This document shows positions 1-64,000 of a DNA stretch of 64,000 bases, piece after piece; the stretch's first letter is position 1, and every line of letters begins with the position of its first letter. Source of the DNA: Winogradskyella flava (GTDB taxonomy: Bacteria; Bacteroidota; Bacteroidia; Flavobacteriales; Flavobacteriaceae); NCBI RefSeq assembly GCF_014243395.1, contig NZ_JACLCP010000002.1, positions 310,001 to 374,000 on the forward strand. The letters run 5' to 3'. The notes below the pieces were generated by a model. It did not search any database and was not told where the DNA came from. It saw nothing but the letters and a program-made list of their open reading frames with translations. Made by a program: the position numbers and the translations under genes.

Positions 1-3000
1 TTAATCAATTCTATTTTAATGTTTATCAAAATTTATTAGAACCAACAGTCGTATCTACAGACATTATATGTACTACAAATGGTAGCATTACTGTAAATGA
101 TGTACCGTCGGGTTACGAATACAGTATTGATGGTACAAATTATCAGACAAGCAATATATTTTCTGTTAATGTAGCTGGAACCTATTCTGTTTATGTAAGA
201 CAGATTGGAGTGCCAACTAATCCTTGTGTATTTTCTGTGCCAGATGTACTAATTAGAGATAGGGATTTTACAGTAACATCCACAGTGTCACAACCATTAT
301 GCTTTGGTGATAAAGGAAACATTACATTAGCAGCAAATGATGTTGACCCTCAATATACATTTACAATAAGTGAAAGTGGAACAATAGTGAATACTGTTGG
401 ACCAGTTGTGGATAATACTTACGCTTTCGACAGTATAAATCCTGGAACATATACGGTTACTGTTGAAACTGAAAATGGATGTCTATATTCTGAAGATGTA
501 ACCATAGTTGAACCTCCATTATTAACAGTTACTGCTGCACTTACAACACCATTAAGTTGTACTGATGGTGAGATTACCATCTATGCAGAAGGTGGTACAC
601 CACCATATTACTATTTTATAAATAGTACGACTGATTTTCAATCCGTCCCCGAAGTTGTTGTCACGGCTCCTGGTATTTATGATATTACTGTAGTAGATGC
701 CAACAACTGTAGTTCGAGTACCACTATTACAGTTGATGATTTTCTTGCTCCAGAATTCACCATAGACACTACTGATATTCTATGTGGTGGAACGGGTGAT
801 ACAGGCACAATTGCAGTCAACATTACCAATCCTAATGGAAATAGTATTGCATATAGTATAGATGGAGGATCTACATTTACAAACTCATCTGTTTTTACTG
901 GTTTAATTGCTGGAGATTATGATGTTGTTGTACAATACACCTCTGGAACTGCAGTGTGTACAACAGCTCCGCAAACAGTTACAATTATTGAGAACACAGC
1001 TATATCAGGTACAGCTGAGCTTACAGCGCCATACGATTGTACTAGTGATGGAACTATAACAGTTACTACTGTTTCAGGAGGGAATCCACCTTACGAATAT
1101 AGTCTCGACGGATCCACTTTCCAGAACAGTAACGTATTTACGGGTTTAACTCAAGGCACGTATACAATTACCATTAGAGATGATAATGATTGTACGGCAA
1201 TTACGAATGACATTGTATTAGATGCCTTAAATCCTCCAACGGACTTAGCGTTTTCGAACACTCCAGTTGATTGTGCATCGATGACCAGTGATGTAACAAT
1301 TACAAGTGCTACGGGTGGAACTGGAACTCTAGAATATCAAATTATTGCTCCAGCTTCTGCTGTAACTGCATACCAGACTTCAAACGTATTTTCTGGATTG
1401 GCTCCTGACACTTATACATTTCAGGTAAGAGATGAAAACGATTGTATTTATAGTGAGTCTTTCACTATTGATCCAATCGAAACTCCGACTATAAATGTTG
1501 TGTTAACTGAAGGATTAGACTGTACCGCGACTCCCGATGCTCAATTTACGGGAACCATAACCGGAACCGCACCCTATACTTATGCTATCTCATTTAATGG
1601 CGCCGCTTATGCATCATTGGGATCAACAGGAGCTGCTTTCACTTATAACACGTCCAATAATGGAACATATCAATTTCAAGTGACAGATGCGAACGGTTGT
1701 ACCGCTGAATCATCAGTAATAACTGTTAATCCGATATCTCCACCTGCGTTTAGTGCAGTGGTGGTAAGTCAACCTGTTCTTTGTAATGGTGACTCTAATG
1801 GATCAATAGATATTACTATTGATAATACAGTAGGAACGCCTCCGTTTACCATCAATGTTAACAATGATACTACAAGCACGGATTATGGTACACAAACCTC
1901 AGGTCTTACAGCAGGAGCTTATACCATAACCATTACGGATGCCAACTCTTGTTCCTCAACAGAATTCATAACAATTTCTGAACCCAACGCTATTAACTTT
2001 GATTTAAGCAAAATAGACATTACATGTACTAACCCTGGAGGATCTTCTTTAGGTGCTATTACTGTGGAAAATATTTCTGGAGGGACATCACCTTTTTCAT
2101 ATTACATTACCAATAACTTTGGAGATGTAATTCCTGGTAATCCTTACAATGCTACATCTAATGAAGATCACACATTTAATAGTCTTGATTTTGGAACATA
2201 CACTATTAGTGTAGTTGATGCCAATGGTTGTGAATTATCACAGCAAATAGTCATTGCCTCTCCTCCATCAGATTTATTAATTGATGTCAATGTAGCTGTA
2301 CCAGATTGTACGACGGGAGGAACTGCAGAAGTTACTGCCGTTTCAGCAGTTGGAAGTGGAAGTTATGAATTTGGTATTCTAGAATTCAATACCGTACCCT
2401 ATACCTCAACATTCTTTCCGCCAGATACACCAGGTGGTAGTACAAGAACATTTACAAATTTAATCCCAGGAGTTATATACACTTTTGTGGTTCATGATTT
2501 GGTGACAGATTGTTATTATGTGGAATCAGCAGATGCCGCAATTGATCCCGCTTCAACAATAACATCATCAGTGCTACCTAACAATGTTTCATGTTTAGGT
2601 GCAGCAGATGGAAGTGTTACCTTTACTATAGATAATTTTGATAGTACAACTACTTCGGTAGATTATAGTATTTATACAGCATTTGATAACCAGTTAGTTG
2701 GTTTACCAAGCAGTGTTTCTGTAACCTTTGGTGTACCCGAAACAGTAACAACCCCTGTTCCAGGAACATTATCACCTGGTCAATATTATATCGTATTCAC
2801 TGAAAATGGTACAGGATCGTTTAACGGTTGTAATACAGCCTCCCAAATTTTTGAGATAATTGAATCTTCTGTTCCATTGGATTTATCCGTTTCTGTAGAT
2901 CAAAATGCAAATTGTAATCCTAATTCTGGTGTTATTAGTGCGATTGGTCAAAATGGAACAGCACCATATGAGTATCAAATTACATCATCTCCTGCTGCTC

Positions 3001-6000
3001 CGCTCGCAACAGATACTGGATGGGATTCTGTGAGCATATTTAATGTCGATGCAGGCAGTTATTATATACATGTGTTAGACGCTTTTGGTTGTATTGTTAC
3101 TAGTCCGGTTACTATTGTAGACTTTGATACTTCACCATTAATATCAGCAGTTCTTATCGACCCTTGTGAAGTTACTGACGGTAATTACGAAATAGAGGTT
3201 ACACTGGATACACCAAGTACTGCACCATATAGTTATAGTATTGATGGCGGAGCGTTCCAAACACAAACAGCTCCATTTACCATTTCTAATTTATTTGCAG
3301 GAACACATACAATCGAAATTCAAGATGTTTATGGTTGTGGAAATACTATATCTATTGATATAGATGAACCAATTGAAATAACGTCTGATGTTACGGCAAT
3401 GCCATCTTGTAATAATGATGATGGTGAAATTACAGTAACAGGTTCAGGCGGTTCTGGTTCTTATGCGTATAGTATTTCTCCCAGCCCTACTTCAATTAGT
3501 CTTGCTGGAAATACGTTTTCTGGTGTCCCATCAGGAATTTTCACAGTAACTATTACCGATACGGTATTGCTATGTACTACTGAAGCAACAATTTCAGTAC
3601 CTGAAGCTACAATCCCTATGTTTACGCTAACACCTTCAGGTGTCACGTGTTTTGCAGATAATTCGGGCTCTTTTAATATTGATGTTACCAACTATTCTGG
3701 TGCTTACACTTATGAAGTTTTTGACAATTTAGGCGCATCAGTAACTGGTGTAGTAAACGCCAATACATCTACCAATCCATTAACAGTAAACGGTATGCCA
3801 TCTGGAACACTTTCCGTAGTAATTACAGAAACTGAAGTGCCGTTCTGTTCAGATACAGCTATTGTCGTTATCGCATCACCTCAAGAAGCTTTAACGCTTA
3901 ATATCTCCGAAACATCAAATGTTACATGTAATAATGGACAAGGTACTATAACTGCTATCGCAGATGGAGGTTGGGGAAGTTATGAATATGAGTTAACTGG
4001 CGATGCTACTGCGGCTTATTCGACTAATAACGTATTCACAAATTTATCTGCCGGAACGTATACAGTAAATGCAAGAGATGCAGAAGGATGTATTACTTCG
4101 GAGACGATTACTTTAAATGAACCAAATCCAATAACAGCAACATTTACGCCTAGCGTAAGTACATTGGCTTGTTTTGGTGACCAAAATGCCAGTATAACCG
4201 TAACTATGGTTTCTGGAGGTCAAGGTAGTAATTACAGTTACACGCTAAATACTACTTCTCCAGTAGTGAGTTCATCAGGTCCACAAACATCCAATGTATT
4301 TAATGACCTGGGTGCTGGAACTTATACTATTACCATAACAGATGGATTTGATTGTGAAATGACATCTTTGGATATTGTCATAGCCAACCCTACAATTATC
4401 GAAGTAGACTTGGTGAGGACTTCTACACAAACATGTCTAGTGGAATCTACTCTAACGCTTAGTGCAACTGGAGGCACAGGACCATATACCTATAGCAATA
4501 CAAATAATTTTACTACAACTCTAGGTAGTTTTAACACATCAATAACATTCCCAGTTCCAGAAGGCACATACACATATTACGTAAGAGATGCTAATGGATG
4601 TACATCTAATGCATCTAATGACATCACAGTTGATGCTCTTCCTGAGTTAGTGATTAATCTAGAATCTTCTGATCCAACCATTAATTGTGCTGGTGATAAT
4701 ACGGGATCTATTTTGGCCACTGCCCAAGGTGGATTAGGAGGTTATAGTTATACATTACAAGACACCTCTGGAACAACGATTCCTGCAACTGAAAATAGTC
4801 CAGGATACTTTACGGAATTAGTAGCTGGAGATTACATTGTTGTTGTAGAAAGTGGTGATTGTAGTACTACCTCTGCTCCAATTACAATTACAGAGCCATT
4901 AACACAACTTGATGCCACTATCGCGGTTAGCGATGTGACTTGTGCAGGAAATGACAACGGCAGTGTGGAAATTACGGCGACTGGTGGAACAGGTATTATA
5001 AAATATGCCATTTCTCCACAGTTGAATCAATTTTTTGAGACCAATATTTTTGAAGACTTGGCACCAGGAGATTATGACTTGATTGTGCAAGACGAACTTG
5101 GTTGTTACTTAACATTTAATTTTACAATAGCAACACCAGAGCCTGTACTCATTACTATTGTTGCCAATTCGTTGTTCCCAGAACTTTGTGAAGGGGATGG
5201 AAATGGAGAATTTAGTATTGATATTTCAGGAGGAAATATGCCTTATAGTGTAAGTCTGGACAATTACGATGGTCCTTACACTACTGGTACTGCAGCTCAA
5301 ACCGTATTTGATTTTACTAATCTTGGTGGTGGAGATCATATTGTTTATATACGTGATGCAGAAAATTGCGAATCACAATGGAATATTACATTCCCAGAGT
5401 CAGTAACAATCAATCCTGAAACTGAAATTGAGTATTTATGTGAAAATAATGTGCAGAGCAATGTCGTCACAGTTACTATAGATGATTCTAACACAGATTT
5501 ATCGCAGTTCGATTATTCATTAGATGGCGGAGCATTCCAAATCAGTAATAAATTTGAAAATGTTCCTGCTGGTACTGATCACTATATAGAAGTCAGACAT
5601 ACCAATGGCTGTATTCAAACTACGGAATTCTTTGATATTGAAAGTTATGACCCAGTAACATTGACCTTAACTGAAGGTGGCTTAAATGAAATCATCGCGA
5701 ATGCCAATGGCGGTACAGGCGATTATGAGTTTACACTAAATGACGAGAGTTATGGTACCGTCAGTTCTTATACTATTGAAGAAACTGGATTGTATATTAT
5801 TACAGTTACCGATAGTGCTGGCTGTATGGCCGAAGCTCAAATAGAAATGGAATTTGTTGGACCTTGTATTCCTAATTGGTTTACACCAAATGGTGATGGC
5901 GAAAATGATACTTGGGCACCAGAATGTATAGATAATTATCCTAACCTCACTTTTGACATCTTTGACAGATATGGCCGTAAGGTCGCAACTTATAATGTTG

Positions 6001-6125
6001 GCGAAGTATGGGACGGTAGATATAATGGACAAGAATTACCAACTGGAGACTATTGGTTTGTTGTTAAAACCAATGACCCGAATGTTGATAAAGAATTTGT
6101 TGGACATTTTACACTATACAGGTAA
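1..6125 (+). CDS. SprB-repeat giant surface protein with gliding-type C-terminal domain (5' partial)
   Basis: Large secreted surface protein or adhesin of the type exported by the type IX secretion system. The frame is open from the first bases, so the gene begins upstream; the GTG at 210 is internal and not a start. Most of the visible ~2040 residues are SprB-type repeats of about 80-100 residues. Each carries a pattern close to 'C-N-G-D-x-G-S-I-T-V' followed by 'G-T-Y-T-I-T-V-x-D-x-x-G-C'. The end (FTPNGDGENDTW, then FDRYGRKV and WDGRYNG near the last 90 residues) is the gliding motility-associated C-terminal domain (TIGR04131/CHU_C), a type B T9SS sorting signal. The next gene is a PorP/SprF-like protein 27 bp downstream, the usual partner for secretion and anchoring of such proteins. 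Role in gliding or adhesion is inferred from SprB; the exact ligand is unknown. Confidence 0.93.
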   Translation, partial: NQFYFNVYQNLLEPTVVSTDIICTTNGSITVNDVPSGYEYSIDGTNYQTSNIFSVNVAGTYSVYVRQIGVPTNPCVFSVPDVLIRDRDFTVTSTVSQPLCFGDKGNITLAANDVDPQYTFTISESGTIVNTVGPVVDNTYAFDSINPGTYTVTVETENGCLYSEDVTIVEPPLLTVTAALTTPLSCTDGEITIYAEGGTPPYYYFINSTTDFQSVPEVVVTAPGIYDITVVDANNCSSSTTITVDDFLAPEFTIDTTDILCGGTGDTGTIAVNITNPNGNSIAYSIDGGSTFTNSSVFTGLIAGDYDVVVQYTSGTAVCTTAPQTVTIIENTAISGTAELTAPYDCTSDGTITVTTVSGGNPPYEYSLDGSTFQNSNVFTGLTQGTYTITIRDDNDCTAITNDIVLDALNPPTDLAFSNTPVDCASMTSDVTITSATGGTGTLEYQIIAPASAVTAYQTSNVFSGLAPDTYTFQVRDENDCIYSESFTIDPIETPTINVVLTEGLDCTATPDAQFTGTITGTAPYTYAISFNGAAYASLGSTGAAFTYNTSNNGTYQFQVTDANGCTAESSVITVNPISPPAFSAVVVSQPVLCNGDSNGSIDITIDNTVGTPPFTINVNNDTTSTDYGTQTSGLTAGAYTITITDANSCSSTEFITISEPNAINFDLSKIDITCTNPGGSSLGAITVENISGGTSPFSYYITNNFGDVIPGNPYNATSNEDHTFNSLDFGTYTISVVDANGCELSQQIVIASPPSDLLIDVNVAVPDCTTGGTAEVTAVSAVGSGSYEFGILEFNTVPYTSTFFPPDTPGGSTRTFTNLIPGVIYTFVVHDLVTDCYYVESADAAIDPASTITSSVLPNNVSCLGAADGSVTFTIDNFDSTTTSVDYSIYTAFDNQLVGLPSSVSVTFGVPETVTTPVPGTLSPGQYYIVFTENGTGSFNGCNTASQIFEIIESSVPLDLSVSVDQNANCNPNSGVISAIGQNGTAPYEYQITSSPAAPLATDTGWDSVSIFNVDAGSYYIHVLDAFGCIVTSPVTIVDFDTSPLISAVLIDPCEVTDGNYEIEVTLDTPSTAPYSYSIDGGAFQTQTAPFTISNLFAGTHTIEIQDVYGCGNTISIDIDEPIEITSDVTAMPSCNNDDGEITVTGSGGSGSYAYSISPSPTSISLAGNTFSGVPSGIFTVTITDTVLLCTTEATISVPEATIPMFTLTPSGVTCFADNSGSFNIDVTNYSGAYTYEVFDNLGASVTGVVNANTSTNPLTVNGMPSGTLSVVITETEVPFCSDTAIVVIASPQEALTLNISETSNVTCNNGQGTITAIADGGWGSYEYELTGDATAAYSTNNVFTNLSAGTYTVNARDAEGCITSETITLNEPNPITATFTPSVSTLACFGDQNASITVTMVSGGQGSNYSYTLNTTSPVVSSSGPQTSNVFNDLGAGTYTITITDGFDCEMTSLDIVIANPTIIEVDLVRTSTQTCLVESTLTLSATGGTGPYTYSNTNNFTTTLGSFNTSITFPVPEGTYTYYVRDANGCTSNASNDITVDALPELVINLESSDPTINCAGDNTGSILATAQGGLGGYSYTLQDTSGTTIPATENSPGYFTELVAGDYIVVVESGDCSTTSAPITITEPLTQLDATIAVSDVTCAGNDNGSVEITATGGTGIIKYAISPQLNQFFETNIFEDLAPGDYDLIVQDELGCYLTFNFTIATPEPVLITIVANSLFPELCEGDGNGEFSIDISGGNMPYSVSLDNYDGPYTTGTAAQTVFDFTNLGGGDHIVYIRDAENCESQWNITFPESVTINPETEIEYLCENNVQSNVVTVTIDDSNTDLSQFDYSLDGGAFQISNKFENVPAGTDHYIEVRHTNGCIQTTEFFDIESYDPVTLTLTEGGLNEIIANANGGTGDYEFTLNDESYGTVSSYTIEETGLYIITVTDSAGCMAEAQIEMEFVGPCIPNWFTPNGDGENDTWAPECIDNYPNLTFDIFDRYGRKVATYNVGEVWDGRYNGQELPTGDYWFVVKTNDPNVDKEFVGHFTLYR

Positions 6126-6152
6126 CCCAAATTGACTGACTAAAACCTACTT

Positions 6153-7139
6153 ATGATGAAAAGAATAATTCAATATATACTGCTGTTAGCCGTGATGCAG
6201 ACTTACGGACAAGAACTCAATTTACCTGTATGGACACAGTACCTTGCCGATAATGATTTTGTAATTTCTCCAACATACGCAGGTATAGGCGATAATTTAA
6301 AAATTAGAGCCAATGGATTAACACAATGGGTAGGTATTAAAAACGCGCCTGACAATCAATCTATTTATGCAGATTTTAGAATAGCTAATCAATCTGGTGT
6401 TGGTATTTCGGCTTATAATGATAAGAATGGTAATACAAGACAAAAGGGTCTAAAACTGTCATTTGCACACCATTTGATGTTAGATTGGAAATCGAAACAG
6501 TACTTATCTTTCGGAATATCCTATAATATTAACAGCTTTAGAATAGACATTGAAAATTTTAATAATATTTATGATACGCCTATTCTAGATCCAGCTGTAA
6601 CCGACGATAGATCAGTAAATAATAATAATTTTGATGCAGGTATTCTATACAGATGGGATAATTATTGGTTGAGTCTCAATGCTAATAATTTAGTTTCAAA
6701 AGATACGGACCCATTTGTTGGTTTAGAGCCAAGTCGTCTACTGAATTATCAAATTTATTCCGGGTATGTCATAAAACCAAAGAAAAATAAGGATGTAGAA
6801 TTTGAGCCTTCCGTATTCTTTCAATTGTTTGATAGTGATAAACGTTCTTCTACAGATGTTAATTTCAAGTATCGAAAGTTCAATAGAAAAGGTGATTATT
6901 ATTGGGTAGGTGCTTCGTATCGTTTTCTTAATGATCAATTCTTCGATCCACTAAACGTTGGACCAATGGCTGGTATATTACAGAACAATATATATTTTGC
7001 ATATTCCTATCAATTGACTTTAAATGAATTATCTGGTTTTAATAGCGGGACACATGTTGTAACCATTGGATTGAACCTATTGCAAAATGCAAGTAATTGT
7101 CCATGTACCAAAGGCACTAGTCAGAGTTATTACAGATAG
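6153..7139 (+). CDS. PorP/SprF family type IX secretion membrane protein
   Basis: Outer-membrane beta-barrel protein of the PorP/SprF family (328 residues, usual length about 300-340). It begins with a signal peptide (ILLLAVMQTYGQE) followed by the family opening LPVWTQYLADNDFVISPTYAG, close to the usual 'Q..QY..N....NPAYAG'. Alternating aromatic and polar strands run to the C-terminus. It lies 27 bp after the giant SprB-like gene and probably shares its transcript. SprF in Flavobacterium johnsoniae is needed for SprB secretion, so this protein most likely serves its neighbour. An adjacent ATG at 6156 could also be the start. A strong terminator follows at once. Confidence 0.9.
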   Translation: MMKRIIQYILLLAVMQTYGQELNLPVWTQYLADNDFVISPTYAGIGDNLKIRANGLTQWVGIKNAPDNQSIYADFRIANQSGVGISAYNDKNGNTRQKGLKLSFAHHLMLDWKSKQYLSFGISYNINSFRIDIENFNNIYDTPILDPAVTDDRSVNNNNFDAGILYRWDNYWLSLNANNLVSKDTDPFVGLEPSRLLNYQIYSGYVIKPKKNKDVEFEPSVFFQLFDSDKRSSTDVNFKYRKFNRKGDYYWVGASYRFLNDQFFDPLNVGPMAGILQNNIYFAYSYQLTLNELSGFNSGTHVVTIGLNLLQNASNCPCTKGTSQSYYR

Positions 7140-7145
7140 AAAAGT

Positions 7146-7178
7146 AAAAAACCACAAGTAGGCGACTTGTGGTTTTTT
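7146..7178 (+). terminator. Rho-independent terminator after the PorP/SprF gene
   Basis: Perfect inverted repeat: AAACCACAAG, a 7-base loop, then CTTGTGGTTT followed by further T residues. It starts 7 bp after the stop codon and ends the SprB-like/PorP operon. Confidence 0.85.
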
Positions 7179-7201
7179 GATTTAGTTAGTTAGAACAAAA
7201 C

Positions 7202-7351
7202 CTAGACGGCTTCTAAAAAGTAATCCATCATTTCTTCTTTTTGGCATAGGATTTTAATCATCAAATTAAGGCGTATACGTTGCCCTACCTCGTGTTAATG
7301 AACGTAATTGGGTACAGCAATGAAACTTACAACATTGAAGGTAACCTTGCT
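7202..7351 (-). pseudogene. Possible decayed coding remnant (50 codons with one internal stop)
   Basis: The stretch 7179-7387 holds no intact gene. On the minus strand one frame reads like protein for 49 sense codons apart from one TAA at 7295-7297. The downstream half ends LMIKILCQKEEMMDYFLEAV before a proper stop. The composition (amphipathic, Met/Leu/Glu-rich) looks coding rather than random, but I do not recognise the family. It may be the tail of a degraded gene, or chance. Low confidence. Confidence 0.2.
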
Positions 7352-7387
7352 TCAAAAGAAAAAATAAGATATAAGTTAGGTTTTCAA

Positions 7388-7395
7388 TATTTTTG
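7388..7395 (+). promoter_or_regulatory. Bacteroidota -7 element (TATTTTTG) for the DUF1853 gene
   Basis: TATTTTTG matches the Bacteroidota -7 consensus TANNTTTG. It lies 28 bp before the TTG start of the DUF1853 gene and 55 bp before the alternative ATG. No clear -33 TTG is seen. Confidence 0.4.
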
Positions 7396-7422
7396 AAATC
7401 CAATCATTGAAAATTTTCATAC

Positions 7423-8235
7423 TTGAATAAAAACATAAGTTACCACTATATGTTCGATGGTTTCCAAAACACCTCATTGCTTTGGAAGCGCAATAGTGTT
7501 GAGCATTTGGAGCAGTTTGTTGTACCCGAAACTTCTGAAAAATTCAAACCAAAAACTGAAGATAAAAAGCTACGTCTAGGAAAATGGGTAGAGCAATTTG
7601 TGAGTTTTCAACTTCAACAGCAATCAAATGTAAATATCATTGAAGAAAATTTGCAGATTAAAATTGGTAAACAAACTATTGGAGAATTAGATCTCTTATT
7701 CTTAAAAGATAAGCAACCTTTCCATCTTGAAATCGTCTATAAGTTTTACCTGTATGATACCTCTAAAGTATCCGCAAATACATTCGATTATTGGATAGGG
7801 CCAAATCGAAACGATAGTTTAACTTATAAGTTAGATAAGCTAAAGAACAAACAGCTACCACTACTCTACCATAATGAAACCAAGGCGTCATTGAAATCCT
7901 TTATACATACTGAGTCTATAAAACAGTGTGTTTGTTTCAAGGCACAATTATTTTTACCTTTCGGAAAACAAAACATTTGTGTAGAGCCTCTAAACAAAAA
8001 TTGTATTTCAGGCTTTTACCTACCTTTCGCCAAAATTAAAGCTTTAGAAATGTTTCAATTTTATATACCTGATAAGCTGGAGTGGTTAGTGACACCTAGT
8101 GATAATGTGACTTGGTTAAATTTTAAAACTGCCACAATGCGCATTAAAGAACAAATTGAACAACAACGATCATCAATGGCTTGGTTGAAAAATGAAAAAA
8201 ACGAATTAATGAAATGCTTTATAACATGGTGGTGA
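7423..8235 (+). CDS. DUF1853 family protein, PD-(D/E)XK nuclease-like
   Basis: 270-residue cytoplasmic protein of the DUF1853 family. The family core is clear: LGKWVEQFVSFQL (about 52-64), GELDLLFL (about 88-95) and HLEIVYKFYLY (about 101-111), then a WIGPNRNDSLTYKLDKL block. The order E..GE-L-D-L..E-x-V-Y-K resembles the catalytic core of PD-(D/E)XK phosphodiesterases, so a nuclease fold is a fair inference; no substrate is known to me. The start is a TTG at 7423; the ATG at 7450 (Met10) is an equally plausible start. The stop overlaps the start of the next gene as TGATG, which suggests translational coupling to the pseudouridine synthase. Confidence 0.8.
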   Translation: MNKNISYHYMFDGFQNTSLLWKRNSVEHLEQFVVPETSEKFKPKTEDKKLRLGKWVEQFVSFQLQQQSNVNIIEENLQIKIGKQTIGELDLLFLKDKQPFHLEIVYKFYLYDTSKVSANTFDYWIGPNRNDSLTYKLDKLKNKQLPLLYHNETKASLKSFIHTESIKQCVCFKAQLFLPFGKQNICVEPLNKNCISGFYLPFAKIKALEMFQFYIPDKLEWLVTPSDNVTWLNFKTATMRIKEQIEQQRSSMAWLKNEKNELMKCFITWW

Positions 8236-8795
8236 TGAAGCATAGATATTACAAATTATACAAACCTTATGGTTATTTGAGTCAATTCGTTAATAATCAG
8301 AATAGACGGCGTAATAAAAAACTTCTCAATCAATTTTATGATTTTCCAGATGGGATAATGGCCGTTGGCAGACTTGATGAAAAATCCGAGGGCTTACTAT
8401 TACTTACAACAGACGGCAAGTTCAGTAATTATATTACAAGTTCTAAAATCGAAAAGGAATATCATGTTATGGTCGATGGTTTAATTACGGAAGAAGCTAT
8501 ATATGAAATACAACAAGGTTTAGAGATTTCCGTAAATGGAAAACCTTATATAACTAAACCTTGCCCAGTAAAGATACTGAATGACACTTCACATATCGAA
8601 GAACGTTTTGTGAGAAATGAAAACCATGGACCTACGTCATGGCTTAGTATGATTCTAAATGAGGGTAAGTTTAGACAGGTCAGAAAAATGACTGCTAAGG
8701 TGGGGTTTCCCACATTAAGATTAGTAAGAGTTAGGATTGGAGACTACAAATTAGGACGAATGCTGTCCACAGATGTGATGGAGATTAATTGTTAG
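8235..8795 (+). CDS. 23S rRNA pseudouridine synthase, RluE-like (RsuA family)
   Basis: Isomerises a specific uridine in rRNA to pseudouridine. About 186 residues, a short RsuA/RluE-family enzyme without an S4 domain. It has the catalytic motif GRLDEKSEGLLLLTTDG (catalytic Asp in GRLD) and the later block LNEGKFRQVRKMTAKVGFPTLRLVRVRIGDY that ends RluE-like proteins. In E. coli RluE modifies 23S U2457; the same site is likely here but not proven. I choose the ATG at 8235 because it overlaps the upstream stop (TGATG) and gives the usual family N-terminus MKHRYYKLYKPYGYLSQF. In-frame ATGs at 8214 and 8226 would only add a few residues. The 3' end overlaps the convergent downstream gene by 11 bp. 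Confidence 0.9.
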   Translation: MKHRYYKLYKPYGYLSQFVNNQNRRRNKKLLNQFYDFPDGIMAVGRLDEKSEGLLLLTTDGKFSNYITSSKIEKEYHVMVDGLITEEAIYEIQQGLEISVNGKPYITKPCPVKILNDTSHIEERFVRNENHGPTSWLSMILNEGKFRQVRKMTAKVGFPTLRLVRVRIGDYKLGRMLSTDVMEINC

Positions 8796-9525
8796 AAGCT
8801 TCGTCTTTATTTTCTTCTTCAGAAGATTTTGGCTTAATCACAACTTTTTCGTTGTTAAACACAATGATGGCTTTAACACCAGTTAGCAAGTTCCACTCCT
8901 TAGACGATATAAGGTTTCCTTGGTCATCATAGACTACAAACTCTGCCGTATTTGGCCCAGATTCTCCTTGGTTTAAAGCTTCTATTTCAATAGTATTTTT
9001 ACCTTGAGCCAAGTCCACCTGCACACGTCTATAACTATTAGTGAGCACTAGGTTTTGTTTTATTATAACATCATTTATATAAATTCTAACGCGATCTCCA
9101 TCAGCATATTCATGATCTCTACAAATGATATTAACAAACTTGGTATCAACTTGATGTTCGCCAAGAAATTGGTCAGACATTGTTCTTATTACGCCTCCCT
9201 TTTCAAGTTCTTTGTTCCAACGTTTTTCAAAAATTTCTCCAGGATTCTTGAGACCATCCTCATCCGTCATAGAAAATGGCTTTTCAGACTCTTTAAAAAC
9301 AAATTTCTTTTTTTCTTCTGATTTACCACTAGATTTATCCACATCTTTATCTAGCTTCGGAGCTACTTTGATCTTAACTGGTGTAGAGTCTTTTTTCTTT
9401 TTTGAAGGCTCAGCAGGAATCCGAATAGACTTATTCTCTTTGTCCTTGACTTTTTTTTCTTGAGAAAAAACCATGGTGCTACATAAAAAGCAGCATAGAA
9501 CTAATATGAGATTAAAGGTTTTCAC
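8785..9525 (-). CDS. Secreted protein of unknown function, Lys/Glu-rich N-terminal half
   Basis: 246 residues. It has a signal peptide (LILVLCCFLCSTMVFSQ), then a charged low-complexity segment rich in Lys, Glu, Pro and Ser (about 23-85). A folded C-terminal part of about 150 residues follows, with alternating beta-strand-like segments such as VRIYINDVIIKQNLVL and NTIEIEALNQGESGPNTAEF. That half resembles a small beta-sandwich binding domain, but I cannot assign a family. The tail is again acidic. It converges on the pseudouridine synthase with an 11 bp overlap. Function unknown; export to the periplasm or surface is the only supported inference. Confidence 0.75.
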   Translation of the reverse strand: MKTFNLILVLCCFLCSTMVFSQEKKVKDKENKSIRIPAEPSKKKKDSTPVKIKVAPKLDKDVDKSSGKSEEKKKFVFKESEKPFSMTDEDGLKNPGEIFEKRWNKELEKGGVIRTMSDQFLGEHQVDTKFVNIICRDHEYADGDRVRIYINDVIIKQNLVLTNSYRRVQVDLAQGKNTIEIEALNQGESGPNTAEFVVYDDQGNLISSKEWNLLTGVKAIIVFNNEKVVIKPKSSEEENKDEASNN

Positions 9526-9624
9526 TTGTGTTTTAGACTAGGTTTTGTTTATAAACTTGTGGTACAAAAACCATACCCTGCTTCAAAATAAACGTATAAA
9601 ACTATAATTCCTTACAAAAAAACG

Positions 9625-11133
9625 TTAAAACTTCCCATTGAAGCTTATGCGCAACTTACGGTTATATTCTTCGAAAAGCCAATCTTTATAGTTTTGAGTA
9701 CTATTCATTATACAATAACAATATTGCTTGATACGATACGCTATTTCATCTTGAAGCAATTTCGTCAAATCCCTAGCATCATAAACGTCCTCACTATTCT
9801 CTATACAAATCTTGGAATGTTGAGCTATGGAACGTTCAATAACTGCAAACGACTTTTGGCCAGAGCCAATAACATCATTATATTCTGCTTTAATATCAAA
9901 ATCAAGAGATTCAGATTTTTCAAACTTTTCCCTTAATGTGTCTGGCATTACATAAACAAAATCACGCTCTAGGGATTCATCGTCAACAATATTCTCAAGA
10001 TACAAATCTGGATATTTAAAAATGTGTTGCCAGTCTACTGGCTGACTCCATGGTCCAAAACGTGCGACGTTATTACCTAAATCTATAACTTGAAAGGTTT
10101 TTCTATCCTTATAAATACGACTTCCACGTCCAATCATCTGAAAATACAAGGTCAAAGAACGTGTTGCCCTGTTTAGAATAATAGACTCAACAGATGGTTC
10201 GTCAAAACCTGTTGTTAATATACTTACTGAAGACAAGACCGCATCTGGTGTGTGTTTAAACCATTTTAAAATATCCTTACGCTCTTGCTTGTTAGCCGTA
10301 TTGTCTAAATGTCTTACATTATATCCAGCTTTCTTAAATGTATAATGCACCTCTTTTGAGGTATAAATACCATTATTAAAAATTAGTGTTTTCTTCCCTT
10401 TGGCTAATTCCTCGTAAGCTGTTAAAAGCTTAGATTGCATTAAACTATTAGTGTAAAGTGCTTCAGAAGATTTTACCGTGTAATCGCCATTAATACCAAT
10501 CTTTAAAGTTGTTAGTCCTACATCATAGTGATATACATCTGCACTTGCTAAAAACCCATTTTTTATTAATGTCGAGATATCATCACCAACGATCAACTTG
10601 TTATAATTGTCTTTCATTGGTAATTTAATATTACTGCTTAAAGGCGTCGCCGTAACACCAAGGATAAAACAGTGCTCAAAAAACTTAAAGAGCTTCCTAA
10701 AAGAGTTATAATGCGCTTCATCTATGATTACTAATCCTACATTTTTTAACACAAAATCTTTGTCAGATAGGCGATTATTCAAGGTCTCTACCATGGCCAC
10801 AAAGCATTGGTATTCGTCTTGGTCTGGTAAGGTCTTGACTTTACTATTAATAACCTTATTCTTAACCTTGAAACCGGAAAGTACATTAGAGGTTTGCTTG
10901 CATAACTCAATTCTATGTGTTAGGATGACTACTTTCTTATTGTGCTTTTCTATGTATCGCCTAACTATTTCAGAAAAAATAACAGTCTTCCCTCCGCCTG
11001 TCGGTAATTGGTACAGCAAGTTGAAATCATCAGATTCTTCTTGCATTACATCAAAAATACGATTAAGGTCCTTGATTTGGTAATCGTAAAGCCGTTTCTC
11101 TGTTACAGTTTCGTTAAGCGTGTCTACTGACAT
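9625..11133 (-). CDS. Superfamily II DEAD/DEAH helicase (SSL2/ResIII-like)
   Basis: 502-residue ATP-dependent nucleic-acid helicase or translocase of superfamily II. Motifs in order: QLPTGGGKT (Walker A, about 41-49), DEAH (motif II, about 137-140), TATP (motif III, about 160-163), LTTGFDEPSVESIILNRA (motif V) and YFQMIGRGSR (motif VI). The N-terminal YQIKDLNRIF is a Q-motif-like segment. The C-terminal 110 residues match nothing I know. It stands alone with no restriction or defence partner next to it, so DNA repair or general unwinding is more likely than a restriction role, but that is inference. A -7 element lies just upstream on the minus strand. Confidence 0.88.
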   Translation of the reverse strand: MSVDTLNETVTEKRLYDYQIKDLNRIFDVMQEESDDFNLLYQLPTGGGKTVIFSEIVRRYIEKHNKKVVILTHRIELCKQTSNVLSGFKVKNKVINSKVKTLPDQDEYQCFVAMVETLNNRLSDKDFVLKNVGLVIIDEAHYNSFRKLFKFFEHCFILGVTATPLSSNIKLPMKDNYNKLIVGDDISTLIKNGFLASADVYHYDVGLTTLKIGINGDYTVKSSEALYTNSLMQSKLLTAYEELAKGKKTLIFNNGIYTSKEVHYTFKKAGYNVRHLDNTANKQERKDILKWFKHTPDAVLSSVSILTTGFDEPSVESIILNRATRSLTLYFQMIGRGSRIYKDRKTFQVIDLGNNVARFGPWSQPVDWQHIFKYPDLYLENIVDDESLERDFVYVMPDTLREKFEKSESLDFDIKAEYNDVIGSGQKSFAVIERSIAQHSKICIENSEDVYDARDLTKLLQDEIAYRIKQYCYCIMNSTQNYKDWLFEEYNRKLRISFNGKF

Positions 11134-11160
11134 AAATTATTCCCTCCAAGGTTAATTTTG

Positions 11161-11168
11161 CAAAAATA
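11161..11168 (-). promoter_or_regulatory. Minus-strand -7 element (TATTTTTG) for the helicase gene
   Basis: Read on the minus strand this is TATTTTTG, a perfect TANNTTTG. It lies 28 bp upstream of the helicase ATG. No clear -33 element. Confidence 0.4.
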
Positions 11169-11269
11169 GCATATTGTTAGTGTTTTTGGAATGAATTGTT
11201 AATAACCTTTAACAAGATTGGTACTGTTATTGAGCCTTAAAAACTATTAACATTTTAAATCTTTACATT

Positions 11270-11836
11270 ATGAAATCATTTCGAAGACATTCTGCGACGG
11301 TCAACGCAGGATCCATGGCAGACATTGCCTTTTTGTTACTTATTTTCTTTCTAGTGACCACGACCATTTCTGCCGATAAAGGTATTTTAAGACAATTACC
11401 AACTGATTGCCCTCCAGGCAGTCATTGTGGTGATAATGTTGCCGAGCGTAACCTGCTGAGGATTAGCTTAAACCGAAATCAAGAAATTTTTATCGAGGAT
11501 GAAGTCGTCAAACTAGAAGAAGTGGAACAAATAGTAAAGGCCTTTGTTGATAATAACGGTAAAGCTAATTGTGATTATTGTGCGGGTGAACAAATACCTG
11601 AATCATCGGATCATCCAAGAGAAGCTGTTATTTCATTAAGCCATGACGCACAGACCAAATATCAGCTATTCATTTCAGTACAAGATGAAATTACAAAGGC
11701 GTATTACGATTTAAGAGAACATTACATTAAACTGAAATTCAATAAGGCGCTTAATCATGTAAACAATGAAGAATTAAGAATTGTGAAAAAAGCCTATCCA
11801 TTTATAGTTTCGGCAGTGATGGTGAAGCGCGATTAA
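11270..11836 (+). CDS. ExbD/TolR family biopolymer transport protein, solitary
   Basis: 188-residue inner-membrane protein of the ExbD/TolR family, which with ExbB and TonB uses the proton gradient to energise outer-membrane transport. The N-terminal cytoplasmic tail is followed by one membrane segment with the family motif GSMADIAFLLLIFFLVTT (about 15-32); its Asp is the proton-pathway residue. The periplasmic domain follows. Two features are odd. No ExbB, TonB or second ExbD lies nearby, although flavobacterial ExbD genes usually sit in an exbB-exbD-exbD cluster. The periplasmic part carries two cysteine pairs (CPPGSHC and CDYC), which could form disulfides. The 3' end overlaps the convergent 3D-domain gene by 4 bp. 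Confidence 0.9.
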   Translation: MKSFRRHSATVNAGSMADIAFLLLIFFLVTTTISADKGILRQLPTDCPPGSHCGDNVAERNLLRISLNRNQEIFIEDEVVKLEEVEQIVKAFVDNNGKANCDYCAGEQIPESSDHPREAVISLSHDAQTKYQLFISVQDEITKAYYDLREHYIKLKFNKALNHVNNEELRIVKKAYPFIVSAVMVKRD

Positions 11837-12246
11837 TCAATAGAATCCGTTACAGGAACACAATATTCTATGTTTATCTTTTTTTTGCCCCATTTCTTTG
11901 CTTTATACACATCATTTCCCATATAAATGTCAATACGCTTTCGCCAACGTTTGTTCATTTTGTCTTTGACCGTAAATGAGCCATCAAAACCTTCAAGTCT
12001 CACTTTAGTATTATGAACCAAACCAGAATCCAACAAATCCCTTGATACAGCAATATATTTCAGCCCTGGTCTCAAACTATCTCCAAAAGCCGTTATATTA
12101 GGATTAGAATTGGTTTGATATTCTAATGAATTGTATGCTGTAGCTGTAACTTCAAATCTTTTTGGCACGCATTCCACACCTACTCTAGTATTACAACAAT
12201 AGAGTAAAGCTAGCAATGACCATAAATAGCATATTGTTCTCCTCAT
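11833..12246 (-). CDS. 3D (Asp-Asp-Asp) domain protein
   Basis: 137 residues with an N-terminal hydrophobic export segment (YLWSLLALLYCCN) that could be a lipoprotein or ordinary signal. The body is a 3D domain, the double-psi beta-barrel found in cell-wall lytic enzymes such as MltA and resuscitation factors. FEVTATAYNS (about 31-40) is the family opening, and the conserved aspartates appear in GFDGSFTVKD and KRIDIYMG. Domain-only 3D proteins are common in Flavobacteriaceae; a peptidoglycan-linked role is likely but unproven. The gene converges on exbD. Confidence 0.82.
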   Translation of the reverse strand: MRRTICYLWSLLALLYCCNTRVGVECVPKRFEVTATAYNSLEYQTNSNPNITAFGDSLRPGLKYIAVSRDLLDSGLVHNTKVRLEGFDGSFTVKDKMNKRWRKRIDIYMGNDVYKAKKWGKKKINIEYCVPVTDSID

Positions 12247-12367
12247 TGCTATAAAGATACTTATTATAGTTAAAATTTGTTAAATCATTACTATGCAATA
12301 CACAGTACTGTAACATTTCTATTTCTTCATCGTCTATTAAGTATAAATCAATTAAAAAACGAAAATC

Positions 12368-12454
12368 ATGAGAACTTTAAACAGCAATCAATTATCAAGT
12401 ACATCGAAAGAAACAAAAAGTTTTACTTGGAACAACAAAAGACGTTATAGATAA
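12368..12454 (+). CDS. Micro-ORF 1, 28-residue MRTL peptide
   Basis: ATG-started ORF of 28 codons in an otherwise empty interval (12247-12645). It begins MRTLNSNQL and ends with a basic KRRYR. A second micro-ORF with the same first four codons follows 35 bp downstream, and both sit before a perfect hairpin terminator. A real transcript is therefore plausible. No family is recognised; it could be a leader peptide, small toxin-like peptide or signalling peptide. Serine/threonine/asparagine-rich, no signal peptide, no membrane segment. Confidence 0.35.
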   Translation: MRTLNSNQLSSTSKETKSFTWNNKRRYR

Positions 12455-12489
12455 TAACGCATTTCATCAATCATTAAATCAAATCAATT

Positions 12490-12561
12490 ATGAGAACTTT
12501 GTCTAAAATTGTCAATACATCTAATAGTTTAGATGATGACTTAGAAACTATTAAATTATGA
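12490..12561 (+). CDS. Micro-ORF 2, 23-residue MRTL peptide
   Basis: Second short ORF beginning ATGAGAACTTT like the first. It encodes MRTLSKIVNTSNSLDDDL and ends ETIKL. Its upstream A/T-rich sequence (AAATCAATTATGAGAACTTT) resembles that before micro-ORF 1, which suggests a tandem duplication. It is acidic where the first is basic. A terminator begins 31 bp after its stop. Function unknown; translation is unproven. Confidence 0.35.
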   Translation: MRTLSKIVNTSNSLDDDLETIKL

Positions 12562-12591
12562 ATTGGATTCATCTCCCAATTAGGTTAAAAT

Positions 12592-12623
12592 AAAAAACCA
12601 ATACAATATTGTATTGGTTTTTT
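12592..12623. terminator. Perfect bidirectional hairpin terminator
   Basis: Two perfect 16-base arms (AAAAAACCAATACAAT and its complement) with T tracts on both strands. It can end the micro-ORF transcript on the plus strand and the protease transcript on the minus strand, whose stop codon is 23 bp away. Confidence 0.85.
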
Positions 12624-12645
12624 ATTTTTTAGAAATTATTGCCAA

Positions 12646-14964
12646 TTAGTTCTTTACAATTTTCTTTGTAAAGCTACTTGTTGCGCTACTTAGCTTAATA
12701 AAGTAAATTCCACTTTCTCGTTGAGACATATCCAATGTATGTGACAAATTTGCTTCCAGATTACCCTTGGATACTTGTTGACCAAGTGTATTGAAAATCT
12801 CGTAATTTAGATCCTCATTCAAATGATTGAGTACAATATGCAAACTATCAGTTACTGGATTCGGGTAAATACCAACTAAGTTGTTCAATCCAAACTCATT
12901 GACACTTAAAGGATTTTCAACATTAAACAATACAGATTCTAAAGAACCGAAATCACCACTAGAATTGATGATAAAATTCCCGTTCCCATCTTGAAGATTG
13001 TAGTTGCCAATACCATAACCGCAACAAATACCATCATCGGCAGAATCAGAAATTATAAACGTGTAACAATCGTCCGTTATAGGTAAAGTTATTGTTTCTT
13101 GGTAAGATGTGTTATCAGCATAAGGTAATGAAGGACCATTAGCAATAATAGAACCTGAGCTATCCAAGAGACTCCAAGCAGTCTCGTCGCCATAATCATC
13201 CGTAAGTATATTAAATACAACAGTTGATGTAGTGTATGATGGACTAACTTCAAAATTAAACACGAATGTATCATTAGAAGTATTTTCATCAGTAACACCA
13301 TTAGGGTTTGATACTGAGACCGTAAAAGTATGTGCTCCTGAAGCTAAATTACCATATGTTGGTGTGGCAACAACTTCCTGTTCGCTAGATGCCAAAGATC
13401 CTGTCCAAGTCACATTAGTATTCGTTCCTCCATCAAAGGAATAAGTAACATCTGCCGAAGTAAGAGTTAAATCTCCCCTATTTATTAATGTAACTTGTGG
13501 CATAAAATCCTCGCCGCATATCTCAGTTTCACTTCCTGAACCAATGCTTACTGAGGCATCATTATCAAATGTTTCTAAAGCTGGATAGATATCTAATGTC
13601 ATGGCTCCTGTATTTCCGGGGTCTAGCCATTCCCGTAATCTCGATGCTTGTGAACCTCCAAAATCCCATGCCACACCGAAACGACCATAGACATCAAATC
13701 CACCGTTATCATTAGTTCCAGAACATGCTGCACTCCCCCCTGATAACATACCAATTAAATGCCCATTTTCATTAAAAAGTCCAGAACCCGAAGATGCTGG
13801 CTCTGTAACTCCCAAATCCCAGTCTGCAATTCTCCACATCTCTGTCGTAGGATTACCATTAAATCCCGTTATAAAACGAGTTGCACCTTGATCGTCTCTA
13901 CAAACTTTCTGGATATCTCCCCTAGGATGGTGTATACCAAAATTGATTTGGGGTGTTTGGGTTGTAGATCTGTTCCATCCAGCCCACACAATATCTGGAT
14001 TATTATTAAAGAAACTTGCATCAGTAATTTCTACCAACTCCATATCTGATTCAGAACTTGCCGCTCTGACTATAGAGCCGCTAACTGTTTGGTTAAATGA
14101 ACCATTAGTACTATTTGTAAAAGTACCACATGATGGATTAGGACTTCTCCAATTGAATCTGAATGCCCAACTCGCTTCACCACCACTACAATGGTTAGCA
14201 GTCATAAAATATGGCGTACCATCATTACTGGTATTATTAACAAGTGTTCCAGAACAAAAACCATTTCCTCCAGTTACTAGCATTCCTGCTGCTTTTTTCA
14301 CTTCCTCTTTTCTTGTATTTATGTCAAAAGGGTCTGCGCCTAAGGGTGTTATATCACAATCCACATCATGGTTACAAGCACCGGAATCATTAAGTGCTTT
14401 TTGAAAGGTTTCTGCTGTGCGATAACCATGAATAATAGAACCTACTGTAATTCTGGCTTGTCCATTTACGCTAGCAGGTTGATAATACTCTATCCACGCC
14501 TTTTCGCCATTAACAAGCCAAGTACCTAAAACTTCTTCTGCGTTATTATTATGATGTGTAAATGGTCTTAAAAGATCATTCTTTTCATCATTATAAACAT
14601 ATAATTTAGCACCCTCAGGTATCCAGAATGCATCAAACATAAAGTTTATAGTATGAGCTCCCAATGATTCATAAGACATTCTCCAAATGCGATCGCCATT
14701 TTCTAGAGTAGTCCAAATTCCCACATCATTAAAATTATGGTCTACATAAATATCCTGTCCAAAACGCCAAGGAATGGATTTGTCTTTATCATTAATCTTA
14801 TCCTCATCTTGAAGTTTTTTTAAATCAAAAGATTGAAGTTTATAAGGTTTTACTGAAGGTAAATCAGAAATATTCCAACTTGGTGGTTTAACCTCTTCAG
14901 GAATAATTTGACAAAATGCGAATGTCGTTGTTAGTAAAAACGAAAGAAGTAGTCTAAATTTCAT
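12646..14964 (-). CDS. Secreted trypsin-like protease (lysyl-endopeptidase-like) with T9SS sorting domain
   Basis: 772-residue extracellular serine protease. Order: signal peptide (LLLSFLLTTTFAFCQ), a pro-region of about 190 residues, then a chymotrypsin-fold catalytic domain (about 220-450). The triad is visible: His in FMTANHCSGG, Asp in SDMELVEI and Ser in PASSGSGLFNENGHLIGML. The many cysteines and the CSGTLVNN segment match the lysyl-endopeptidase (Achromobacter protease I) group. A CARDB-like segment follows (about 480-570), then a beta-rich domain. The last ~75 residues (GIYPNPVTDSLHIVL to TKKIVKN) are a type A T9SS secretion signal. Specificity for lysine is inferred from family resemblance only. 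A full minus-strand promoter lies about 90 bp upstream. Confidence 0.92.
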   Translation of the reverse strand: MKFRLLLSFLLTTTFAFCQIIPEEVKPPSWNISDLPSVKPYKLQSFDLKKLQDEDKINDKDKSIPWRFGQDIYVDHNFNDVGIWTTLENGDRIWRMSYESLGAHTINFMFDAFWIPEGAKLYVYNDEKNDLLRPFTHHNNNAEEVLGTWLVNGEKAWIEYYQPASVNGQARITVGSIIHGYRTAETFQKALNDSGACNHDVDCDITPLGADPFDINTRKEEVKKAAGMLVTGGNGFCSGTLVNNTSNDGTPYFMTANHCSGGEASWAFRFNWRSPNPSCGTFTNSTNGSFNQTVSGSIVRAASSESDMELVEITDASFFNNNPDIVWAGWNRSTTQTPQINFGIHHPRGDIQKVCRDDQGATRFITGFNGNPTTEMWRIADWDLGVTEPASSGSGLFNENGHLIGMLSGGSAACSGTNDNGGFDVYGRFGVAWDFGGSQASRLREWLDPGNTGAMTLDIYPALETFDNDASVSIGSGSETEICGEDFMPQVTLINRGDLTLTSADVTYSFDGGTNTNVTWTGSLASSEQEVVATPTYGNLASGAHTFTVSVSNPNGVTDENTSNDTFVFNFEVSPSYTTSTVVFNILTDDYGDETAWSLLDSSGSIIANGPSLPYADNTSYQETITLPITDDCYTFIISDSADDGICCGYGIGNYNLQDGNGNFIINSSGDFGSLESVLFNVENPLSVNEFGLNNLVGIYPNPVTDSLHIVLNHLNEDLNYEIFNTLGQQVSKGNLEANLSHTLDMSQRESGIYFIKLSSATSSFTKKIVKN

Positions 14965-15053
14965 AGCTATTAATATTTTATGCCTAAAAATAATACTATG
15001 AAATAGATTTAGAATAATAAAATTTTAAGACTTCATTAACAATAGATAAAAAG

Positions 15054-15086
15054 CAAATATATCGGATAAAGTGCAGTAATATGCAA
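15054..15086 (-). promoter_or_regulatory. Bacteroidota promoter for the protease gene (-33 TTG and -7 TATATTTG)
   Basis: On the minus strand TTG (complement of 15084-15086) is followed after 22 bp by TATATTTG (15054-15061). This fits TTG-N17-23-TANNTTTG. It is about 90 bp upstream of the protease ATG. Confidence 0.5.
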
Positions 15087-15089
15087 GAA

Positions 15090-17090
15090 TTAAAAACTTA
15101 ATAAATCTCTTAAAGTGCTTTCGAATTTACCTTTTGCTAGATACTGGTTTTCGAGCTGCATAGCAAAGGGAATTGGAGTTTCCATGCTAGCTACACGTTT
15201 AACAGGTGCGTCTAAATATTCAAAGCATTCTTCAACGAGCATAGCAGAAATATCACTAGCAATACCGCCAAACATAGAATCTTCTTGTAAAACAATGGCT
15301 CTTCCTGTCTTTTTTACGGAATTTATTATGGTCTCCTTATCTAAAGGTTGAAGTGTCCTTAAATCAATGATATCAGCAGAAATGTCAGGATTATTATCTA
15401 AAGTTTCTAGTGCCCAATGTACGCCTGCGCCATAAGTGATAACACTTACGGAATTTCCCTCTTTTAAAACTGAAGCTTTTCCAAATGGCAAAGTGTAATA
15501 ATCTGCTGGCACATCTTGGCGTATACTTCTATATAGTGCCTTGTGCTCAAAAAACAATACTGGATTCGGATCATTTATCGCTGTGGCCAGCAAGCCCTTG
15601 GCATCAAAAGGAAATGCCGGATATACTACTTTTAAACCGGGAGTTTTTGTGAACCAAGCTTCGTTTGTTTGTGAGTGAAATGGTCCTGCAGCCACACCAG
15701 CGCCACATGGCATCCGAACCACAACATCAGCATTTTGTGACCATCGATAATGGGACTTCGCTAAATAATTGACAATAGGGTTAAATCCAGAAGTGACAAA
15801 ATCAGAGAATTGCATTTCTACCACTGCTTTCATACCTGCAATAGATAAGCCCATAGCAACTTCGACTATGGCAGATTCACAAATTGGTGTATTACGTACC
15901 CGCTCTTTTCCAAACTGCTCAACAAAACCCTCTGTAATTTTAAAAACACCACCATATTCGGCAATATCTTGCCCCATAATCACTAGATCTTTGTGAGTAT
16001 TCATAGATTGTTTTAAGCTTTCAGAAATAGCATCAACCAAACGTAATTCTTTAACCTTTGAACTTGGTTTAATATCTTGATATTCAAAATCTTTATAAAC
16101 ATCATTTAATTCAATAGTTTCATTAGGGATAATATCTTCTTCAGCATAGGCTGATTCCAAAGCAGTATCAATTTCAGCTTTAATTTCAGAAACATATTGC
16201 TCATCAATCACTGGAGATAAAATCTTCTTACTAAAAAGGTAACTTCTGAAGTTCTCTATAGGATCCTTGGTTTCCCATTCGTCCATCAATTCCTTTGGAA
16301 CGTATTTAGTACCACTTGCCTCCTCATGCCCTCTGCGCCTGAATGTTTTGAACTCTATTAAAATCGGTCTTGGTCGTTTTCTAATACTTTCGACCAGCTT
16401 CTTAACTTTGGTGTAGGTCTCGATAACATTATTACCGTCTAGGATAAAGGATTCCATGCCATAGCCCTTACCTCTATCCGCCAGATGCTTGCAATGGTAT
16501 TGCTCATTTGTGGGTGTCGAAAGCCCATAACCATTATTCTCGATACAGAAAATCACAGGTAACTGCCAGACTGAAGCTACATTAAGTGCTTCATGAAAAT
16601 CACCTTCGCTTGTACCACCTTCACCAGTAAAGACGGCGGCAACTTGACCGTTGTTTTTTAATAAATTGGCCAAGGCTATACCATCTGCAACACCGAGCTG
16701 TGGTCCTAAATGAGAAATCATACCAACAATATTGTAGTCTTGTGTACCAAAATGAAAAGAACGATCCCGACCTTTTGTAAAACCGCTTGCCTTTCCTTGC
16801 CATTGACAAAATAAACGATGCAATGGAATCTCCCTAGTAGTAAATACGCCTAGATTTCTGTGCATAGGCAAAATATATTCACTTGGCTTTAATGCCATAG
16901 TGACTCCAACAGAAATCGCTTCTTGCCCAATACCAGAAAACCATTTGGAAATTTTACCTTGTCGCAATAGGATCAACATCTTTTCCTCAATTAATCGAGG
17001 TTTAAGCATGTTGTAATAAAGTTGCAGTAGCGTCTTATCACTTAAATTGCGCTTATCGTAGTCTATGTTACTTTTAGTTATGGTAGGCAT
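15090..17090 (-). CDS. Fused E1 alpha/beta subunit of a 2-oxoacid dehydrogenase (branched-chain type)
   Basis: 666-residue thiamine-diphosphate enzyme that decarboxylates a 2-oxoacid and passes the acyl group to the lipoyl E2. Residues ~1-320 are E1 alpha; its TPP/Mg site is in FTGEGGTSEGDFHEALN and FCIENNGYGLST. Residues ~345-666 are E1 beta (MGQDIAEYGGVFKITEGF, then CESAIVEVAMGLSIAGMKAV). The alpha-beta fusion is the usual Bacteroidota form, annotated as branched-chain 2-oxoisovalerate dehydrogenase E1, so the substrate is probably the oxoacids of Val, Leu and Ile. E2 and E3 are not adjacent. A -7 element lies 24 bp upstream. Confidence 0.92.
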   Translation of the reverse strand: MPTITKSNIDYDKRNLSDKTLLQLYYNMLKPRLIEEKMLILLRQGKISKWFSGIGQEAISVGVTMALKPSEYILPMHRNLGVFTTREIPLHRLFCQWQGKASGFTKGRDRSFHFGTQDYNIVGMISHLGPQLGVADGIALANLLKNNGQVAAVFTGEGGTSEGDFHEALNVASVWQLPVIFCIENNGYGLSTPTNEQYHCKHLADRGKGYGMESFILDGNNVIETYTKVKKLVESIRKRPRPILIEFKTFRRRGHEEASGTKYVPKELMDEWETKDPIENFRSYLFSKKILSPVIDEQYVSEIKAEIDTALESAYAEEDIIPNETIELNDVYKDFEYQDIKPSSKVKELRLVDAISESLKQSMNTHKDLVIMGQDIAEYGGVFKITEGFVEQFGKERVRNTPICESAIVEVAMGLSIAGMKAVVEMQFSDFVTSGFNPIVNYLAKSHYRWSQNADVVVRMPCGAGVAAGPFHSQTNEAWFTKTPGLKVVYPAFPFDAKGLLATAINDPNPVLFFEHKALYRSIRQDVPADYYTLPFGKASVLKEGNSVSVITYGAGVHWALETLDNNPDISADIIDLRTLQPLDKETIINSVKKTGRAIVLQEDSMFGGIASDISAMLVEECFEYLDAPVKRVASMETPIPFAMQLENQYLAKGKFESTLRDLLSF

Positions 17091-17113
17091 AAGTTCGTGT
17101 TTCTGTATTGATT

Positions 17114-17121
17114 CAAATGTA
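17114..17121 (-). promoter_or_regulatory. Minus-strand -7 element (TACATTTG) for the E1 gene
   Basis: Reads TACATTTG on the minus strand, a perfect TANNTTTG, 24 bp upstream of the E1 start codon. No -33 TTG at the ideal distance. Confidence 0.4.
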
Positions 17122-17200
17122 AATAAAATGCATCAATATAGTGGCATTACATCGTTATATTGTCCGTAAATGATGTTCAATTTTTTACCACTATTTTAGT

Positions 17201-17208
17201 TACTTTTG
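17201..17208 (+). promoter_or_regulatory. -7 element (TACTTTTG) for the dioxygenase gene
   Basis: TACTTTTG fits TANNTTTG and lies 31 bp before the ATG at 17239. It overlaps the upstream in-frame TTG at 17206, which argues against that TTG as the translation start. Confidence 0.5.
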
Positions 17209-17238
17209 TATATTGACTTAAAATTAAATAAAATTCCA

Positions 17239-18189
17239 ATGGATAGAATACCTAGCGTAGATTTAAAGGATTTTCTTTCAGAAGACCCAAATAGAAAGCA
17301 AAAGTTTATCGATGAAATAGGAAAAGCTTACCAAGATATAGGTTTTGTGGCTTTAAAAGGGCATTTCTTAGATGATGCGCTTGTAGACAATTTATACGGC
17401 GAAGTAAAAAACTTTTTTAGCCTTCCACTAGAAGTGAAAGAAAGCTATGAGATACCAGGAATCGGCGGTCAACGAGGCTATGTGTCTTTTGGCAAAGAAA
17501 GTGCAAAAGGTAAAAAGGAAGGAGATTTAAAGGAGTTTTGGCATTTTGGACAATATGTTGAGGATGATGAAGAGCGAAGAAAGGAATATCCTGAAAATGT
17601 TCAAGTCAAAGAACTCTCCCAATTTAATGAAGTTGGGAAAGAGACTTACCGAATGTTAGAAAAAACTGCCAAATATGTACTCCGTGCGTTGGCTTTACAT
17701 TTGGATTTGGAAGAAACATATTTTGATGACTACATCCATAATGGAAACTCTATATTAAGACCAATCCATTATCCTCCTATCACTCAAGAACCTAAAAATG
17801 CCGTAAGAGCTGCTGCGCATGGAGATATCAATCTCATCACGCTTTTAATGGGTGCTCAAGGGCGTGGGTTACAAGTACAACGTCATGATGGTGAATGGTT
17901 AGATGCTATTGCAGAACCAGATGAATTAATGATCAATGTGGGTGACATGTTATCCAGACATACAAACAACAAATTAAAATCCACCATACATCGTGTTGTA
18001 AACCCACCGAGAGAGCTTTGGGGCACATCACGATATTCCATTCCTTTTTTTATGCATCCAATCAGTGAAATGAAATTAGATGTTTTAGAGAGTTGTATTG
18101 ACGAAGACAATCCAAAACAGTTCGAAGATATTACTGCTGGTGAATTTTTGAACCAGCGCCTTGTAGAATTAGGACTAATTAAAAAATAG
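17239..18189 (+). CDS. Isopenicillin N synthase-family 2-oxoglutarate/Fe(II) dioxygenase
   Basis: Non-heme iron oxygenase of about 316 residues. The N-terminal DIOX_N part includes the PSVDLKDFL opening and the segment YQDIGFVALKGHF. The C-terminal 2OG-Fe(II) domain has the facial triad HGD...H (His and Asp in AAHGDINLIT, second His in STIHRVVNP). The 2OG-binding Arg is in SRYSIPFF. Substrate unknown; such genes occur singly in many flavobacteria. The ATG at 17239 is preferred because the upstream TTG at 17206 falls in the -7 promoter element. The following SUI1-like gene is in the same direction after 65 bp. Confidence 0.88.
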   Translation: MDRIPSVDLKDFLSEDPNRKQKFIDEIGKAYQDIGFVALKGHFLDDALVDNLYGEVKNFFSLPLEVKESYEIPGIGGQRGYVSFGKESAKGKKEGDLKEFWHFGQYVEDDEERRKEYPENVQVKELSQFNEVGKETYRMLEKTAKYVLRALALHLDLEETYFDDYIHNGNSILRPIHYPPITQEPKNAVRAAAHGDINLITLLMGAQGRGLQVQRHDGEWLDAIAEPDELMINVGDMLSRHTNNKLKSTIHRVVNPPRELWGTSRYSIPFFMHPISEMKLDVLESCIDEDNPKQFEDITAGEFLNQRLVELGLIKK

Positions 18190-18254
18190 AATTCTGACGT
18201 AATCTCTCGGCAAATTCGTATTGCCACTGAAAATTATGACTGAAACCTAACATT

Positions 18255-18584
18255 ATGGATTTACAAGATCAGTTAAAAAATTTATTTCCAGACCATGTAT
18301 CGGGCACATCAAATGATGTCAGCGACAAGAAAAGCGATATTTGGCTTCAAGACGAGCCCATTATTTGCAAATACGAAAAGCGAAAAGGGAAACCAATAAC
18401 AATACTAGAAGGTTATACAGGTGCAACGGAAGATTTTAAAAAGCTTGCCAAGGAATTAAAAACAAAACTCAGTGTAGGTGGTAGTTTTAAAGATGATAGA
18501 ATTATTATACAAGGTGATTATCGTGACAAAATTATGACTATTCTTAAGAGCAAAGGGTTCAACGTAAAACGTGTAGGCGGTTAA
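18255..18584 (+). CDS. Translation initiation factor SUI1/eIF1 family protein (YciH-like)
   Basis: 109-residue homologue of archaeal/eukaryotic eIF1 and bacterial YciH, which affects start-codon selection and fidelity. The N-terminal ~35 residues are polar. The SUI1 fold follows: RKGKPITILEGYTG, then LAKELKTKLSVGGSFKDDRIIIQGDY and the closing LKSKGFNVKRVGG. The family motif 'K..C..GG..K....QGD....' is plain, here with Ser-Val in place of the Cys. Start of a probable run with DUF1835 (4 bp), nucleoside phosphorylase (overlap) and the solute-binding-fold gene. Confidence 0.9.
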   Translation: MDLQDQLKNLFPDHVSGTSNDVSDKKSDIWLQDEPIICKYEKRKGKPITILEGYTGATEDFKKLAKELKTKLSVGGSFKDDRIIIQGDYRDKIMTILKSKGFNVKRVGG

Positions 18585-18588
18585 TTTT

Positions 18589-19533
18589 ATGAAAAAAAAG
18601 AATATTCTCCACATCACTAATGGTAATGTACTAACGGATTATCTCAGAGAACTTGATTTTAAAGATGATATATTGACATGGCAAGAAATGCTATGTGAGG
18701 GACCTATAATTCCAAAAATTGATTCTGATGAATTTTTTGAAATTAGAAGTCAGTTCCTAAAGGAGTTTTATGATATTGAAGTAAATAAAAATGAGCTTCA
18801 GGATGAGCTAAAAAAACTTGACAATGCTGAAGACTATACCGAAATTAATCTTTGGTTTGAATACGATCTCTTTTGCCACATTAATCTTCTCGGTGTAATT
18901 AATTTGCTCCATCAAAAAGAAATCGACAAACCCCTTTACCTCATTTGCAGCGGACGCGTTGAAGGCGAAAAAAACCTAAAAGGTCTTGGTGAGTTATCTC
19001 CAGAACATCTTTTGAGTCACTACAAGAATAAAATATTGTTAACAGATAAAGACAAAGAATTAGCAGTGACACTTTGGAGAACCTATTGCGGCAAGGACCA
19101 CAATATCCTTAAACCATATATTGTTACAAAATCCAACTTTAGATACATGAGCAATTGCCTTAAAGCACACTTAAAGCGTTTCCCTCACCAGAAAAGTGGA
19201 CTAAGCGTTCTTGAAGATAATATACTTCGGATAGTAAGGGATAAGGACATAAAATCAAAGCATCATTTATTGGGATACAGCCTTAATTATCAAGGATATT
19301 ATGGTTTCGGAGACACACAACATAGACGACTCATTGAGAGGCTAAGCATATTTTTTGAAGAAACGGAAACAAGCCTAAAACTCAATAGAAAAGGTCATGA
19401 GGCGCTGTTAAGACAACATAATTTTGCTTCAGAACTAAATAATAATATGATCTATGGAGGCGTTGACCGTTTAGCTTTTCAGTTCAGTGTAGAACAGAAC
19501 AAACTAGTTAAAACAATATTTCATGTCAATTAA
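18589..19533 (+). CDS. DUF1835 domain protein
   Basis: 314-residue cytoplasmic protein. The N-terminal DUF1835 domain is recognisable: ILHITNGNVLTDYLRELDF, then ILTWQEMLCEGPI (about 30-42) and the later DLFCHINLLGVINLL. The C-terminal ~110 residues look like a winged helix or partner domain (FPHQKSGLSVLEDNILRIV, then YGFGDTQHRRLIERL). The function of DUF1835 is unknown to me. It starts 4 bp after the SUI1 gene and its end overlaps the phosphorylase gene by 11 bp, so these are almost certainly co-transcribed. Confidence 0.82.
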   Translation: MKKKNILHITNGNVLTDYLRELDFKDDILTWQEMLCEGPIIPKIDSDEFFEIRSQFLKEFYDIEVNKNELQDELKKLDNAEDYTEINLWFEYDLFCHINLLGVINLLHQKEIDKPLYLICSGRVEGEKNLKGLGELSPEHLLSHYKNKILLTDKDKELAVTLWRTYCGKDHNILKPYIVTKSNFRYMSNCLKAHLKRFPHQKSGLSVLEDNILRIVRDKDIKSKHHLLGYSLNYQGYYGFGDTQHRRLIERLSIFFEETETSLKLNRKGHEALLRQHNFASELNNNMIYGGVDRLAFQFSVEQNKLVKTIFHVN

Positions 19534-20395
19534 AGACTCAGAACTAATACTGAATCCAGACGGTAGCGTTTATCACCTAAATCTAAAACCAGAGGATATA
19601 TCGGAGACTATCATTTTTGTTGGAGATCAAGATCGTGTTGAAAAAATAACGACACATTTCGATAGTATTGAATTCAGCACTCAAAAGCGTGAGTTTAAGA
19701 CACAAACAGGTTACTACAAAGACCGAAGAATTACGGTTCTTTCTACAGGTATTGGTCCTGATAATATTGATATTGTATTAAATGAGTTAGACGCTCTCGT
19801 AAACATTGACTTAAAAACACGTAAACCTAAAACGCAGCTTACAAGCTTAAATATTATAAGAATTGGAACTTCTGGTTCACTCCAGGCAGATATTCCTGTT
19901 GATGCTTTTTTAGTAAGTACCCATGGATTGGACGTCAATGGTATGTTGCATTTTTATCAAATTAAGGGAATCAGTAATCCAGACATTGAAGATGCGTTTA
20001 TTGCACATACTGGTTGGGACAAAAACAAAGCGAGACCTATTATCATTAACAATAGTAAGTATTTAGAAAAATATTTTGAAAGTGAAAAGGTTTTTATGGG
20101 TATGACTGGCACTGCAGGTGGTTTTTATGGCCCTCAAGGTCGTGTCTTGAGATTACCATTACATGACGCTAAGCTAAACGCCAAACTTGATAGTTTCAGT
20201 TATAAGGATTTCCGAATAACTAACTTTGAAATGGAAACTTCGGTTATTTATGGACTTTCAAAGTTACTAGGACATGAAGCCTTATCGCTCAATGCCATAA
20301 TTGCCAATAGAGCGACAGGCGACTTCAGCAAGAATCCGAAGAAAACCGTAGAAAAGTTGATTTTATATGCCCTTGAGCGCATTGTTAACATATAA
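19523..20395 (+). CDS. Nucleoside phosphorylase (uridine/purine nucleoside phosphorylase family)
   Basis: 290-residue enzyme of the PNP/UDP phosphorylase superfamily, which splits nucleosides with phosphate to base plus ribose-1-phosphate. Supporting blocks: FVGDQDRVEKI (phosphate-site start), VLSTGIGPDNIDIVLNEL, NIIRIGTSGSLQADIPVDAF (typical of uridine phosphorylase-like enzymes) and FRITNFEMETSVIYGLSKLLGH, which matches the ribose-binding Glu-Met-Glu motif. The length is longer than the typical ~250. Exact base specificity cannot be read. It overlaps DUF1835 by 11 bp and precedes a nucleobase-binding-like protein by 29 bp, consistent with nucleoside salvage. Confidence 0.88.
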   Translation: MSIKDSELILNPDGSVYHLNLKPEDISETIIFVGDQDRVEKITTHFDSIEFSTQKREFKTQTGYYKDRRITVLSTGIGPDNIDIVLNELDALVNIDLKTRKPKTQLTSLNIIRIGTSGSLQADIPVDAFLVSTHGLDVNGMLHFYQIKGISNPDIEDAFIAHTGWDKNKARPIIINNSKYLEKYFESEKVFMGMTGTAGGFYGPQGRVLRLPLHDAKLNAKLDSFSYKDFRITNFEMETSVIYGLSKLLGHEALSLNAIIANRATGDFSKNPKKTVEKLILYALERIVNI

Positions 20396-20424
20396 TTAGA
20401 CCCTTGATTTCATAGGAAGCAAAT

Positions 20425-21279
20425 ATGAAAAAAGTAAATATAGGTGGTGTTCCTGAGCACTTTAATTTAGCTTGGTACTTGACGCTAAAAAACGGTGAGT
20501 ATAAAGCAGAAGACATTAATTTGAGGTGGCACGACTATCATGGTGGTACTGGAGCAATGTGCAAAGCCCTGCGCTCTGGAGAAATTGATATAGCCGTTAT
20601 TCTTACAGAAGGAATTATAAAAGACATCATCGCAGGAAATCCCTCAAAAATTGTGCAGACCTTTGTTGAAACGCCATTGATTTGGGGTATTCATGTTGCA
20701 GACCATTCAAAATTCAAATCCATCGAAGATATTAAAGGTACAAGAGCTGCTATAAGTCGTTATGGTTCGGGCTCCCATTTAATGGCTTACATTAATGCAA
20801 AAAACCACAATTGGAACTTAGACACAGATCTAAACTTTGAAGTCATCAAAAACCTTAATGGTGCTATTGAAGGTCTCTCCAATGATGAAGCTGATTATTT
20901 TATGTGGGAGAAATTTACTACCAAACCCTTGGTTGATGATGGTGTTTTCAGAAGAATTGGTAATTGCCCGTCTCCATGGCCTTGCTTTGTCATTGCAGTT
21001 AGAAATGAGTTTATTGAAAATAGTGAGGATGACTTAAAGACGATACTAGATATAATCAATCAAACTACTTCAGAATTTAAATCTATTCCAAGTATTGATA
21101 GAACCATTGCCAATCGCTATGAACAAGAGTTAGGGGACGTACAAGAATGGCTTTCTCTTACCGAATGGTCTCAAGATATAATTGATGAAAAAACCATAAA
21201 TAATGTGCAAGACCAACTTCTTAGTTTGGATATTATCCCTAAGAAAGTTGATTATTCCGAGTTAACTCACAAACTTTAA
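20425..21279 (+). CDS. Solute-binding-fold protein (NMT1/THI5-like), no signal peptide
   Basis: 284 residues with the bilobal periplasmic-binding fold of the NMT1/THI5/SsuA group. It begins VNIGGVPEHFNLAWYLTLKNGEYKAEDIN, followed by the hallmark GTGAMCKALRSGEIDIAVILTEG and an IKGTRAAISRYGSGSHLMAY segment. There is no signal peptide or lipobox and no ABC permease or ATPase nearby, so it probably works in the cytoplasm as a ligand sensor or enzyme rather than as a transporter subunit. Similar stand-alone proteins exist in fungi and bacteria and have been linked to pyrimidine-like ligands; here that is inference, helped by the adjacent nucleoside phosphorylase. Confidence 0.82.
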   Translation: MKKVNIGGVPEHFNLAWYLTLKNGEYKAEDINLRWHDYHGGTGAMCKALRSGEIDIAVILTEGIIKDIIAGNPSKIVQTFVETPLIWGIHVADHSKFKSIEDIKGTRAAISRYGSGSHLMAYINAKNHNWNLDTDLNFEVIKNLNGAIEGLSNDEADYFMWEKFTTKPLVDDGVFRRIGNCPSPWPCFVIAVRNEFIENSEDDLKTILDIINQTTSEFKSIPSIDRTIANRYEQELGDVQEWLSLTEWSQDIIDEKTINNVQDQLLSLDIIPKKVDYSELTHKL

Positions 21280-21416
21280 GAGTCTTATAGATTTTGATCT
21301 TTAATTGAGTATAACTCAACTTCAATTGTTATTTTAATACCAATCGACTTTAAGCTATAATAGCGTAAAGTCTTACAGTTTGTAGTTGAATAATTTCGGT
21401 ATGTGGAAAATTTAAT

Positions 21417-21424
21417 TAACTTTG
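21417..21424 (+). promoter_or_regulatory. -7 element (TAACTTTG) for the small membrane protein
   Basis: TAACTTTG fits TANNTTTG, 34 bp before the ATG at 21459. It supports the small ORF as a real gene and the ATG over the TTG at 21435. Confidence 0.5.
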
Positions 21425-21458
21425 TTTATACAGCTTGCTATTCATCACAGAAACCAAT

Positions 21459-21656
21459 ATGATTTTAAACATTGTTCTGATTTTATCTTTTTTAGTAGCG
21501 CTCAATTTTTTATTACTGATATTTAGCTGTAATAAAAACACAAAAAGGGTCGATGATATAAAGCCACCCGTTATACGTGAAAGTAAGCCAGTAGCAACAG
21601 CTACTTTAGCTCCCAATCAATTGAATAAACGCCAACTTGCGCCAACAGGGAGTTAG
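21459..21656 (+). CDS. Small membrane protein, 65 residues
   Basis: One N-terminal membrane helix (ILNIVLILSFLVALNFLLLIFS) and a short polar tail rich in Lys, Pro and Thr. I do not recognise a family. It has its own -7 promoter element. Its last 56 bp overlap the 3' end of ung on the other strand, so the tail sequence is constrained by ung. The in-frame TTG at 21435 would add 8 residues but lies only 10 bp from the -7 element. Confidence 0.6.
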   Translation: MILNIVLILSFLVALNFLLLIFSCNKNTKRVDDIKPPVIRESKPVATATLAPNQLNKRQLAPTGS

Positions 21657-22281
21657 TTTTACTAAAATGCTTATTGCCAAACCAATATCCTCTATTAGCA
21701 CTTAATGGAGATGGATGACCTGTTTCTAAAATAAAATGTTGCGCAGTATTTATTAATTTCTTTTTCTTTTTAGCGAAACCACCCCAAAGTAAAAAGACTA
21801 TGTTTTGTTTTTGCTGATTAATAAGTTGTATTACTGCATCAGTGAATAGTTCCCAGCCTTTATTCTGATGACTACCAGCTTGATGTGCTCTTACAGTCAA
21901 AGTAGCATTTAACAACAATACACCTTGATCTGCCCAAGGTATTAGGTTTCCGCTAGTTGGATAAGGAATTTCTAAGTCTTGTTCAATCTCTTTGAAGATA
22001 TTAATTAAAGATGGAGGATGTGCAATGCCATCATTAACAGAAAAACAAAGCCCATTGGCCTGATCGACACCATGATAGGGATCTTGACCAATAATAACGA
22101 CCTTTACATCATCAAAAGAGCAATGGTTAAAAGCATTGAAAATTTGTGAACCTTTTGGAAAACATTTATGAGTTCTATATTCTAATTTTACAAATTCTGC
22201 CAAACCCTTAAAATAAGACTTCTCGAATTCTGGTTGTAGATATGGTTTCCAACTGTCGTGTATGTCAACATTCATGAACAA
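21601..22281 (-). CDS. ung: Uracil-DNA glycosylase
   Basis: Removes uracil from DNA to start base-excision repair. 226 residues, the normal family-1 length. Diagnostic motifs: VVIIGQDPYHGVDQANGL (catalytic Asp in GQDPYHG, water-activating loop), LLLNATLTV, and the minor-groove loop GHPSPLSA with the conserved His. The start is ATG at 22281, or Met3 at 22275. The 3' end overlaps the small membrane-protein gene on the plus strand by 56 bp. A -7 element lies 11 bp upstream on the minus strand. Confidence 0.97.
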   Translation of the reverse strand: MFMNVDIHDSWKPYLQPEFEKSYFKGLAEFVKLEYRTHKCFPKGSQIFNAFNHCSFDDVKVVIIGQDPYHGVDQANGLCFSVNDGIAHPPSLINIFKEIEQDLEIPYPTSGNLIPWADQGVLLLNATLTVRAHQAGSHQNKGWELFTDAVIQLINQQKQNIVFLLWGGFAKKKKKLINTAQHFILETGHPSPLSANRGYWFGNKHFSKTNSLLAQVGVYSIDWELK

Positions 22282-22292
22282 TAAAGTTTATT

Positions 22293-22300
22293 CAAAAATA
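22293..22300 (-). promoter_or_regulatory. Minus-strand -7 element (TATTTTTG) for ung
   Basis: TATTTTTG on the minus strand, 11 bp from the ung ATG, which would leave a very short leader. Confidence 0.4.
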
Positions 22301-22349
22301 AGGATTACAATGCTAAAAATACACGTTAGGCATATCGTAACATTTAAAC

Positions 22350-22357
22350 TAAATTTG
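22350..22357 (+). promoter_or_regulatory. -7 element (TAAATTTG) for the MutS2-like gene
   Basis: TAAATTTG fits TANNTTTG and lies 24 bp before the ATG at 22382. Confidence 0.5.
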
Positions 22358-22381
22358 CAACTTTAAAACGAACTTCAGTCC

Positions 22382-24547
22382 ATGATACGGATTCACGAAA
22401 AAACCCTTAAAGATCTTGAATTCTTTACGGTTTTAGAACAAATAAGTGAACATACCATTACAGCTTTAGGAAAGAAAGCCGTTTTGACTGTACTTCCTAT
22501 TGAGGTAGAAACTCAACTTATTCGTGAATTGGATTATGTGCATGAATACTTATCGTCTTTTGATAATGATAACCGTATTCCAAATCATGGTTTCGAACCT
22601 ATATCCAAAGAATTAAAACTTCTAAAGATTGAAAACACCTATCTAGAAGTTCAAAGTCTACAGAAACTCATTAGTATATCTCTAACAGCCAATAGTATTG
22701 TAAAATTCCTCGAGAAATTTAAGGACTACTACTCCAAGCTTCAGCAATACAGTCAGCATATCGAAATAACAACCTCAATAATAGAACAGGTAGATGCTGT
22801 TGTCGATCGGTTTGGTGATATTAAGGATGATGCATCTCCAGAACTGGCAGTACTTAGGCGTGACATCAATAAATTAAAAGGAAAGATTAACAGTAGTTTT
22901 TCCTCAGCGCTTACGAGGTATCACGGCTTGGATTATTTAGATGACATCAGAGAGTCTGTTGTTGACAATCGACGTGTTTTGGCTGTTAAGGCCATGTATC
23001 GCAGAAAGGTCAAAGGCGCTATAATGGGTGGCAGTAAGACTGGAAGTATCGTTTATATAGAACCTGAAACTACACTACAGCATACACGTGAGCTTAATAA
23101 TTTAGAATACGAGGAAAAGGAAGAGGTCATTAAAATTCTAAAAGAGTTAACAGATTATATCCGACTTTTTCTTCCGCTTTTAAATGATTATCAAGGGTTT
23201 CTGACTAGGATTGATATTATTTCTGCTAAGGCAAAATATGCTAAAAGCATGAATGCCATTTTACCAGAAATTACTGATGATAGGAGTATGTACCTAAGAG
23301 ATGCTTACCATCCACTCCTCTATTTAACTAATAAGGAAAAAGGTGAAAAAACCTGTCCTCAAACTATTGGATTAAACAAAGACAATAGAATAATTGTTAT
23401 TTCCGGGCCAAATGCTGGTGGTAAGAGTATTACCTTAAAAACTGTTGGGCTCTTGCAGGTTATGTTACAAAGCGGCATGCTGATTCCAGTCCATGAAAGA
23501 AGCACAGTGTGCTTGTTTGACAGAATCGTCACCGATATTGGAGACAATCAGTCTATTGAAAACCACTTAAGTACCTACAGTTACCGCTTAAAACAGATGA
23601 ATTATTTTCTGAAAAAGGTCAACAACAAGACCTTATTCTTAATCGATGAATTTGGAACTGGTAGTGATCCAGAGCTAGGCGGTGCATTGGCAGAAACATT
23701 CTTGGAAGTGTTTTATGATAGAAAAGCATTCGGAATCATTACAACCCACTACTCCAATCTGAAACTATTAGCTAATGAGTTACCTCATATGCAAAATGCC
23801 AATATGTTGTTTAACGAGCGTAGCTTAGAACCCATGTATAAATTAGTTACAGGCCAAGCTGGTAGTTCCTTTACATTCGAAGTGGCACAAAAAAATGGTA
23901 TTCCATACAGTCTAATAAACAAATCTAAAAAGAAGATTGAACGTGGTAAGGTAAGATTTGATGCTACTATAGCAAAATTGCAAAAGCAAAGAAGTAGACT
24001 GGAAAAAACGGAACAGTCCCTTAAGGCCAACGAAAAAAAGAAGCTTACAGAAGCAGAGAAACTCGAAGAAACTAACGCTAAGATTCAAAAGAAGTTGGAA
24101 AGCTATCAAGAATTATACGATAGTAACCAACGCTTAATATACTTAGGCCAGAAAGTGAATGACTTAGCAGAAAAATTTCAGAATAATAAGAAAAAACGCG
24201 AGTTAATGGCCGAGCTTTTCCGTTTAGTGCAAATTGAAAATTCTAAACGTAAAAAATTATCAGCGAAGCAGCAAAAAGCTGAGAAAGCTAAAGAAAAGCA
24301 GATACAGCAAGAAGCTGAGAAAAAGGTTGCAGTAATTCGTAAAAAGAAAAAAGAAGCCAAGCAAAAAGAAGTTGTTATTGAGAAACCCAAACCTATCCTA
24401 AAAGTTGGTGATCGCGTGCGCATGCATGATGGTAGAGCCATTGGTAGTATTGATAGAATTGAAAAAGGAAAAGCGACGGTTAACTATGGCATGTTTACCA
24501 CCAATGCTAACTTAGACCTCCTCGAGCTTGTAGAAGCTAAAAAGTAA
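22382..24547 (+). CDS. MutS2-like ATPase lacking the Smr nuclease domain
   Basis: 721-residue MutS-family protein of the MutS2 branch, which acts on branched DNA or collided ribosomes rather than mismatches. The N-terminal core and lever (about 1-300) are followed by the ATPase: Walker A GPNAGGKS (about 342-349), Walker B LFLIDEFGTGSDPELGGALAE and the signature loop THYSNLK. A long Lys/Glu-rich coiled coil follows (about 515-665). The C-terminus is only a KOW/SH3-like end (KVGDRVRMHDGRAIGSI, then KGKATVNYG). The classic MutS2 Smr endonuclease domain is missing, so nicking activity through Smr is not expected. A -7 promoter element lies just upstream. Confidence 0.9.
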   Translation: MIRIHEKTLKDLEFFTVLEQISEHTITALGKKAVLTVLPIEVETQLIRELDYVHEYLSSFDNDNRIPNHGFEPISKELKLLKIENTYLEVQSLQKLISISLTANSIVKFLEKFKDYYSKLQQYSQHIEITTSIIEQVDAVVDRFGDIKDDASPELAVLRRDINKLKGKINSSFSSALTRYHGLDYLDDIRESVVDNRRVLAVKAMYRRKVKGAIMGGSKTGSIVYIEPETTLQHTRELNNLEYEEKEEVIKILKELTDYIRLFLPLLNDYQGFLTRIDIISAKAKYAKSMNAILPEITDDRSMYLRDAYHPLLYLTNKEKGEKTCPQTIGLNKDNRIIVISGPNAGGKSITLKTVGLLQVMLQSGMLIPVHERSTVCLFDRIVTDIGDNQSIENHLSTYSYRLKQMNYFLKKVNNKTLFLIDEFGTGSDPELGGALAETFLEVFYDRKAFGIITTHYSNLKLLANELPHMQNANMLFNERSLEPMYKLVTGQAGSSFTFEVAQKNGIPYSLINKSKKKIERGKVRFDATIAKLQKQRSRLEKTEQSLKANEKKKLTEAEKLEETNAKIQKKLESYQELYDSNQRLIYLGQKVNDLAEKFQNNKKKRELMAELFRLVQIENSKRKKLSAKQQKAEKAKEKQIQQEAEKKVAVIRKKKKEAKQKEVVIEKPKPILKVGDRVRMHDGRAIGSIDRIEKGKATVNYGMFTTNANLDLLELVEAKK

Positions 24548-24592
24548 ATTGAACTTTTATCATTAAATTAGTGCTGCCTAACCACTAAGAAA

Positions 24593-26476
24593 ATGAATCA
24601 GTTTTTACGTCTTTCATTATTTATTATTTGTACAGTCTACTGCGCGCAAGCTCAAAATAAAGAGAAAATTGTATCTCTTTTAAAAAAGCTTGAAACTTCC
24701 AAACTAGACACCTTAAGAGTCACCTATCTTGACCAGCTCTGGGGATTGACAGCATATAGTGATCCTCCTGATGCCATAAAATATGCAAAAGACGCCATAG
24801 AGGTTTCAAAAAAAATTGGATTTGCAAAAGGTGAAGCGAGAGCCTATCAAAGATTGGGTATTGCATATTCTAATACTTCAGATTATAAGAACTCAAACAA
24901 AGCCTATAAAAAAGCTTTAAAATTTTACAAGACAAATAGTGACGATTATAGAATAGGCTTAATGTACTATAACCTGGCTATTAATTTTAAAGATGAATCA
25001 CAATATGATAGTACATTATATTATAACAATATTGCAGAAAGTCACTTTAAGACAGCAAACGATTCTTTGCAACTAGCAAATACTACAGGGCTCAGAGGCA
25101 GTGTTTACTTTGAAAAAGGACAACTCTTATTAGCACTTCAATATACATTGAGGGAAGCAGAAATGTTTAAGGAATTAAAAGACACGTTAAGATATACAGA
25201 TGCTATAAGAACACTTGCAAGTATACAACACTATAAAGGAGATTTTAAACAAGCCATCAAGAATTTTCATGAATGTATTAGTCTTTACAAAAAATATAAT
25301 GATAACTATTTTTTATCCATTGCATACAGAGATTTAGGTGTAGCATATTTAAAATCTAAGCCTGTGGTCGCAGATAGTGCAAGTTTTTATTTTAACCAAG
25401 CCATAAAAATTGCTAATAAAAACTCTATGGATTATCAAGAAGCTGCGGCTTTGGCTTTTTTAGGGGAATTACATATTAAACAAGATAAATTTAAAGAAGC
25501 CGAAAGGGTACTCTTAAAGAGTAGAAGCATTTCTCAACAAATTAATAATAATCTAAGTGAATCGTCAGCTCTATTAGACCTAGCATTGATATACCGAAAA
25601 CAAGGTAAATTAAACAAAGCACTGAGATTTGCAAATGATGGATTACGATTAGCTTCTGACAAAGAGCTTTATGATAATATAAATAGCGGTTATCGCAATT
25701 TGTATGAAATCTATAAAGCAAAATCTGATACTAAGAATGCGTTATTCTACTTTGAAAAGTTCAAACAATCCGGTGATAGTTTATATAACATTAAACAAAG
25801 TAATACTATAAATGAGCTTCAAATTATTCATGAGACAGAAAAAAAAGAAGCTGAACTCGCTTTGCAAGATGAAGAGATAGAAACCCTGAATAAAGAAGTT
25901 GAGATAAGCAACTTAAAAAATATCCTTTATAGTGTTGGAATGGTTGCTTTTATAGTTATTGCCGCTCTTACTTATTTCTTATTTAAACAACGCATAAAAA
26001 AACGTCGCATAGCTCACGAAAAGGAAACCGAAATCTACAAGCAAAAGATAGACTTTAAACAGCGCGAGTTGGTGTCACAAACGCTGCACTTAGTCCAAAA
26101 GAAGACCTTTATGCAAGAAATTCAGGATAGTTTAGAACGTATAAAACAAGATCCTAAACTTTTCAATACCGAATCCAAAAGACTCATTGCATTGCTTAAA
26201 CGCGAAAACGCAACGGATAGGGATTGGGAAACATTTAAATCCTACTTTGCCGAAGTTCACAGTGATTTTGACCTTAAACTAAAAAGGATCACCTCAGAAA
26301 TAACGGACAAAGAGATTAGACTGGCTGCATTCTTACGAATGAACCTTTCTACTAAAGAGATTGCTGCGATGCTCAATGTGTTACCAGATAGCGTGAAAAA
26401 ATCGAAATACAGACTTAAAAACAAACTCGCTTTGGGCAAGGAAGCCGATTTAACGCAATTTTTAAATACATTATAA
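24593..26476 (+). CDS. TPR sensor protein with transmembrane helix and LuxR-like C-terminal HTH
   Basis: 627 residues. Signal peptide (LFIICTVYCAQAQ), then about eight tetratricopeptide repeats in the periplasm (about 55-390; for example GEARAYQRLGIAYSNTSDYK). A short coiled coil, one membrane helix (SVGMVAFIVIAALTYFLF, about 445-462) and a cytoplasmic part follow. The end has a LuxR/GerE-like helix-turn-helix (LAAFLRMNLSTKEIAAMLNV, then VKKSKYRLKNKL). This TPR-TM-HTH layout is common in Flavobacteriaceae and suggests one-component signalling from periplasm to DNA. The ligand is unknown. The DCC gene follows 22 bp later but has its own -7 element. Confidence 0.88.
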   Translation: MNQFLRLSLFIICTVYCAQAQNKEKIVSLLKKLETSKLDTLRVTYLDQLWGLTAYSDPPDAIKYAKDAIEVSKKIGFAKGEARAYQRLGIAYSNTSDYKNSNKAYKKALKFYKTNSDDYRIGLMYYNLAINFKDESQYDSTLYYNNIAESHFKTANDSLQLANTTGLRGSVYFEKGQLLLALQYTLREAEMFKELKDTLRYTDAIRTLASIQHYKGDFKQAIKNFHECISLYKKYNDNYFLSIAYRDLGVAYLKSKPVVADSASFYFNQAIKIANKNSMDYQEAAALAFLGELHIKQDKFKEAERVLLKSRSISQQINNNLSESSALLDLALIYRKQGKLNKALRFANDGLRLASDKELYDNINSGYRNLYEIYKAKSDTKNALFYFEKFKQSGDSLYNIKQSNTINELQIIHETEKKEAELALQDEEIETLNKEVEISNLKNILYSVGMVAFIVIAALTYFLFKQRIKKRRIAHEKETEIYKQKIDFKQRELVSQTLHLVQKKTFMQEIQDSLERIKQDPKLFNTESKRLIALLKRENATDRDWETFKSYFAEVHSDFDLKLKRITSEITDKEIRLAAFLRMNLSTKEIAAMLNVLPDSVKKSKYRLKNKLALGKEADLTQFLNTL

Positions 26477-26486
26477 GCCTAAGACT

Positions 26487-26494
26487 TATCTTTG
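26487..26494 (+). promoter_or_regulatory. -7 element (TATCTTTG) almost touching the next start codon
   Basis: TATCTTTG fits TANNTTTG and ends only 4 bp before the GTG at 26499. If it is functional the mRNA would be leaderless or nearly so. Confidence 0.4.
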
Positions 26495-26498
26495 TATT

Positions 26499-26921
26499 GT
26501 GGTAGACATTATCCCAAATGATAAGCAATTAATACTGTTTGACGGCGTTTGCAATCTCTGCAATAGTAGCGTGCTTTATGTAATAAAACGCGATAAAAAG
26601 AATCTGTTTTTATTTGCGCCTTTACAAAGCGATATTGGCAAGACAATAATTAATGAATTCAATATAGATACTGTACAGACAGACTCTATTATTCTTTATA
26701 AGGCTAAAGAACGAAGAATTTATCATAAATCCTCAGCAGCTTTGCATATTGCTAAAAGGCTAAATTTTCCTTCCAACCTAATGACCGTCTTTTTCATTGT
26801 TCCAGTCTTCATAAGAAATTGGGTTTACAACTATGTTGCCAAAAACCGTTATAAATGGTATGGAAAAAAAGATGCGTGTATGATACCTACTCCAGAGTTA
26901 AAATCTAAATTCCTTGAATAA
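26499..26921 (+). CDS. Thiol-disulfide oxidoreductase-like DCC family protein
   Basis: 140 residues with the DCC family signature near the N-terminus, ILFDGVCNLCNSSV (about 12-25), where D-G-V-C-x-x-C is the presumed redox motif. The later part includes KSSAALHIAKRLNFP and the terminal YKWYGKKDACMIPTPELKSKF, both typical of this family (DUF393). The usual prediction is a thioredoxin-like fold; the substrate is unknown. No in-frame ATG precedes the conserved core, so GTG at 26499 is the best start. It sits just behind a -7 promoter element, which makes a leaderless transcript possible. Confidence 0.88.
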   Translation: MVDIIPNDKQLILFDGVCNLCNSSVLYVIKRDKKNLFLFAPLQSDIGKTIINEFNIDTVQTDSIILYKAKERRIYHKSSAALHIAKRLNFPSNLMTVFFIVPVFIRNWVYNYVAKNRYKWYGKKDACMIPTPELKSKFLE

Positions 26922-26957
26922 AAAAAGCCTTTTAGCATCCATTCTAAAAGGCTTTTC
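26922..26957 (+). terminator. Rho-independent terminator after the DCC gene
   Basis: AAAAGCCTTTTAG and CTAAAAGGCTTTT form a 13-bp stem with an 8-base loop and a T tract, directly after the stop codon. Confidence 0.85.
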
Positions 26958-27285
26958 TAAATTAACAACTTACTTAAAACTAATTTAATCTAAACAAAAT
27001 CGAAATTCGCTTTTGAGGGAAAATAACGAATTTGTTAATAGCACATAATTTTGTTTATTCAAAAATAGAACATCCTCTAGGTCAGAATAAAAAAACTCGA
27101 TATAAGACCATTTATAATTGTTTAAAAAGTTAAAAGTGCAGATAATATCCATGAGGTGCATAAGAATACATGGCGCCTACTAACCCAAAAACATAGTTTA
27201 CTTAACCCACAGTTTATTTTACTCATTCTTGGTTTAGCATCCTATCGATTCGCAATAGTTTTGGTTTAAACTAAACATAACCGTT
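26958..27285 (+). promoter_or_regulatory. Non-coding interval with promoter of the DUF4139 chimera gene
   Basis: About 330 bp without a gene. The only feature I can support is a promoter at its end: TTG at 27229-27231, a 24-bp spacer and TAGTTTTG at 27256-27263 (TANNTTTG), 22 bp before the ATG at 27286. The spacer is one base longer than usual. Nothing else recognisable. Confidence 0.45.
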
Positions 27286-29400
27286 ATGAAAACGCTATCT
27301 CAATTTCTGATTACTTTATGCTTTGTGACAATTGTCAGTGCCCAAAAATCAAGTAAAATCACCAATGTAACCGTCTATCTTGATGGTGCAGAAATCAATC
27401 GTATGGCAAACATTGATCTTAAGTCTGGTACGACTGAATTTATATTCAATGGCTTATCACCACATATTGAAGAAAGTAGCATCCAAATTTCTGGATTAAA
27501 AGATGCCACAATTCTATCAATAAATTACGGTATCAATTATTTGTCCAAGCAGAAACAAACAGATTCCATCACCAATCTAAGGCAGCAATTAAAATCATTA
27601 GACGACAGCATTCAAACCGAATATGATTTGGTTTCTGGATACAACGAAGAAATAGATCTTATTAAAAGCAACAAACGTTTAAGCAATGAAAATGAAGTCG
27701 TTAATCTAGAAGAACTTAAAAACTTTGCTAAATACTATAGAGAACGGATCACCCAATTGAAAATTTCTATTCATGAGTCCAATAAAAAGGTCGAAACCTT
27801 TGAAGAGCAGCAAAATGACATTAAAAAACAACTCTCTGAATTTAATGTTGATAAAAAAGTTCAGACTGGTGAAATAAAGTTGAAGCTCAATACGAAAAAG
27901 GCTGAGTCACTAGATTTAAAAATCACTTATAATATTAAAAATGCAGGTTGGTTTCCTATTTATGATCTTAAAGCAGAACAAATAAACAGCCCTATAAATT
28001 TAGAATATAAAGCGCATATATTTCAAAATTCTGGTTGCGATTGGAACGATGTAAAACTCACACTGTCCACAAGTGATCCGAATACTAATAATGAAAAGCC
28101 AATTGTTAATCCTAAGTATTTAAATTTTATAAGTGCTTATAGCAATTATCAATCACAGCGTGCTACAAGAAACTATAACTACAAATACAATCCACTGGTT
28201 AAGACCGTAAAAGGTGTTGTAACATCTGCTTCTGATGGTCTTCCATTACCTGGTGTGAATATTATTGAAAAAGGAACATCTAATGGCACTACAACGGACT
28301 TCGATGGAAAATATGCGCTTAAAACCAATGGTGAGAAATATCTAACCTACTCGTATGTAGGCTTTGAAACCGAGACTTTGCCAGTACATTCTAGTATTAT
28401 GAATATAGCAATGAATGAGAATATGGTAGCACTTGATGAAATTGTGGTCGTGGGATATGGTACTTCTTCAGGAAATTCGTCTTATGCAGTATCTTCAGTA
28501 AGCTCTGAAGATATTGTTAGTAGTTTATATGGTAAAGCAGCAGGTGTGACCATTAGAGGAGCCAGGTCTTTGAAAAGCAAAAGTAACATCCTATATATTG
28601 TAGATGGTATTCCGGTAAAAGCAAATGCAGCAAGCAAAATTAATCCAGATAGCATAGAATCCATAGAGGTTTTGAAAGATAGCCAGGCTACAGCACTTTA
28701 TGGCAATCGAGCTGCCAATGGTGTCATAATTATCAATACAGGAAACTCCACTCAAAGAAGAGTTAATGATTTAGGAGTTGTAGTGGAAACAGGCATCACC
28801 AATACACGTTTTGAAATCGATAAAGCCTATTCCATTCCGTCCGATGGTGATGTTACCGTAATTGAAATTGATAAATTTAGTGTGCCAGCCCAATACGATT
28901 ACTTTGCCGCACCAGTTCTAAACGAAAACGTCTTTTTAACAGCCAAAATTGGAAATTGGGAACAATACAACCTACTACCAGCGGAAGCTAATGTTTATTT
29001 TGAGGGTAGTTATTCTGGTAAAACCAACATAAATCCTGGAGCGACAACAGATAGCTTAACCATTTCACTAGGTGTTGATCCAAATATTGTGGTCAAGAGA
29101 ACGCAGCGCAAGGACTATAAGAAGACAACATTAATTGGCAACAATAAAGTGGTCTATAAAGGCTTTGAAATAGAGGTTAGAAACAATAAGCTAGCCAATG
29201 CACAACTAACTTTAGTAGATCGAATTCCAATCGCCCAAAATAGAGATATTAGATTAGATGATATCGAAACTGGAACATCCAGCTACGATAAGGATAAGGG
29301 CATATTAAAATGGCAATTCAACCTAAAGCCAGGTGAAATAGAAAAAGTGGAGCATTCCTACTCCATAAAGTACCCTAGAGGAAAACGTGTTAATCTTTAA
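27286..29400 (+). CDS. DUF4139 (MuiA-like) protein with inserted carboxypeptidase-regulatory and SusC-type plug domains
   Basis: 704-residue exported protein with a mosaic layout. Signal peptide (FLITLCFVTIVSAQ), then a DUF4140-type N-terminal domain (VTVYLDGAEINRMANIDL, about 27-120), a coiled coil (about 100-190) and the first part of DUF4139 (about 200-300). At about 304-488 the sequence switches to the start of a SusC-like TonB receptor: a carboxypeptidase-D regulatory domain (VKGVVTSASDGLPLPGVNII), the SusC linker LDEIVVVGYGTSSG and a TonB plug (VDGIPVKANAASKINPDSIE, ATALYGNRAANGVIIINT). DUF4139 then resumes to the end (LKWQFNLKPGEIEKVEHSYS). No beta-barrel follows the plug. Function unknown; surface or periplasmic scaffolding is a guess. 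Confidence 0.85.
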   Translation: MKTLSQFLITLCFVTIVSAQKSSKITNVTVYLDGAEINRMANIDLKSGTTEFIFNGLSPHIEESSIQISGLKDATILSINYGINYLSKQKQTDSITNLRQQLKSLDDSIQTEYDLVSGYNEEIDLIKSNKRLSNENEVVNLEELKNFAKYYRERITQLKISIHESNKKVETFEEQQNDIKKQLSEFNVDKKVQTGEIKLKLNTKKAESLDLKITYNIKNAGWFPIYDLKAEQINSPINLEYKAHIFQNSGCDWNDVKLTLSTSDPNTNNEKPIVNPKYLNFISAYSNYQSQRATRNYNYKYNPLVKTVKGVVTSASDGLPLPGVNIIEKGTSNGTTTDFDGKYALKTNGEKYLTYSYVGFETETLPVHSSIMNIAMNENMVALDEIVVVGYGTSSGNSSYAVSSVSSEDIVSSLYGKAAGVTIRGARSLKSKSNILYIVDGIPVKANAASKINPDSIESIEVLKDSQATALYGNRAANGVIIINTGNSTQRRVNDLGVVVETGITNTRFEIDKAYSIPSDGDVTVIEIDKFSVPAQYDYFAAPVLNENVFLTAKIGNWEQYNLLPAEANVYFEGSYSGKTNINPGATTDSLTISLGVDPNIVVKRTQRKDYKKTTLIGNNKVVYKGFEIEVRNNKLANAQLTLVDRIPIAQNRDIRLDDIETGTSSYDKDKGILKWQFNLKPGEIEKVEHSYSIKYPRGKRVNL

Positions 29401-29450
29401 TCAAATGAAATCATTATTTATTTAAAGAACAACACCATATAAAAACGTTT

Positions 29451-29495
29451 GTCATTCTGAATTTATTCAAGAATCTGAAATAAATTCAAAATGAC
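29451..29495. repeat. Dispersed inverted repeat in a gene-free interval (29401-29800)
   Basis: Two 17-bp arms, GTCATTCTGAATTTATT and AATAAATTCAAAATGAC, pair with one mismatch around an 11-base loop. Elements of this GTCATTCTGAA type are scattered through many Bacteroidota genomes. The 400-bp interval 29401-29800 holds no gene; it contains this element, a second hairpin near its end and otherwise nothing I can name. Confidence 0.6.
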
Positions 29496-29750
29496 ATTCA
29501 AGATTATCACAGGTAATGGTTTTAGAGCAAGTTGGTCTTATAAACCTCAAAGCAAGATGCTTTTAGTCCGACCCTAACTTCAGTTAGTTGGGAACGAATC
29601 GGATTCTAAAATGAAGCAAGTCTAACTTTATTTTAGTATTGTTGAAAGATGATAAGCAGAAACATTTAGCTTTGAGGTTTTGTTTTTCTCATGCTTCTAA
29701 AAATGTCTGGTCGTTTGTAGTCGAAACAATAAGCAGTTCATAAATCTAGA

Positions 29751-29774
29751 CCTCTCGACTGCGCTCGAGGTGAC
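29751..29774. repeat. Small palindromic intergenic repeat
   Basis: CTCGA and TCGAG arms around CTGCGC, inside CCTCTCGACTGCGCTCGAGG and followed by TGAC. This GC-rich island stands out in AT-rich DNA. I have seen the same word repeatedly in flavobacterial intergenic regions; genome-wide counts are not available here. Confidence 0.5.
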
Positions 29775-29800
29775 AGCATAATATTTAGATAGTGCTTGAT

Positions 29801-30961
29801 CTACTTCAAGCTCTTTAGAATGAAGTCCAAATTAGGATTGGTATTATCATTATCGACATAAGCGTCCGTATAATATTTTGGTATAACAGCCAATCCCAAA
29901 TCAATAAGTTTATTCATAGTAGGTATATATTCCTGACTTACTTTACCAGTTAACAATACACCAAGATCATTTCCTGATTTTGCATATTTATAAATGTTTC
30001 TTATACCTCTTAAATACAAATGATCTTTAGTAAAACCACCACCGCGATGTACACGCAATGTTATAACAAATGCCTTATCTCTGTTGAGTTTATGCTGATT
30101 ATGCAATAAATGAAAAGTATCAGAAAAACTATAGCCTTTATTTAAACTATCCACGGCAATTACTCTAAACGCTAATTCCTTTAATCGCTCTATGGTTAAG
30201 CAACCGCTCATGAATTCAGAATACACAGCCAAACCTTCTTGCGTTTCCACATTATTTGGAAAGCCATTTGAAAATACTTTCAGTGGCTGCTCCAATCCAT
30301 TGAATGTCGTCACCATATGCACACCGATTTCGTGGTTAGATAATACCTTTAACTGATTTAAACTGTACTTATGACTTTTTCTTAACACTAAGGTCTGTGT
30401 ATTATTCAGTACCATAGCTGCCGCAGAAAGGTTATTAGATATCTTTATATTGTATTTAAAATCGTAGCGTTTGGAAAATTCTTCAAAATAGTCCTTTGCT
30501 TCTGCTGAATTATACATGGGAAGCATTTCTTCATTAAATTCAGAATTGTCAAAACGAAGAATAAACTTAGCATTCTCAATATCCTTTTCGGTAGGTGTTC
30601 CGAAACTTTTCAGGCTGTTGAAATAGAACTTCCTACCTTGACCAATAGTTTCTATGCACTCAATTAAACCCGAATATTCGTAAATGATATCTTCATACAA
30701 TTGTCTAATATCATCATCTTCTATGCGTTCTAAACGTTGTGAAAAAAATAAACGATGCAATTTATAGCCGTTGAATCTCACCTTTCGGTATTTAAATTCT
30801 GGCTCATAATTGTACTTTGAGGCGTAGAATTTCTTCTTCTCTGAAGCTATGTTAAGGGGATTGATATAATTGAGTAATTCAATATTCTTGACTAATCGAT
30901 TAAGATTGGCATCGATATCAAATAAATCTTGATACTCTTGTGTTGTTTTAATTTGGGACAT
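29801..30961 (-). CDS. DUF1704 zincin-like peptidase (flavohemoglobin expression-modulating QEGLA motif protein)
   Basis: 386 residues. The DUF1704 signature is complete: zinc motif HEIGVH (HExxxH, within VLSNHEIGVHMVTTF) and, 30 residues on, QEGLAVYSEFMSG, the QEGLA motif whose Glu is the likely third ligand. HRGGGFTKDHLYLRG follows. The family is related to the MATCAP carboxypeptidases that trim tubulin tails, so a metallocarboxypeptidase role is plausible here. The name linking it to flavohemoglobin is historical and weak. Last gene of a five-gene minus-strand operon; it overlaps the amidohydrolase gene by 1 bp. Confidence 0.88.
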   Translation of the reverse strand: MSQIKTTQEYQDLFDIDANLNRLVKNIELLNYINPLNIASEKKKFYASKYNYEPEFKYRKVRFNGYKLHRLFFSQRLERIEDDDIRQLYEDIIYEYSGLIECIETIGQGRKFYFNSLKSFGTPTEKDIENAKFILRFDNSEFNEEMLPMYNSAEAKDYFEEFSKRYDFKYNIKISNNLSAAAMVLNNTQTLVLRKSHKYSLNQLKVLSNHEIGVHMVTTFNGLEQPLKVFSNGFPNNVETQEGLAVYSEFMSGCLTIERLKELAFRVIAVDSLNKGYSFSDTFHLLHNQHKLNRDKAFVITLRVHRGGGFTKDHLYLRGIRNIYKYAKSGNDLGVLLTGKVSQEYIPTMNKLIDLGLAVIPKYYTDAYVDNDNTNPNLDFILKSLK

Positions 30962-31791
30962 TACGCTTTAAACCTATTATAAAATTCGATGGCATGTTTA
31001 GGCAAAAGCGTTTTCAATTGTTTCTCTACGGCAGTCACCACTTCCGGGTAGTTTATCTGCTTGTATTCATCACAGTAGACTTTTGCAATTTCAGTTGCCA
31101 AAACTAAGGTATTCTTAAAGTTTTTGGTAATGTATTTTAAAAAATATCCATTGCCCTGAAAAGTATCATTGATTTTAGCCGTTTTCTTAATATCATTAGG
31201 CAATTCAATACTAGCCAAAGTTTGTCGCCAAGATTCCACTTGGTCGCCAAAACGATCATTGTCTATATTAGACGTTCCTAAATTCCAAGTTGGCACTTCC
31301 CTATCCCAACGCTGCCAGTTATAGCTATGCATATCATATACAATGCCGACTTCAAACTTTTCCTCAAGTTTTGAAATTAGCGCATGTACTACTTTATAAA
31401 AATTGGTGTGCTTTTGTAAACTCTTCTCTTTTTCTGATTCTGATAGTGGATTCTTCCAAAGCTCCTTTCCCCAGGCCGTATCAAAAACGGCATTGTCAGG
31501 ATCCCGATTCAGGTCGTATTCAAATCGAGAATCGCATCCTGCGATTAAGATTGGGTGAGATATCACCATAGTCTTGGTTTCAGGATCTTCCTCGTACCAT
31601 CTGTCGTATTCAGAATGTAAGCAATTATCCCAAAGATTTTTTCTAAACTGATGACCATTATGTACAGCAGCACATGCATAATGCACGTACTTATCTATCT
31701 TAAGTGTAAATGAATAATCATCGGAAACCGCATGAAAGGTCTCCTCGTTTTGAATCCTAGTTATTATCTGATCAACGCTTAGTCTTTGCAT
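30961..31791 (-). CDS. N-formylglutamate amidohydrolase family protein
   Basis: 276-residue zinc amidohydrolase of the FGase family. VHYACAAVHNGHQFRKNL supplies the first metal-site His, and the family's D-x-x-R segment follows as SRFEYDLNRDPDNAVFDTAWG. The VYDMHSYNW segment (about 148-156) and the later TFQGNGYFLKYI are also family-like. It is joined by 1-bp overlaps to the TerB-like gene upstream and the DUF1704 peptidase downstream. With no histidine-degradation genes nearby, cleavage of an amide in a peptide or glutathione-like product made by the operon's ATP-grasp enzyme is more likely than N-formylglutamate; that is inference. Confidence 0.85.
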   Translation of the reverse strand: MQRLSVDQIITRIQNEETFHAVSDDYSFTLKIDKYVHYACAAVHNGHQFRKNLWDNCLHSEYDRWYEEDPETKTMVISHPILIAGCDSRFEYDLNRDPDNAVFDTAWGKELWKNPLSESEKEKSLQKHTNFYKVVHALISKLEEKFEVGIVYDMHSYNWQRWDREVPTWNLGTSNIDNDRFGDQVESWRQTLASIELPNDIKKTAKINDTFQGNGYFLKYITKNFKNTLVLATEIAKVYCDEYKQINYPEVVTAVEKQLKTLLPKHAIEFYNRFKA

Positions 31792-32126
31792 TATAATGTT
31801 TTAAATAAACGTTCTAGGGATTTAAGCATATTTCGCTCATTGATATTGAATTCGCCATCAGAAAAGAACAAGATCTTAATATCTGCCATTAGAATTTCAA
31901 CATCGTCTTTATCATAATTATGCTGTCGTAAACTCGTCATGATTTTTTGTATGCCTTGATAATCGTTATCATTATCAAATTCATCATGGATTTCTTGAAA
32001 GGTATCCATATCTACCTTAGAAATAATCACATTACGCTCTTTGTTATCTTCCTTAAAATCTGAATTAGCTGCAAACAACAAAATGTAGGCTACAAGCTCA
32101 TCTCTTGTCCAGTCGATTGTTTTCAT
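31791..32126 (-). CDS. TerB-like small helical protein
   Basis: 111 residues, all helical and acidic. The segment AYILLFAANSDFKEDNKERNVIISKV, then the tail ILFFSDGEFNINERNMLKSL, resemble the repeated 'aD G.....E' half-motifs of TerB-like domains, which bind metal in some members. The assignment is by pattern only. It is third in the operon, 30 bp after the sulfurtransferase and with a 1-bp overlap to the amidohydrolase. Probably an accessory or regulatory subunit for its neighbours. Confidence 0.6.
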   Translation of the reverse strand: MKTIDWTRDELVAYILLFAANSDFKEDNKERNVIISKVDMDTFQEIHDEFDNDNDYQGIQKIMTSLRQHNYDKDDVEILMADIKILFFSDGEFNINERNMLKSLERLFKTL

Positions 32127-32156
32127 CTGTTTAAATAAGTTATTTGGGCATTTATA

Positions 32157-32975
32157 TTATGCTGTTAGAGTTCCATATTCGGTCCATGATCCGTCATAGA
32201 CTACAAGATTATTATAACCACATTGCGTTGCGGCCAATGCCAAAATACATGCTGTAATGCCAGAACCACAACTAAATACTAATATACGTTCTTCTTCTAC
32301 TAAGTTATTAAAGATTTCTGAAAGTTCTTCTTTTGATTTCAATTTGTAGCCATTAAAGAGTTCTGTATATGGCAAGTTTTTGGAATTTGGAATCGTTCCT
32401 CGTCGCAATCCATCTCTTGGTTCATCCACCAAGCATTTAAATCTAGCTTCGGATCTTGCATCCAGAATTAAGGTATTAGTGTCTTGAGAGAATACATTAA
32501 CTCCTTTAAAATCTGTCATTAAGCCAGGAGAATAATAGGCTTCAAAATTGCCTTTAAGGTTAATCTCGTTAGCATAATAATCCATATTAAATCCATTGGC
32601 TTTCCATTCAGGCAAGCCACCATCTAAAACAGCGACATTGTCAAATCCAAATACTTTAAACAACCACCAAGCTCTAGCACTAGAATAAACACCTTTATCA
32701 TCATAAACAACAATGATAGCATTATTATTTACGCCAAGTTTCCGTGCTTCTGTTTGAAATTGATCAGAACTTGGTAATTTACTCGGAAACGTAGCCTTAA
32801 TATCACTAAAGTTCTTCTTAATATCGAAAAATCTGGCACTTGGTATTCTTTCAGTAGAACTGTCTACAACCTTATTAATGGTCGCATCCAGAACGACTAA
32901 TTCCTTAGCGCTAATATGAGATTTGAGCCACTGAACTGTGACTAAAGGTGTTTGAAAATCACTAATGGTTGACAT
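32157..32975 (-). CDS. 3-mercaptopyruvate/thiosulfate sulfurtransferase (two-domain rhodanese)
   Basis: 272-residue tandem rhodanese. The N-terminal inactive domain (about 10-130) contains ATINKVVDSSTERIPSARFF and the family ARAWWLFKVFGFDNVAVLDGG block. The C-terminal catalytic domain carries the active loop VFSCGSGITACILALAA. The CGSG-type loop is that of mercaptopyruvate sulfurtransferases rather than thiosulfate rhodaneses (CRKG). It transfers sulfane sulfur from 3-mercaptopyruvate to a thiol or cyanide acceptor. Position 9 bp after the GshB-like gene links it to thiol chemistry. Confidence 0.9.
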   Translation of the reverse strand: MSTISDFQTPLVTVQWLKSHISAKELVVLDATINKVVDSSTERIPSARFFDIKKNFSDIKATFPSKLPSSDQFQTEARKLGVNNNAIIVVYDDKGVYSSARAWWLFKVFGFDNVAVLDGGLPEWKANGFNMDYYANEINLKGNFEAYYSPGLMTDFKGVNVFSQDTNTLILDARSEARFKCLVDEPRDGLRRGTIPNSKNLPYTELFNGYKLKSKEELSEIFNNLVEEERILVFSCGSGITACILALAATQCGYNNLVVYDGSWTEYGTLTA

Positions 32976-32984
32976 GAGATTTAA

Positions 32985-34022
32985 CTAAGCTTCTTCAACA
33001 GTCTTTCGTAATCTTGTACGTCTATCAAAAGCTTGTAGTTTATCTAGAACCTTGCTTTCCAAAAAGTCAATGACTTTTTCTTCGACCTTGTGCTTATTCT
33101 TGTAAACCTTATTGATATAGGTAATACCACCTGGAGACATGACATTGACCTCTACCAATTTTCCGCCAATAACGTCGATACCAACGAAATAGAGGCCATC
33201 CTTAACCAATTTTGGTCCTATCTGCTTACAAAGAGCCTTTTCAGCCTTAGTTAAAGAATGCTTTTGAACACTTCCACCAGCAGATACATTAGAACGATGA
33301 TCGTCTGAACCAGGAACACGTTTCATAGCGCCAACGGGCTCTCCATTTAATAGTAATATTCTAACATCACCTTGATCCGCACCTTCTATATAATCTTGAA
33401 GAATAACGTAGTTAGACTCACCATCACCAGAAGAAATATAAAAGTCTAGTAGTGAATTAATATTATTCATGGCAGACTTTTCAATAAGAATCACACCAGA
33501 ACCTCCAAAACCATTTAAAGGTTTCAATATCATTTTATCAGACTTGGATTCCTTGATCTGCTTTATCAGATAGTTCTTATTTTTGGAAACATGTGTATTT
33601 GGTATAATATTGCTGTGCGCATCACCAAATGCTGCTGTATAGAGTTTGTTATTTGCCTCCCTCATACCTTGCAGAGAATTCACGATAAAGACGTCATCTT
33701 TAACAGAATCCAGAAAATTAAGCATTATCGGATCCAATGGTGGATTGGCCCTAAAGAAAATAGCATCGAAACCTGCCAAAGGCAGCATTTCTTCCCTCAA
33801 TTTCGCCTTATTATAAAAAGACTTTAGGGTCGACGGTACTTTATCCATCCTATTAACGACATTACAAAACGCATTAGTAACACTGTCTCTTATCGTAAGA
33901 TTTGCAGGTGTGCACATAGCGACACCATGGCCTCGCTTAACACATTCCTTTATTAAGGCTAGGCTTGTATCATTCTCTGGGTCAATATTCTCCCAAGGAT
34001 ACATAATGAAGCAAATATTCAT
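32985..34022 (-). CDS. Glutathione synthase-like ATP-grasp ligase (GshB family)
   Basis: 345-residue ATP-grasp enzyme resembling prokaryotic glutathione synthetase. The N-terminal pre-ATP-grasp domain (MNICFIMYPWENIDPENDTS) is followed by FIVNSLQGMREANNKLYTA, the nucleotide loop MILKPLNGFGGSGVILIE (about 164-181), DVRILLLNGEPVGAMKRVP and the Mg-binding end VEVNVMSPGGITYINKVYK. GshB joins gamma-glutamylcysteine and glycine, but no gshA is near. The neighbours (amidohydrolase, zincin, sulfurtransferase) suggest it may ligate a different thiol or peptide. First gene of the operon. Family certain, substrate not. Confidence 0.88.
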   Translation of the reverse strand: MNICFIMYPWENIDPENDTSLALIKECVKRGHGVAMCTPANLTIRDSVTNAFCNVVNRMDKVPSTLKSFYNKAKLREEMLPLAGFDAIFFRANPPLDPIMLNFLDSVKDDVFIVNSLQGMREANNKLYTAAFGDAHSNIIPNTHVSKNKNYLIKQIKESKSDKMILKPLNGFGGSGVILIEKSAMNNINSLLDFYISSGDGESNYVILQDYIEGADQGDVRILLLNGEPVGAMKRVPGSDDHRSNVSAGGSVQKHSLTKAEKALCKQIGPKLVKDGLYFVGIDVIGGKLVEVNVMSPGGITYINKVYKNKHKVEEKVIDFLESKVLDKLQAFDRRTRLRKTVEEA

Positions 34023-34089
34023 TGCGTTATTTATTTTGGTTGATTCTCTATCTCTATAAAGTTAATGAGTTTTACTGAAGATGAAAAAA

Positions 34090-35415
34090 TTATTTCACTT
34101 CCTCGTAATGATCATCCCATTCTTTAGGTCTAGGATCATCATGAAGTTTGTTCAATGATTTGGCGACCATCATAGATACCGTTGCATCGCCCGTAACATT
34201 AACAACCGTTCTGCACATGTCCAATGGTCTATCTACTGCAAAAATTAAGGCTAGTCCTATTGGCAACAACTCCGCTGGAAACCCAATAGATTCCAAGACA
34301 ATGACTAACATAACCATCCCTGCACTAGGAACTGCCGCACTACCAATAGAGGCTAAAAGTGCGGTTAAAACTATGATTAATTGATTTGTAAATGTTAAGC
34401 CATCTGGCCAGATCACTTGCATGATAAACACAGCTGCAATACCTTGATATAAACTGGTTCCATCCATATTTACTGTGGCTCCAACGGGCAATACAAAACC
34501 AGAAACTTCCTTATCCACTCCTAAATGTTCTTCAACACGTTCCATAGTGACAGGCAAGGTTGCTGCGCTACTACTCGTTGAGAATGCTAATAACTGTGCA
34601 GGACTTATTTTATTTAAGAACCACATTGGTGATTTTTTCACAAAGACCTTAATTAGGATTAAATAGAATCCAATCATTAGTAGTAAGCCACCAACAACAC
34701 ACAAGGCATACTGCAACAATTTGAGTAAAATTTCAGTATCGTCAAAAGCAATAATTACATTCGCCATTAAAGCAAATACCGCATAAGGTGCAAATAACAT
34801 AATGAGATCTACCATTTTCATAACAACTTCATTAAGCGAATCGAAAATATCTATCATGGGTTTGGCTTTCTTTTCACCAATTAGCAATAAGCAAATACCA
34901 ACAAAAAGAGCAAAAAATATAATCTGAAGCATTTTAGCTTCTCCCATGGCTTGAAAAATATTACTTGGAAATATGTCTACTAAAGCCTGCAAAGGACCTG
35001 CATCTTGCTGTGCACTTGCCTTGGCTAATTTATCCGTGACTCCAGCATCATTTTCATATTTTATTTTAATCTTTTCTATAGTATCCTGAGGCATTCCTGT
35101 TCCAGGCTTTACCAGATTTACTATTGATAAACCAATGATTATAGCTACAAGTGTTGTACCTACATAAATGGCAATAGTCCGCAATCCCATATCCCGAATT
35201 TTAGAAATATCCTTTAAATCGGATATGCCCTTAATCAAAGAGGCCAAGATCAATGGCACTGCTATCAATTTTAAAAGATTTATAAATATGGTTCCAAAAG
35301 GAGCAATCCAATCCGTTACAAACTGCTGACCACTAACTGAATTCATAATGAATCCAAAGATGATACCCAATACCATTCCTATAATAATCTTCCAATGTAA
35401 TGCGAGTTTTTTCAT
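34090..35415 (-). CDS. Dicarboxylate/amino acid:cation symporter (DAACS family)
   Basis: 441-residue inner-membrane symporter for glutamate, aspartate or C4-dicarboxylates, driven by Na+ or H+. The length and the long hydrophobic helices fit GltP/GltPh. Signature pieces: LLAFSTSSSAATLPVTMERVE (serine-rich hairpin HP1), GATVNMDGTSLYQGIAA (NMDGT motif in TM7) and the C-terminal DRPLDMCRTVVNVTGDA (TM8 substrate residues). Transcribed separately from the GshB operon by about 70 bp. Likely solute: an acidic amino acid, not resolved further. Confidence 0.94.
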   Translation of the reverse strand: MKKLALHWKIIIGMVLGIIFGFIMNSVSGQQFVTDWIAPFGTIFINLLKLIAVPLILASLIKGISDLKDISKIRDMGLRTIAIYVGTTLVAIIIGLSIVNLVKPGTGMPQDTIEKIKIKYENDAGVTDKLAKASAQQDAGPLQALVDIFPSNIFQAMGEAKMLQIIFFALFVGICLLLIGEKKAKPMIDIFDSLNEVVMKMVDLIMLFAPYAVFALMANVIIAFDDTEILLKLLQYALCVVGGLLLMIGFYLILIKVFVKKSPMWFLNKISPAQLLAFSTSSSAATLPVTMERVEEHLGVDKEVSGFVLPVGATVNMDGTSLYQGIAAVFIMQVIWPDGLTFTNQLIIVLTALLASIGSAAVPSAGMVMLVIVLESIGFPAELLPIGLALIFAVDRPLDMCRTVVNVTGDATVSMMVAKSLNKLHDDPRPKEWDDHYEEVK

Positions 35416-35444
35416 ATGTTATTTCTAATGTCTCTTTATTATTT

Positions 35445-38400
35445 TTAATCTTTTTTCTTTCCTAAAGATATATCATAATCATCTAGCGTTCCAATTATTT
35501 TAAGGTTTAGGTAGCGTGTTCTTCTTGTTTTATCTACTTTCATTATATCCTCTTCTCCATATACAGAATCTGCTTTCTTTTTGTTGCCAAAAACTTTATA
35601 AAGCGATGCCTTTTTAACTGTTTTCCAAGGTATTCTCAGGTAGTATTCGATATTGTGACTACTATCATGACTACCAGAAAATTCTATATGACCTAAAGTA
35701 GACTCAATAGTCATGTTCGGAATAACAACCTTACCTTTATCGATATCTATTTTATTTTGCAGCGTATCAAACTTAATTTTCTTTAGATTTTTGTCTCCAA
35801 TATAATCAGAAAACATGGACATAGGCTCATAATCTTCAAGTCTTCCTTCTAATATCTTGACATTCATATGAATTTCTGATTGATCCAGGTCTGGTACCAT
35901 ATCCGGATATAATCGTACGTTACCTGTGATTTTTGATGTCAATTTACCATGTAAATTCTCAGATAGCACCTGATCTTGACCAAAATTCTCAAACTTATAA
36001 GCAAGTCTATCTATATCTACATTTTGCATAGTTAGATTAGGTTTAAAATAAATATGCTTAGGATCACTACCATTAAAATAACCCGAAAGTTTAAAATTTC
36101 CACCAGCAGAGTCAAGATGTAATGTATCTACATAAATAAAATGATCTTTTGTCATTCGCAATTTACCCGAAATATTTTTCAAATCAATTCTATGATACTT
36201 CATGCGCTTTACTTCGACATCTAATAGCATATCGGTAAAAGGTAACTCATATATATTAAAGGCTTCGGCATGAGATTTTACATCATCAAATTCATTTTCT
36301 ACAACAACTTTATTTGGTGGTTCTGGATTAAACTTAAAAAGCGCATCAAAATCAATATAGCTAGATTTCAACATAAGCGAATTATTTTTACTTTTTTCGG
36401 CATCTTTACCTAGATGAAAATTTAAATCTGCCTCAAAGTTGGTGCTTCCTATTTTACCTTGTAAATCATTAACAACAAGTTGATCATTCTCAAATTGAAA
36501 ATGGCCTCGGAAATCTTCAAAAGTATTAGGGTGTAATTGCATTTTTGCTTGCAACTTGTCTAGGTCTAAATCGATAGATTCTAAATTTGAAGCTTTGTAA
36601 TGCATTGAAGCGTTAAGATGAATCTTTAGGTTTTTAAACATTTCATGTCTATACTCTTTCGGTACGTAATTCTCACCTTTATAAGTAAAAATGTCTTCAA
36701 GTTTTAATAATCCTGAGGCCATTGTAAAGTCTAAATCAACATCGCCATTTAGAGTCTCTTGCAACCAAAACCCATAATTATGTGCTAGTCCATTAAGATG
36801 AAAATCAGAATCGTCAATATAACCTGTAAAATCGACGATCTTCATGTCATTGTCATCAATAAGGACGTCAGCATGAAAGTCATGAAAATCATGAGGATAA
36901 TGCTTTAGTTGTGCATACAGACTATCGATAAAAAATTCACCTTTAGGTAAATTCTTAAACTCTGTAAAATCTTTTGCAGAAGCTTTAAAAGACACTCCAG
37001 TTTTTAAATTTTGAATTTGCTCATTCATACCTAAACTATCTGCTTCAGAATATTCAGTTAGTTCAGCAATATCAATGAGTTTCGAGGTAATATCTAAATG
37101 CGTTTCAATAGTATCACTCGTATGATGAATAATAGCAGGAAAATTTGAAAGTGTACCTGTCATAGCTATATCAGACTTACCTAAAAGCATATCAAACTTA
37201 TCAATCTGTGCTGTTTTTCCATTTATAACCAAATGCGCATCGAGTCGATCTAATGGCACCGCCAAATCATCAGAGGTAATGCTCAAATTACTCACTGTTA
37301 ACTCAGTAAAATAAGATTGATCTAAATTATTTAAGGTTAATTCTGGTTCGTTCAAGTCTATAATATCATGAAAATTCATACTTAAGGCTATATTCCCAGA
37401 TGTATTTTGAATGCTCTTAATATTAAAAAAGTCTGCTACAAATTTTATATTAAAATCGACATCTAATTGCGCGTTGATCTCTGGATGCTCGAAATTTTTG
37501 ACGATTAAAGAACCTGTAAAATTTCCTCGTTCTAATTTTGCATTCATATTGGTTAAGGCCAACTCCATACTTGCTAAACTGCGATCTTCTCCATTTGTAA
37601 AATGGCCGTTAAAACCTAAATCACTTATCCGTCGTCTTTTTTGTGTGTTCTCGAGATAGGCCTTATCTGTTCCGAAGCTCGCCTTAATAAATGGCATTTT
37701 GTTATCTGTTATTGGACCATTTATAGTGGCATTAAAATAAATATCACCTGCGTTGTTATAACTTTCTAATACGGGGATAAGGTCATGTGGCGCAAATGCT
37801 ATGAGCATATCAAAATTTGACTTAGCCCCCTTAACGGTAAGATCTAAATCCATATTTTCTTTAGTATCTAATAATCCCTCTAATTCAAAGTCAGCATGCT
37901 CCATGACCACATTAGTAGGTTGTATACTAAGCATCCCTGAGGACTCATTGTAGCTTAAGTCTGTATCAAATTCAAAATGCTTGTTCTTGATATACGTGGT
38001 ATCACCATTTTTAATAAGATTAAGCTTAAACTCCGTGTCGATATGTGCTTCTATTTGTTCATTTTTAGTTTTAAAGCCGCCATTTGCCCAATAGATATAA
38101 GTTTCGACATCCATGTGATTAGATTCATCCAGTTTATGAATATCTAAATTTTTAAGTTTTATCTTCTTAAGATGAATATTTAGTGGTGTTTCACTATCTG
38201 AATTCTCACTATTAGTCTTTAAGGCATTTTCAAGGTTATTTGTGCCATCTTGATGCAGTACAAAATTGAAAAATCCTTCTTCTATTAAGAGTGACTGTAT
38301 ATCGTAATTTTGATTTAAAATATCCCACAAATTAAATCCCACATATATATCCTCTACCTGCATAATGATAGGAGAATCATGAGCTTTGGTTTCAAATATT

Positions 38401-38639
38401 TCTAAATCATCTATTTTAAATGATATATTGGGAAAATTATTAAAAAGAGATACATGGCTTTTACCAACTTTTATGAGTCCTTTGTAATCTGTATTTAATT
38501 GAGAGATTTGATTTTGCAGAATAGACTCCTGCTTAGTATAGACTAAGAATAATATGATACCTAAAATGAACATAGGAATTAAACCCAACAATGCAATGAG
38601 CCGCCATAATTTATTTCCCCTCAAAGCAAAATATTTCAT
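35445..38639 (-). CDS. AsmA-like/TamB-type large periplasmic protein
   Basis: 1064 residues with one N-terminal membrane helix (LIALLGLIPMFILGIILFL, about 13-31) and then a very long beta-rich region. Repeated amphipathic strands such as MNFHDIIDLNEPELTLNNL and the C-terminal AsmA-2-like part are consistent with an AsmA family lipid-transfer tunnel spanning the periplasm. AsmA/TamB/YhdP proteins carry phospholipids between membranes in Gram-negative bacteria; the assignment here is by architecture. The gene lies 29 bp from aroC and 29 bp from the symporter, all minus strand. Confidence 0.8.
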   Translation of the reverse strand: MKYFALRGNKLWRLIALLGLIPMFILGIILFLVYTKQESILQNQISQLNTDYKGLIKVGKSHVSLFNNFPNISFKIDDLEIFETKAHDSPIIMQVEDIYVGFNLWDILNQNYDIQSLLIEEGFFNFVLHQDGTNNLENALKTNSENSDSETPLNIHLKKIKLKNLDIHKLDESNHMDVETYIYWANGGFKTKNEQIEAHIDTEFKLNLIKNGDTTYIKNKHFEFDTDLSYNESSGMLSIQPTNVVMEHADFELEGLLDTKENMDLDLTVKGAKSNFDMLIAFAPHDLIPVLESYNNAGDIYFNATINGPITDNKMPFIKASFGTDKAYLENTQKRRRISDLGFNGHFTNGEDRSLASMELALTNMNAKLERGNFTGSLIVKNFEHPEINAQLDVDFNIKFVADFFNIKSIQNTSGNIALSMNFHDIIDLNEPELTLNNLDQSYFTELTVSNLSITSDDLAVPLDRLDAHLVINGKTAQIDKFDMLLGKSDIAMTGTLSNFPAIIHHTSDTIETHLDITSKLIDIAELTEYSEADSLGMNEQIQNLKTGVSFKASAKDFTEFKNLPKGEFFIDSLYAQLKHYPHDFHDFHADVLIDDNDMKIVDFTGYIDDSDFHLNGLAHNYGFWLQETLNGDVDLDFTMASGLLKLEDIFTYKGENYVPKEYRHEMFKNLKIHLNASMHYKASNLESIDLDLDKLQAKMQLHPNTFEDFRGHFQFENDQLVVNDLQGKIGSTNFEADLNFHLGKDAEKSKNNSLMLKSSYIDFDALFKFNPEPPNKVVVENEFDDVKSHAEAFNIYELPFTDMLLDVEVKRMKYHRIDLKNISGKLRMTKDHFIYVDTLHLDSAGGNFKLSGYFNGSDPKHIYFKPNLTMQNVDIDRLAYKFENFGQDQVLSENLHGKLTSKITGNVRLYPDMVPDLDQSEIHMNVKILEGRLEDYEPMSMFSDYIGDKNLKKIKFDTLQNKIDIDKGKVVIPNMTIESTLGHIEFSGSHDSSHNIEYYLRIPWKTVKKASLYKVFGNKKKADSVYGEEDIMKVDKTRRTRYLNLKIIGTLDDYDISLGKKKD

Positions 38640-38668
38640 ATCACGCTAAGTTAAGTGCTGCTGAAAAT

Positions 38669-39733
38669 TTATAGTCTACTGGTTTTGTCTAGCAACATAT
38701 AATCAGCAAGAACCAATGCAGCCATAGCTTCAACAATAGGCACAGCGCGTGGTACTACACAGGGATCGTGTCTTCCTTTGCCTTGCATTTCTACAGTTTC
38801 TCCAGAGCTATTTATAGTGTACTGCTTTTGCAGCGTTGTCGCTACAGGCTTAAAGGCTACCCTAAAGTAAATATCCATACCGTTGGAAATACCTCCTTGT
38901 ACACCGCCTGATAAGTTGGTCTGTGTACTACCATCTTTATTGAATTTATCATTGTGCTCACTACCTTTCATTCTGGCACCACAAAACCCGCTACCATATT
39001 CAAAACCCTTAACAGCGTTAATGGATAGCATCGCTTTTCCTAGTTCGGCATGCAATTTATCAAAAACAGGTTCTCCCAAACCAACTGGCACATTTTGCAA
39101 CACACAAGTTATGGTACCACCAATGGTATCTCCTTGTTTCTTGACTTCCTGTACCTTGGCAATCATCTTTTCTGCAGAGGCTTCATCAGGGCAACGAATC
39201 ACATTCGATTCAATCTTGGAGAAGTCTAAGTCTTGATAGGGCTTGTCCAAAAAAATATCGCCTACAGAAGATGTAAAGGCATTAATTTTTAAGTTATTCA
39301 ACATCTGCTTGGCAACAGCACCTGCTACTACTCTACTGGCAGTTTCTCTTGCAGAACTTCGTCCGCCGCCTCTATAGTCGCGAACACCGTATTTTTTGTC
39401 ATAGGTATAATCGGCATGACTAGGGCGATACACATCCTTTATATGCGAATAATCCTTTGATTTTTGATTGGTATTATGAATTACAAAGCCTATTGGTGTT
39501 CCTGTTGTCACACCCTCAAAAATACCAGAGTAAAATTCTACCGTGTCTGGTTCTTTACGCTGTGTTACAATTTTAGATTGTCCAGGTTTACGTCGATCCA
39601 GTTCATTTTGAATAGCTTCAAAATCTAGCTTTAAACCTGCTGGGCAACCATCTATAATGCCGCCAATAGCAGGACCATGTGATTCACCAAACGTCGTAAG
39701 TTTAAATAATTTTCCAAAGGAATTTCCTGCCAT
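38669..39733 (-). CDS. aroC: Chorismate synthase
   Basis: 354 residues, the normal length. Converts 5-enolpyruvylshikimate-3-phosphate to chorismate, last step of the shikimate pathway, with reduced FMN. The three family signatures are present: [22 protein letters not shown] at the N-terminus, [21 protein letters not shown] in the middle and the late [22 protein letters not shown]. No other aro genes are nearby. It shares the minus-strand run with the AsmA gene. Confidence 0.97.
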
Positions 39734-39939
39734 GAAATATAATTTATGCTAATGTAAATCTATTCTATCAGAAACAAAAATGCTTGTTTGGTTTTTGTAA
39801 TGTTATATCAACGTTAAGAGATTTTTAAAGTACATAAATTCAGTAACATATTAATAACAGTTTACTGATATATAGATAATTATAGTATTACATTCAGTTA
39901 ACAGTATAGTCGGTTATTTGCAAAACTTAATAGCATGTT

Positions 39940-40791
39940 TTGAATCTAAAACGAAAAGTAGAAATAGCCGTTGTTTCCGATGTACATCTTGGTACTTTTG
40001 GTTGCCATGCTAAACAACTATTAACATATCTAAATAGCATAGAGCCAAAAACATTAATTCTTAATGGCGATATTATTGATATTTGGCAATTTAAGAAACG
40101 ATACTTTCCGAAATCGCATTTAAGTGTTATCAAAAAAGTTATGGATTTTGCAGCAAATGGCACTGAGGTTATCTATATTACTGGCAACCATGATGAGATG
40201 CTAAGAAAATTTACTGATACAGAAATTGGCAATATTTCAATAGTCAATAAAGCTGTATTGGACCTTGATGGCAAGAAAGCTTGGTTCTTCCATGGTGATG
40301 TTTTTGATATTTCTATTCAGAATGCAAAATGGTTAGCAAAGCTTGGTGGTTGGGGCTACGATCTCTTGATTCTTTTCAATCGTTTTGTTAACTGGAGCTT
40401 GGAAAAATTAGGTAAAGAGCGTTATTCCCTCTCCAAAAAAATTAAAAATAGTGTTAAGGGAGCTGTTAAATATGTCAGCGATTTCGAAACTGTTGCTACA
40501 GAATTAGCTATAGAAAATGGCTATGATTATGTGATTTGTGGCCATATTCACCAACCTAAGATGTTACGAAAAGAAACTAAAAAAGGCACAACAACCTATT
40601 TAAATTCTGGTGATTGGGTAGAAAACTTCACCGCATTAGAATATCAGTTTAAGCGCTGGAAGATATATAATTACAATAGTGATAAGCTCTCTCCCTTTTT
40701 TGCTGATGAAGATTTAAAGGATATGGATGTGAAGGACTTAATTGCAGCAATTACTATTGTTCAGAATCCTAAAAAAGAGAAATCAAATTAG
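39940..40791 (+). CDS. lpxH: UDP-2,3-diacylglucosamine diphosphatase-like metallophosphoesterase
   Basis: 283-residue calcineurin-like phosphoesterase of the LpxH group, which makes lipid X in lipid A synthesis. Metal-site motifs in order: VVSDVHLGT, LNGDIIDIWQF, TGNHDEM, FHGDVFD and CGHIHQP. The insert WLAKLGGWGYDLLI is typical of the flavobacterial LpxH-like set. The start is a TTG at 39940, with no in-frame ATG before the first motif. The C-terminus overlaps the convergent FAD/Fe-S gene by 9 bp. The exact substrate is inferred from the family. Confidence 0.87.
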   Translation: MNLKRKVEIAVVSDVHLGTFGCHAKQLLTYLNSIEPKTLILNGDIIDIWQFKKRYFPKSHLSVIKKVMDFAANGTEVIYITGNHDEMLRKFTDTEIGNISIVNKAVLDLDGKKAWFFHGDVFDISIQNAKWLAKLGGWGYDLLILFNRFVNWSLEKLGKERYSLSKKIKNSVKGAVKYVSDFETVATELAIENGYDYVICGHIHQPKMLRKETKKGTTTYLNSGDWVENFTALEYQFKRWKIYNYNSDKLSPFFADEDLKDMDVKDLIAAITIVQNPKKEKSN

Positions 40792-43701
40792 GGCTTCTTT
40801 TAAAATGGTGACAGGGTGTTTAGCTACTTTACCTGTACCATCTTTTATTTGATGCCTACAGCTAGTGCCATTGGCCGCAATAATTGTGTCTTCTGAGGCT
40901 TTTCTTACCGCTGGAAACAAAGTTTGCTCTCCTATTTGCATACTAATATCATAATGGTTCTTCTCATAACCAAAACTACCAGCCATACCACAACAGCCAC
41001 TAGGAATTATGGTGACTTTATAATTTTTGGGCAGGTTCATGATATCGAAACTCGACTTCTGATTGGATAGTGCTTTTTGATGACAATGCCCATGAAACTT
41101 AATGGTTCTTTCGGCTTTGGTAAATTGTTCTACTTTGATATGACCTAATTCTATTTCTTTCTGAATAAATTCCTCGATCAGAAAAGTATGCGTCGCAATG
41201 GATTGAGCCGCATCTTTGTCATCTGCCAGTTTTAAATATTCATCCTTAAATGTGAGTATGGCCGAAGGCTCTATTCCAACGAGATGGTGCTCTGAATTCA
41301 CCTTATTTTTTAGATAGGCTACATTGGTATTTGCCAAAGCTTTTGCTTCTTTCAAAAACCCTTTAGAAATATAACTTCTTCCACTTTCTAAATTACTTAA
41401 AAATAGAACTTTATATCCTAATGAATTAAGTAAAACTTCAATATCTGTTGCAATATCAGATTCTAGATAATTGATAAATTCATCAACAAATAGATAGACT
41501 GTTTTAATAGGTTGTGTAACATGATTATTTTTAGCGACTTTTTCGAAAGACTTAGTGATTTTAGGAAAACTTCGTTTGGGATGAATACCTAAGGCTAACT
41601 TCAAATAACCTGCCACGAACTTGGTTCGAAACAAGGCATTAGACAAACCAGAGAACTTTGAAGCCATCTTGTTATATGTCGTAGAGTTAGCAAAGAACTT
41701 ATCTTTAAAACTAAAACCGTTGGCGTTTTGATACTGATACTGAAACTCCGCCTTAAGACTAGCCACATCAACGCTACTTGGACATTCACTGGCGCAAGCC
41801 TTGCAGCTTAAGCATAAATCAAAAACCTGCTTCAATTCTTCATGATTAAACTTATTGGCTTTATCTGAATTAGTTAAATACTCACGCAGCGCATTGGCTC
41901 TGGCCCTTGTGGTATCTTTTTCGTTTCTAGTAGCACGATAACTAGGACACATTGTCCCCCCAAATTCTGGCAACTTTCTACAATCACCTGACCCATTACA
42001 TTTTTCGACCTCCCTAAGAATACCTTGTGATGCTGAAAAATCCATGACTGTTTCAATTCGTGGTTCTGCCCTGTCGACTTCATAACGCAAGTTCTTATCC
42101 ATAGGAAATGCCTCTACAATCTTACCTGGATTAAAAATACCACTAGGATCGAAAGCCGATTTAATGCGCTTTAAAATCTCATAATTGTCTTTACCTATCA
42201 TCATTGGGATAAACTCAGCGCGCACAATGCCATCACCATGTTCCCCTGACATGGAGCCTTGATATTTTTTAACCAATTTTGCTACATCCGTAGTTATTTG
42301 TCTAAACTGTTTAACATCTTCGGAGCTTTTTAAATCCAGTATCGGTCTGAGGTGTAACTCTCCTGCGCCAGCATGCGCATAGTACACCGCTTTTTGATCG
42401 TATGTAGCCATTAAGGCTGTAAATTCCGAAATATAGTCATCTAAATCACCCAAAGCTACTGCAGTATCTTCAATACATGCTACAGCCTTTTTATCGCCAA
42501 TCATATTACCCAAAAGGCCTAAGCCTGCTTTTCGCAATTCTAATGCTTTATCAATTTCGGCACCTTTTAGAACTGGTGCCGCATAACTTAGACCAAGCTG
42601 ATTCACACTTTGCAAAACATCAGAAACATCACTATTAAGTTTTTCAGATGTTTCTGCTTTCAGTTCACACATCAAAATAGCAATAGGATGACCTTCGATA
42701 AAAAACCTATTGCTTTGTTGCGCTTTATTATGTTTCGTAAGATTAAGTATTGAATCGTCCATCATCTCGCAAGTATGGAGATGGTGTTGCATTAAAGGCC
42801 TTATGGCTTTCATGCAATTTTGAATACTTTCAAAATGTAAGGCTATCATAGCATTTTCAGCTGGAGGTAATTCATCCAATTGTAAGGTAATCTCAGTCGT
42901 AAATGCCAAAGTTCCCTCACTACCAGACAATAACTTACACATGTTGAAGTTTGAATCTGAACTAGAACATGAAGTCGAAAATACATCCGCTTTCAACAAT
43001 TCATCAATGGCATAGCCTGTATTTCTGCGATGGATATCTGGTTTGGGAAAGTTATTGTGAATCTGCTCCTGAACAGCTTCAGATCTTAATTCTTCAAAAA
43101 CGGTTCTATAAATATAGCCTTCAAGCGTTTCTAAATTTTGCTTCTGTTCAAATTCTTCCTTAGAAATGCTAGTGAATTCCACCTCACTTCCATCACTCAA
43201 TATGGTCTTTAAACGTATCACCTTATCTCGTGTAACTCCATACTGAATAGAGGTTGTTCCAGATGAGTTATTACCAACCATTCCACCAATCATACAGCGG
43301 TTAGAGGTTGACGTATTCGGTCCAAAAAACAAACCAAAAGGCCTTAGGAAATTATTCAATTCATCTCGTACAACACCAGGCTGTACTGTTACCGTTTTTT
43401 CTGTTTCACTGACCCCAACGATCTTGTTAAAATATTTGGAAACATCTACCACTATGCCCTTTCCAACAACTTGTCCTGCTAAGGACGTGCCTGCTGTTCT
43501 AGGAATTAATGAGATGCCATTTTCAGCAGCAAATCTTATAAGTGCCTTTATGTCATGGACATCTTTCGGAAGAGCAACAGCAGTTGGCAACATTCTGTAA
43601 ACCGAAGCGTCTGTAGCATAGAGTTTTAGCATTAAATCATCAAAATAAAGCTCACCATTAAGCTTAGATTTTAATTGTTGTAATACTCTATTTTGACTCA
43701 T
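40783..43701 (-). CDS. FAD-linked oxidase fused to a 4Fe-4S ferredoxin/CCG (GlpC-like) domain
   Basis: 972-residue membrane-associated oxidoreductase. The N-terminal FAD_binding_4 domain (ALPKDVHDIKALIRFAAENG and PRTAGTSLAGQVVGKGIVVD) is followed by the FAD-oxidase C-terminal domain (ends SGEHGDGIVRAEFIPMMIG). An Fe-S unit follows (CLSCKACASECPSSVDV) and a CCG domain near the end (KFHGHCHQKALS and IPSGCCGMAGSFGYE). This architecture is that of D-lactate dehydrogenase Dld-II or similar 2-hydroxyacid oxidases that feed electrons to quinone. The substrate is probably D-lactate or another D-2-hydroxyacid, unproven. It converges on lpxH. Confidence 0.9.
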   Translation of the reverse strand: MSQNRVLQQLKSKLNGELYFDDLMLKLYATDASVYRMLPTAVALPKDVHDIKALIRFAAENGISLIPRTAGTSLAGQVVGKGIVVDVSKYFNKIVGVSETEKTVTVQPGVVRDELNNFLRPFGLFFGPNTSTSNRCMIGGMVGNNSSGTTSIQYGVTRDKVIRLKTILSDGSEVEFTSISKEEFEQKQNLETLEGYIYRTVFEELRSEAVQEQIHNNFPKPDIHRRNTGYAIDELLKADVFSTSCSSSDSNFNMCKLLSGSEGTLAFTTEITLQLDELPPAENAMIALHFESIQNCMKAIRPLMQHHLHTCEMMDDSILNLTKHNKAQQSNRFFIEGHPIAILMCELKAETSEKLNSDVSDVLQSVNQLGLSYAAPVLKGAEIDKALELRKAGLGLLGNMIGDKKAVACIEDTAVALGDLDDYISEFTALMATYDQKAVYYAHAGAGELHLRPILDLKSSEDVKQFRQITTDVAKLVKKYQGSMSGEHGDGIVRAEFIPMMIGKDNYEILKRIKSAFDPSGIFNPGKIVEAFPMDKNLRYEVDRAEPRIETVMDFSASQGILREVEKCNGSGDCRKLPEFGGTMCPSYRATRNEKDTTRARANALREYLTNSDKANKFNHEELKQVFDLCLSCKACASECPSSVDVASLKAEFQYQYQNANGFSFKDKFFANSTTYNKMASKFSGLSNALFRTKFVAGYLKLALGIHPKRSFPKITKSFEKVAKNNHVTQPIKTVYLFVDEFINYLESDIATDIEVLLNSLGYKVLFLSNLESGRSYISKGFLKEAKALANTNVAYLKNKVNSEHHLVGIEPSAILTFKDEYLKLADDKDAAQSIATHTFLIEEFIQKEIELGHIKVEQFTKAERTIKFHGHCHQKALSNQKSSFDIMNLPKNYKVTIIPSGCCGMAGSFGYEKNHYDISMQIGEQTLFPAVRKASEDTIIAANGTSCRHQIKDGTGKVAKHPVTILKEALI

Positions 43702-43763
43702 CTGATAGGATAAATATGCTCATAAAACTATAAAGAAAACCAATATAAAAATGGTTTTGGCGT

Positions 43764-43771
43764 TATTTTTG
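43764..43771 (+). promoter_or_regulatory. -7 element (TATTTTTG) for the outer-membrane barrel gene
   Basis: TATTTTTG fits TANNTTTG and lies 36 bp before the ATG at 43808. It supports that ATG rather than the in-frame ATG at 43751, which lies upstream of the promoter element. Confidence 0.55.
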
Positions 43772-43807
43772 CAAAGATTATTGAAATCAATAAAAAAACG
43801 ACATATT

Positions 43808-44290
43808 ATGAGAAAATTAATTTTAGCAACATTTGCAATTTTTGTAGGATTCGCATTTACCAATGCACAAGAGATAGCCGATAACGCTATTGGGCTAAGA
43901 ATTGGTGATGACGATGGCTTTGGTACGGAAATATCGTATCAACGTGCCCTAGGAGATAATAATAGATTAGAGGCGGATTTAGGTTGGCGAAGTGGCAACA
44001 ATTATGACGGGTTTAAATTAACAGGGCTTTATCAATGGGTTTGGCAACTCGATGGTGATTTTAACTGGTATGCTGGCGCTGGTGGTGGTATAGCCACATA
44101 CAGCGTAGATTTACCGGGAAATGATGACTTTGATGACACTTTCTTTTTTGTGGCTGGTGATATCGGGATTGAATACAGCTTTGATATTCCACTATTACTG
44201 TCGTTGGATTTTAGACCAGAGATTGGATTTGGAGATTTTAGAGACGATTTAGGCTTTGATATTGCTCTAGGTGTAAGATATCAATTCTAG
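43808..44290 (+). CDS. Small outer-membrane beta-barrel protein
   Basis: 160 residues: signal peptide (KLILATFAIFVGFAFTNAQ), then about eight short alternating strands with glycine turns (DNRLEADLGWRSGNN, then FNWYAGAGGGIATYSV), ending VRYQF. An aromatic C-terminal residue after a strand is the usual outer-membrane assembly signal. Looks like an eight-stranded barrel of the OmpW/porin-like type; solute unknown. The ATG at 43808 gives the signal peptide; an upstream in-frame ATG at 43751 would place a cationic segment before it and lies ahead of the -7 element. A terminator follows. Confidence 0.8.
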   Translation: MRKLILATFAIFVGFAFTNAQEIADNAIGLRIGDDDGFGTEISYQRALGDNNRLEADLGWRSGNNYDGFKLTGLYQWVWQLDGDFNWYAGAGGGIATYSVDLPGNDDFDDTFFFVAGDIGIEYSFDIPLLLSLDFRPEIGFGDFRDDLGFDIALGVRYQF

Positions 44291-44311
44291 AGAAAAATTT
44301 CAATCATTTAT

Positions 44312-44340
44312 AAAGCCGCCTCCTGAGAGGTGGTTTTTTT
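44312..44340 (+). terminator. Rho-independent terminator after the outer-membrane gene
   Basis: Stem CCGCCTC / GAGGTGG with a CTGA loop and one G-T pair, flanked by AAAG before and a run of seven T after. Confidence 0.8.
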
Positions 44341-45112
44341 AATTAGGTTGCTTCTCACTCAAATATTTCCAATATCGCTTGGGAACATGCCTAATATGTA
44401 ATTTCATGTTTTTTCTTGATGCTATATTCGTGCTTTTAAAATAATCTTGCCATAATTTCTGAAACTCAAATTCTTGTTCTGTAAAATAATCTGAATCTGT
44501 TTTAGTGAAATCAAAACCTACAGGAAAATTCATGTTTACGATGTCAACCTTATCTAAATCATAAAACAATCCGTAACGTCTTTTAATATCATAAATGACC
44601 CATTTTTGATCTGCGTATCGTCGTTTAAAATGCTTTTGAATCAAGGGTAACACATTGAAATCTGGTTCTATATTAGCGAAATAAATATGATCCTTGGTTA
44701 ATCTAAAACGCACAAAAGCTTCCATCCGATGCTTTTCTCTACCAACCATTTTGGCCATTTGAGCGACTTTTAAAATTGATGGATGTGAGTAATCCTTGTC
44801 CACCGCACGGTCTCGGGAAAATGCATATTGTATATAATCTAGCAAGGTATTCTCAATACCTGATTGTTCACTCAAAAATGCATAGTATAATTGGCACCGA
44901 CCATGAGTCGAAAGTTTCGCTTTAAGCCCTTTCCATACGCGATTAGCCTTGGATTCTTCAGTAATAATGGTTTCATTATCCGAAAACAGCTCATTTTGTG
45001 CTGCAAATTCATTCTGAATATTAACATGTCCTGTTTTATGCTCAAACACATGGAACACCGCACTTAAGAAACCATCAAACGTGCCATCGTATGTTAGGTT
45101 TTTTTCTTGCAT
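44339..45112 (-). CDS. TIGR03915 family putative DNA repair protein
   Basis: 257 residues. Matches the TIGR03915 family: YDGTFDGFLSAVFHVFEHK at the start, then HPSILKVAQMAKMVGREKHRMEAFVRF (about 114-140) and the block VLPLIQKHFKRRYADQKWVIYDIKRRYGLFYD (about 169-200). This family nearly always accompanies a radical-SAM partner, and here that partner starts directly upstream with no gap. A role in DNA modification or repair is proposed from this pairing. Biochemical function unknown. Confidence 0.85.
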   Translation of the reverse strand: MQEKNLTYDGTFDGFLSAVFHVFEHKTGHVNIQNEFAAQNELFSDNETIITEESKANRVWKGLKAKLSTHGRCQLYYAFLSEQSGIENTLLDYIQYAFSRDRAVDKDYSHPSILKVAQMAKMVGREKHRMEAFVRFRLTKDHIYFANIEPDFNVLPLIQKHFKRRYADQKWVIYDIKRRYGLFYDLDKVDIVNMNFPVGFDFTKTDSDYFTEQEFEFQKLWQDYFKSTNIASRKNMKLHIRHVPKRYWKYLSEKQPN

Positions 45113-46375
45113 CTATCCAAATAAGCTTAACTGATTACTTAAACTTTTACGGTACTTACTCGTAGAATTCTGAAGAATAAAGCCTTTAATTTTTTCAGAG
45201 GTTAAATCACGACGTTCAAACTGATTGCTATTACATATTATAAAATACTGTGCCCTATTCAAGGCCACACCAATCTTTTTAAGGTGCTCCCAATTGAGGC
45301 GTCTAAAACGTCTAGCATTTATGATTTTATGTACGGATTTCATACCTAATCCGGGTATCCTGGCCAACATTCTTTTGTCGGCCATATTTATATCTACAGG
45401 GAATTCGTGTAAGTTTCTTAAAGCCCAACTTAATTTTGGATCAATATCCAAATCTAGGTTTTGATGGTGTCGATTCAAAATTTCACTTATATCAAAACCA
45501 TAAAAACGCATCAGCCAGTCGGTTTGATAAAGTCTATTCTCACGGAGCATTGGCACATCACTTCCTATTTTTGGCAAACGATCGTCATAGCTAATTGGCA
45601 CGTAACCCGAATAATAGACGCGCTTTAGATTAAAGTTTTTATAAAAGTGGTTTGAAGTCTGCATGATCTGAAAATCATTTTCACCACTTGCGCCAATAAT
45701 CATCTGCGTACTCTGTCCAGCAGGAGCATATTTTGGTGTGCTTTTTATAATCTTCTTTTCTGCTTTATATTGAATAATTTCATTCTTTACCTTAACCATA
45801 GGCTTTATAAAATCCTCACGCTTTTTATCAGGCGCCAATCGTTTTAGTCCTGATGTTGTAGGAATTTCAATATTAACACTCAACCGATCGGCATAAAGAC
45901 CGGCTTCGCGCATTAATTCGTCTGATGCACCAGGAATGGATTTTAAATGAATATAACCATTAAAGTTTTCTTCTAACCGCAATTTCTTAGCTACCGCTAC
46001 CAAGCGCTCCATGGTATAGTCGGCACTCTTGAAAATCCCTGAACTCAGAAATAAGCCCTCTATATAATTCCGCCTATAAAAATTAATGGTAAGATCTACC
46101 ACCTCTTGAACCTTAAATGCAGCACGCTTTATATCATTGCTCTTTCTTGTTACACAGTATGCACAATCAAAAATGCAGTAATTAGTCAGCAAAATTTTTA
46201 AAAGTGATACACAGCGACCATCTTCGGTGTAGGAATGACAAATTCCCATACCAGTAGCATCACCTAAACCTTTATTGATATTAGCTCGTTTACTTCCACT
46301 GCTGCTGCATGATACATCATATTTAGCCGCATCGGCAAGGATTTTAAGTTTTTCTTGAGTTCTCTGAAATGACAT
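45113..46375 (-). CDS. Putative DNA modification/repair radical SAM protein (TIGR03916)
   Basis: 420 residues. Radical-SAM Fe-S motif C-x3-C-x2-C at residues 67, 71 and 74 (NYCIFDCAYC); two further Cys pairs in the N-terminal 55 residues (Cys23, Cys46, Cys55) may be additional ligands. A helix-hairpin-helix DNA-binding element lies near the C-terminus (RMLARIPGLGMKSVHKIINA, about 331-350). It is the partner of the TIGR03915 protein next to it (junction of adjacent codons, 0-bp gap). The pair is common in bacteria with alkylation or UV damage responses, but its reaction is not established. A -7 element is upstream. Confidence 0.9.
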   Translation of the reverse strand: MSFQRTQEKLKILADAAKYDVSCSSSGSKRANINKGLGDATGMGICHSYTEDGRCVSLLKILLTNYCIFDCAYCVTRKSNDIKRAAFKVQEVVDLTINFYRRNYIEGLFLSSGIFKSADYTMERLVAVAKKLRLEENFNGYIHLKSIPGASDELMREAGLYADRLSVNIEIPTTSGLKRLAPDKKREDFIKPMVKVKNEIIQYKAEKKIIKSTPKYAPAGQSTQMIIGASGENDFQIMQTSNHFYKNFNLKRVYYSGYVPISYDDRLPKIGSDVPMLRENRLYQTDWLMRFYGFDISEILNRHHQNLDLDIDPKLSWALRNLHEFPVDINMADKRMLARIPGLGMKSVHKIINARRFRRLNWEHLKKIGVALNRAQYFIICNSNQFERRDLTSEKIKGFILQNSTSKYRKSLSNQLSLFG

Positions 46376-46388
46376 TTGGGGCTTTTTA

Positions 46389-46396
46389 CAAATTTA
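46389..46396 (-). promoter_or_regulatory. Minus-strand -7 element (TAAATTTG) for the radical-SAM operon
   Basis: Reads TAAATTTG on the minus strand, 14 bp upstream of the radical-SAM ATG. Confidence 0.4.
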
Positions 46397-46497
46397 CTAC
46401 AAAAAATAGTTAAACAATGCTACATTATATAGTAATAAGTAAAAATTTGGATATGAGTTTTGTGATAATCTTTTAAACTACAAGGATAAAATTTATG

Positions 46498-46505
46498 TAA
46501 TTTTG
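46498..46505 (+). promoter_or_regulatory. -7 element (TAATTTTG) for gcvT
   Basis: TAATTTTG fits TANNTTTG, 51 bp before the gcvT ATG. The leader between contains a short inverted repeat GCTTTTGCGGCAAAAC-like segment at about 46540-46554. Confidence 0.45.
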
Positions 46506-46556
46506 CACATCTAAAATCATGTATAATTAAAAGATTACCGCTTTTGCGGCAAAACT

Positions 46557-47639
46557 ATGAAAGACACTGCATTATCCTCTACTCATGAAGCGCTTGGTGC
46601 TAAAATGGTTCCTTTTGCTGGTTACAATATGCCTGTACAATACGAGGGCGTTAATATAGAACACGAAACCGTAAGACATGCTGTAGGTGTATTTGATGTG
46701 TCCCACATGGGTGAATTTTTGATAGAGGGTCCAAATGCCTTAGACTTAATTCAGAAAGTATCAAGTAATGATGCCTCTAAACTAGAAGTTGGAAAAGCAC
46801 AGTATAGTTGCTTACCAAACGACGATGGTGGTATTGTAGACGATTTAATCATTTATAAAGTCAAGGAAGATAACTACCTCCTTGTGGTTAATGCTAGCAA
46901 TATAGAAAAGGATTGGAATTGGATTTCATCCAAAAATGATGTTGGTGCTCACATGCGTGATTTAAGTGAAGACTATTCATTATTGGCCATACAAGGACCA
47001 AAGGCAGTGGAAGCTATGCAATCTTTATCGAGTCATGATCTATCTGCTATAAAATTCTACAACTTTGTCGTAGGTGATTTTGCAGGCATAGAACACGTTA
47101 TTATTTCTGCCACTGGATATACGGGAAGTGGTGGTTTTGAAATCTATTGCAAAAATTCTGAGGTTAAGCAAATTTGGGACGAGGTTTTGAAAGCTGGTTC
47201 GGAATATGGTATTAAACCTATAGGCTTAGCAGCCAGAGACACATTACGATTAGAAATGGGTTATTGTTTGTATGGTAATGATATTGACGATAGCACCTCT
47301 CCTATCGAAGCCGGTTTAAGCTGGATTTGCAAATTCAACAAGAAATTTACCAATAGCGAAGCCTTAAAAGCAGAAAAAGAACGTACTCCTGAGCGTAAAT
47401 TGGTCGCCTTTAAATTAGATGATCGTGGCATACCTCGCCAAGGTTATGATATTGTGGATACTAATGGAAACGTTATTGGCAATGTAACTTCGGGCACCAT
47501 GAGTCCGAGTTTAGGTGTTGGCATAGGACTAGGTTATGTGCCAACCGTATTTGCGAAAGTTGATAGCAAAATCAATATTCAGGTTCGTAAAAAAGCGATA
47601 CCAGCTACCGTTGTAAAATTACCATTCTATAAAGGCTAG
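46557..47639 (+). CDS. gcvT: Glycine cleavage system T protein (aminomethyltransferase)
   Basis: 360 residues, normal length. Transfers the aminomethyl carbon from the lipoyl H protein to tetrahydrofolate and releases ammonia. Family motifs: [30 protein letters not shown] (about 41-51), [24 protein letters not shown] and [20 protein letters not shown], whose Asp is the conserved catalytic residue. H and P proteins are not in the window. A -7 promoter element lies upstream; the next gene (NAD-dependent reductase-like) begins 22 bp downstream. Confidence 0.96.
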
Positions 47640-47661
47640 TTTAGGAGAATCCGAACGATTA

Positions 47662-48492
47662 ATGAAGGAGAGCAACAGCAAGCATCGTATACTTATTCTA
47701 GGAGCTAGTGGCTATATTGGGCACTCTATCTACAAGGAACTTGGTCCATATTTTAGAACTTTTGGGACCTATCGTACACCGCGAAAGGAGTTTGAGGCCA
47801 ACAAGCAGTTTTTTCAATATAATGTCGAAGAGGATGATGTTTACGAGATTTTAGAAGCCTGCAAGCCAACCATCATTATCTCAACATTACGAGGAGACTT
47901 CAATGCACAGATTATAGCACACCAACATATTACCGAATATATTTTAGATACTGGTACTAAAGTCATCTTTCTATCCTCTGCCAATGCGTTTGACGCCTAT
48001 AGTAAATATCCAAGTTATGAACTGGATAAAACCTTAAGTCATAGTGTTTATGGGCATTTTAAAATAAAAATTGAAAACATGCTTCTACGCTTGCCTAAAA
48101 AGCAAGTCGCCATATTGCGTCTGCCAATGGTATTTGGCGTCAATTGCCCTAGAATACAGGAAATAAAATCGCTTATTTCCGATAATGAAGCTGTGGAAAT
48201 TTTTCCAAACTTAATCATGAATGTAACCTTAGATAAAAAGGTAACGCAACAGATCCATTATATCATTAACAGAAATAAGTACGGTGTTTTTCATTTGGGA
48301 AGCACGGATTTGGTCCATCACGATGAGTTCATTAAAGAAATTTTGGCATTTGTTTCAGAAAAGAAAGCACTTTTAAAGCATGTGTTCACCACAAACGATG
48401 ATCGTTACTTAGCGGTATTACCAAAATACAATAAGCTACCCAAACATCTTCAAATTACAAGTCAAACGGTTTTGGAGGAGCTTCAAAAATAG
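47662..48492 (+). CDS. NAD(P)-dependent sugar-nucleotide reductase-like (extended SDR, RmlD-like)
   Basis: 276 residues with a Rossmann start ILILGASGYIGHSIYKEL (GxxGxxG type, about 9-26), STLRGDFNA region for the substrate loop, and a Tyr-x3-Lys pair in VYGHFKIKIENML (about 131-143). SSANAF provides the catalytic Ser/Thr position. The family contains dTDP-4-dehydrorhamnose reductase and similar enzymes. The C-terminal domain is short. No sugar-biosynthesis neighbours, so the substrate is unknown. Confidence 0.78.
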   Translation: MKESNSKHRILILGASGYIGHSIYKELGPYFRTFGTYRTPRKEFEANKQFFQYNVEEDDVYEILEACKPTIIISTLRGDFNAQIIAHQHITEYILDTGTKVIFLSSANAFDAYSKYPSYELDKTLSHSVYGHFKIKIENMLLRLPKKQVAILRLPMVFGVNCPRIQEIKSLISDNEAVEIFPNLIMNVTLDKKVTQQIHYIINRNKYGVFHLGSTDLVHHDEFIKEILAFVSEKKALLKHVFTTNDDRYLAVLPKYNKLPKHLQITSQTVLEELQK

Positions 48493-48716
48493 TTTGCAAT
48501 CACAGTATTTAATTTTCAGCATTCAGGATTAAAGCAAGGAAATATACTACACGTTAGTCTTTGAAATAGTTCTCGGTACGATTTTTTGATAAAAATTCAC
48601 TCGAACTGGCCTTTTGGAAGCTCTTTTAATCTAAAATGGATTATTGGTAATAAGATCATATTTTTCTTGTTACGCTTGCGATGTTTTATTAATTTTAAAT
48701 GTATCAAAATGCCATT

Positions 48717-49004
48717 ATGAAATTAGACGACGCCACTATAGAAAAAAAATTGCTCCACTTTCCTGATTGGGAGTACCACAACAATGCAATCCATGCCGAA
48801 TTTGAGTTCGACAATTTTAAGGATTGCTTTAGTGCCATGAGCCGCATTGCTTTTGAGTGTGAAGCGCAGAATCATCATCCCGACTGGACCAATGTTTATA
48901 ACATCTTAAAAATATCCTTATCGACACATGATGCTGATGGTGTAACCAACAAGGATTTTAAGCTAGCAGAAGCCATTGAGACTATAGTAGAAGTTGAGGA
49001 ATAA
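48717..49004 (+). CDS. phhB: 4a-hydroxytetrahydrobiopterin dehydratase (pterin-4a-carbinolamine dehydratase)
   Basis: About 95 residues, the family size. Dehydrates the pterin carbinolamine formed by aromatic amino acid hydroxylases. The signature is clear: FPDWEYHNNAIHAEFEFDNF, then the active-site HHPDWTNVYN and LSTHDADGVTNKDFKLAEAIE. I prefer the ATG at 48717 (MKLDDATIEKKL); the in-frame ATG at 48699 adds six residues with no support. Phenylalanine hydroxylase is not in the window. The 48493-48716 interval before it holds nothing recognisable. Confidence 0.92.
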   Translation: MKLDDATIEKKLLHFPDWEYHNNAIHAEFEFDNFKDCFSAMSRIAFECEAQNHHPDWTNVYNILKISLSTHDADGVTNKDFKLAEAIETIVEVEE

Positions 49005-49087
49005 GGTTCCTTTTGTCCTTGGGGCATTTGCCCCATTAGGAAAAAACTAGTAGTCTGAGATAGATTTATAAAACTCCAATATTTTAC

Positions 49088-49095
49088 TAAATTTG
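49088..49095 (+). promoter_or_regulatory. -7 element (TAAATTTG) for yebC
   Basis: TAAATTTG fits TANNTTTG, 53 bp upstream of the yebC ATG. Confidence 0.5.
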
Positions 49096-49148
49096 CGAGA
49101 CCTAACTTTAGGCAATTTAAATACATAATAACTTAGTAACTTCAATCT

Positions 49149-49895
49149 ATGGGAAGAGCTTTTGAATTTAGAAAAGCAAGAAAAATGAAACGTTGGTCTG
49201 CCATGAGCAAGGCCTTTACGCGTATCGGCAAGGACATTGTTATGGCCGTAAAGGAAGGTGGTCCAGATCCGGATAGTAACTCGAGATTAAGAGCAGTGAT
49301 ACAGAATGCTAAGTCTGTAAACATGCCAAAGGATAATATAGAACGTGCCATAAAGCGCGCAAGTGATAAGAATCAAGGTGATTACAAGGAGGTACTTTTT
49401 GAGGGCTATGCGCAACACGGTATTGCTGTACTCATAGAAACTGCCACAGACAATAATACACGTACTGTTGCCAACGTGCGCTCTTATTTTAATAAATGTG
49501 ATGGGAGCTTAGGTACCTCAGGATCCGTAGTATTTATGTTTGACCATACCTGTAACTTTAAAATTAAAGGCGACGATTTAGATTTAGAAGAATTAGAGTT
49601 AGAGCTTATAGATTTTGGCGTTGAGGAGATTTTTGAGGATACGGACGAAAATGAGGCAGGTGAAGAAGAAACGAGTGTGATGATCTATGCACCGTTCGAA
49701 AGTTTTGGCAGCATTCAAAAGTATTTGGAGGACAATAACATTGACATTGTTTCTTCTGGATTTGAACGTATTCCTCAGGTCACCAAAAAGCTAACACCAG
49801 AACAGGTTGAAGATGTCGAGAAGCTTATTGAAAGGCTGGAAGAAGATGATGACGTGCAGAACGTGTATCATACTATGGAAGAAACTACTGAATAA
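49149..49895 (+). CDS. yebC: YebC/PmpR family protein (transcription or translation factor)
   Basis: 248 residues, usual length about 240-250. The N-terminus MGRAFEFRKARKMKRWSAMSKAF is a flavobacterial variant of the usual 'GRSKW..IKH.K...D..K.K.F.K'. Family blocks follow: GGPDPDSNSRLRAVIQNAK, MPKDNIERAI, YEG-like LFEGYAQHGIAVLIETATD, and the C-terminal QVTKKLTPEQVEDVEKLIERLE. Members were described as DNA-binding regulators and, more recently, as translation factors that relieve polyproline stalling. A terminator follows. Confidence 0.95.
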   Translation: MGRAFEFRKARKMKRWSAMSKAFTRIGKDIVMAVKEGGPDPDSNSRLRAVIQNAKSVNMPKDNIERAIKRASDKNQGDYKEVLFEGYAQHGIAVLIETATDNNTRTVANVRSYFNKCDGSLGTSGSVVFMFDHTCNFKIKGDDLDLEELELELIDFGVEEIFEDTDENEAGEEETSVMIYAPFESFGSIQKYLEDNNIDIVSSGFERIPQVTKKLTPEQVEDVEKLIERLEEDDDVQNVYHTMEETTE

Positions 49896-49914
49896 ATTTC
49901 TATGTAATAGTTAG

Positions 49915-49937
49915 AGAGGGCTTGTGCCCTCTTTTTT
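49915..49937 (+). terminator. Rho-independent terminator after yebC
   Basis: AGAGGGC and GCCCTCT arms with a TTGT loop and six T residues behind. Confidence 0.9.
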
Positions 49938-49951
49938 ATTTTAAATAAAAA

Positions 49952-50461
49952 ATGAAACCAACACTAGCCTTTTTAGTACTAGTATTTACAACTATAGCTT
50001 ATTGCCAAGATGCATTTGTATTTAATGAAAATGGCATAACACCAGGACATATAATATTTAAAGTTGACAGTGCCCCTAAAGCAGCTTTGTACGCCAAAAC
50101 ACTTCTATGGATAAAAAATACTGATGCTGTTGTTGATGTGTATGCAGAAAATGACTTTATTCAACTTACAGGCACTACAACTAATTCTATAAATGAAGGT
50201 AAACGGTATTTCCACATGAAATACGTCATTAAGATTAGCTTTGAGAATGAAACCTACAAGTTTGAACTTTTGGAGATCCAATTAAAGGCAAATAGCAAAT
50301 ATGATATGGGCTGGATGGATTTTAACCTTAAAGACGGCAGTCCATTCTTTAAAAAAGGTAAGGTAATAAAGAAGTTAAGGTCTTATGTAATTGATATTCC
50401 AAAAATATTAAATGAGTTAAATACAAATCTTTATAATTACTTAATTGCAGAAGAAGATTGA
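49952..50461 (+). CDS. Secreted protein, DUF4468-like
   Basis: 169 residues with a signal peptide (LAFLVLVFTTIAYCQ). The middle part (KAALYAKTLLWIKNTDAVVDVYAEND, then TGTTTNSINEGKRYFHMKYV) resembles the DUF4468 pattern of a beta-alpha-beta TBP-like fold that many Bacteroidota export. The match is by shape rather than by a diagnostic motif. It is the last gene before the region of repeat-separated cassettes and could belong to it; the first clear repeat begins 10 bp after its stop. Confidence 0.65.
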   Translation: MKPTLAFLVLVFTTIAYCQDAFVFNENGITPGHIIFKVDSAPKAALYAKTLLWIKNTDAVVDVYAENDFIQLTGTTTNSINEGKRYFHMKYVIKISFENETYKFELLEIQLKANSKYDMGWMDFNLKDGSPFFKKGKVIKKLRSYVIDIPKILNELNTNLYNYLIAEED

Positions 50462-50470
50462 TGTTTTAAA

Positions 50471-50599
50471 GTATAATGACATTTATGGCCCATTGCGTCT
50501 TGAATTACCTACTCTGAAATTCCCAGCTGCTGGACAATAGGTTCCTCGCTTTTTGCTATCTTAGTCTCTACGCAACGAAACCATAGCCAAAACCGTTGT
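50471..50599. repeat. Cassette-type repeat R1
   Basis: First of a family of imperfect inverted repeats that separate genes from here to the window end. The 3' arm is typical, GCAACGAAACCATAGCCAAA then ACCGTTGT. The 5' arm (ATAATGACATTTATGGCCCA) pairs only weakly. The centre has TTGCTATCTTAG, shared with R13. Confidence 0.6.
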
Positions 50600-50620
50600 A
50601 ATTCATTATGACCAACCATT

Positions 50621-50667
50621 AAGATTCCCGCTTTCTCGGGAAATAGAATATGATAAAATTCTTTAGA
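50621..50667 (+). repeat. 47-bp block duplicated at 55400-55446 (leader plus start of a DUF6090 gene)
   Basis: Identical over 47 bp to 55400-55446. It contains the hairpin TTCCCG-CTTTCT-CGGGAA and the first 18 bp of the DUF6090 gene (ATGATAAAATTCTTTAGA). Here it precedes a full-length gene; at the other copy the gene is absent. Confidence 0.85.
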
Positions 50668-51414
50668 AAAATTAGACAAAATTTACTTTCAGAGGGAAAA
50701 ACTGGAAAGTATTTCAAATATGCTTTTGGAGAAATTATACTTGTAGTCATTGGTATTCTAATTGCGCTTCAGATTAATAATTGGAATGAAAACAGAAAAA
50801 ACAAGATTACTGAAGCTGATTATTACTGTAGGATTTTAGATGACTTTGAACTCAATGAGAAGTTAATTGATAAAAATTATGCGCTAACAACCAACAGAAT
50901 AAAACTCACCAAAGAGCTTATAATAGATTTAAACAACATACCAAATGATAGGAGTATAATTCTGAACAAATTTACTGCTGCTTTAAGACACGATGTTTCT
51001 GCACCCAGTAACATTACTTTTGAAGATTTAACATCTTCGGGACAGCTAAAACTGTTATCAGATATTAAATTAAAGAATAGACTGATTGAGTACAGTACAT
51101 TTTTGAACAATACTTTAAATCTACTAAAAGAAAATCGGAATGAAGTTGTTAAAAGATATACAGATTTTGAGCTTATAACTGAATTAGGGTATCAAGATAT
51201 TGAATATATGAAAAAGGAGCTTGATAAGGAACATATTGCTTTATTGCCAAACACTAATTGGACCAACGATCCTACTCACCCATATTTCATAAAATTTCAA
51301 GACAACCTCGTTTTTATTTTAGGTATGCAAATTAGGCAGAGACAACATTTGTCTAATTTAAGACAAGAATTACAGGAACCCATAGAACTATTAAAAGACA
51401 AAAAGTGTAAGTAA
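50650..51414 (+). CDS. DUF6090 family membrane protein
   Basis: 254 residues. The DUF6090 start is unmistakable: MIKFFRKIRQNLLSEGKTGK, then the membrane helix YFKYAFGEIILVVIGILIAL and INNWNENRKN. The rest is a helical, probably periplasmic, domain of about 200 residues. These proteins are frequent and multi-copy in Flavobacteriaceae; function unknown. Position after repeat R1 and before a short 3'-arm-like repeat fits a gene-cassette unit. A second family member is at 55544. The leader contains the 47-bp duplicated block with a hairpin. Confidence 0.85.
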   Translation: MIKFFRKIRQNLLSEGKTGKYFKYAFGEIILVVIGILIALQINNWNENRKNKITEADYYCRILDDFELNEKLIDKNYALTTNRIKLTKELIIDLNNIPNDRSIILNKFTAALRHDVSAPSNITFEDLTSSGQLKLLSDIKLKNRLIEYSTFLNNTLNLLKENRNEVVKRYTDFELITELGYQDIEYMKKELDKEHIALLPNTNWTNDPTHPYFIKFQDNLVFILGMQIRQRQHLSNLRQELQEPIELLKDKKCK

Positions 51415-51437
51415 CCATGCACAAACAAGTTGTGCGT
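51415..51437. repeat. Cassette-type repeat R2 (3' arm only)
   Basis: CCATGCACAAACAAGTTGTG resembles the 3' arm consensus CCATACACAAACACGTTGTG. It starts directly after the stop codon of the DUF6090 gene, so the 5' arm appears to be lost or merged with the gene end (GTGTAAGTAA). Confidence 0.45.
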
Positions 51438-51510
51438 CATACGAAAAAGGAACAACAGCATTATAGAAAACGCGAAAACGGAATAAAACAAATACTAAAT
51501 AAGCAGAATT

Positions 51511-52029
51511 ATGAAAAATTCAACCAACCGACTGACTTTATTTGCAACACTTTTTGTATTAACTTTTGGAATTCAAAGTTGTGACCAAAAACAAAGAAAA
51601 GAAACCAAGGAGATTGAAAAAGAAGCAAAAGTTGAATCCGAAAAACCTGAATACTTTCTGTTACGACCTGAAGTTGAAAAAGCTTACGGGTATTCCCACG
51701 CTGTGAAAATTGGAAATAGCATTAAAATTTCAGGAGCTGTAAGTATGGACGATGCAGGAAATCCAGCTGCTGTTGGCGATATAGAACAGCAAATGAAAAA
51801 CTGTTATGCTGACTTGGAAAAAATATTAAAACATTATGGTTGCACGTTTGACGATGTTATAAAAGAAGACATTTTTACAACTGATATGGCACAAATGCTG
51901 GAAAAATCGGCATATCGAGCTGAAATTTATAAAAACGGATTTCCAACTGGTTCTTGGCTTGAAGTAAAAGGATTAGCATTGCCAGAATTTATGGTTGAAA
52001 TCGAACTGGAAGTACATAAATCGGAATAA
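51511..52029 (+). CDS. RidA/YjgF family exported lipoprotein-like protein
   Basis: 172 residues. N-terminal export signal with possible lipobox (FVLTFGIQSCDQ), a charged Lys/Glu linker (about 28-48), then a RidA domain: YSHAVKIGNSIKISGAVSMD, ADLEKILKHYGCTFDDVIKE and the end LPEFMVEIELEVHKSE. RidA enzymes hydrolyse reactive enamine/imine intermediates. In this copy the canonical Arg of the 'VARAAR'-like end is not evident (LALPEFMVEIE), so deaminase activity is uncertain. Export of a RidA domain is unusual. Cassette position between R2 and R3. Confidence 0.82.
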   Translation: MKNSTNRLTLFATLFVLTFGIQSCDQKQRKETKEIEKEAKVESEKPEYFLLRPEVEKAYGYSHAVKIGNSIKISGAVSMDDAGNPAAVGDIEQQMKNCYADLEKILKHYGCTFDDVIKEDIFTTDMAQMLEKSAYRAEIYKNGFPTGSWLEVKGLALPEFMVEIELEVHKSE

Positions 52030-52039
52030 AAAGTACGAA

Positions 52040-52173
52040 CACACAACAATGTATGACCTGAATTACGGCGGATTCGACTACGTTCGAATCCACTCGGAAT
52101 TGCTAAAGTATATGCTAAACCGAAAAACAATAACTTTAAACCCGTAACTGACGGTTATACAAAACAGTTATGG
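52040..52173. repeat. Cassette-type repeat R3
   Basis: 5' arm ACACAACAATGTATGACC and 3' arm GGTTATACAAAACAGTTATGG can pair around an inner hairpin GGATTCG / CGAATCC. Sits directly between two plus-strand genes. Confidence 0.55.
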
Positions 52174-52183
52174 AGTATTAAAA

Positions 52184-52780
52184 ATGAAGAAAATTAAGAT
52201 TCTATATTTACTGATAGTAGTTTGTACTGATTGCGGTCAAAACAATACCTCAAATAATAAAACAGACGAAAAACTGGAGAAAGACTCCTTGACTGCCTTA
52301 GTAAAGCCAGAAGTAAATGGAGAATTTGCAATCTATGAACATGATTTGTCAATGTATAACGAAAAGTATTTAATGCGAATTACCCCTTCTGTGGATTCTA
52401 TTAATAGCAAATATGAATCCTATATTCTCTTGACTAAAAAAACTGACACTATTTTCAATAAGAGAATAAATATAGATTCATTAGGGCAGACTATAATAAA
52501 GCATAAAATATTTGCAGACAGTACTGAACACTCTAAAATTACTACTGATTACGAACTTAGAAGAATAGTATACCATGGAGTAAGAACGAATAACTTGTAT
52601 TTCGAAGCTGATATAGCATCAACAGTAGGAACAAAGGATTTAAAAGTTCTATTTCAACTTTCGTATTTATACAAAGGAGAAATAGGAAAATTGTTTGTAA
52701 ACGGATTTAGTGAAAAAGGCTGGGAAAACAATACTGGAGAAATTGACAATAAAAAGAATAGAATAATAATAAATCCATAA
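52184..52780 (+). CDS. Exported protein of unknown function
   Basis: 198 residues. Hydrophobic export segment at the start (KILYLLIVVCTDCGQN), with Cys14 and Cys17 as possible lipid sites, though the lipobox is poor. The remainder is polar with beta-like stretches (KYLMRITPSVDSI, then LYFEADIASTVGTKD). No family recognised. Cassette position between R3 and R4; it runs in the same direction as its neighbours and shows no relation to them. Confidence 0.65.
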   Translation: MKKIKILYLLIVVCTDCGQNNTSNNKTDEKLEKDSLTALVKPEVNGEFAIYEHDLSMYNEKYLMRITPSVDSINSKYESYILLTKKTDTIFNKRINIDSLGQTIIKHKIFADSTEHSKITTDYELRRIVYHGVRTNNLYFEADIASTVGTKDLKVLFQLSYLYKGEIGKLFVNGFSEKGWENNTGEIDNKKNRIIINP

Positions 52781-52783
52781 CAA

Positions 52784-52850
52784 TATTTATAGTGCATAGC
52801 ACCCTTCCGGATACTACGACACCATACAAGGACCGTTACTTGCAAGCTGA
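52784..52850. repeat. Cassette-type repeat R4 (short)
   Basis: Short member: TTTATAGTGCATAGC on the 5' side, ACACCATACAAGGACCGTTA on the 3' side. Arms pair imperfectly (GTGCATAG / CTACGACAC). The rest of the interval to the next ATG at 52857 is 6 bp. Confidence 0.45.
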
Positions 52851-52856
52851 ATAAAA

Positions 52857-53642
52857 ATGAAAGAAATAGAAAACACAAACGAAAACATCAAACTTTATTC
52901 ATCAAAAGCAATCGGTGGAGCAACTTTTTTGGGTGGGCCTTTAGCGGCTGGATATATGATTAGTGAAAATTTCAAAGCATTAGATAAACCAGATGATGGT
53001 AGAAAATCATTAATAATTGGGATTGCTACAACAATAGTTCTTTTTGGTGGAATGGTTATGCTACCTGAAAGAATAATTGATAAAATTCCAAGGCAATTAA
53101 TTCCACTAATATATACTGGAATTATATGGGGAATTGTTGAATGGACACAAGGAGACGTATTAAAAGCGCATAAAGAAAATGGCAATTCATTCTTCTCTGG
53201 CTGGAAAGCTGCTGCAATAGGACTGATATCACTTATAATAATCGGTATTGGGATATTTGGATATGTATACATAGAATCTAATAATCCTGCTTACAAAATT
53301 TATGACACGAAAATTGCTGAATTCTCAAAAAACGAAAGTGAATCATTGACTTTTTATGACAATATTAATTTTAAAAGTAACTCAACCTTGTTATCGGAAT
53401 TAGATAATAAAGTGATTCCAAAATGGGAAAGGAATATCCAACTAATTAATGAATTAGAGAACATAGATGGTTTACCATCTGATTTATTAGACCAAAATAA
53501 AACTTTATTAACATATTCGGAATTGAGACTTGAAGCATTTTTATTAATCAAAAAAGCAATTTCTGAAGATACAGGCAAATATGATACTCAACTGAATATG
53601 TTGAATATCAAAATTGAGAATGAATTGAATAAACTGAATTAA
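52857..53642 (+). CDS. Multi-pass membrane protein of unknown function
   Basis: 261 residues. Four hydrophobic segments are visible in the first 145 residues (for example SLIIGIATTIVLFGGMVML, LIPLIYTGIIWGIVEW and AAIGLISLIIIGIGIFGYVY). A helical soluble domain of about 115 residues follows. The N-terminal GGATFLGGPLAAGYMISENF looks like an early membrane re-entrant. No family recognised. Cassette between R4 and R5. Confidence 0.7.
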   Translation: MKEIENTNENIKLYSSKAIGGATFLGGPLAAGYMISENFKALDKPDDGRKSLIIGIATTIVLFGGMVMLPERIIDKIPRQLIPLIYTGIIWGIVEWTQGDVLKAHKENGNSFFSGWKAAAIGLISLIIIGIGIFGYVYIESNNPAYKIYDTKIAEFSKNESESLTFYDNINFKSNSTLLSELDNKVIPKWERNIQLINELENIDGLPSDLLDQNKTLLTYSELRLEAFLLIKKAISEDTGKYDTQLNMLNIKIENELNKLN

Positions 53643-53652
53643 AGCGAGCAGG

Positions 53653-53854
53653 TAACAACGTGTATAGTTAATTGCGCTGAATCGATTAATAGAAAGATTA
53701 TTTCCGACATTTCATTATCTTAGTTTCTTTAGAAAAATCGAACTAGCTCAGCTAATCACTTTTTCCCCACTGCGAATTTTCGCCTTAAAAGGCTCATCTG
53801 AAGATAAAAGATCCAGCTGAAATTCGCAACGAAACCATAGCCCAACCGTTGTGC
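53653..53854. repeat. Cassette-type repeat R5 (long)
   Basis: 5' arm ACAACGTGTATAGTTAATTGC and 3' arm GCAACGAAACCATAGCCCAA then CCGTTGT; ACAACG..TATAG..TTGC pairs with GCAA..CTAT..CGTTGT. The centre of about 110 bp is unpaired or weakly paired. Best full-length example for defining the outer arms. Confidence 0.7.
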
Positions 53855-53860
53855 TCAATT

Positions 53861-54493
53861 ATGAAAAAACTCAATATGAAATTCATTCAGATTATAGTAC
53901 TTATTTCAATTTTACTTGTTGGGTGCTCTAAACAGGACAAAAAACAATCAACAATAGATGAATTAAACAAAACACCTGAAGTTCTTGTAGGAACAGAAAG
54001 TAGAGTTTTAAGTTCATATCGATATGATGGGAATATCATTGACAACCTTTACAAAGAAGCACTTAGTAAAAATCAAAACCTGGAAGAATTAAATGACCGT
54101 ATCGAAGAAATCTCTTCAGACAGTTTATCAGACAAAACAAAAGACTATTTAAAATATAGAAGTGTCAATAAAAGATATTGGACTTCGGCAAAAAGTTATG
54201 CTAATAACTTAAATGATAGCCTTTGGAAAGTTGAAATGCTTGATATAATTGAAAAGTTAGAATCGAGCTATGAAAAAAGAGTTACAAATCATGAAAGCAG
54301 AATTGATTCAATTGAGGCACTTAAATCGACTTTAAAAGATAAACTTATTCTATTGAAATTATTCATTACTGAACCTATGATACATAATTATCAGTCTAAT
54401 GAATTACCTAATGTTGAGCAACTGGAATCGCTAATAAAAGATTACAAAAAAGCAATTGAGGATTCAAAGGAATATATTAAAATCAATAAATAA
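53861..54493 (+). CDS. Lipoprotein of unknown function, coiled-coil rich
   Basis: About 210 residues. Signal peptide with a good lipobox (ISILLVGCSKQD), then a helical, Lys/Glu/Ser-rich domain probably forming coiled coils (NQNLEELNDRIEEISSD, then ESSYEKRVTNHESRIDSIE). The ATG at 53861 (MKKLNMKF) starts right after R5 and is preferred to the TTG at 53849, which lies in the repeat arm. No family recognised. Cassette between R5 and R6. Confidence 0.72.
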   Translation: MKKLNMKFIQIIVLISILLVGCSKQDKKQSTIDELNKTPEVLVGTESRVLSSYRYDGNIIDNLYKEALSKNQNLEELNDRIEEISSDSLSDKTKDYLKYRSVNKRYWTSAKSYANNLNDSLWKVEMLDIIEKLESSYEKRVTNHESRIDSIEALKSTLKDKLILLKLFITEPMIHNYQSNELPNVEQLESLIKDYKKAIEDSKEYIKINK

Positions 54494-54496
54494 CTG

Positions 54497-54650
54497 CACA
54501 CAACAATGGCTATAAGTAATTGCTTGTTCTCGCCTACTTCTGAAAATTGATACTCACAGTTCACTACGTTCATGTCTATTCGGTTTGTATTTGCTAAATT
54601 AGTTGCCGAAACAAGCAACGAAATCATGAACAAACACCTTGCCAACAAGC
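54497..54650. repeat. Cassette-type repeat R6
   Basis: 5' arm CACAACAATGGCTATAAGTA then ATTGC; centre CTCGCCTACTTCTGAAAATTG as in R9; 3' arm AAGCAACGAAATCATGAACA then AACACCTTGCCAAC. Confidence 0.65.
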
Positions 54651-54669
54651 CGACTAAAAAACCTCTAAA

Positions 54670-55248
54670 TTGAAAATTAAACAGAACTATTTAAAAGGGA
54701 AATCCGTTTTCATAGTTTCATTAATCGTAATCGGAATTACAATTCTGACAGTTTATCTAACTGGAATAAATTACAACCGAAGTCTGACTTCCAATCTCTA
54801 TTTGTCACTCGGAATAATTGCAACAGCCCTATTCCTTTTTATGACTTATGGACTTTATACTGGAATTGGACTGATTGACAACTTTCCAAAATTTCGGAAT
54901 TTTAAAAGAGGCGACATAATGGGAAATGCTTCACCGACTTTCGACACGCCTTCAATTGAAGTTGGAGACGGAATTGGTGGACTAATTTTATCAATACTAC
55001 TATGGATTGGAATGACAATTTTAATAATTGTGTTATTACTCGTCTTGGAAGCTGTATTTTGGTTTTCACTATTTATAATTTTAGCAATGTTGTATTGGAT
55101 TTTCTTTAGAGCATTAAAGTTTGTTTTTAATAAATCAAAAGGTACGAAAGGAGATATTGGAATTTCAGCAGTTTACTCGCTGACATATACTCTACTCTAT
55201 GTTGGTTGGATTTTCGGAATCGTTTATCTGACTGATATAATAAAATAA
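54670..55248 (+). CDS. Multi-pass membrane protein of unknown function
   Basis: 192 residues with about five hydrophobic segments (VFIVSLIVIGITILTVYL, YLSLGIIATALFLFMTYGLY, GLILSILLWIGMTILIIVLL, VFWFSLFIILAMLYWIFF and a last one near the C-terminus). Glycine-rich loop GDGIGGLILS. The start is TTG at 54670; no in-frame ATG precedes the first helix. No family recognised. Cassette between R6 and R7. Confidence 0.7.
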   Translation: MKIKQNYLKGKSVFIVSLIVIGITILTVYLTGINYNRSLTSNLYLSLGIIATALFLFMTYGLYTGIGLIDNFPKFRNFKRGDIMGNASPTFDTPSIEVGDGIGGLILSILLWIGMTILIIVLLLVLEAVFWFSLFIILAMLYWIFFRALKFVFNKSKGTKGDIGISAVYSLTYTLLYVGWIFGIVYLTDIIK

Positions 55249-55256
55249 AGCCTGTT

Positions 55257-55380
55257 GGCAACAACGCATATAGCACATGCCTCTTTAGACACCAAAAATT
55301 TATCTATCTTTAAACTAGATAAATTTCGTGTATGTCACTCAACCGATGAACGGCACGTGCCATATGCGAGGACATTGTGC
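55257..55380. repeat. Cassette-type repeat R7
   Basis: The best-paired example: GCATATAGCACATGCC on the 5' side faces GGCACGTGCCATATGC on the 3' side (14 of 16 pairs), with ACAAC before and ACATTGTGC after. Inner arms (ATTTATCTATCTTTA / TAAACTAGATAAAT) give a second stem. The flanking bases leave extrahelical nucleotides like those of attC sites. Confidence 0.75.
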
Positions 55381-55399
55381 TTCATTATCAGAAACCAAT

Positions 55400-55446
55400 A
55401 AGATTCCCGCTTTCTCGGGAAATAGAATATGATAAAATTCTTTAGA
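55400..55446 (+). repeat. Second copy of the 47-bp DUF6090 leader block
   Basis: Identical to 50621-50667 over 47 bp, but after the shared codons (MIKFFR) the frame continues into unrelated residues. A complete DUF6090 gene starts 98 bp later. Confidence 0.85.
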
Positions 55447-55539
55447 TTATTGAAACACAATTCTGCAAAGCAAAATCGAATGTCCTGTGGACATTTGGTT
55501 GAGATAGCCGCTTGCGGACAATCTAAATGCTTAAATTAG
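55429..55539 (+). pseudogene. Remnant start of a DUF6090 gene (36 codons)
   Basis: ATG-initiated frame encoding MIKFFRLLKHNSAKQNRM and 18 more residues before TAG. The first six residues and the leader equal those of the gene at 50650; the rest does not match DUF6090 (the expected KTGKYFKYAIGEIV is missing). It looks like a duplicated 5' end left by recombination, lying just before an intact DUF6090 gene. Probably not functional as a protein. Confidence 0.45.
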
Positions 55540-55543
55540 ATTT

Positions 55544-56269
55544 ATGATAAAGTTTTTTAGAAAAATCAGATTCGACCTTATGGAGAAAAACAAAACTGGA
55601 AAGTATTTGAAGTATGCTATTGGAGAAATAGTTCTTGTCATTATTGGAATTTTAATTGCACTTTCAATAAACAATTGGAATACGAACAGAAAACTTAAAT
55701 CTGAAGAACAGAATCTTCTTAAAGACCTTCGAATAGAAATAAAAAATAACATTGATGAACTTTCAATTGCAATTAATGAACATGAAAAATCTTATGCAGT
55801 AGCGCAAGAGTTTAAGAGTCTTTTTAAAAATAGAGTCGCTTTTAATGAAATGCCGGATAGTACATTCTTAAAAAAATGGCGAAGATTAAATCAGAACTGG
55901 ACTTTTGACCCAAATAAAGGAATTTTAAAATCAATTATTTCTTCAGGTCAAATCAATAATCTTTCGAATAAGGAACTTAAATATACTTTAGCATCTCTTG
56001 AAGATATTATTACAGATGCCTTTGAAGATACAATGAAAATAGAAAAAAGAAGAGATAACTTAATAAAAGAGATATTTGTAGACGCACATATTATTAATAA
56101 TAATGAAATTCTGAATTTTGAACCAAAGCGATTTTATGATAATCCAAATTTCAGATTGCTTGTCATATATTTTGACGAAGTTCGAAATGATGGATTAAAA
56201 GAAGAGTACGAACTAAAAAAAACCATGAATCGTATTCTTGAACTAATTGAAATGGAAATAAAAAAATAA
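55544..56269 (+). CDS. DUF6090 family membrane protein, second copy
   Basis: 241 residues. Same family as the gene at 50650: MIKFFRKIRFDLMEKNKTGK, helix YLKYAIGEIVLVIIGILIAL, then SINNWNTNRKL. The soluble part (about 195 residues) is helical and differs strongly from the first copy, so this is not a recent gene duplication even though the leaders share 47 identical bases. Cassette between R7 and R8. Function unknown. Confidence 0.85.
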   Translation: MIKFFRKIRFDLMEKNKTGKYLKYAIGEIVLVIIGILIALSINNWNTNRKLKSEEQNLLKDLRIEIKNNIDELSIAINEHEKSYAVAQEFKSLFKNRVAFNEMPDSTFLKKWRRLNQNWTFDPNKGILKSIISSGQINNLSNKELKYTLASLEDIITDAFEDTMKIEKRRDNLIKEIFVDAHIINNNEILNFEPKRFYDNPNFRLLVIYFDEVRNDGLKEEYELKKTMNRILELIEMEIKK

Positions 56270-56275
56270 CGAAAG

Positions 56276-56374
56276 CACAACACCGTGAATAATTCATTGC
56301 TAGTACTCGCCTACTTACGAAAATTGCATCGCCAGTTCGCTACGCGCGTGTCCGCTAGAATTTTCTATTTTTGA
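56276..56374. repeat. Cassette-type repeat R8 (3' end truncated)
   Basis: 5' arm CACAACACCGTGAATAATTC then ATTGC, centre CTCGCCTACTTACGAAAATTG and GTGTCCGCTAGAATTTTCTA as in R14. The 3' arm (GCAACGAAACC..GTTG) is missing; the next gene starts directly. Confidence 0.6.
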
Positions 56375-56386
56375 TTGAATACTATC

Positions 56387-56860
56387 ATGAAAAACAATTT
56401 CAAAATCTCAAGGATTCAAGAAAATGATATTGAGAGATTCATAGAACTTATAGAACTACTGAATGAGGTTTTCGAGGAATCTAATAAAGTAGCTTCAAAA
56501 AGACAATTGAAGAAACTATTAAATAAACCAGATTTTTATGCAATTGCAGCAATTCATGAAAATAAAATTATTGGAGGACTGACTGCATATCAACTAGAAA
56601 AATATTATACTGACAAAAGTGAACTATATATTTATGACATAGCGGTTAAAGTAGAGCTTCAAAACCAAGGAGTAGGAAAAGAATTAATTGACCATCTAAA
56701 AAATTATTCAAGTAATAATGGAATTGAAACAATTTTCGTTGAAGCACACTCGGAAGATGAACAAGCAATTAAGTTTTACAAATCTACATTTGGAAAAGGA
56801 GAAAAGGTTGACCACTTTAATTTTGAAATAAAAACAACACACAACAATGATTATAAGTAA
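56387..56860 (+). CDS. GNAT acetyltransferase, AAC(3)-I-like
   Basis: About 157 residues. GNAT-family acetyl-CoA-dependent acetyltransferase. The run ELLNEVFEES, FYAIAAIHENKIIGGLTAYQL, SELYIYDIAVKVELQNQGVG, then IFVEAHSEDEQAIKFYKSTF closely follows the aminoglycoside 3-N-acetyltransferase AAC(3)-I pattern (ALAAYVLPKFEQARSEIYIY-like; SELYIYD and the ..QGIATALI-type acetyl-CoA loop, here QNQGVGKELI). Whether it modifies aminoglycosides is unknown. The last 8 codons (THNNDYK) lie within repeat R9. The ATG at 56387 is used rather than TTG at 56375. AAC(3)-I genes are classic integron cassettes. Confidence 0.85.
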   Translation: MKNNFKISRIQENDIERFIELIELLNEVFEESNKVASKRQLKKLLNKPDFYAIAAIHENKIIGGLTAYQLEKYYTDKSELYIYDIAVKVELQNQGVGKELIDHLKNYSSNNGIETIFVEAHSEDEQAIKFYKSTFGKGEKVDHFNFEIKTTHNNDYK

Positions 56861-56999
56861 TTGCCTGTTCTCGCCTACTTCTGAAAATTGCTTCGCACAG
56901 TTGGCTATGCTTGTGTCCGCTGGAATTTCCTATCTGTGATTTGTTTGTTAACTTAGTCGCTAAACCACGCAACCAACCATACTCAAAACCGTTGTATTA
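56837..56999. repeat. Cassette-type repeat R9
   Basis: Full-length: ACACAACAATGATTATAAGT then AATTGC, centre CTCGCCTACTTC, 3' arm CGCAACCAACCATACTCAAA then ACCGTTGTATT. It overlaps the end of the acetyltransferase gene. Positions 56931-56982 match 63585-63636 of R14 with one difference. Confidence 0.7.
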
Positions 57000-57010
57000 C
57001 ATTTGAGAAA

Positions 57011-57469
57011 ATGAGAATATTATTGATTTTATTGATTGGATTTTTAGGTCTGACAGCTTTTTCACAAAATTCATATTCTGACAAGAGTTACGAATTATTG
57101 TCTAAGCGAAAAGACAGCCTTTTATTTTCATTCTTTTCGACAAAAACTCAGCGGAATATTGTTCTAGAAACGAATGGAAAAGATAAAAACACATATTCAA
57201 TCAACTCAAGTGAGACCCAGAAAATCATAGAGATTTTTAAAGGATTTGGACTTTTGAAAATTGATAATCTTATTCCTGCAGATAATCCTGACTTCGACTA
57301 TCAAATTAATGATTCTACAAAATTGTTTGTTATTATTGGTAGAGAGGACTTTGACTTTTATTTGGCCATTCGTGATTTAAAAACGGCGGAATTAGTTCTT
57401 GAAAAATTAATTGAGACACTCGAATATGATGAAGTTTTTACAGAATTTAAAAAAGAAATAAAAACGTAG
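57011..57469 (+). CDS. Secreted protein of unknown function
   Basis: 152 residues. Signal peptide (ILLILLIGFLGLTAFSQN), then a mixed alpha/beta domain (SLLFSFFSTKTQRNIVLE, then FDFYLAIRDLKTAELVLEKL). No family recognised. Cassette between R9 and R10. Confidence 0.7.
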   Translation: MRILLILLIGFLGLTAFSQNSYSDKSYELLSKRKDSLLFSFFSTKTQRNIVLETNGKDKNTYSINSSETQKIIEIFKGFGLLKIDNLIPADNPDFDYQINDSTKLFVIIGREDFDFYLAIRDLKTAELVLEKLIETLEYDEVFTEFKKEIKT

Positions 57470-57650
57470 TTCAACAAAGTGTATAGCTCATTGCGGCTGA
57501 ATTCCTAATCGGAATTTCAAGCCTTTTTGCTATCTTTCGGTTACGGCGGAAATCATAGCTGATTTTATTCATGGAATGACTAGTTTTAAACTAATGTATT
57601 CACGAATCCTAAGGATTTACGCAACGAACTTTACACAAACACGTTGAAAC
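57470..57650. repeat. Cassette-type repeat R10 (long)
   Basis: 5' end GTTCAACAAAGTGTATAGCT then CATTGC; its first seven bases GTTCAAC fit the classic attC R'' consensus RYYYAAC. 3' end GCAACGAACTTTACACAAAC then ACGTTGAAAC. An inner hairpin CGAATCC / GGATT and a GGCTGAAT..ATTTCAAGCC stem are also present. Confidence 0.7.
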
Positions 57651-57702
57651 AAATAAGAAAAACAGTAAGACTATTTGTTCAATGGGGACTAAACATAACG
57701 TT

Positions 57703-58206
57703 ATGAAAAAAAATATTCTTATTCTTTTTGTGGTTTTATCTACAATAATTTCTCATTCAATGGTCAATGCGCAAGATTTACATGAAACAAATGCGCCAGA
57801 ATTTGAGTTTACAGATATTAATGGAAATATTATTTCTACTGAGAATACTATTGGTAAAGTAGTTGTATTGAACTTTTGGTTTGTAGGCTGTGCGCCTTGT
57901 TTAGAAGAAATACCAGCATTGAATGAAATTTATGAAAAGTACAAAGAGAACTCTGATGTTGTATTTGCCTCTGTTACTTATGACGATCAAAAAAAAGTAA
58001 AGAGAAGTTTAAAGAAATATAATTTTGCGTATCCTATTGTTACCAACGCTAAGGAAACTTGCAATGTATTTCAAATCAACGGCTATCCGACCAATATTGT
58101 TATTGATAGAAAAGGAAAAATCTACTTTAGTTTTACTGGTGGATTTTCAGGTATTGGAAAAGTTGTGTCCAAATCTATTGAAGGAGCTTTAGAAATCAAT
58201 GATTAA
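57703..58206 (+). CDS. TlpA-like thioredoxin-fold protein (thiol-disulfide oxidoreductase)
   Basis: About 167 residues. Signal peptide (ILILFVVLSTIISHSMVNAQ), then a TlpA/ResA-type thioredoxin fold with the redox site GCAPC (Cys63 and Cys66 from the ATG at 57703) in FWFVGCAPCLEEIP, and the cis-Pro loop GYPTNIVIDRKGKI. Usually reduces or isomerises disulfides, often in cytochrome maturation, outside the cytoplasm. The ATG at 57703 is chosen because it places the signal peptide at the N-terminus; the ATG at 57682 would add seven residues. Cassette between R10 and R11. Confidence 0.9.
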   Translation: MKKNILILFVVLSTIISHSMVNAQDLHETNAPEFEFTDINGNIISTENTIGKVVVLNFWFVGCAPCLEEIPALNEIYEKYKENSDVVFASVTYDDQKKVKRSLKKYNFAYPIVTNAKETCNVFQINGYPTNIVIDRKGKIYFSFTGGFSGIGKVVSKSIEGALEIND

Positions 58207-58273
58207 TGAAATATTCAGTTGAAAATATTGCCAAAGAATATTTACTATTTTTAATTCGTACTGATTCCTTACG

Positions 58274-58324
58274 CAGAAATCACAACTGATTTCACGCAAC
58301 GAAACCATACACAAACACTGACCA
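58274..58324. repeat. Cassette-type repeat R11 (3' half clear)
   Basis: 3' arm GCAACGAAACCATACACAAA then CACTG, close to the consensus. The 5' part (about 58215-58270) has decayed, though AATATTGCC may be its trace. Confidence 0.5.
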
Positions 58325-58342
58325 GCATTAAAACCCTTTGAT

Positions 58343-58831
58343 ATGAAAAAACAAATTTTGATAGTATTATGTATCGGATTTGCACTTGGGTGTAATTCGA
58401 ATAAAGAAGGAGTGAAAATAGATAAAAGTATAGAATCGGAAAGAATAATTCGGACGATTGATAACTGGAATGAAGGATGGGATAAAAAAAATGTTGAATT
58501 AGCGATTTCGGACTATTCTGAAGATATTGATTGGACCAATGCCTTTGGCGATAGAATTAAATCAAAGTCAGAATTAAGAGCATTACTTAAAGAAATTTTT
58601 GCAATGAACTTCGTTATGGAAGGTACTGACAATTATCAAAATGATGATGTACAATTTCTAACTGATGACATTGCATTATTGCGCTCAACCAATATAAGAA
58701 CAGGTCAGAAATGGAGTGATGGTACTTTTATGAAAGATCGATACATACACCACTTACGGGTTTATAAAAAAATAAATAATAATTGGAAAATAACTGACCA
58801 TATGATTAGTCAAGCACAGGAAAAAAAATAA
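58343..58831 (+). CDS. SnoaL/DUF4440-like lipoprotein (NTF2-like fold)
   Basis: 162 residues. Lipoprotein signal with lipobox (LCIGFALGCNSN), then an NTF2-like fold of the SgcJ/DUF4440 kind: IIRTIDNWNEGWDKKNVELAISDYSEDIDWTN, then DDVQFLTDDIALLRSTNI and VYKKINNNWKITDHMISQAQ. These proteins bind or act on small polar molecules, but substrates vary widely. Cassette between R11 and R12. Confidence 0.8.
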   Translation: MKKQILIVLCIGFALGCNSNKEGVKIDKSIESERIIRTIDNWNEGWDKKNVELAISDYSEDIDWTNAFGDRIKSKSELRALLKEIFAMNFVMEGTDNYQNDDVQFLTDDIALLRSTNIRTGQKWSDGTFMKDRYIHHLRVYKKINNNWKITDHMISQAQEKK

Positions 58832-58840
58832 ACACGACTC

Positions 58841-58976
58841 GCCAACACCATGTATAATTCATTGTGCTGGAATTTTAAACGGAAAATCCCTACCTTTCAA
58901 TCATTACTTGATTGTCAAGGAATGGCCCTTGCAGACAATTCAAAAATGAAATCATAGCCACACCTTTAGCGGCAGG
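58841..58976. repeat. Cassette-type repeat R12
   Basis: 5' arm CCAACACCATGTATAATTCA then TTG. 3' arm TGAAATCATAGCCACACCTT then TAGCGGC. Inner stem TGACAATC-like (TTGATTGTCAAGG) is visible. Confidence 0.55.
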
Positions 58977-59008
58977 CAGAATAGAATAAAGACTCAACAA
59001 TTGATTCT

Positions 59009-59434
59009 ATGATTACCATAAATCCATACATCTACTTTGACGGAAATTGTGAAGAAGCGTTTAATTTTTACGAATCAGTCTTTCGGAAAAAGATAAGCCA
59101 TATAAGTAAATATGGTGACGTACCTACGTCTGACAAAACTCTTTTTCAAGAATCTGATGAAAAAATTATGCACGCCACCTTACCTATAAGCAATGAAACC
59201 ATGCTAAATGGCTCAGACAATTCATTGGCCTATAAAGAAATGATAAAATACAAATCCTTTTCCCTTATCATTCATGCCGATAGCAAAGAAGAGGTTGACC
59301 GAATGTTCGAAAAGCTATCTGAAAACGGACAAATAAAAGTACCCGCAGGTTTAACATTCTGGGGTTCGTACTATGGTCAGTGTATTGATCAGTTTGGAAT
59401 TAATTGGAAAATAACTTTAGCATCAGAAAATTAG
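59009..59434 (+). CDS. VOC family protein (PhnB-like)
   Basis: 141 residues. Single-copy glyoxalase/bleomycin-resistance (VOC) fold of the PhnB/3-demethylubiquinone-methyltransferase-like type: NPYIYFDGNCEEAFNFYESVF, then IMHATLPISNETMLNGSDN and the end GSYYGQCIDQFGINWKITLA. VOC proteins include glyoxalases and antibiotic-binding proteins; this member is not assigned a substrate. Cassette position after R12. The following 88 bp contains no repeat, so the cassette region pauses here. Confidence 0.87.
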   Translation: MITINPYIYFDGNCEEAFNFYESVFRKKISHISKYGDVPTSDKTLFQESDEKIMHATLPISNETMLNGSDNSLAYKEMIKYKSFSLIIHADSKEEVDRMFEKLSENGQIKVPAGLTFWGSYYGQCIDQFGINWKITLASEN

Positions 59435-59522
59435 CGTAAATCTTCTGTCTATGAGGAGATATGGAACAAGTTTGTTGCAATTAAAAAAGAAAAAATCATC
59501 TAATTGTTAAATAGTATTAGTG

Positions 59523-60119
59523 ATGGCAAAACAAGATAAATCGTTGAGTATATACAAGGGAATATTGGATCACATTGCCAGATATGTTGAATTATCTGAT
59601 AATGAAATAGAAGAGTTCATTTCCATACTAAAAACCAATAGAGTAAAGAAAAGACAATTTATTGTTCAACCAGGGTTTGTGTCTGAATATCGAAATTATA
59701 TTGTAGAAGGCGCAGTTAGAGTTTTCTATTTGGATGACTCGGGAAAGGAACACACTATAATTATTGCAATAGAAGATTGGTTTTTTACGGATTTTTATAG
59801 TTATTTAAATAGAACTCCTGCAGAATATTATGCTGAAGCACTTGAGGATTCCCTGATCCTACAAATGAAATACGAGGATGTTGAAGAGCTTTGTAGTAGA
59901 ATACATGCTTTAAGTCAGTATTTTAGATTATTTACAGAAAGATCCATGGCTCATTCTTATAAAAGAACCATTTCTAATATTAGCAAAACCTCAGAAGAGC
60001 GCTATTGGGAGTACGTTAATAAATATCCCCAAATAGCAAACAGAGTTCCGCAGTACGTATTAGCATCTTATCTAGGTATTTCTCCAGAATCAATAAGCAG
60101 AATCCGTTCGAAATCTTAA
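59523..60119 (+). CDS. Crp/Fnr family transcriptional regulator
   Basis: 198 residues. Cyclic-nucleotide-binding-like beta-roll (about 20-140; RQFIVQPGFVSEYRNYIVEG, AVRVFYLDDSGKEHT), dimer helix, and a C-terminal winged HTH (YVLASYLGISPESISRIRSKS). Only one Cys, so it is not an iron-sulfur FNR. It probably binds operators of the TTGAT-N4-ATCAA kind. Three such palindromes lie between its stop and the next gene. ATG at 59523 is preferred to the overlapping GTG at 59520. Confidence 0.9.
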   Translation: MAKQDKSLSIYKGILDHIARYVELSDNEIEEFISILKTNRVKKRQFIVQPGFVSEYRNYIVEGAVRVFYLDDSGKEHTIIIAIEDWFFTDFYSYLNRTPAEYYAEALEDSLILQMKYEDVEELCSRIHALSQYFRLFTERSMAHSYKRTISNISKTSEERYWEYVNKYPQIANRVPQYVLASYLGISPESISRIRSKS

Positions 60120-60123
60120 AAAA

Positions 60124-60137
60124 TTGATATAAATCAA
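60124..60137. promoter_or_regulatory. CRP/FNR-type operator (perfect TTGAT-N4-ATCAA)
   Basis: TTGATATAAATCAA: perfect FNR-box palindrome, 4 bp after the regulator's stop codon. Possible site for the adjacent Crp/Fnr regulator, controlling the alcohol dehydrogenase downstream. Confidence 0.6.
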
Positions 60138-60146
60138 TTTTATTGC

Positions 60147-60160
60147 TTGATGTAGGTCAA
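60147..60160. promoter_or_regulatory. Second CRP/FNR-type operator
   Basis: TTGATGTAGGTCAA: TTGAT..GTCAA, one mismatch from a perfect palindrome, centred 23 bp (about two helical turns) from the first site. Confidence 0.5.
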
Positions 60161-60215
60161 GCCTTTTTCTTAATACATATCATATTTACTTTTTTAATTA
60201 TGAGGCAATTTTGTC

Positions 60216-60232
60216 TTGTCAATAATTGACAA
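60216..60232. promoter_or_regulatory. 17-bp perfect palindrome upstream of the alcohol dehydrogenase
   Basis: TTGTCAATAATTGACAA: two 8-base arms around one base. It lies 82 bp before the dehydrogenase ATG and is another operator candidate, perhaps for a dimeric regulator of a different spacing. No TANNTTTG promoter could be placed with confidence in this interval. Confidence 0.5.
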
Positions 60233-60313
60233 ATACTAGCTTAAGTTTTATTTAACATTAGTTCTGTAAAACCAAGCTGTATTCTTTTAAAAATGAAAAG
60301 TAAATAATTTATT

Positions 60314-61393
60314 ATGAAAGCAGTAGTATATAAGAAACGAGCCAAAATCGAGGTCGTAGATATACCAAAACCACAAATATTAAAAGATGATGATGTTATC
60401 GTGCGTATTACCCTTGCAGGTGTTTGCGGCGCAGATTTAGAATTCACCCAAAATGGACCAGAAATGGGTTTATATGAGGGAATGCGAATCGGTCATGAGT
60501 TCGTGGGTATCGTAGATCAAGTTGGTAAAGGAATACATACTTTGAACGTAGGAGATCGTGTTATAGCGTCCGCCATGTTTGTGGATGGCGATTGTTATTA
60601 TTGTAAACGAGATTTACCTTCGGCGTGTGATCATGGAGGTTTATTTGGAACACCACTCTTTGCGCAGCATGGAGGAGATGATATCCAAGGAGGTCAGGCT
60701 GAATTTATACGTGTTCCTTATGGTAACTCTTCATTGTTTAAACTTCCTGAAGGCTTGACTGGAGATGAGTATGATACTAAAGTTCTTCCACTAGGAGATA
60801 ACTTTGCTACAGGTTATCACGGTGCATTAAATGCAAATATTAAAACAGGAGAAACCGTAGTCGTTATTGGTGACGGTGCAGTAGGACTTAGCGCAGTAAT
60901 GGCAGCTACATTATTCGGACCCTCTACTATTATTTTGGTAGGACGTCATGATAGCCGATTAGAACTAGCAAAAACTATTGGAGCTACCCACGTCGTGAAC
61001 TCAAAAAATGAGGATCCTGTAGAATTCGTCAAGTCCCTTACAGAAGGTCGAGGCGCTAATTCCATTATCGATTCTGTCGGTAATAAAACGGCCATTACGC
61101 AAGGTATGGAAATGACTCAGGCTGGAGCATCAATAAGTGTTCTAGGGTTTGGTCATCTTTATGAGCCAGTAGAGCAACCATATTCTTCAGCTTTGTTTAG
61201 AAATATAACGATTCATACGGGTGTGGTAAATGTAGCAGCTTACATGAAAAAATTACTTCCTATTGTAGAAAGAGGTGTCATCGACCCTAGTAAGATTTTT
61301 ACTGATATTTTACCATTATCAGAGGCGGAAAAAGGTTATGATTTAATGCGTGATCGTACATCAGGAACGCTTAAAGTAGCATTACGTCCTTAG
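60314..61393 (+). CDS. Zinc-dependent alcohol dehydrogenase family protein (MDR)
   Basis: 359 residues. Medium-chain dehydrogenase/reductase with a GroES-like N-terminal domain (LAGVCGADLEFTQNGPEMGL, catalytic zinc Cys; IGHEFVGIVDQVG) and a Rossmann domain with GDGAVGLSAVMAATLFG (about 180-197). The structural-zinc lobe has the segment CYYCKRDLPSAC, three cysteines instead of the usual four. Oxidises an alcohol or reduces an aldehyde with NAD(P); substrate unknown. It is preceded by three operator-like palindromes and the Crp/Fnr regulator. Confidence 0.88.
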   Translation: MKAVVYKKRAKIEVVDIPKPQILKDDDVIVRITLAGVCGADLEFTQNGPEMGLYEGMRIGHEFVGIVDQVGKGIHTLNVGDRVIASAMFVDGDCYYCKRDLPSACDHGGLFGTPLFAQHGGDDIQGGQAEFIRVPYGNSSLFKLPEGLTGDEYDTKVLPLGDNFATGYHGALNANIKTGETVVVIGDGAVGLSAVMAATLFGPSTIILVGRHDSRLELAKTIGATHVVNSKNEDPVEFVKSLTEGRGANSIIDSVGNKTAITQGMEMTQAGASISVLGFGHLYEPVEQPYSSALFRNITIHTGVVNVAAYMKKLLPIVERGVIDPSKIFTDILPLSEAEKGYDLMRDRTSGTLKVALRP

Positions 61394-61430
61394 CATTTTT
61401 GAATCAAAAATTTAAAATAACTCATTTATC

Positions 61431-61856
61431 ATGAAAAAAATATTTTTCGTGTTCATCTTAAACACAATCATTATGACCCAAGTACAAGCACAAAATAAAG
61501 ATCTACAATTGATTGAAAAAACGATCAATCACTACTTCGATGGAATGACTTCGCACAATGCTGCATCTTTTGAAAAAGCATTCCATCGCAATGCAACCAT
61601 GAAATGGATAGACAAAAAATATGAGGAAGTAAGTGCTATTGAAGCATTAAGCGAGTATGTCAATGCAAATGATCCTGTAAAAACAAAAACCAGTATTGTA
61701 GCTATAAGTATCGCAGGAGATGCAGCCAATGCTCAATTAGAGCTAGAATATGACACCTTTTCTTATATTGATTTTATGCATCTATTAAAAATTGATGGGA
61801 AGTGGAAAATTGTCAGTAAAACCTATTCTACAAGAACAAAGAGTAACAAAGAATAG
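61431..61856 (+). CDS. Secreted NTF2-like protein (putative lumazine-binding type)
   Basis: 141 residues. Signal peptide (IFFVFILNTIIMTQVQAQ), then an NTF2-like domain (IEKTINHYFDGMTSHNAASFEKAFHRNATM, then LKIDGKWKIVSKTYST) as in Lumazine_bd_2-type proteins. The conserved YFDGM..HN...F...FH.NA is typical. It follows the dehydrogenase by 37 bp and may belong to the same transcript. Function unknown. Confidence 0.8.
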   Translation: MKKIFFVFILNTIIMTQVQAQNKDLQLIEKTINHYFDGMTSHNAASFEKAFHRNATMKWIDKKYEEVSAIEALSEYVNANDPVKTKTSIVAISIAGDAANAQLELEYDTFSYIDFMHLLKIDGKWKIVSKTYSTRTKSNKE

Positions 61857-61902
61857 AAAAAAATAAGAAAAAACCCAGGTGTAATTTTTTACAGATATCA
61901 TT

Positions 61903-62577
61903 ATGAATACGTATTTGCTTCCTGTTTTTGCCATAGTTATTGGTATTATCATTGCTTTTGTAACCAAAAATCAAAAATCGATAGGCACTAAACTTTTATT
62001 ATCATTTAGTGGTGCATTTCTATTAGCATTAACACTTTTTGATTTATTGCCAGAAGTGTATCATCATTTAGAAGCTAAACAAACTGGTTTCTTTATAATG
62101 TGTGGAATATTATTACAAATTATTCTAGAGTTCTTATCGCAAGGCGCAGAACACGGTCACGTGCAAACACATAAAGAAGATAAAAAATTTCCCTGGGTAT
62201 TATTTATAAGTTTATGTATCCATAGTTTTTTAGAAGGGTTTCCTATTCATCATTACAATGATATGGTGTACGGTATACTAATTCATAAAATCCCTATAGC
62301 CACATTAATAACCACCTTTTTATTACAGTCTAGTTCTAGTAAGCTACAGATCGCTGCATTCTTGGTGGTGTTTATGATAATGACACCATTGGGCTCATTT
62401 ATATCTAATAATATGGTCCTGGCTACTGAATATATAAATTATATTAATGCTATAGTCATCGGTATATTTTTACATATTGCTACTACTATTCTATTTGAAA
62501 CTAGTGAAGGCCATACGTTTAATTTATCCAAGCTGGTGGTGATATGTTTTGGTGTATTCATTGCTAATTTGATCTAA
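61903..62577 (+). CDS. ZIP family metal transporter
   Basis: 224 residues, multi-pass. Matches ZIP (zinc/iron permease) proteins: FSGAFLLALTLFDLLPEVYHH (about 31-51), a His-rich loop GAEHGHVQTHKEDKK, HSFLEGFPIHHYND in TM4 (conserved His) and GILIHKIPIATL in TM5 (HK-I-P in place of the usual HEIP). Imports divalent metals across the inner membrane. Replacement of the HE of HEIP with HK may alter metal choice. Last gene of the Crp/Fnr-associated block. Confidence 0.88.
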   Translation: MNTYLLPVFAIVIGIIIAFVTKNQKSIGTKLLLSFSGAFLLALTLFDLLPEVYHHLEAKQTGFFIMCGILLQIILEFLSQGAEHGHVQTHKEDKKFPWVLFISLCIHSFLEGFPIHHYNDMVYGILIHKIPIATLITTFLLQSSSSKLQIAAFLVVFMIMTPLGSFISNNMVLATEYINYINAIVIGIFLHIATTILFETSEGHTFNLSKLVVICFGVFIANLI

Positions 62578-62702
62578 AAGTTCTGATCACAATAATCACG
62601 TCAATTGTGATACCAATGGCAAAAAGAATTAAATCAAATCATAATTGAGCTTAAGAGGGACCTTAGAAACATTTCTTGAAAAATATTGCTTAATATAAAC
62701 TT

Positions 62703-62838
62703 GCCTCAACACCATGTATAATTAATTGTAAGAGTATCGCTTGCTATTCGTAAAATTCTCCGAATTTTCCCCAGACTCATCCCATTTTGCTATCTTAGTT
62801 CTAGCCAACGCAACTCCATACTAGAATATCTTGAACGT
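62703..62838. repeat. Cassette-type repeat R13
   Basis: 5' arm CTCAACACCATGTATAATTA then ATTG, centre TTGCTATCTTAGTTCT as in R1, 3' arm AGCCAACGCAACTCCATACT then TATCTTGAACG. The interval 62578-62702 before it holds an inverted repeat TCACAAT/ATTGTGA but no gene. Confidence 0.65.
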
Positions 62839-62863
62839 AAGCTGAAGAGCCGACTCAAATTAA

Positions 62864-63523
62864 ATGAATCAATTATTAATTTTCGATTTAGACGATACTC
62901 TTTTTGAGACAAAATCAATTAGTAAAACGTCGGTCAAACCGATTTTTGACCAGTTTGAGCGTTTATTGATAAATAGCTATGGAAAGGAAATGACCGAAAA
63001 TATCGTTTCTGAATTATGGAAGTTTCCATTTGATTTTGTAGCTCAAAAATATTTATTCGACAATACACTGAATTCAGAATTTGCACGCCTAGTAAATCAA
63101 TATGAATATCAACTAAATATTAAAACCTTCGAAGATTTTGGAATTGTTCAAAATTTACGACAAGAGAAAATATTAGTAACAACTGGATTTCTTAAACTAC
63201 AAAATGCCAAAATTCGTGATTTAGGAATAGAAAAAGATTTTGCCGAAATTTATATTGATGACCTACTTGACCCAAAAAGAATTCATAAGCAAGGCATTTT
63301 TAAAAATATCCTTTTAAAAAAGAATATTAATCCCAATTTAATTTATGTAATTGGAGACAACCCCAATTCCGAACTAAAAGCAGGATTTGAACTCAATTTA
63401 AATACAGTACAAGTTTCGAAATTCGGACAAGAAAAATCTGAATATGCTCATTATTGCATAACGGGCTTTGATGAACTCAAAACAATTCTGAAACAGAAAG
63501 CCTGCATACAGCACTCTTTATAA
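62864..63523 (+). CDS. HAD family hydrolase
   Basis: 219 residues. HAD phosphatase with motif I DLDDTLFE (about 8-15, nucleophile Asp8), motif II VTTGF (Thr about 105), motif III Lys in KRIHKQGIFKN and motif IV IGDNPNSELKAG (acidic residues at about 166-172). The last residues (ACIQHSL) run into repeat R14. Likely a small-molecule phosphatase; substrate unknown. Cassette between R13 and R14. Confidence 0.88.
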   Translation: MNQLLIFDLDDTLFETKSISKTSVKPIFDQFERLLINSYGKEMTENIVSELWKFPFDFVAQKYLFDNTLNSEFARLVNQYEYQLNIKTFEDFGIVQNLRQEKILVTTGFLKLQNAKIRDLGIEKDFAEIYIDDLLDPKRIHKQGIFKNILLKKNINPNLIYVIGDNPNSELKAGFELNLNTVQVSKFGQEKSEYAHYCITGFDELKTILKQKACIQHSL

Positions 63524-63651
63524 TGCATTGCTAGTAATCGCTTACTTACGACAATTGCTTGCACTTGTGTCCGCTAGAATTTTCTATCTGTGATTTGTTT
63601 GTTAACTTAGTCGCTAAACCGCGCAACCAACCATACACAAACATGTTGAAG
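63517..63651. repeat. Cassette-type repeat R14
   Basis: Starts at the HAD stop (TTTATAATGCATTGC), centre CGCTTACTTACGACAATTG, 3' arm CGCAACCAACCATACACAAA then CATGTTGAAG. It shares 51 of 52 bases with R9 (63585-63636 vs 56931-56982). Confidence 0.65.
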
Positions 63652-63674
63652 GTAATTAAAACCAATCTTTACGA

Positions 63675-64000
63675 ATGAATGACTATTTAATAATTATACT
63701 GATTGTACTGCTTTATTTTTCGCCAGTATTTTATCAATTATACTTATTATTAAAAGAACGAAAAGAAGAGAACAAAAAACTGCTCAAAAGGTTATTGCGT
63801 TTTACAAAATATAGTTTTTTAATTCTAATTTTTACTGGAGTTGTGTTTGGAATTTTAAGTCATACAAACTACTTGAATTACCAAAAACCTATGACTTTTG
63901 ATAAGTACGACCAAATCACATTTCAGAACTTCCGAGGTTTGGAATTTTTTAAAAAATCACTGTATGGAAATGAACGATTTGCATATGTCGTAACATCAAT
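63675..64000 (+). CDS. Membrane protein (3' partial)
   Basis: ATG-initiated frame open to the window end (108 codons). Two membrane helices: LIIILIVLLYFSPVFYQLYL and YSFLILIFTGVVFGILS. A charged loop KERKEENKKLLKRLL lies between, and a soluble part follows. No family recognised. It begins 24 bp after R14 and continues the cassette-like series beyond the window. Confidence 0.65.
   Translation, partial: MNDYLIIILIVLLYFSPVFYQLYLLLKERKEENKKLLKRLLRFTKYSFLILIFTGVVFGILSHTNYLNYQKPMTFDKYDQITFQNFRGLEFFKKSLYGNERFAYVVTS

Follow-up and report, generated by a model that had tools for sequence, protein, structure and literature searches.

What does the run of five tightly packed genes at positions 29801-34022 of the window (the whole 64,000-nucleotide stretch of Winogradskyella flava DNA analysed here) do, and do all five genes take part? 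All are on the reverse strand. In the order of transcription they encode a GshB-like ATP-grasp amide ligase of the PRK12458 subfamily (32985-34022, 345 aa), a 3-mercaptopyruvate sulfurtransferase-like protein (32157-32975, 272 aa), a TerB-like six-helix protein (31791-32126, 111 aa), an FGase-family zinc amidohydrolase with an M14-like fold (30961-31791, 276 aa), and a zincin of the MATCAP/DUF1704 family (QEGLA protein), a putative carboxypeptidase (29801-30961, 386 aa). Neighboring genes overlap by one base at 31791 and at 30961 and are otherwise separated by 9 and 30 bases. A sequence-only reading of the locus had reported these ORFs, their coordinates and their spacing, all of which agree exactly with the ORF list. 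It had also proposed an operon, which the spacing supports, and from that spacing we infer that the five genes are co-transcribed as a single unit. Promoter scans were uninformative when compared to shuffled sequences (2 matches with 4.9 expected, and 23 with 26.2 expected). An SDF-family symporter gene that the earlier list did not contain (34090-35415, reverse strand) is directly upstream, 67 bases from the start of the ligase gene and in the same direction, and is possibly the first gene of the transcript. There were six terminator-like sites, with 3.0 expected. Compared with four Winogradskyella loci, the genes for the ligase, FGase, TerB-like protein and MATCAP have a dN of 0.035-0.12 and a dS that is at least 1.1 or too high for computing (many pairs were saturated or gave no dS value). 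Because low dN is combined with high dS, we conclude that the five ORFs are real genes and not chance ORFs.

Profiles from Pfam and NCBIfam bear out the families that had been assigned by eye, including a peptide ligase accompanied by two hydrolases; for the TerB-like protein the label is backed in part, and by predicted fold only. The ligase has both domains of GshB, GSH-S_N and GSH-S_ATP (PF02955, 186.5 bits; PF02951, 86.4 bits), and scores 464.6 bits against the NCBIfam "glutathione synthetase" subfamily PRK12458 (cut-off 408). Of the two GshB equivalog models it passes NF003573 (284.1, cut-off 272) and fails TIGR01380 (237.7, cut-off 299.05). Its closest solved relative is E. coli GshB (1gsa, E 4.7e-40). 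In a tree in which the deeper joins carry a long-branch warning, it groups with 13 other first-type ligases from such loci and not with E. coli-type GshB, which together with two relatives from Bacteroidota forms a separate clade (support 99/100). K167, the GGSG loop at 173-176, D283, E291 and N293, which we take to be the ATP-grasp and metal-site motifs, are each present in at least 97% of 82 sequences.

The amidohydrolase belongs to the FGase family by both profile and fold. It scores 45.4 bits against PF05013 (cut-off 28.9), and its AlphaFold model (pLDDT 93) resembles the N-formylglutamate amidohydrolases 2q7s (Z 22.8) and 2odf (Z 20.4). The fold search recovered a relationship that a sequence search of solved structures, with one chance-level match, did not. 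The zincin matches PF08014 with 334.5 bits (cut-off 27) and has HEIGVH at 210-215 as the HExxxH motif and QEG at 241-243 with the EG of the third ligand; their counterparts in human TMCP1/MATCAP1 are HExxxH and EEG. H210, E211, H215 and E242 are kept in at least 97% of 87 short-form sequences. In a profile comparison with 7z5g (E 3.3e-15), HEIGVH aligns with HEIGTH, and we read the Glu of the latter as probably E281 of the literature on the human enzyme.

Three of the five genes, those for the ligase, FGase and MATCAP, are a module that is usually found together in bacteria. MATCAP is present in 16 of 296 genomes of the phylum, and all 15 genomes that have the ligase subfamily (above 390 bits; the next-best score is 214.8) are among those 16, with 35-2155 bases between MATCAP and the nearer ligase copy. 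The phylum-wide probability of this co-occurrence (p 2.6e-24) ignores relatedness and we do not count it as evidence. FGase is at the locus in 13 of the 15 ligase genomes (in one, fused to MATCAP), and the other two, L032 and L034, have an AstE/AspA-like deacylase instead. Among the 80 best named related loci, 74 have all three genes on one strand. The three genes also recur in alphaproteobacteria, in the order FGase-MATCAP-ligase. For example, pSymB of Sinorhizobium meliloti 1021 carries them with a ligase of a second type that is 31% identical to that of the window. There is evidence against a strict unit: 5 of the 80 loci (in Arenibacter, Flagellimonas and Muricauda) have MATCAP but neither ligase nor FGase, and solitary MATCAPs are found in G186, a Pseudoalteromonas and Legionella adelaidensis. 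MATCAP thus does not need the ligase. FGase was sought and not found in five genomes that lack the ligase subfamily; it was found in all three comparison genomes.

The other genes belong to a resident neighborhood that is also present at loci with no trio. The symporter, for which the closest NCBIfam model is GltP with a score far under the cut-off, has relatives in 115 of 120 genomes of the family (E of at most 1e-60, paralogues included). Within 1.5 kb of the symporter, aroC is present in 24 of its best 30 loci (the window's included) and the ligase in 16; 13 of the loci contain both. Among the 14 without a ligase within 1.5 kb, 12 have no trio gene and 2 have all three within the 12-14 kb covered, and in 10 of those 12 trio-less loci the sulfurtransferase is directly behind the symporter. 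These distributions weaken the idea that the symporter is part of the trio and points to a Glu or Asp substrate. The sulfurtransferase has a rhodanese domain, scores 217 bits against the NCBIfam 3-mercaptopyruvate sulfurtransferase model (below the cut-off of 250), has SseA as its best solved match (1urh, E 2.2e-51), and contains a CGSG active-site loop, with C236-G-S-G kept in at least 97% of 34 sequences. The TerB-like protein has no match in Pfam or NCBIfam, PF05099 included, and had chance-level matches only in a sequence search of solved structures; a homologue in L028 reaches 16.9 bits against PF05099 (cut-off 24.4). Its AlphaFold model (pLDDT 88) gives some support to the label: Foldseek matched it to 2h5n with probability 1.00 but E 0.2, and it superimposes on the tellurite resistance protein 2ou3 with Z 8.7 (100 residues, rmsd 3.3), a Z that helical models can reach by chance.

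We therefore do not retain the five genes as one functional set, as the sequence-only reading had proposed, because the sulfurtransferase, TerB and the symporter occur without the trio and the trio occurs without them. A sulfurtransferase is found in 28 of the 80 related loci and TerB in 13. The role in sulfur chemistry that had been given to the sulfurtransferase is likewise not supported, since its neighborhood persists without the trio. It could be linked to the trio via co-transcription in the window. It is probably a syntenic passenger outside the function of the trio, and so probably is TerB.

With moderate confidence, we favor the view that the three genes are a dedicated writer/eraser cassette, by which an amide bond is formed and cut at the C-terminus of a peptide or of a peptide tail. 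The ligase would phosphorylate a carboxylate with ATP and join an amino acid to it, as expected of the ATP-grasp family. The MATCAP zincin, judging from the MATCAP/TMCP family, would strip a C-terminal residue either from what the ligase has made or from some longer peptide. The FGase, as in the FGase and AstE families, would hydrolyze a bond of the acyl or amide kind on a residue of acidic (Glu/Asp) type, and could either prepare the acceptor or recycle the product. Both this chemistry and the acidic substrate are what we infer from the families, and the acceptor could be either a free small peptide or a protein tail. The neighborhood recurs with the expected catalytic motifs, and the ligase and FGase are jointly missing in the five reduced genomes. 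To our knowledge, no substrate or reaction is known for any bacterial member.

It is possible, if not probable, that the trio is a small-molecule pathway, in which the ligase product would be a free dipeptide or N-acyl-peptide (e.g., an osmolyte or a signal) that FGase and MATCAP deblock and trim in one direction, with no reversal. GshB-like enzymes use small molecules, and the two ligases that surround one FGase and one MATCAP in the hybrid loci L025 and L026 would fit two successive ligations. The exchange of FGase for an AstE/AspA-like deacylase points the same way, as does a Photobacterium damselae gene of the MATCAP (QEGLA) family that is listed as 27.5-fold up in 1% versus 3% NaCl (PMC10308900). 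However, among the annotated ORFs of the 80 loci no further gene was traced at the trio besides the symporter, sulfurtransferase and TerB; a further enzyme in the flanks is possible. In addition, MATCAP-family enzymes with known activity trim protein tails, the human MATCAP1/TMCP enzymes being carboxypeptidases and deglutamylases (PMC10499314). We think it improbable that the locus holds two subsystems with only a loose link, in which ligase and FGase would be a pair that yields a separate product, and MATCAP a general cytoplasmic carboxypeptidase that is merely co-transcribed. MATCAPs that stand alone, and the retention of MATCAP in 5 of 5 reduced genomes that have lost ligase and FGase, are what such a division would give, but none of the 15 ligase genomes in the phylum sample lacks MATCAP, and locus L024 has an FGase::MATCAP fusion.

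Least probable, in our judgment, is a pathway for glutathione or another thiol, with accessory genes and the sulfurtransferase as the sulfur supplier. The names in public records suggest it: the ligase subfamily is called "glutathione synthetase" or "glutathione synthase" (and bacterial MATCAP "flavohemoglobin expression-modulating QEGLA motif protein"), and one of the two GshB equivalog cut-offs is passed. The sulfurtransferase gene is between those for ligase and FGase in the window, and in one genome (L181) apparent ergothioneine-type genes (FGE-sulfatase/DinB_2 and Methyltransf_33) occupy the FGase-MATCAP position. Against this, the persistence of the sulfurtransferase at trio-less loci again counts, and the search for the two families of gshA (PF04107, PF04262) gave no match in this genome of 99.95% completeness, so that the gshA elsewhere that could have overturned the earlier doubt about ordinary glutathione synthesis did not turn up. 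Among 40 related genomes, PF04262 was matched in none and a GCS2-family gene (PF04107) in 6, the latter count giving the thiol reading some room. The genome also has bshC (bacillithiol). Finally, an S. meliloti gshB mutant has no GSH and high gamma-EC (PMC7063052), despite the trio on pSymB, although the trio ligase there is of the second type, the mutant is in strain 2011, the trio record is from strain 1021, and the trio ligase may have been silent in the mutant. Because both gshA families are absent, bshC is present and the S. meliloti mutant lacks glutathione, glutathione is unlikely as the product, the glutathione pathway is disfavored as an explanation, and the name glutathione synthetase is probably wrong for the trio ligase.

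A long form of MATCAP, of about 610 aa, has an N-terminal domain that may be a dead FGase. In hhalign this domain matched FGase with a probability of 94% (E 9.6e-8; 8 versus 84 sequences), and only with 18% (E 1.3e-3) in a repeat that used 10 long MATCAPs in a more stringent alignment and a different alignment of FGases. E was 0.028 when the FGase side consisted of the six second-type sequences, and no better than 0.18 in ten control comparisons (nine other families and the FGase profile in reverse). The alignments are no more than suggestive of a dead FGase, and our main argument does not depend on it.

The evidence points to a common pathway for the ligase and bacterial MATCAP. The discovery that MATCAP enzymes of animals shorten the tails of tubulin gave the family its importance, and a bacterial peptidase beside its own ligase offers a simple setting for finding out how the family works. 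The presence of the trio in S. meliloti 1021, a widely used laboratory strain that has gshA and gshB as well, makes the question of function testable there. Iyer et al. (2009, Mol. BioSyst.) reportedly predicted bacterial amidoligase/peptidase operons in which ATP-grasp ligases are coupled to peptidases, possibly including this neighborhood, and Anantharaman et al. (2012) is said to deal with Ter systems. Our literature search found no paper on the trio of ligase, FGase and MATCAP. Term searches found no mention of DUF1704, zincin, metallopeptidase, amidohydrolase or TerB in PMC4431377, and none of peptidase, glutathione synthetase, GshB, amidohydrolase, DUF or succinylglutamate in PMC2922099.

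Each member of the trio resembles a known enzyme and departs from it. The ligase is of the same two-domain ATP-grasp family as E. coli GshB and keeps the ATP-grasp and metal-site motifs. In contrast to GshB, its N-terminal motif is RANPP instead of RKDPP, it has no gshA partner, and its gene is beside that for MATCAP in 15 of 15 genomes seen. The FGase shares its predicted fold and Pfam family with the N-formylglutamate amidohydrolases (HutG/FGase; 2q7s, 2odf), but at 17.7 bits it is far under the HutG equivalog cut-off of 278.75. The zincin is, by profile, in the same family (PF08014) as the tubulin carboxypeptidases MATCAP1/TMCP1 and TMCP2 and keeps HExxxH and EG, but it is bacterial, a tubulin substrate is not expected, and it is encoded close to a putative writer.

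We also speculate, with considerable doubt, that the trio could be the equivalent, in bacteria, of the tubulin-tail code, in which an ATP-grasp writer and M14-like and MATCAP erasers would reversibly attach and remove residues (Glu or an aromatic one) at the C-terminus of a peptide or protein. MATCAP would then be the more general enzyme and ligase-FGase its dedicated partner. If so, the pairing of ligase and MATCAP would be placed in bacteria, outside the context of tubulin. TTL is an ATP-grasp enzyme and CCP is an M14 enzyme. The trio differs from that system in having its ligase in the GshB branch and not that of TTL, and the likeness is a parallel that does not imply homology of the systems. 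What the trio shares with eukaryotic tubulin-tail modification (TTL/TTLL, CCP and MATCAP/TMCP) are three fold classes: an ATP-grasp ligase, an M14-like hydrolase and a MATCAP zincin.

The five open reading frames that a sequence-only reading had assigned to one operon at 29801-34022 are all present on the minus strand, with the two 1-base overlaps and the gaps of 30 and 9 bases that it had described. In transcription order, profile searches identify a GshB-like ATP-grasp protein of the PRK12458 subfamily (the ligase), a mercaptopyruvate-sulfurtransferase-like rhodanese, then, in fourth and fifth place, an FGase-family amidohydrolase and a MATCAP/DUF1704 zincin. The third product is a small protein with a predicted fold of six helices (pLDDT 88); structure comparison of the model gives an uncharacterized Porphyromonas protein and a tellurite-resistance protein as its nearest solved structures. 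The protein has no match in Pfam, and the label "TerB-like" is reasonable but unproved. An SDF-family symporter gene that the same reading did not mention lies co-directionally 67 bases upstream of the ligase (34090-35415, minus strand). The closest named relatives of these genes, among the at least 592 matches listed, are from Winogradskyella (MATCAP identity 93%). Comparison of the window with four Winogradskyella loci shows synonymous substitutions close to or past saturation but little protein change, and thus the genes are under purifying selection. In the same comparison the sulfurtransferase (dN 0.22-0.24) evolves about three to six times faster than the ligase and MATCAP (dN 0.035-0.066). 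Nearby, on the plus strand (27286-29400), a MuiA-type DUF4140/DUF4139 protein carries within DUF4139 a segment (about aa 306-490) with CarboxypepD_reg_2 and a TonB plug, resembling the start of SusC/RagA porins.

The ligase, FGase and MATCAP form a conserved trio. MATCAP and the ligase subfamily were searched in an identical set of 296 Bacteroidota genomes (G numbers below; L numbers are individual loci). MATCAP is found in 16, and the ligase subfamily scores above 390 bits in 15 (14 pass the curated threshold of 408, and G002 scores 396.5 bits; the next-best score is 214.8). All 15 ligase genomes fall within the 16, with the ligase 35-2155 bases from MATCAP in every one, measured to the nearer copy in genomes with two. 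In the remaining genome, G186, MATCAP is solitary and divergent (L020). FGase adjoins the pair in 13 of the 15 genomes, window counted; in the remaining two, its place is taken by an AstE/AspA-like deacylase (L034 and L032; in L032 the gene is on the opposite strand). In G045, FGase and MATCAP are fused into a single 667-aa open reading frame (L024:9132-11135; FGase match aa 37-175, MATCAP match aa 324-651), directly downstream of a ligase of the window's type.

Named genomes yielded at least 592 matching stretches, 580 of which encode relatives, and we used the best 80 loci, which by their titles come from Flavobacteriaceae and other Bacteroidota. All three genes lie on one strand within 6.5 kb in 74 of these (FGase is split in two pieces in one, L081), and one locus (L055) is truncated by the end of its contig. 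With starts called mechanically, the median spacing between FGase and MATCAP is -1 base, and 66 of 75 pairs lie within 60 bases. In the other five loci (L086, L102, L107, L110 and L113, from three Arenibacter, one Flagellimonas and one Muricauda), MATCAP stands alone directly behind the symporter. Genome-wide searches of these five reduced genomes found no ligase of the subfamily over the cut-off (best 98.7 bits) and no FGase at E 0.001; therefore the two are absent together, and MATCAP can persist without them. FGase is present in all three comparison genomes (two Flagellimonas and one Ulvibacterium, no Arenibacter), and the zinc motif is intact in both reduced-genome MATCAPs inspected (L102 and L113). 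The persistence of MATCAP counts against its strict dependence on the ligase.

The proposal that all five genes form one functional set does not hold. The trio travels together, as the 74 loci attest, but the sulfurtransferase and TerB-like genes are not tied to it, occurring in 28 and 13 of the 80 loci; the symporter occurs in 63. Symporter relatives are found in 115 of 120 genomes of the family. Among the best 30 symporter loci, aroC is nearby in 24 and the ligase lies within 1.5 kb in 16. In 12-14 kb inspected around each of the other 14, two have all three trio genes slightly farther away and 12 have none; in 10 of those 12 the sulfurtransferase is adjacent to the symporter or separated from it by one gene, in one case together with TerB. 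From these counts, the symporter, sulfurtransferase and TerB-like genes constitute a resident neighborhood in which the trio is optional. At one locus (L181:5594-9121), aroC, symporter, sulfurtransferase and TerB are followed, at the FGase-MATCAP position, by genes with FMN_red (FMN reductase-like, first), FGE-sulfatase/DinB_2 and Methyltransf_33 domains; judged by these domains, they look like an ergothioneine-type set, a further small-molecule module occupying this position.

The trio has two arrangements. In the first, that of the window, the ligase is followed by FGase and then by a short MATCAP (about 390 aa); in the second, also seen in Sinorhizobium and Aminobacter, FGase (or an AstE-like protein) comes with a longer MATCAP (about 610-640 aa) and a ligase of the second type. 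Two genomes of the phylum (L025 and L026) have a hybrid locus in which the two ligase types flank a single FGase and a single long MATCAP. A tree of 29 ATP-grasp proteins resolves first-type from second-type ligases (92/99) and places E. coli-type GshB in a separate clade (99/100); its deepest joins carry long-branch warnings. A long-MATCAP query matched 127 of 72,556 plasmid records; of five examined, three carry the trio, and in the remaining two MATCAP is solitary. About 210 additional residues at the N-terminus of long MATCAPs (e.g., L025:9642-11480) align weakly with FGase over most of their length and are without its DxHS motif; this region is possibly a dead FGase domain.

The view that ordinary glutathione synthesis is unlikely, barring a gshA elsewhere, is supported: neither gshA family, GCS2 or Glu_cys_ligase, was found in the window's genome (99.95% complete), and BshC, of the bacillithiol synthase family, is present (463.7 bits). 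Across 40 of the 80 related genomes, including the reduced L102, L107 and L113, Glu_cys_ligase was found in none and GCS2 in six, one of them L107. Sinorhizobium meliloti 1021 carries a second-type trio on pSymB, with a ligase only 31% identical to the window's. A gshB mutant made in strain 2011 is described, in the available part of its report, as without GSH and high in gamma-EC (PMC7063052). If expressed, and assuming that 2011 and 1021 share this pSymB region, the pSymB ligase would on that account make no detectable glutathione despite an excess of its supposed substrate.

The motifs inspected in the three enzymes are conserved. In sets chosen by score and length, this holds for the ATP-grasp and metal-site residues among 82 first-type ligases, for H44, H155, E234 and the residues around them among 82 FGases, and for the HEIGVH and QEG motifs among 87 short MATCAPs; we infer a zinc-binding role among the three FGase residues. 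Structure comparison of the predicted window FGase gives matches to solved FGases (Z 22.8 and 20.4), A-type carboxypeptidases (Z 10-11.6), succinylglutamate desuccinylase (Z 10.7) and a phage poly-gamma-glutamate hydrolase (Z 10.0), and thus FGase and the AstE-like protein that replaces it are related in fold, both being M14-like. The combination of an ATP-grasp ligase of the peptide-forming group with a carboxypeptidase (MATCAP) and an acidic-amide hydrolase (FGase) would most simply be a system for making a single amide bond at a carboxyl end and breaking it again. In Photobacterium damselae, a gene annotated as encoding a QEGLA motif protein (A0J47_RS17025) is listed as 27.5-fold up at 1% versus 3% NaCl, according to the available text of PMC10308900, a possible link between MATCAP and osmotic state.

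Marks on animal tubulin tails are written by TTL/TTLL enzymes and erased by CCP and MATCAP enzymes. TTL is an ATP-grasp enzyme and CCP an M14 enzyme, and the three fold classes are the same as those of the trio. The accessible portions of two reports describe human MATCAP1/TMCP1 and TMCP2 as metallocarboxypeptidases that remove the last tyrosine of tubulin and further residues, and that also take off polyglutamylation (PMC10499314, PMC13269789); TMCP2 is termed a highly efficient deglutamylase by its authors (PMC10499314). On the boldest reading, the trio might parallel this writing and erasing, with a protein as putative substrate. We found no description of the trio in the literature searched. 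Iyer and colleagues reportedly predicted ATP-grasp/peptidase neighborhoods in 2009, and we therefore place the trio among the known amidoligase-peptidase operons; the present analysis defines its core, sets its passengers apart and contradicts the glutathione label.
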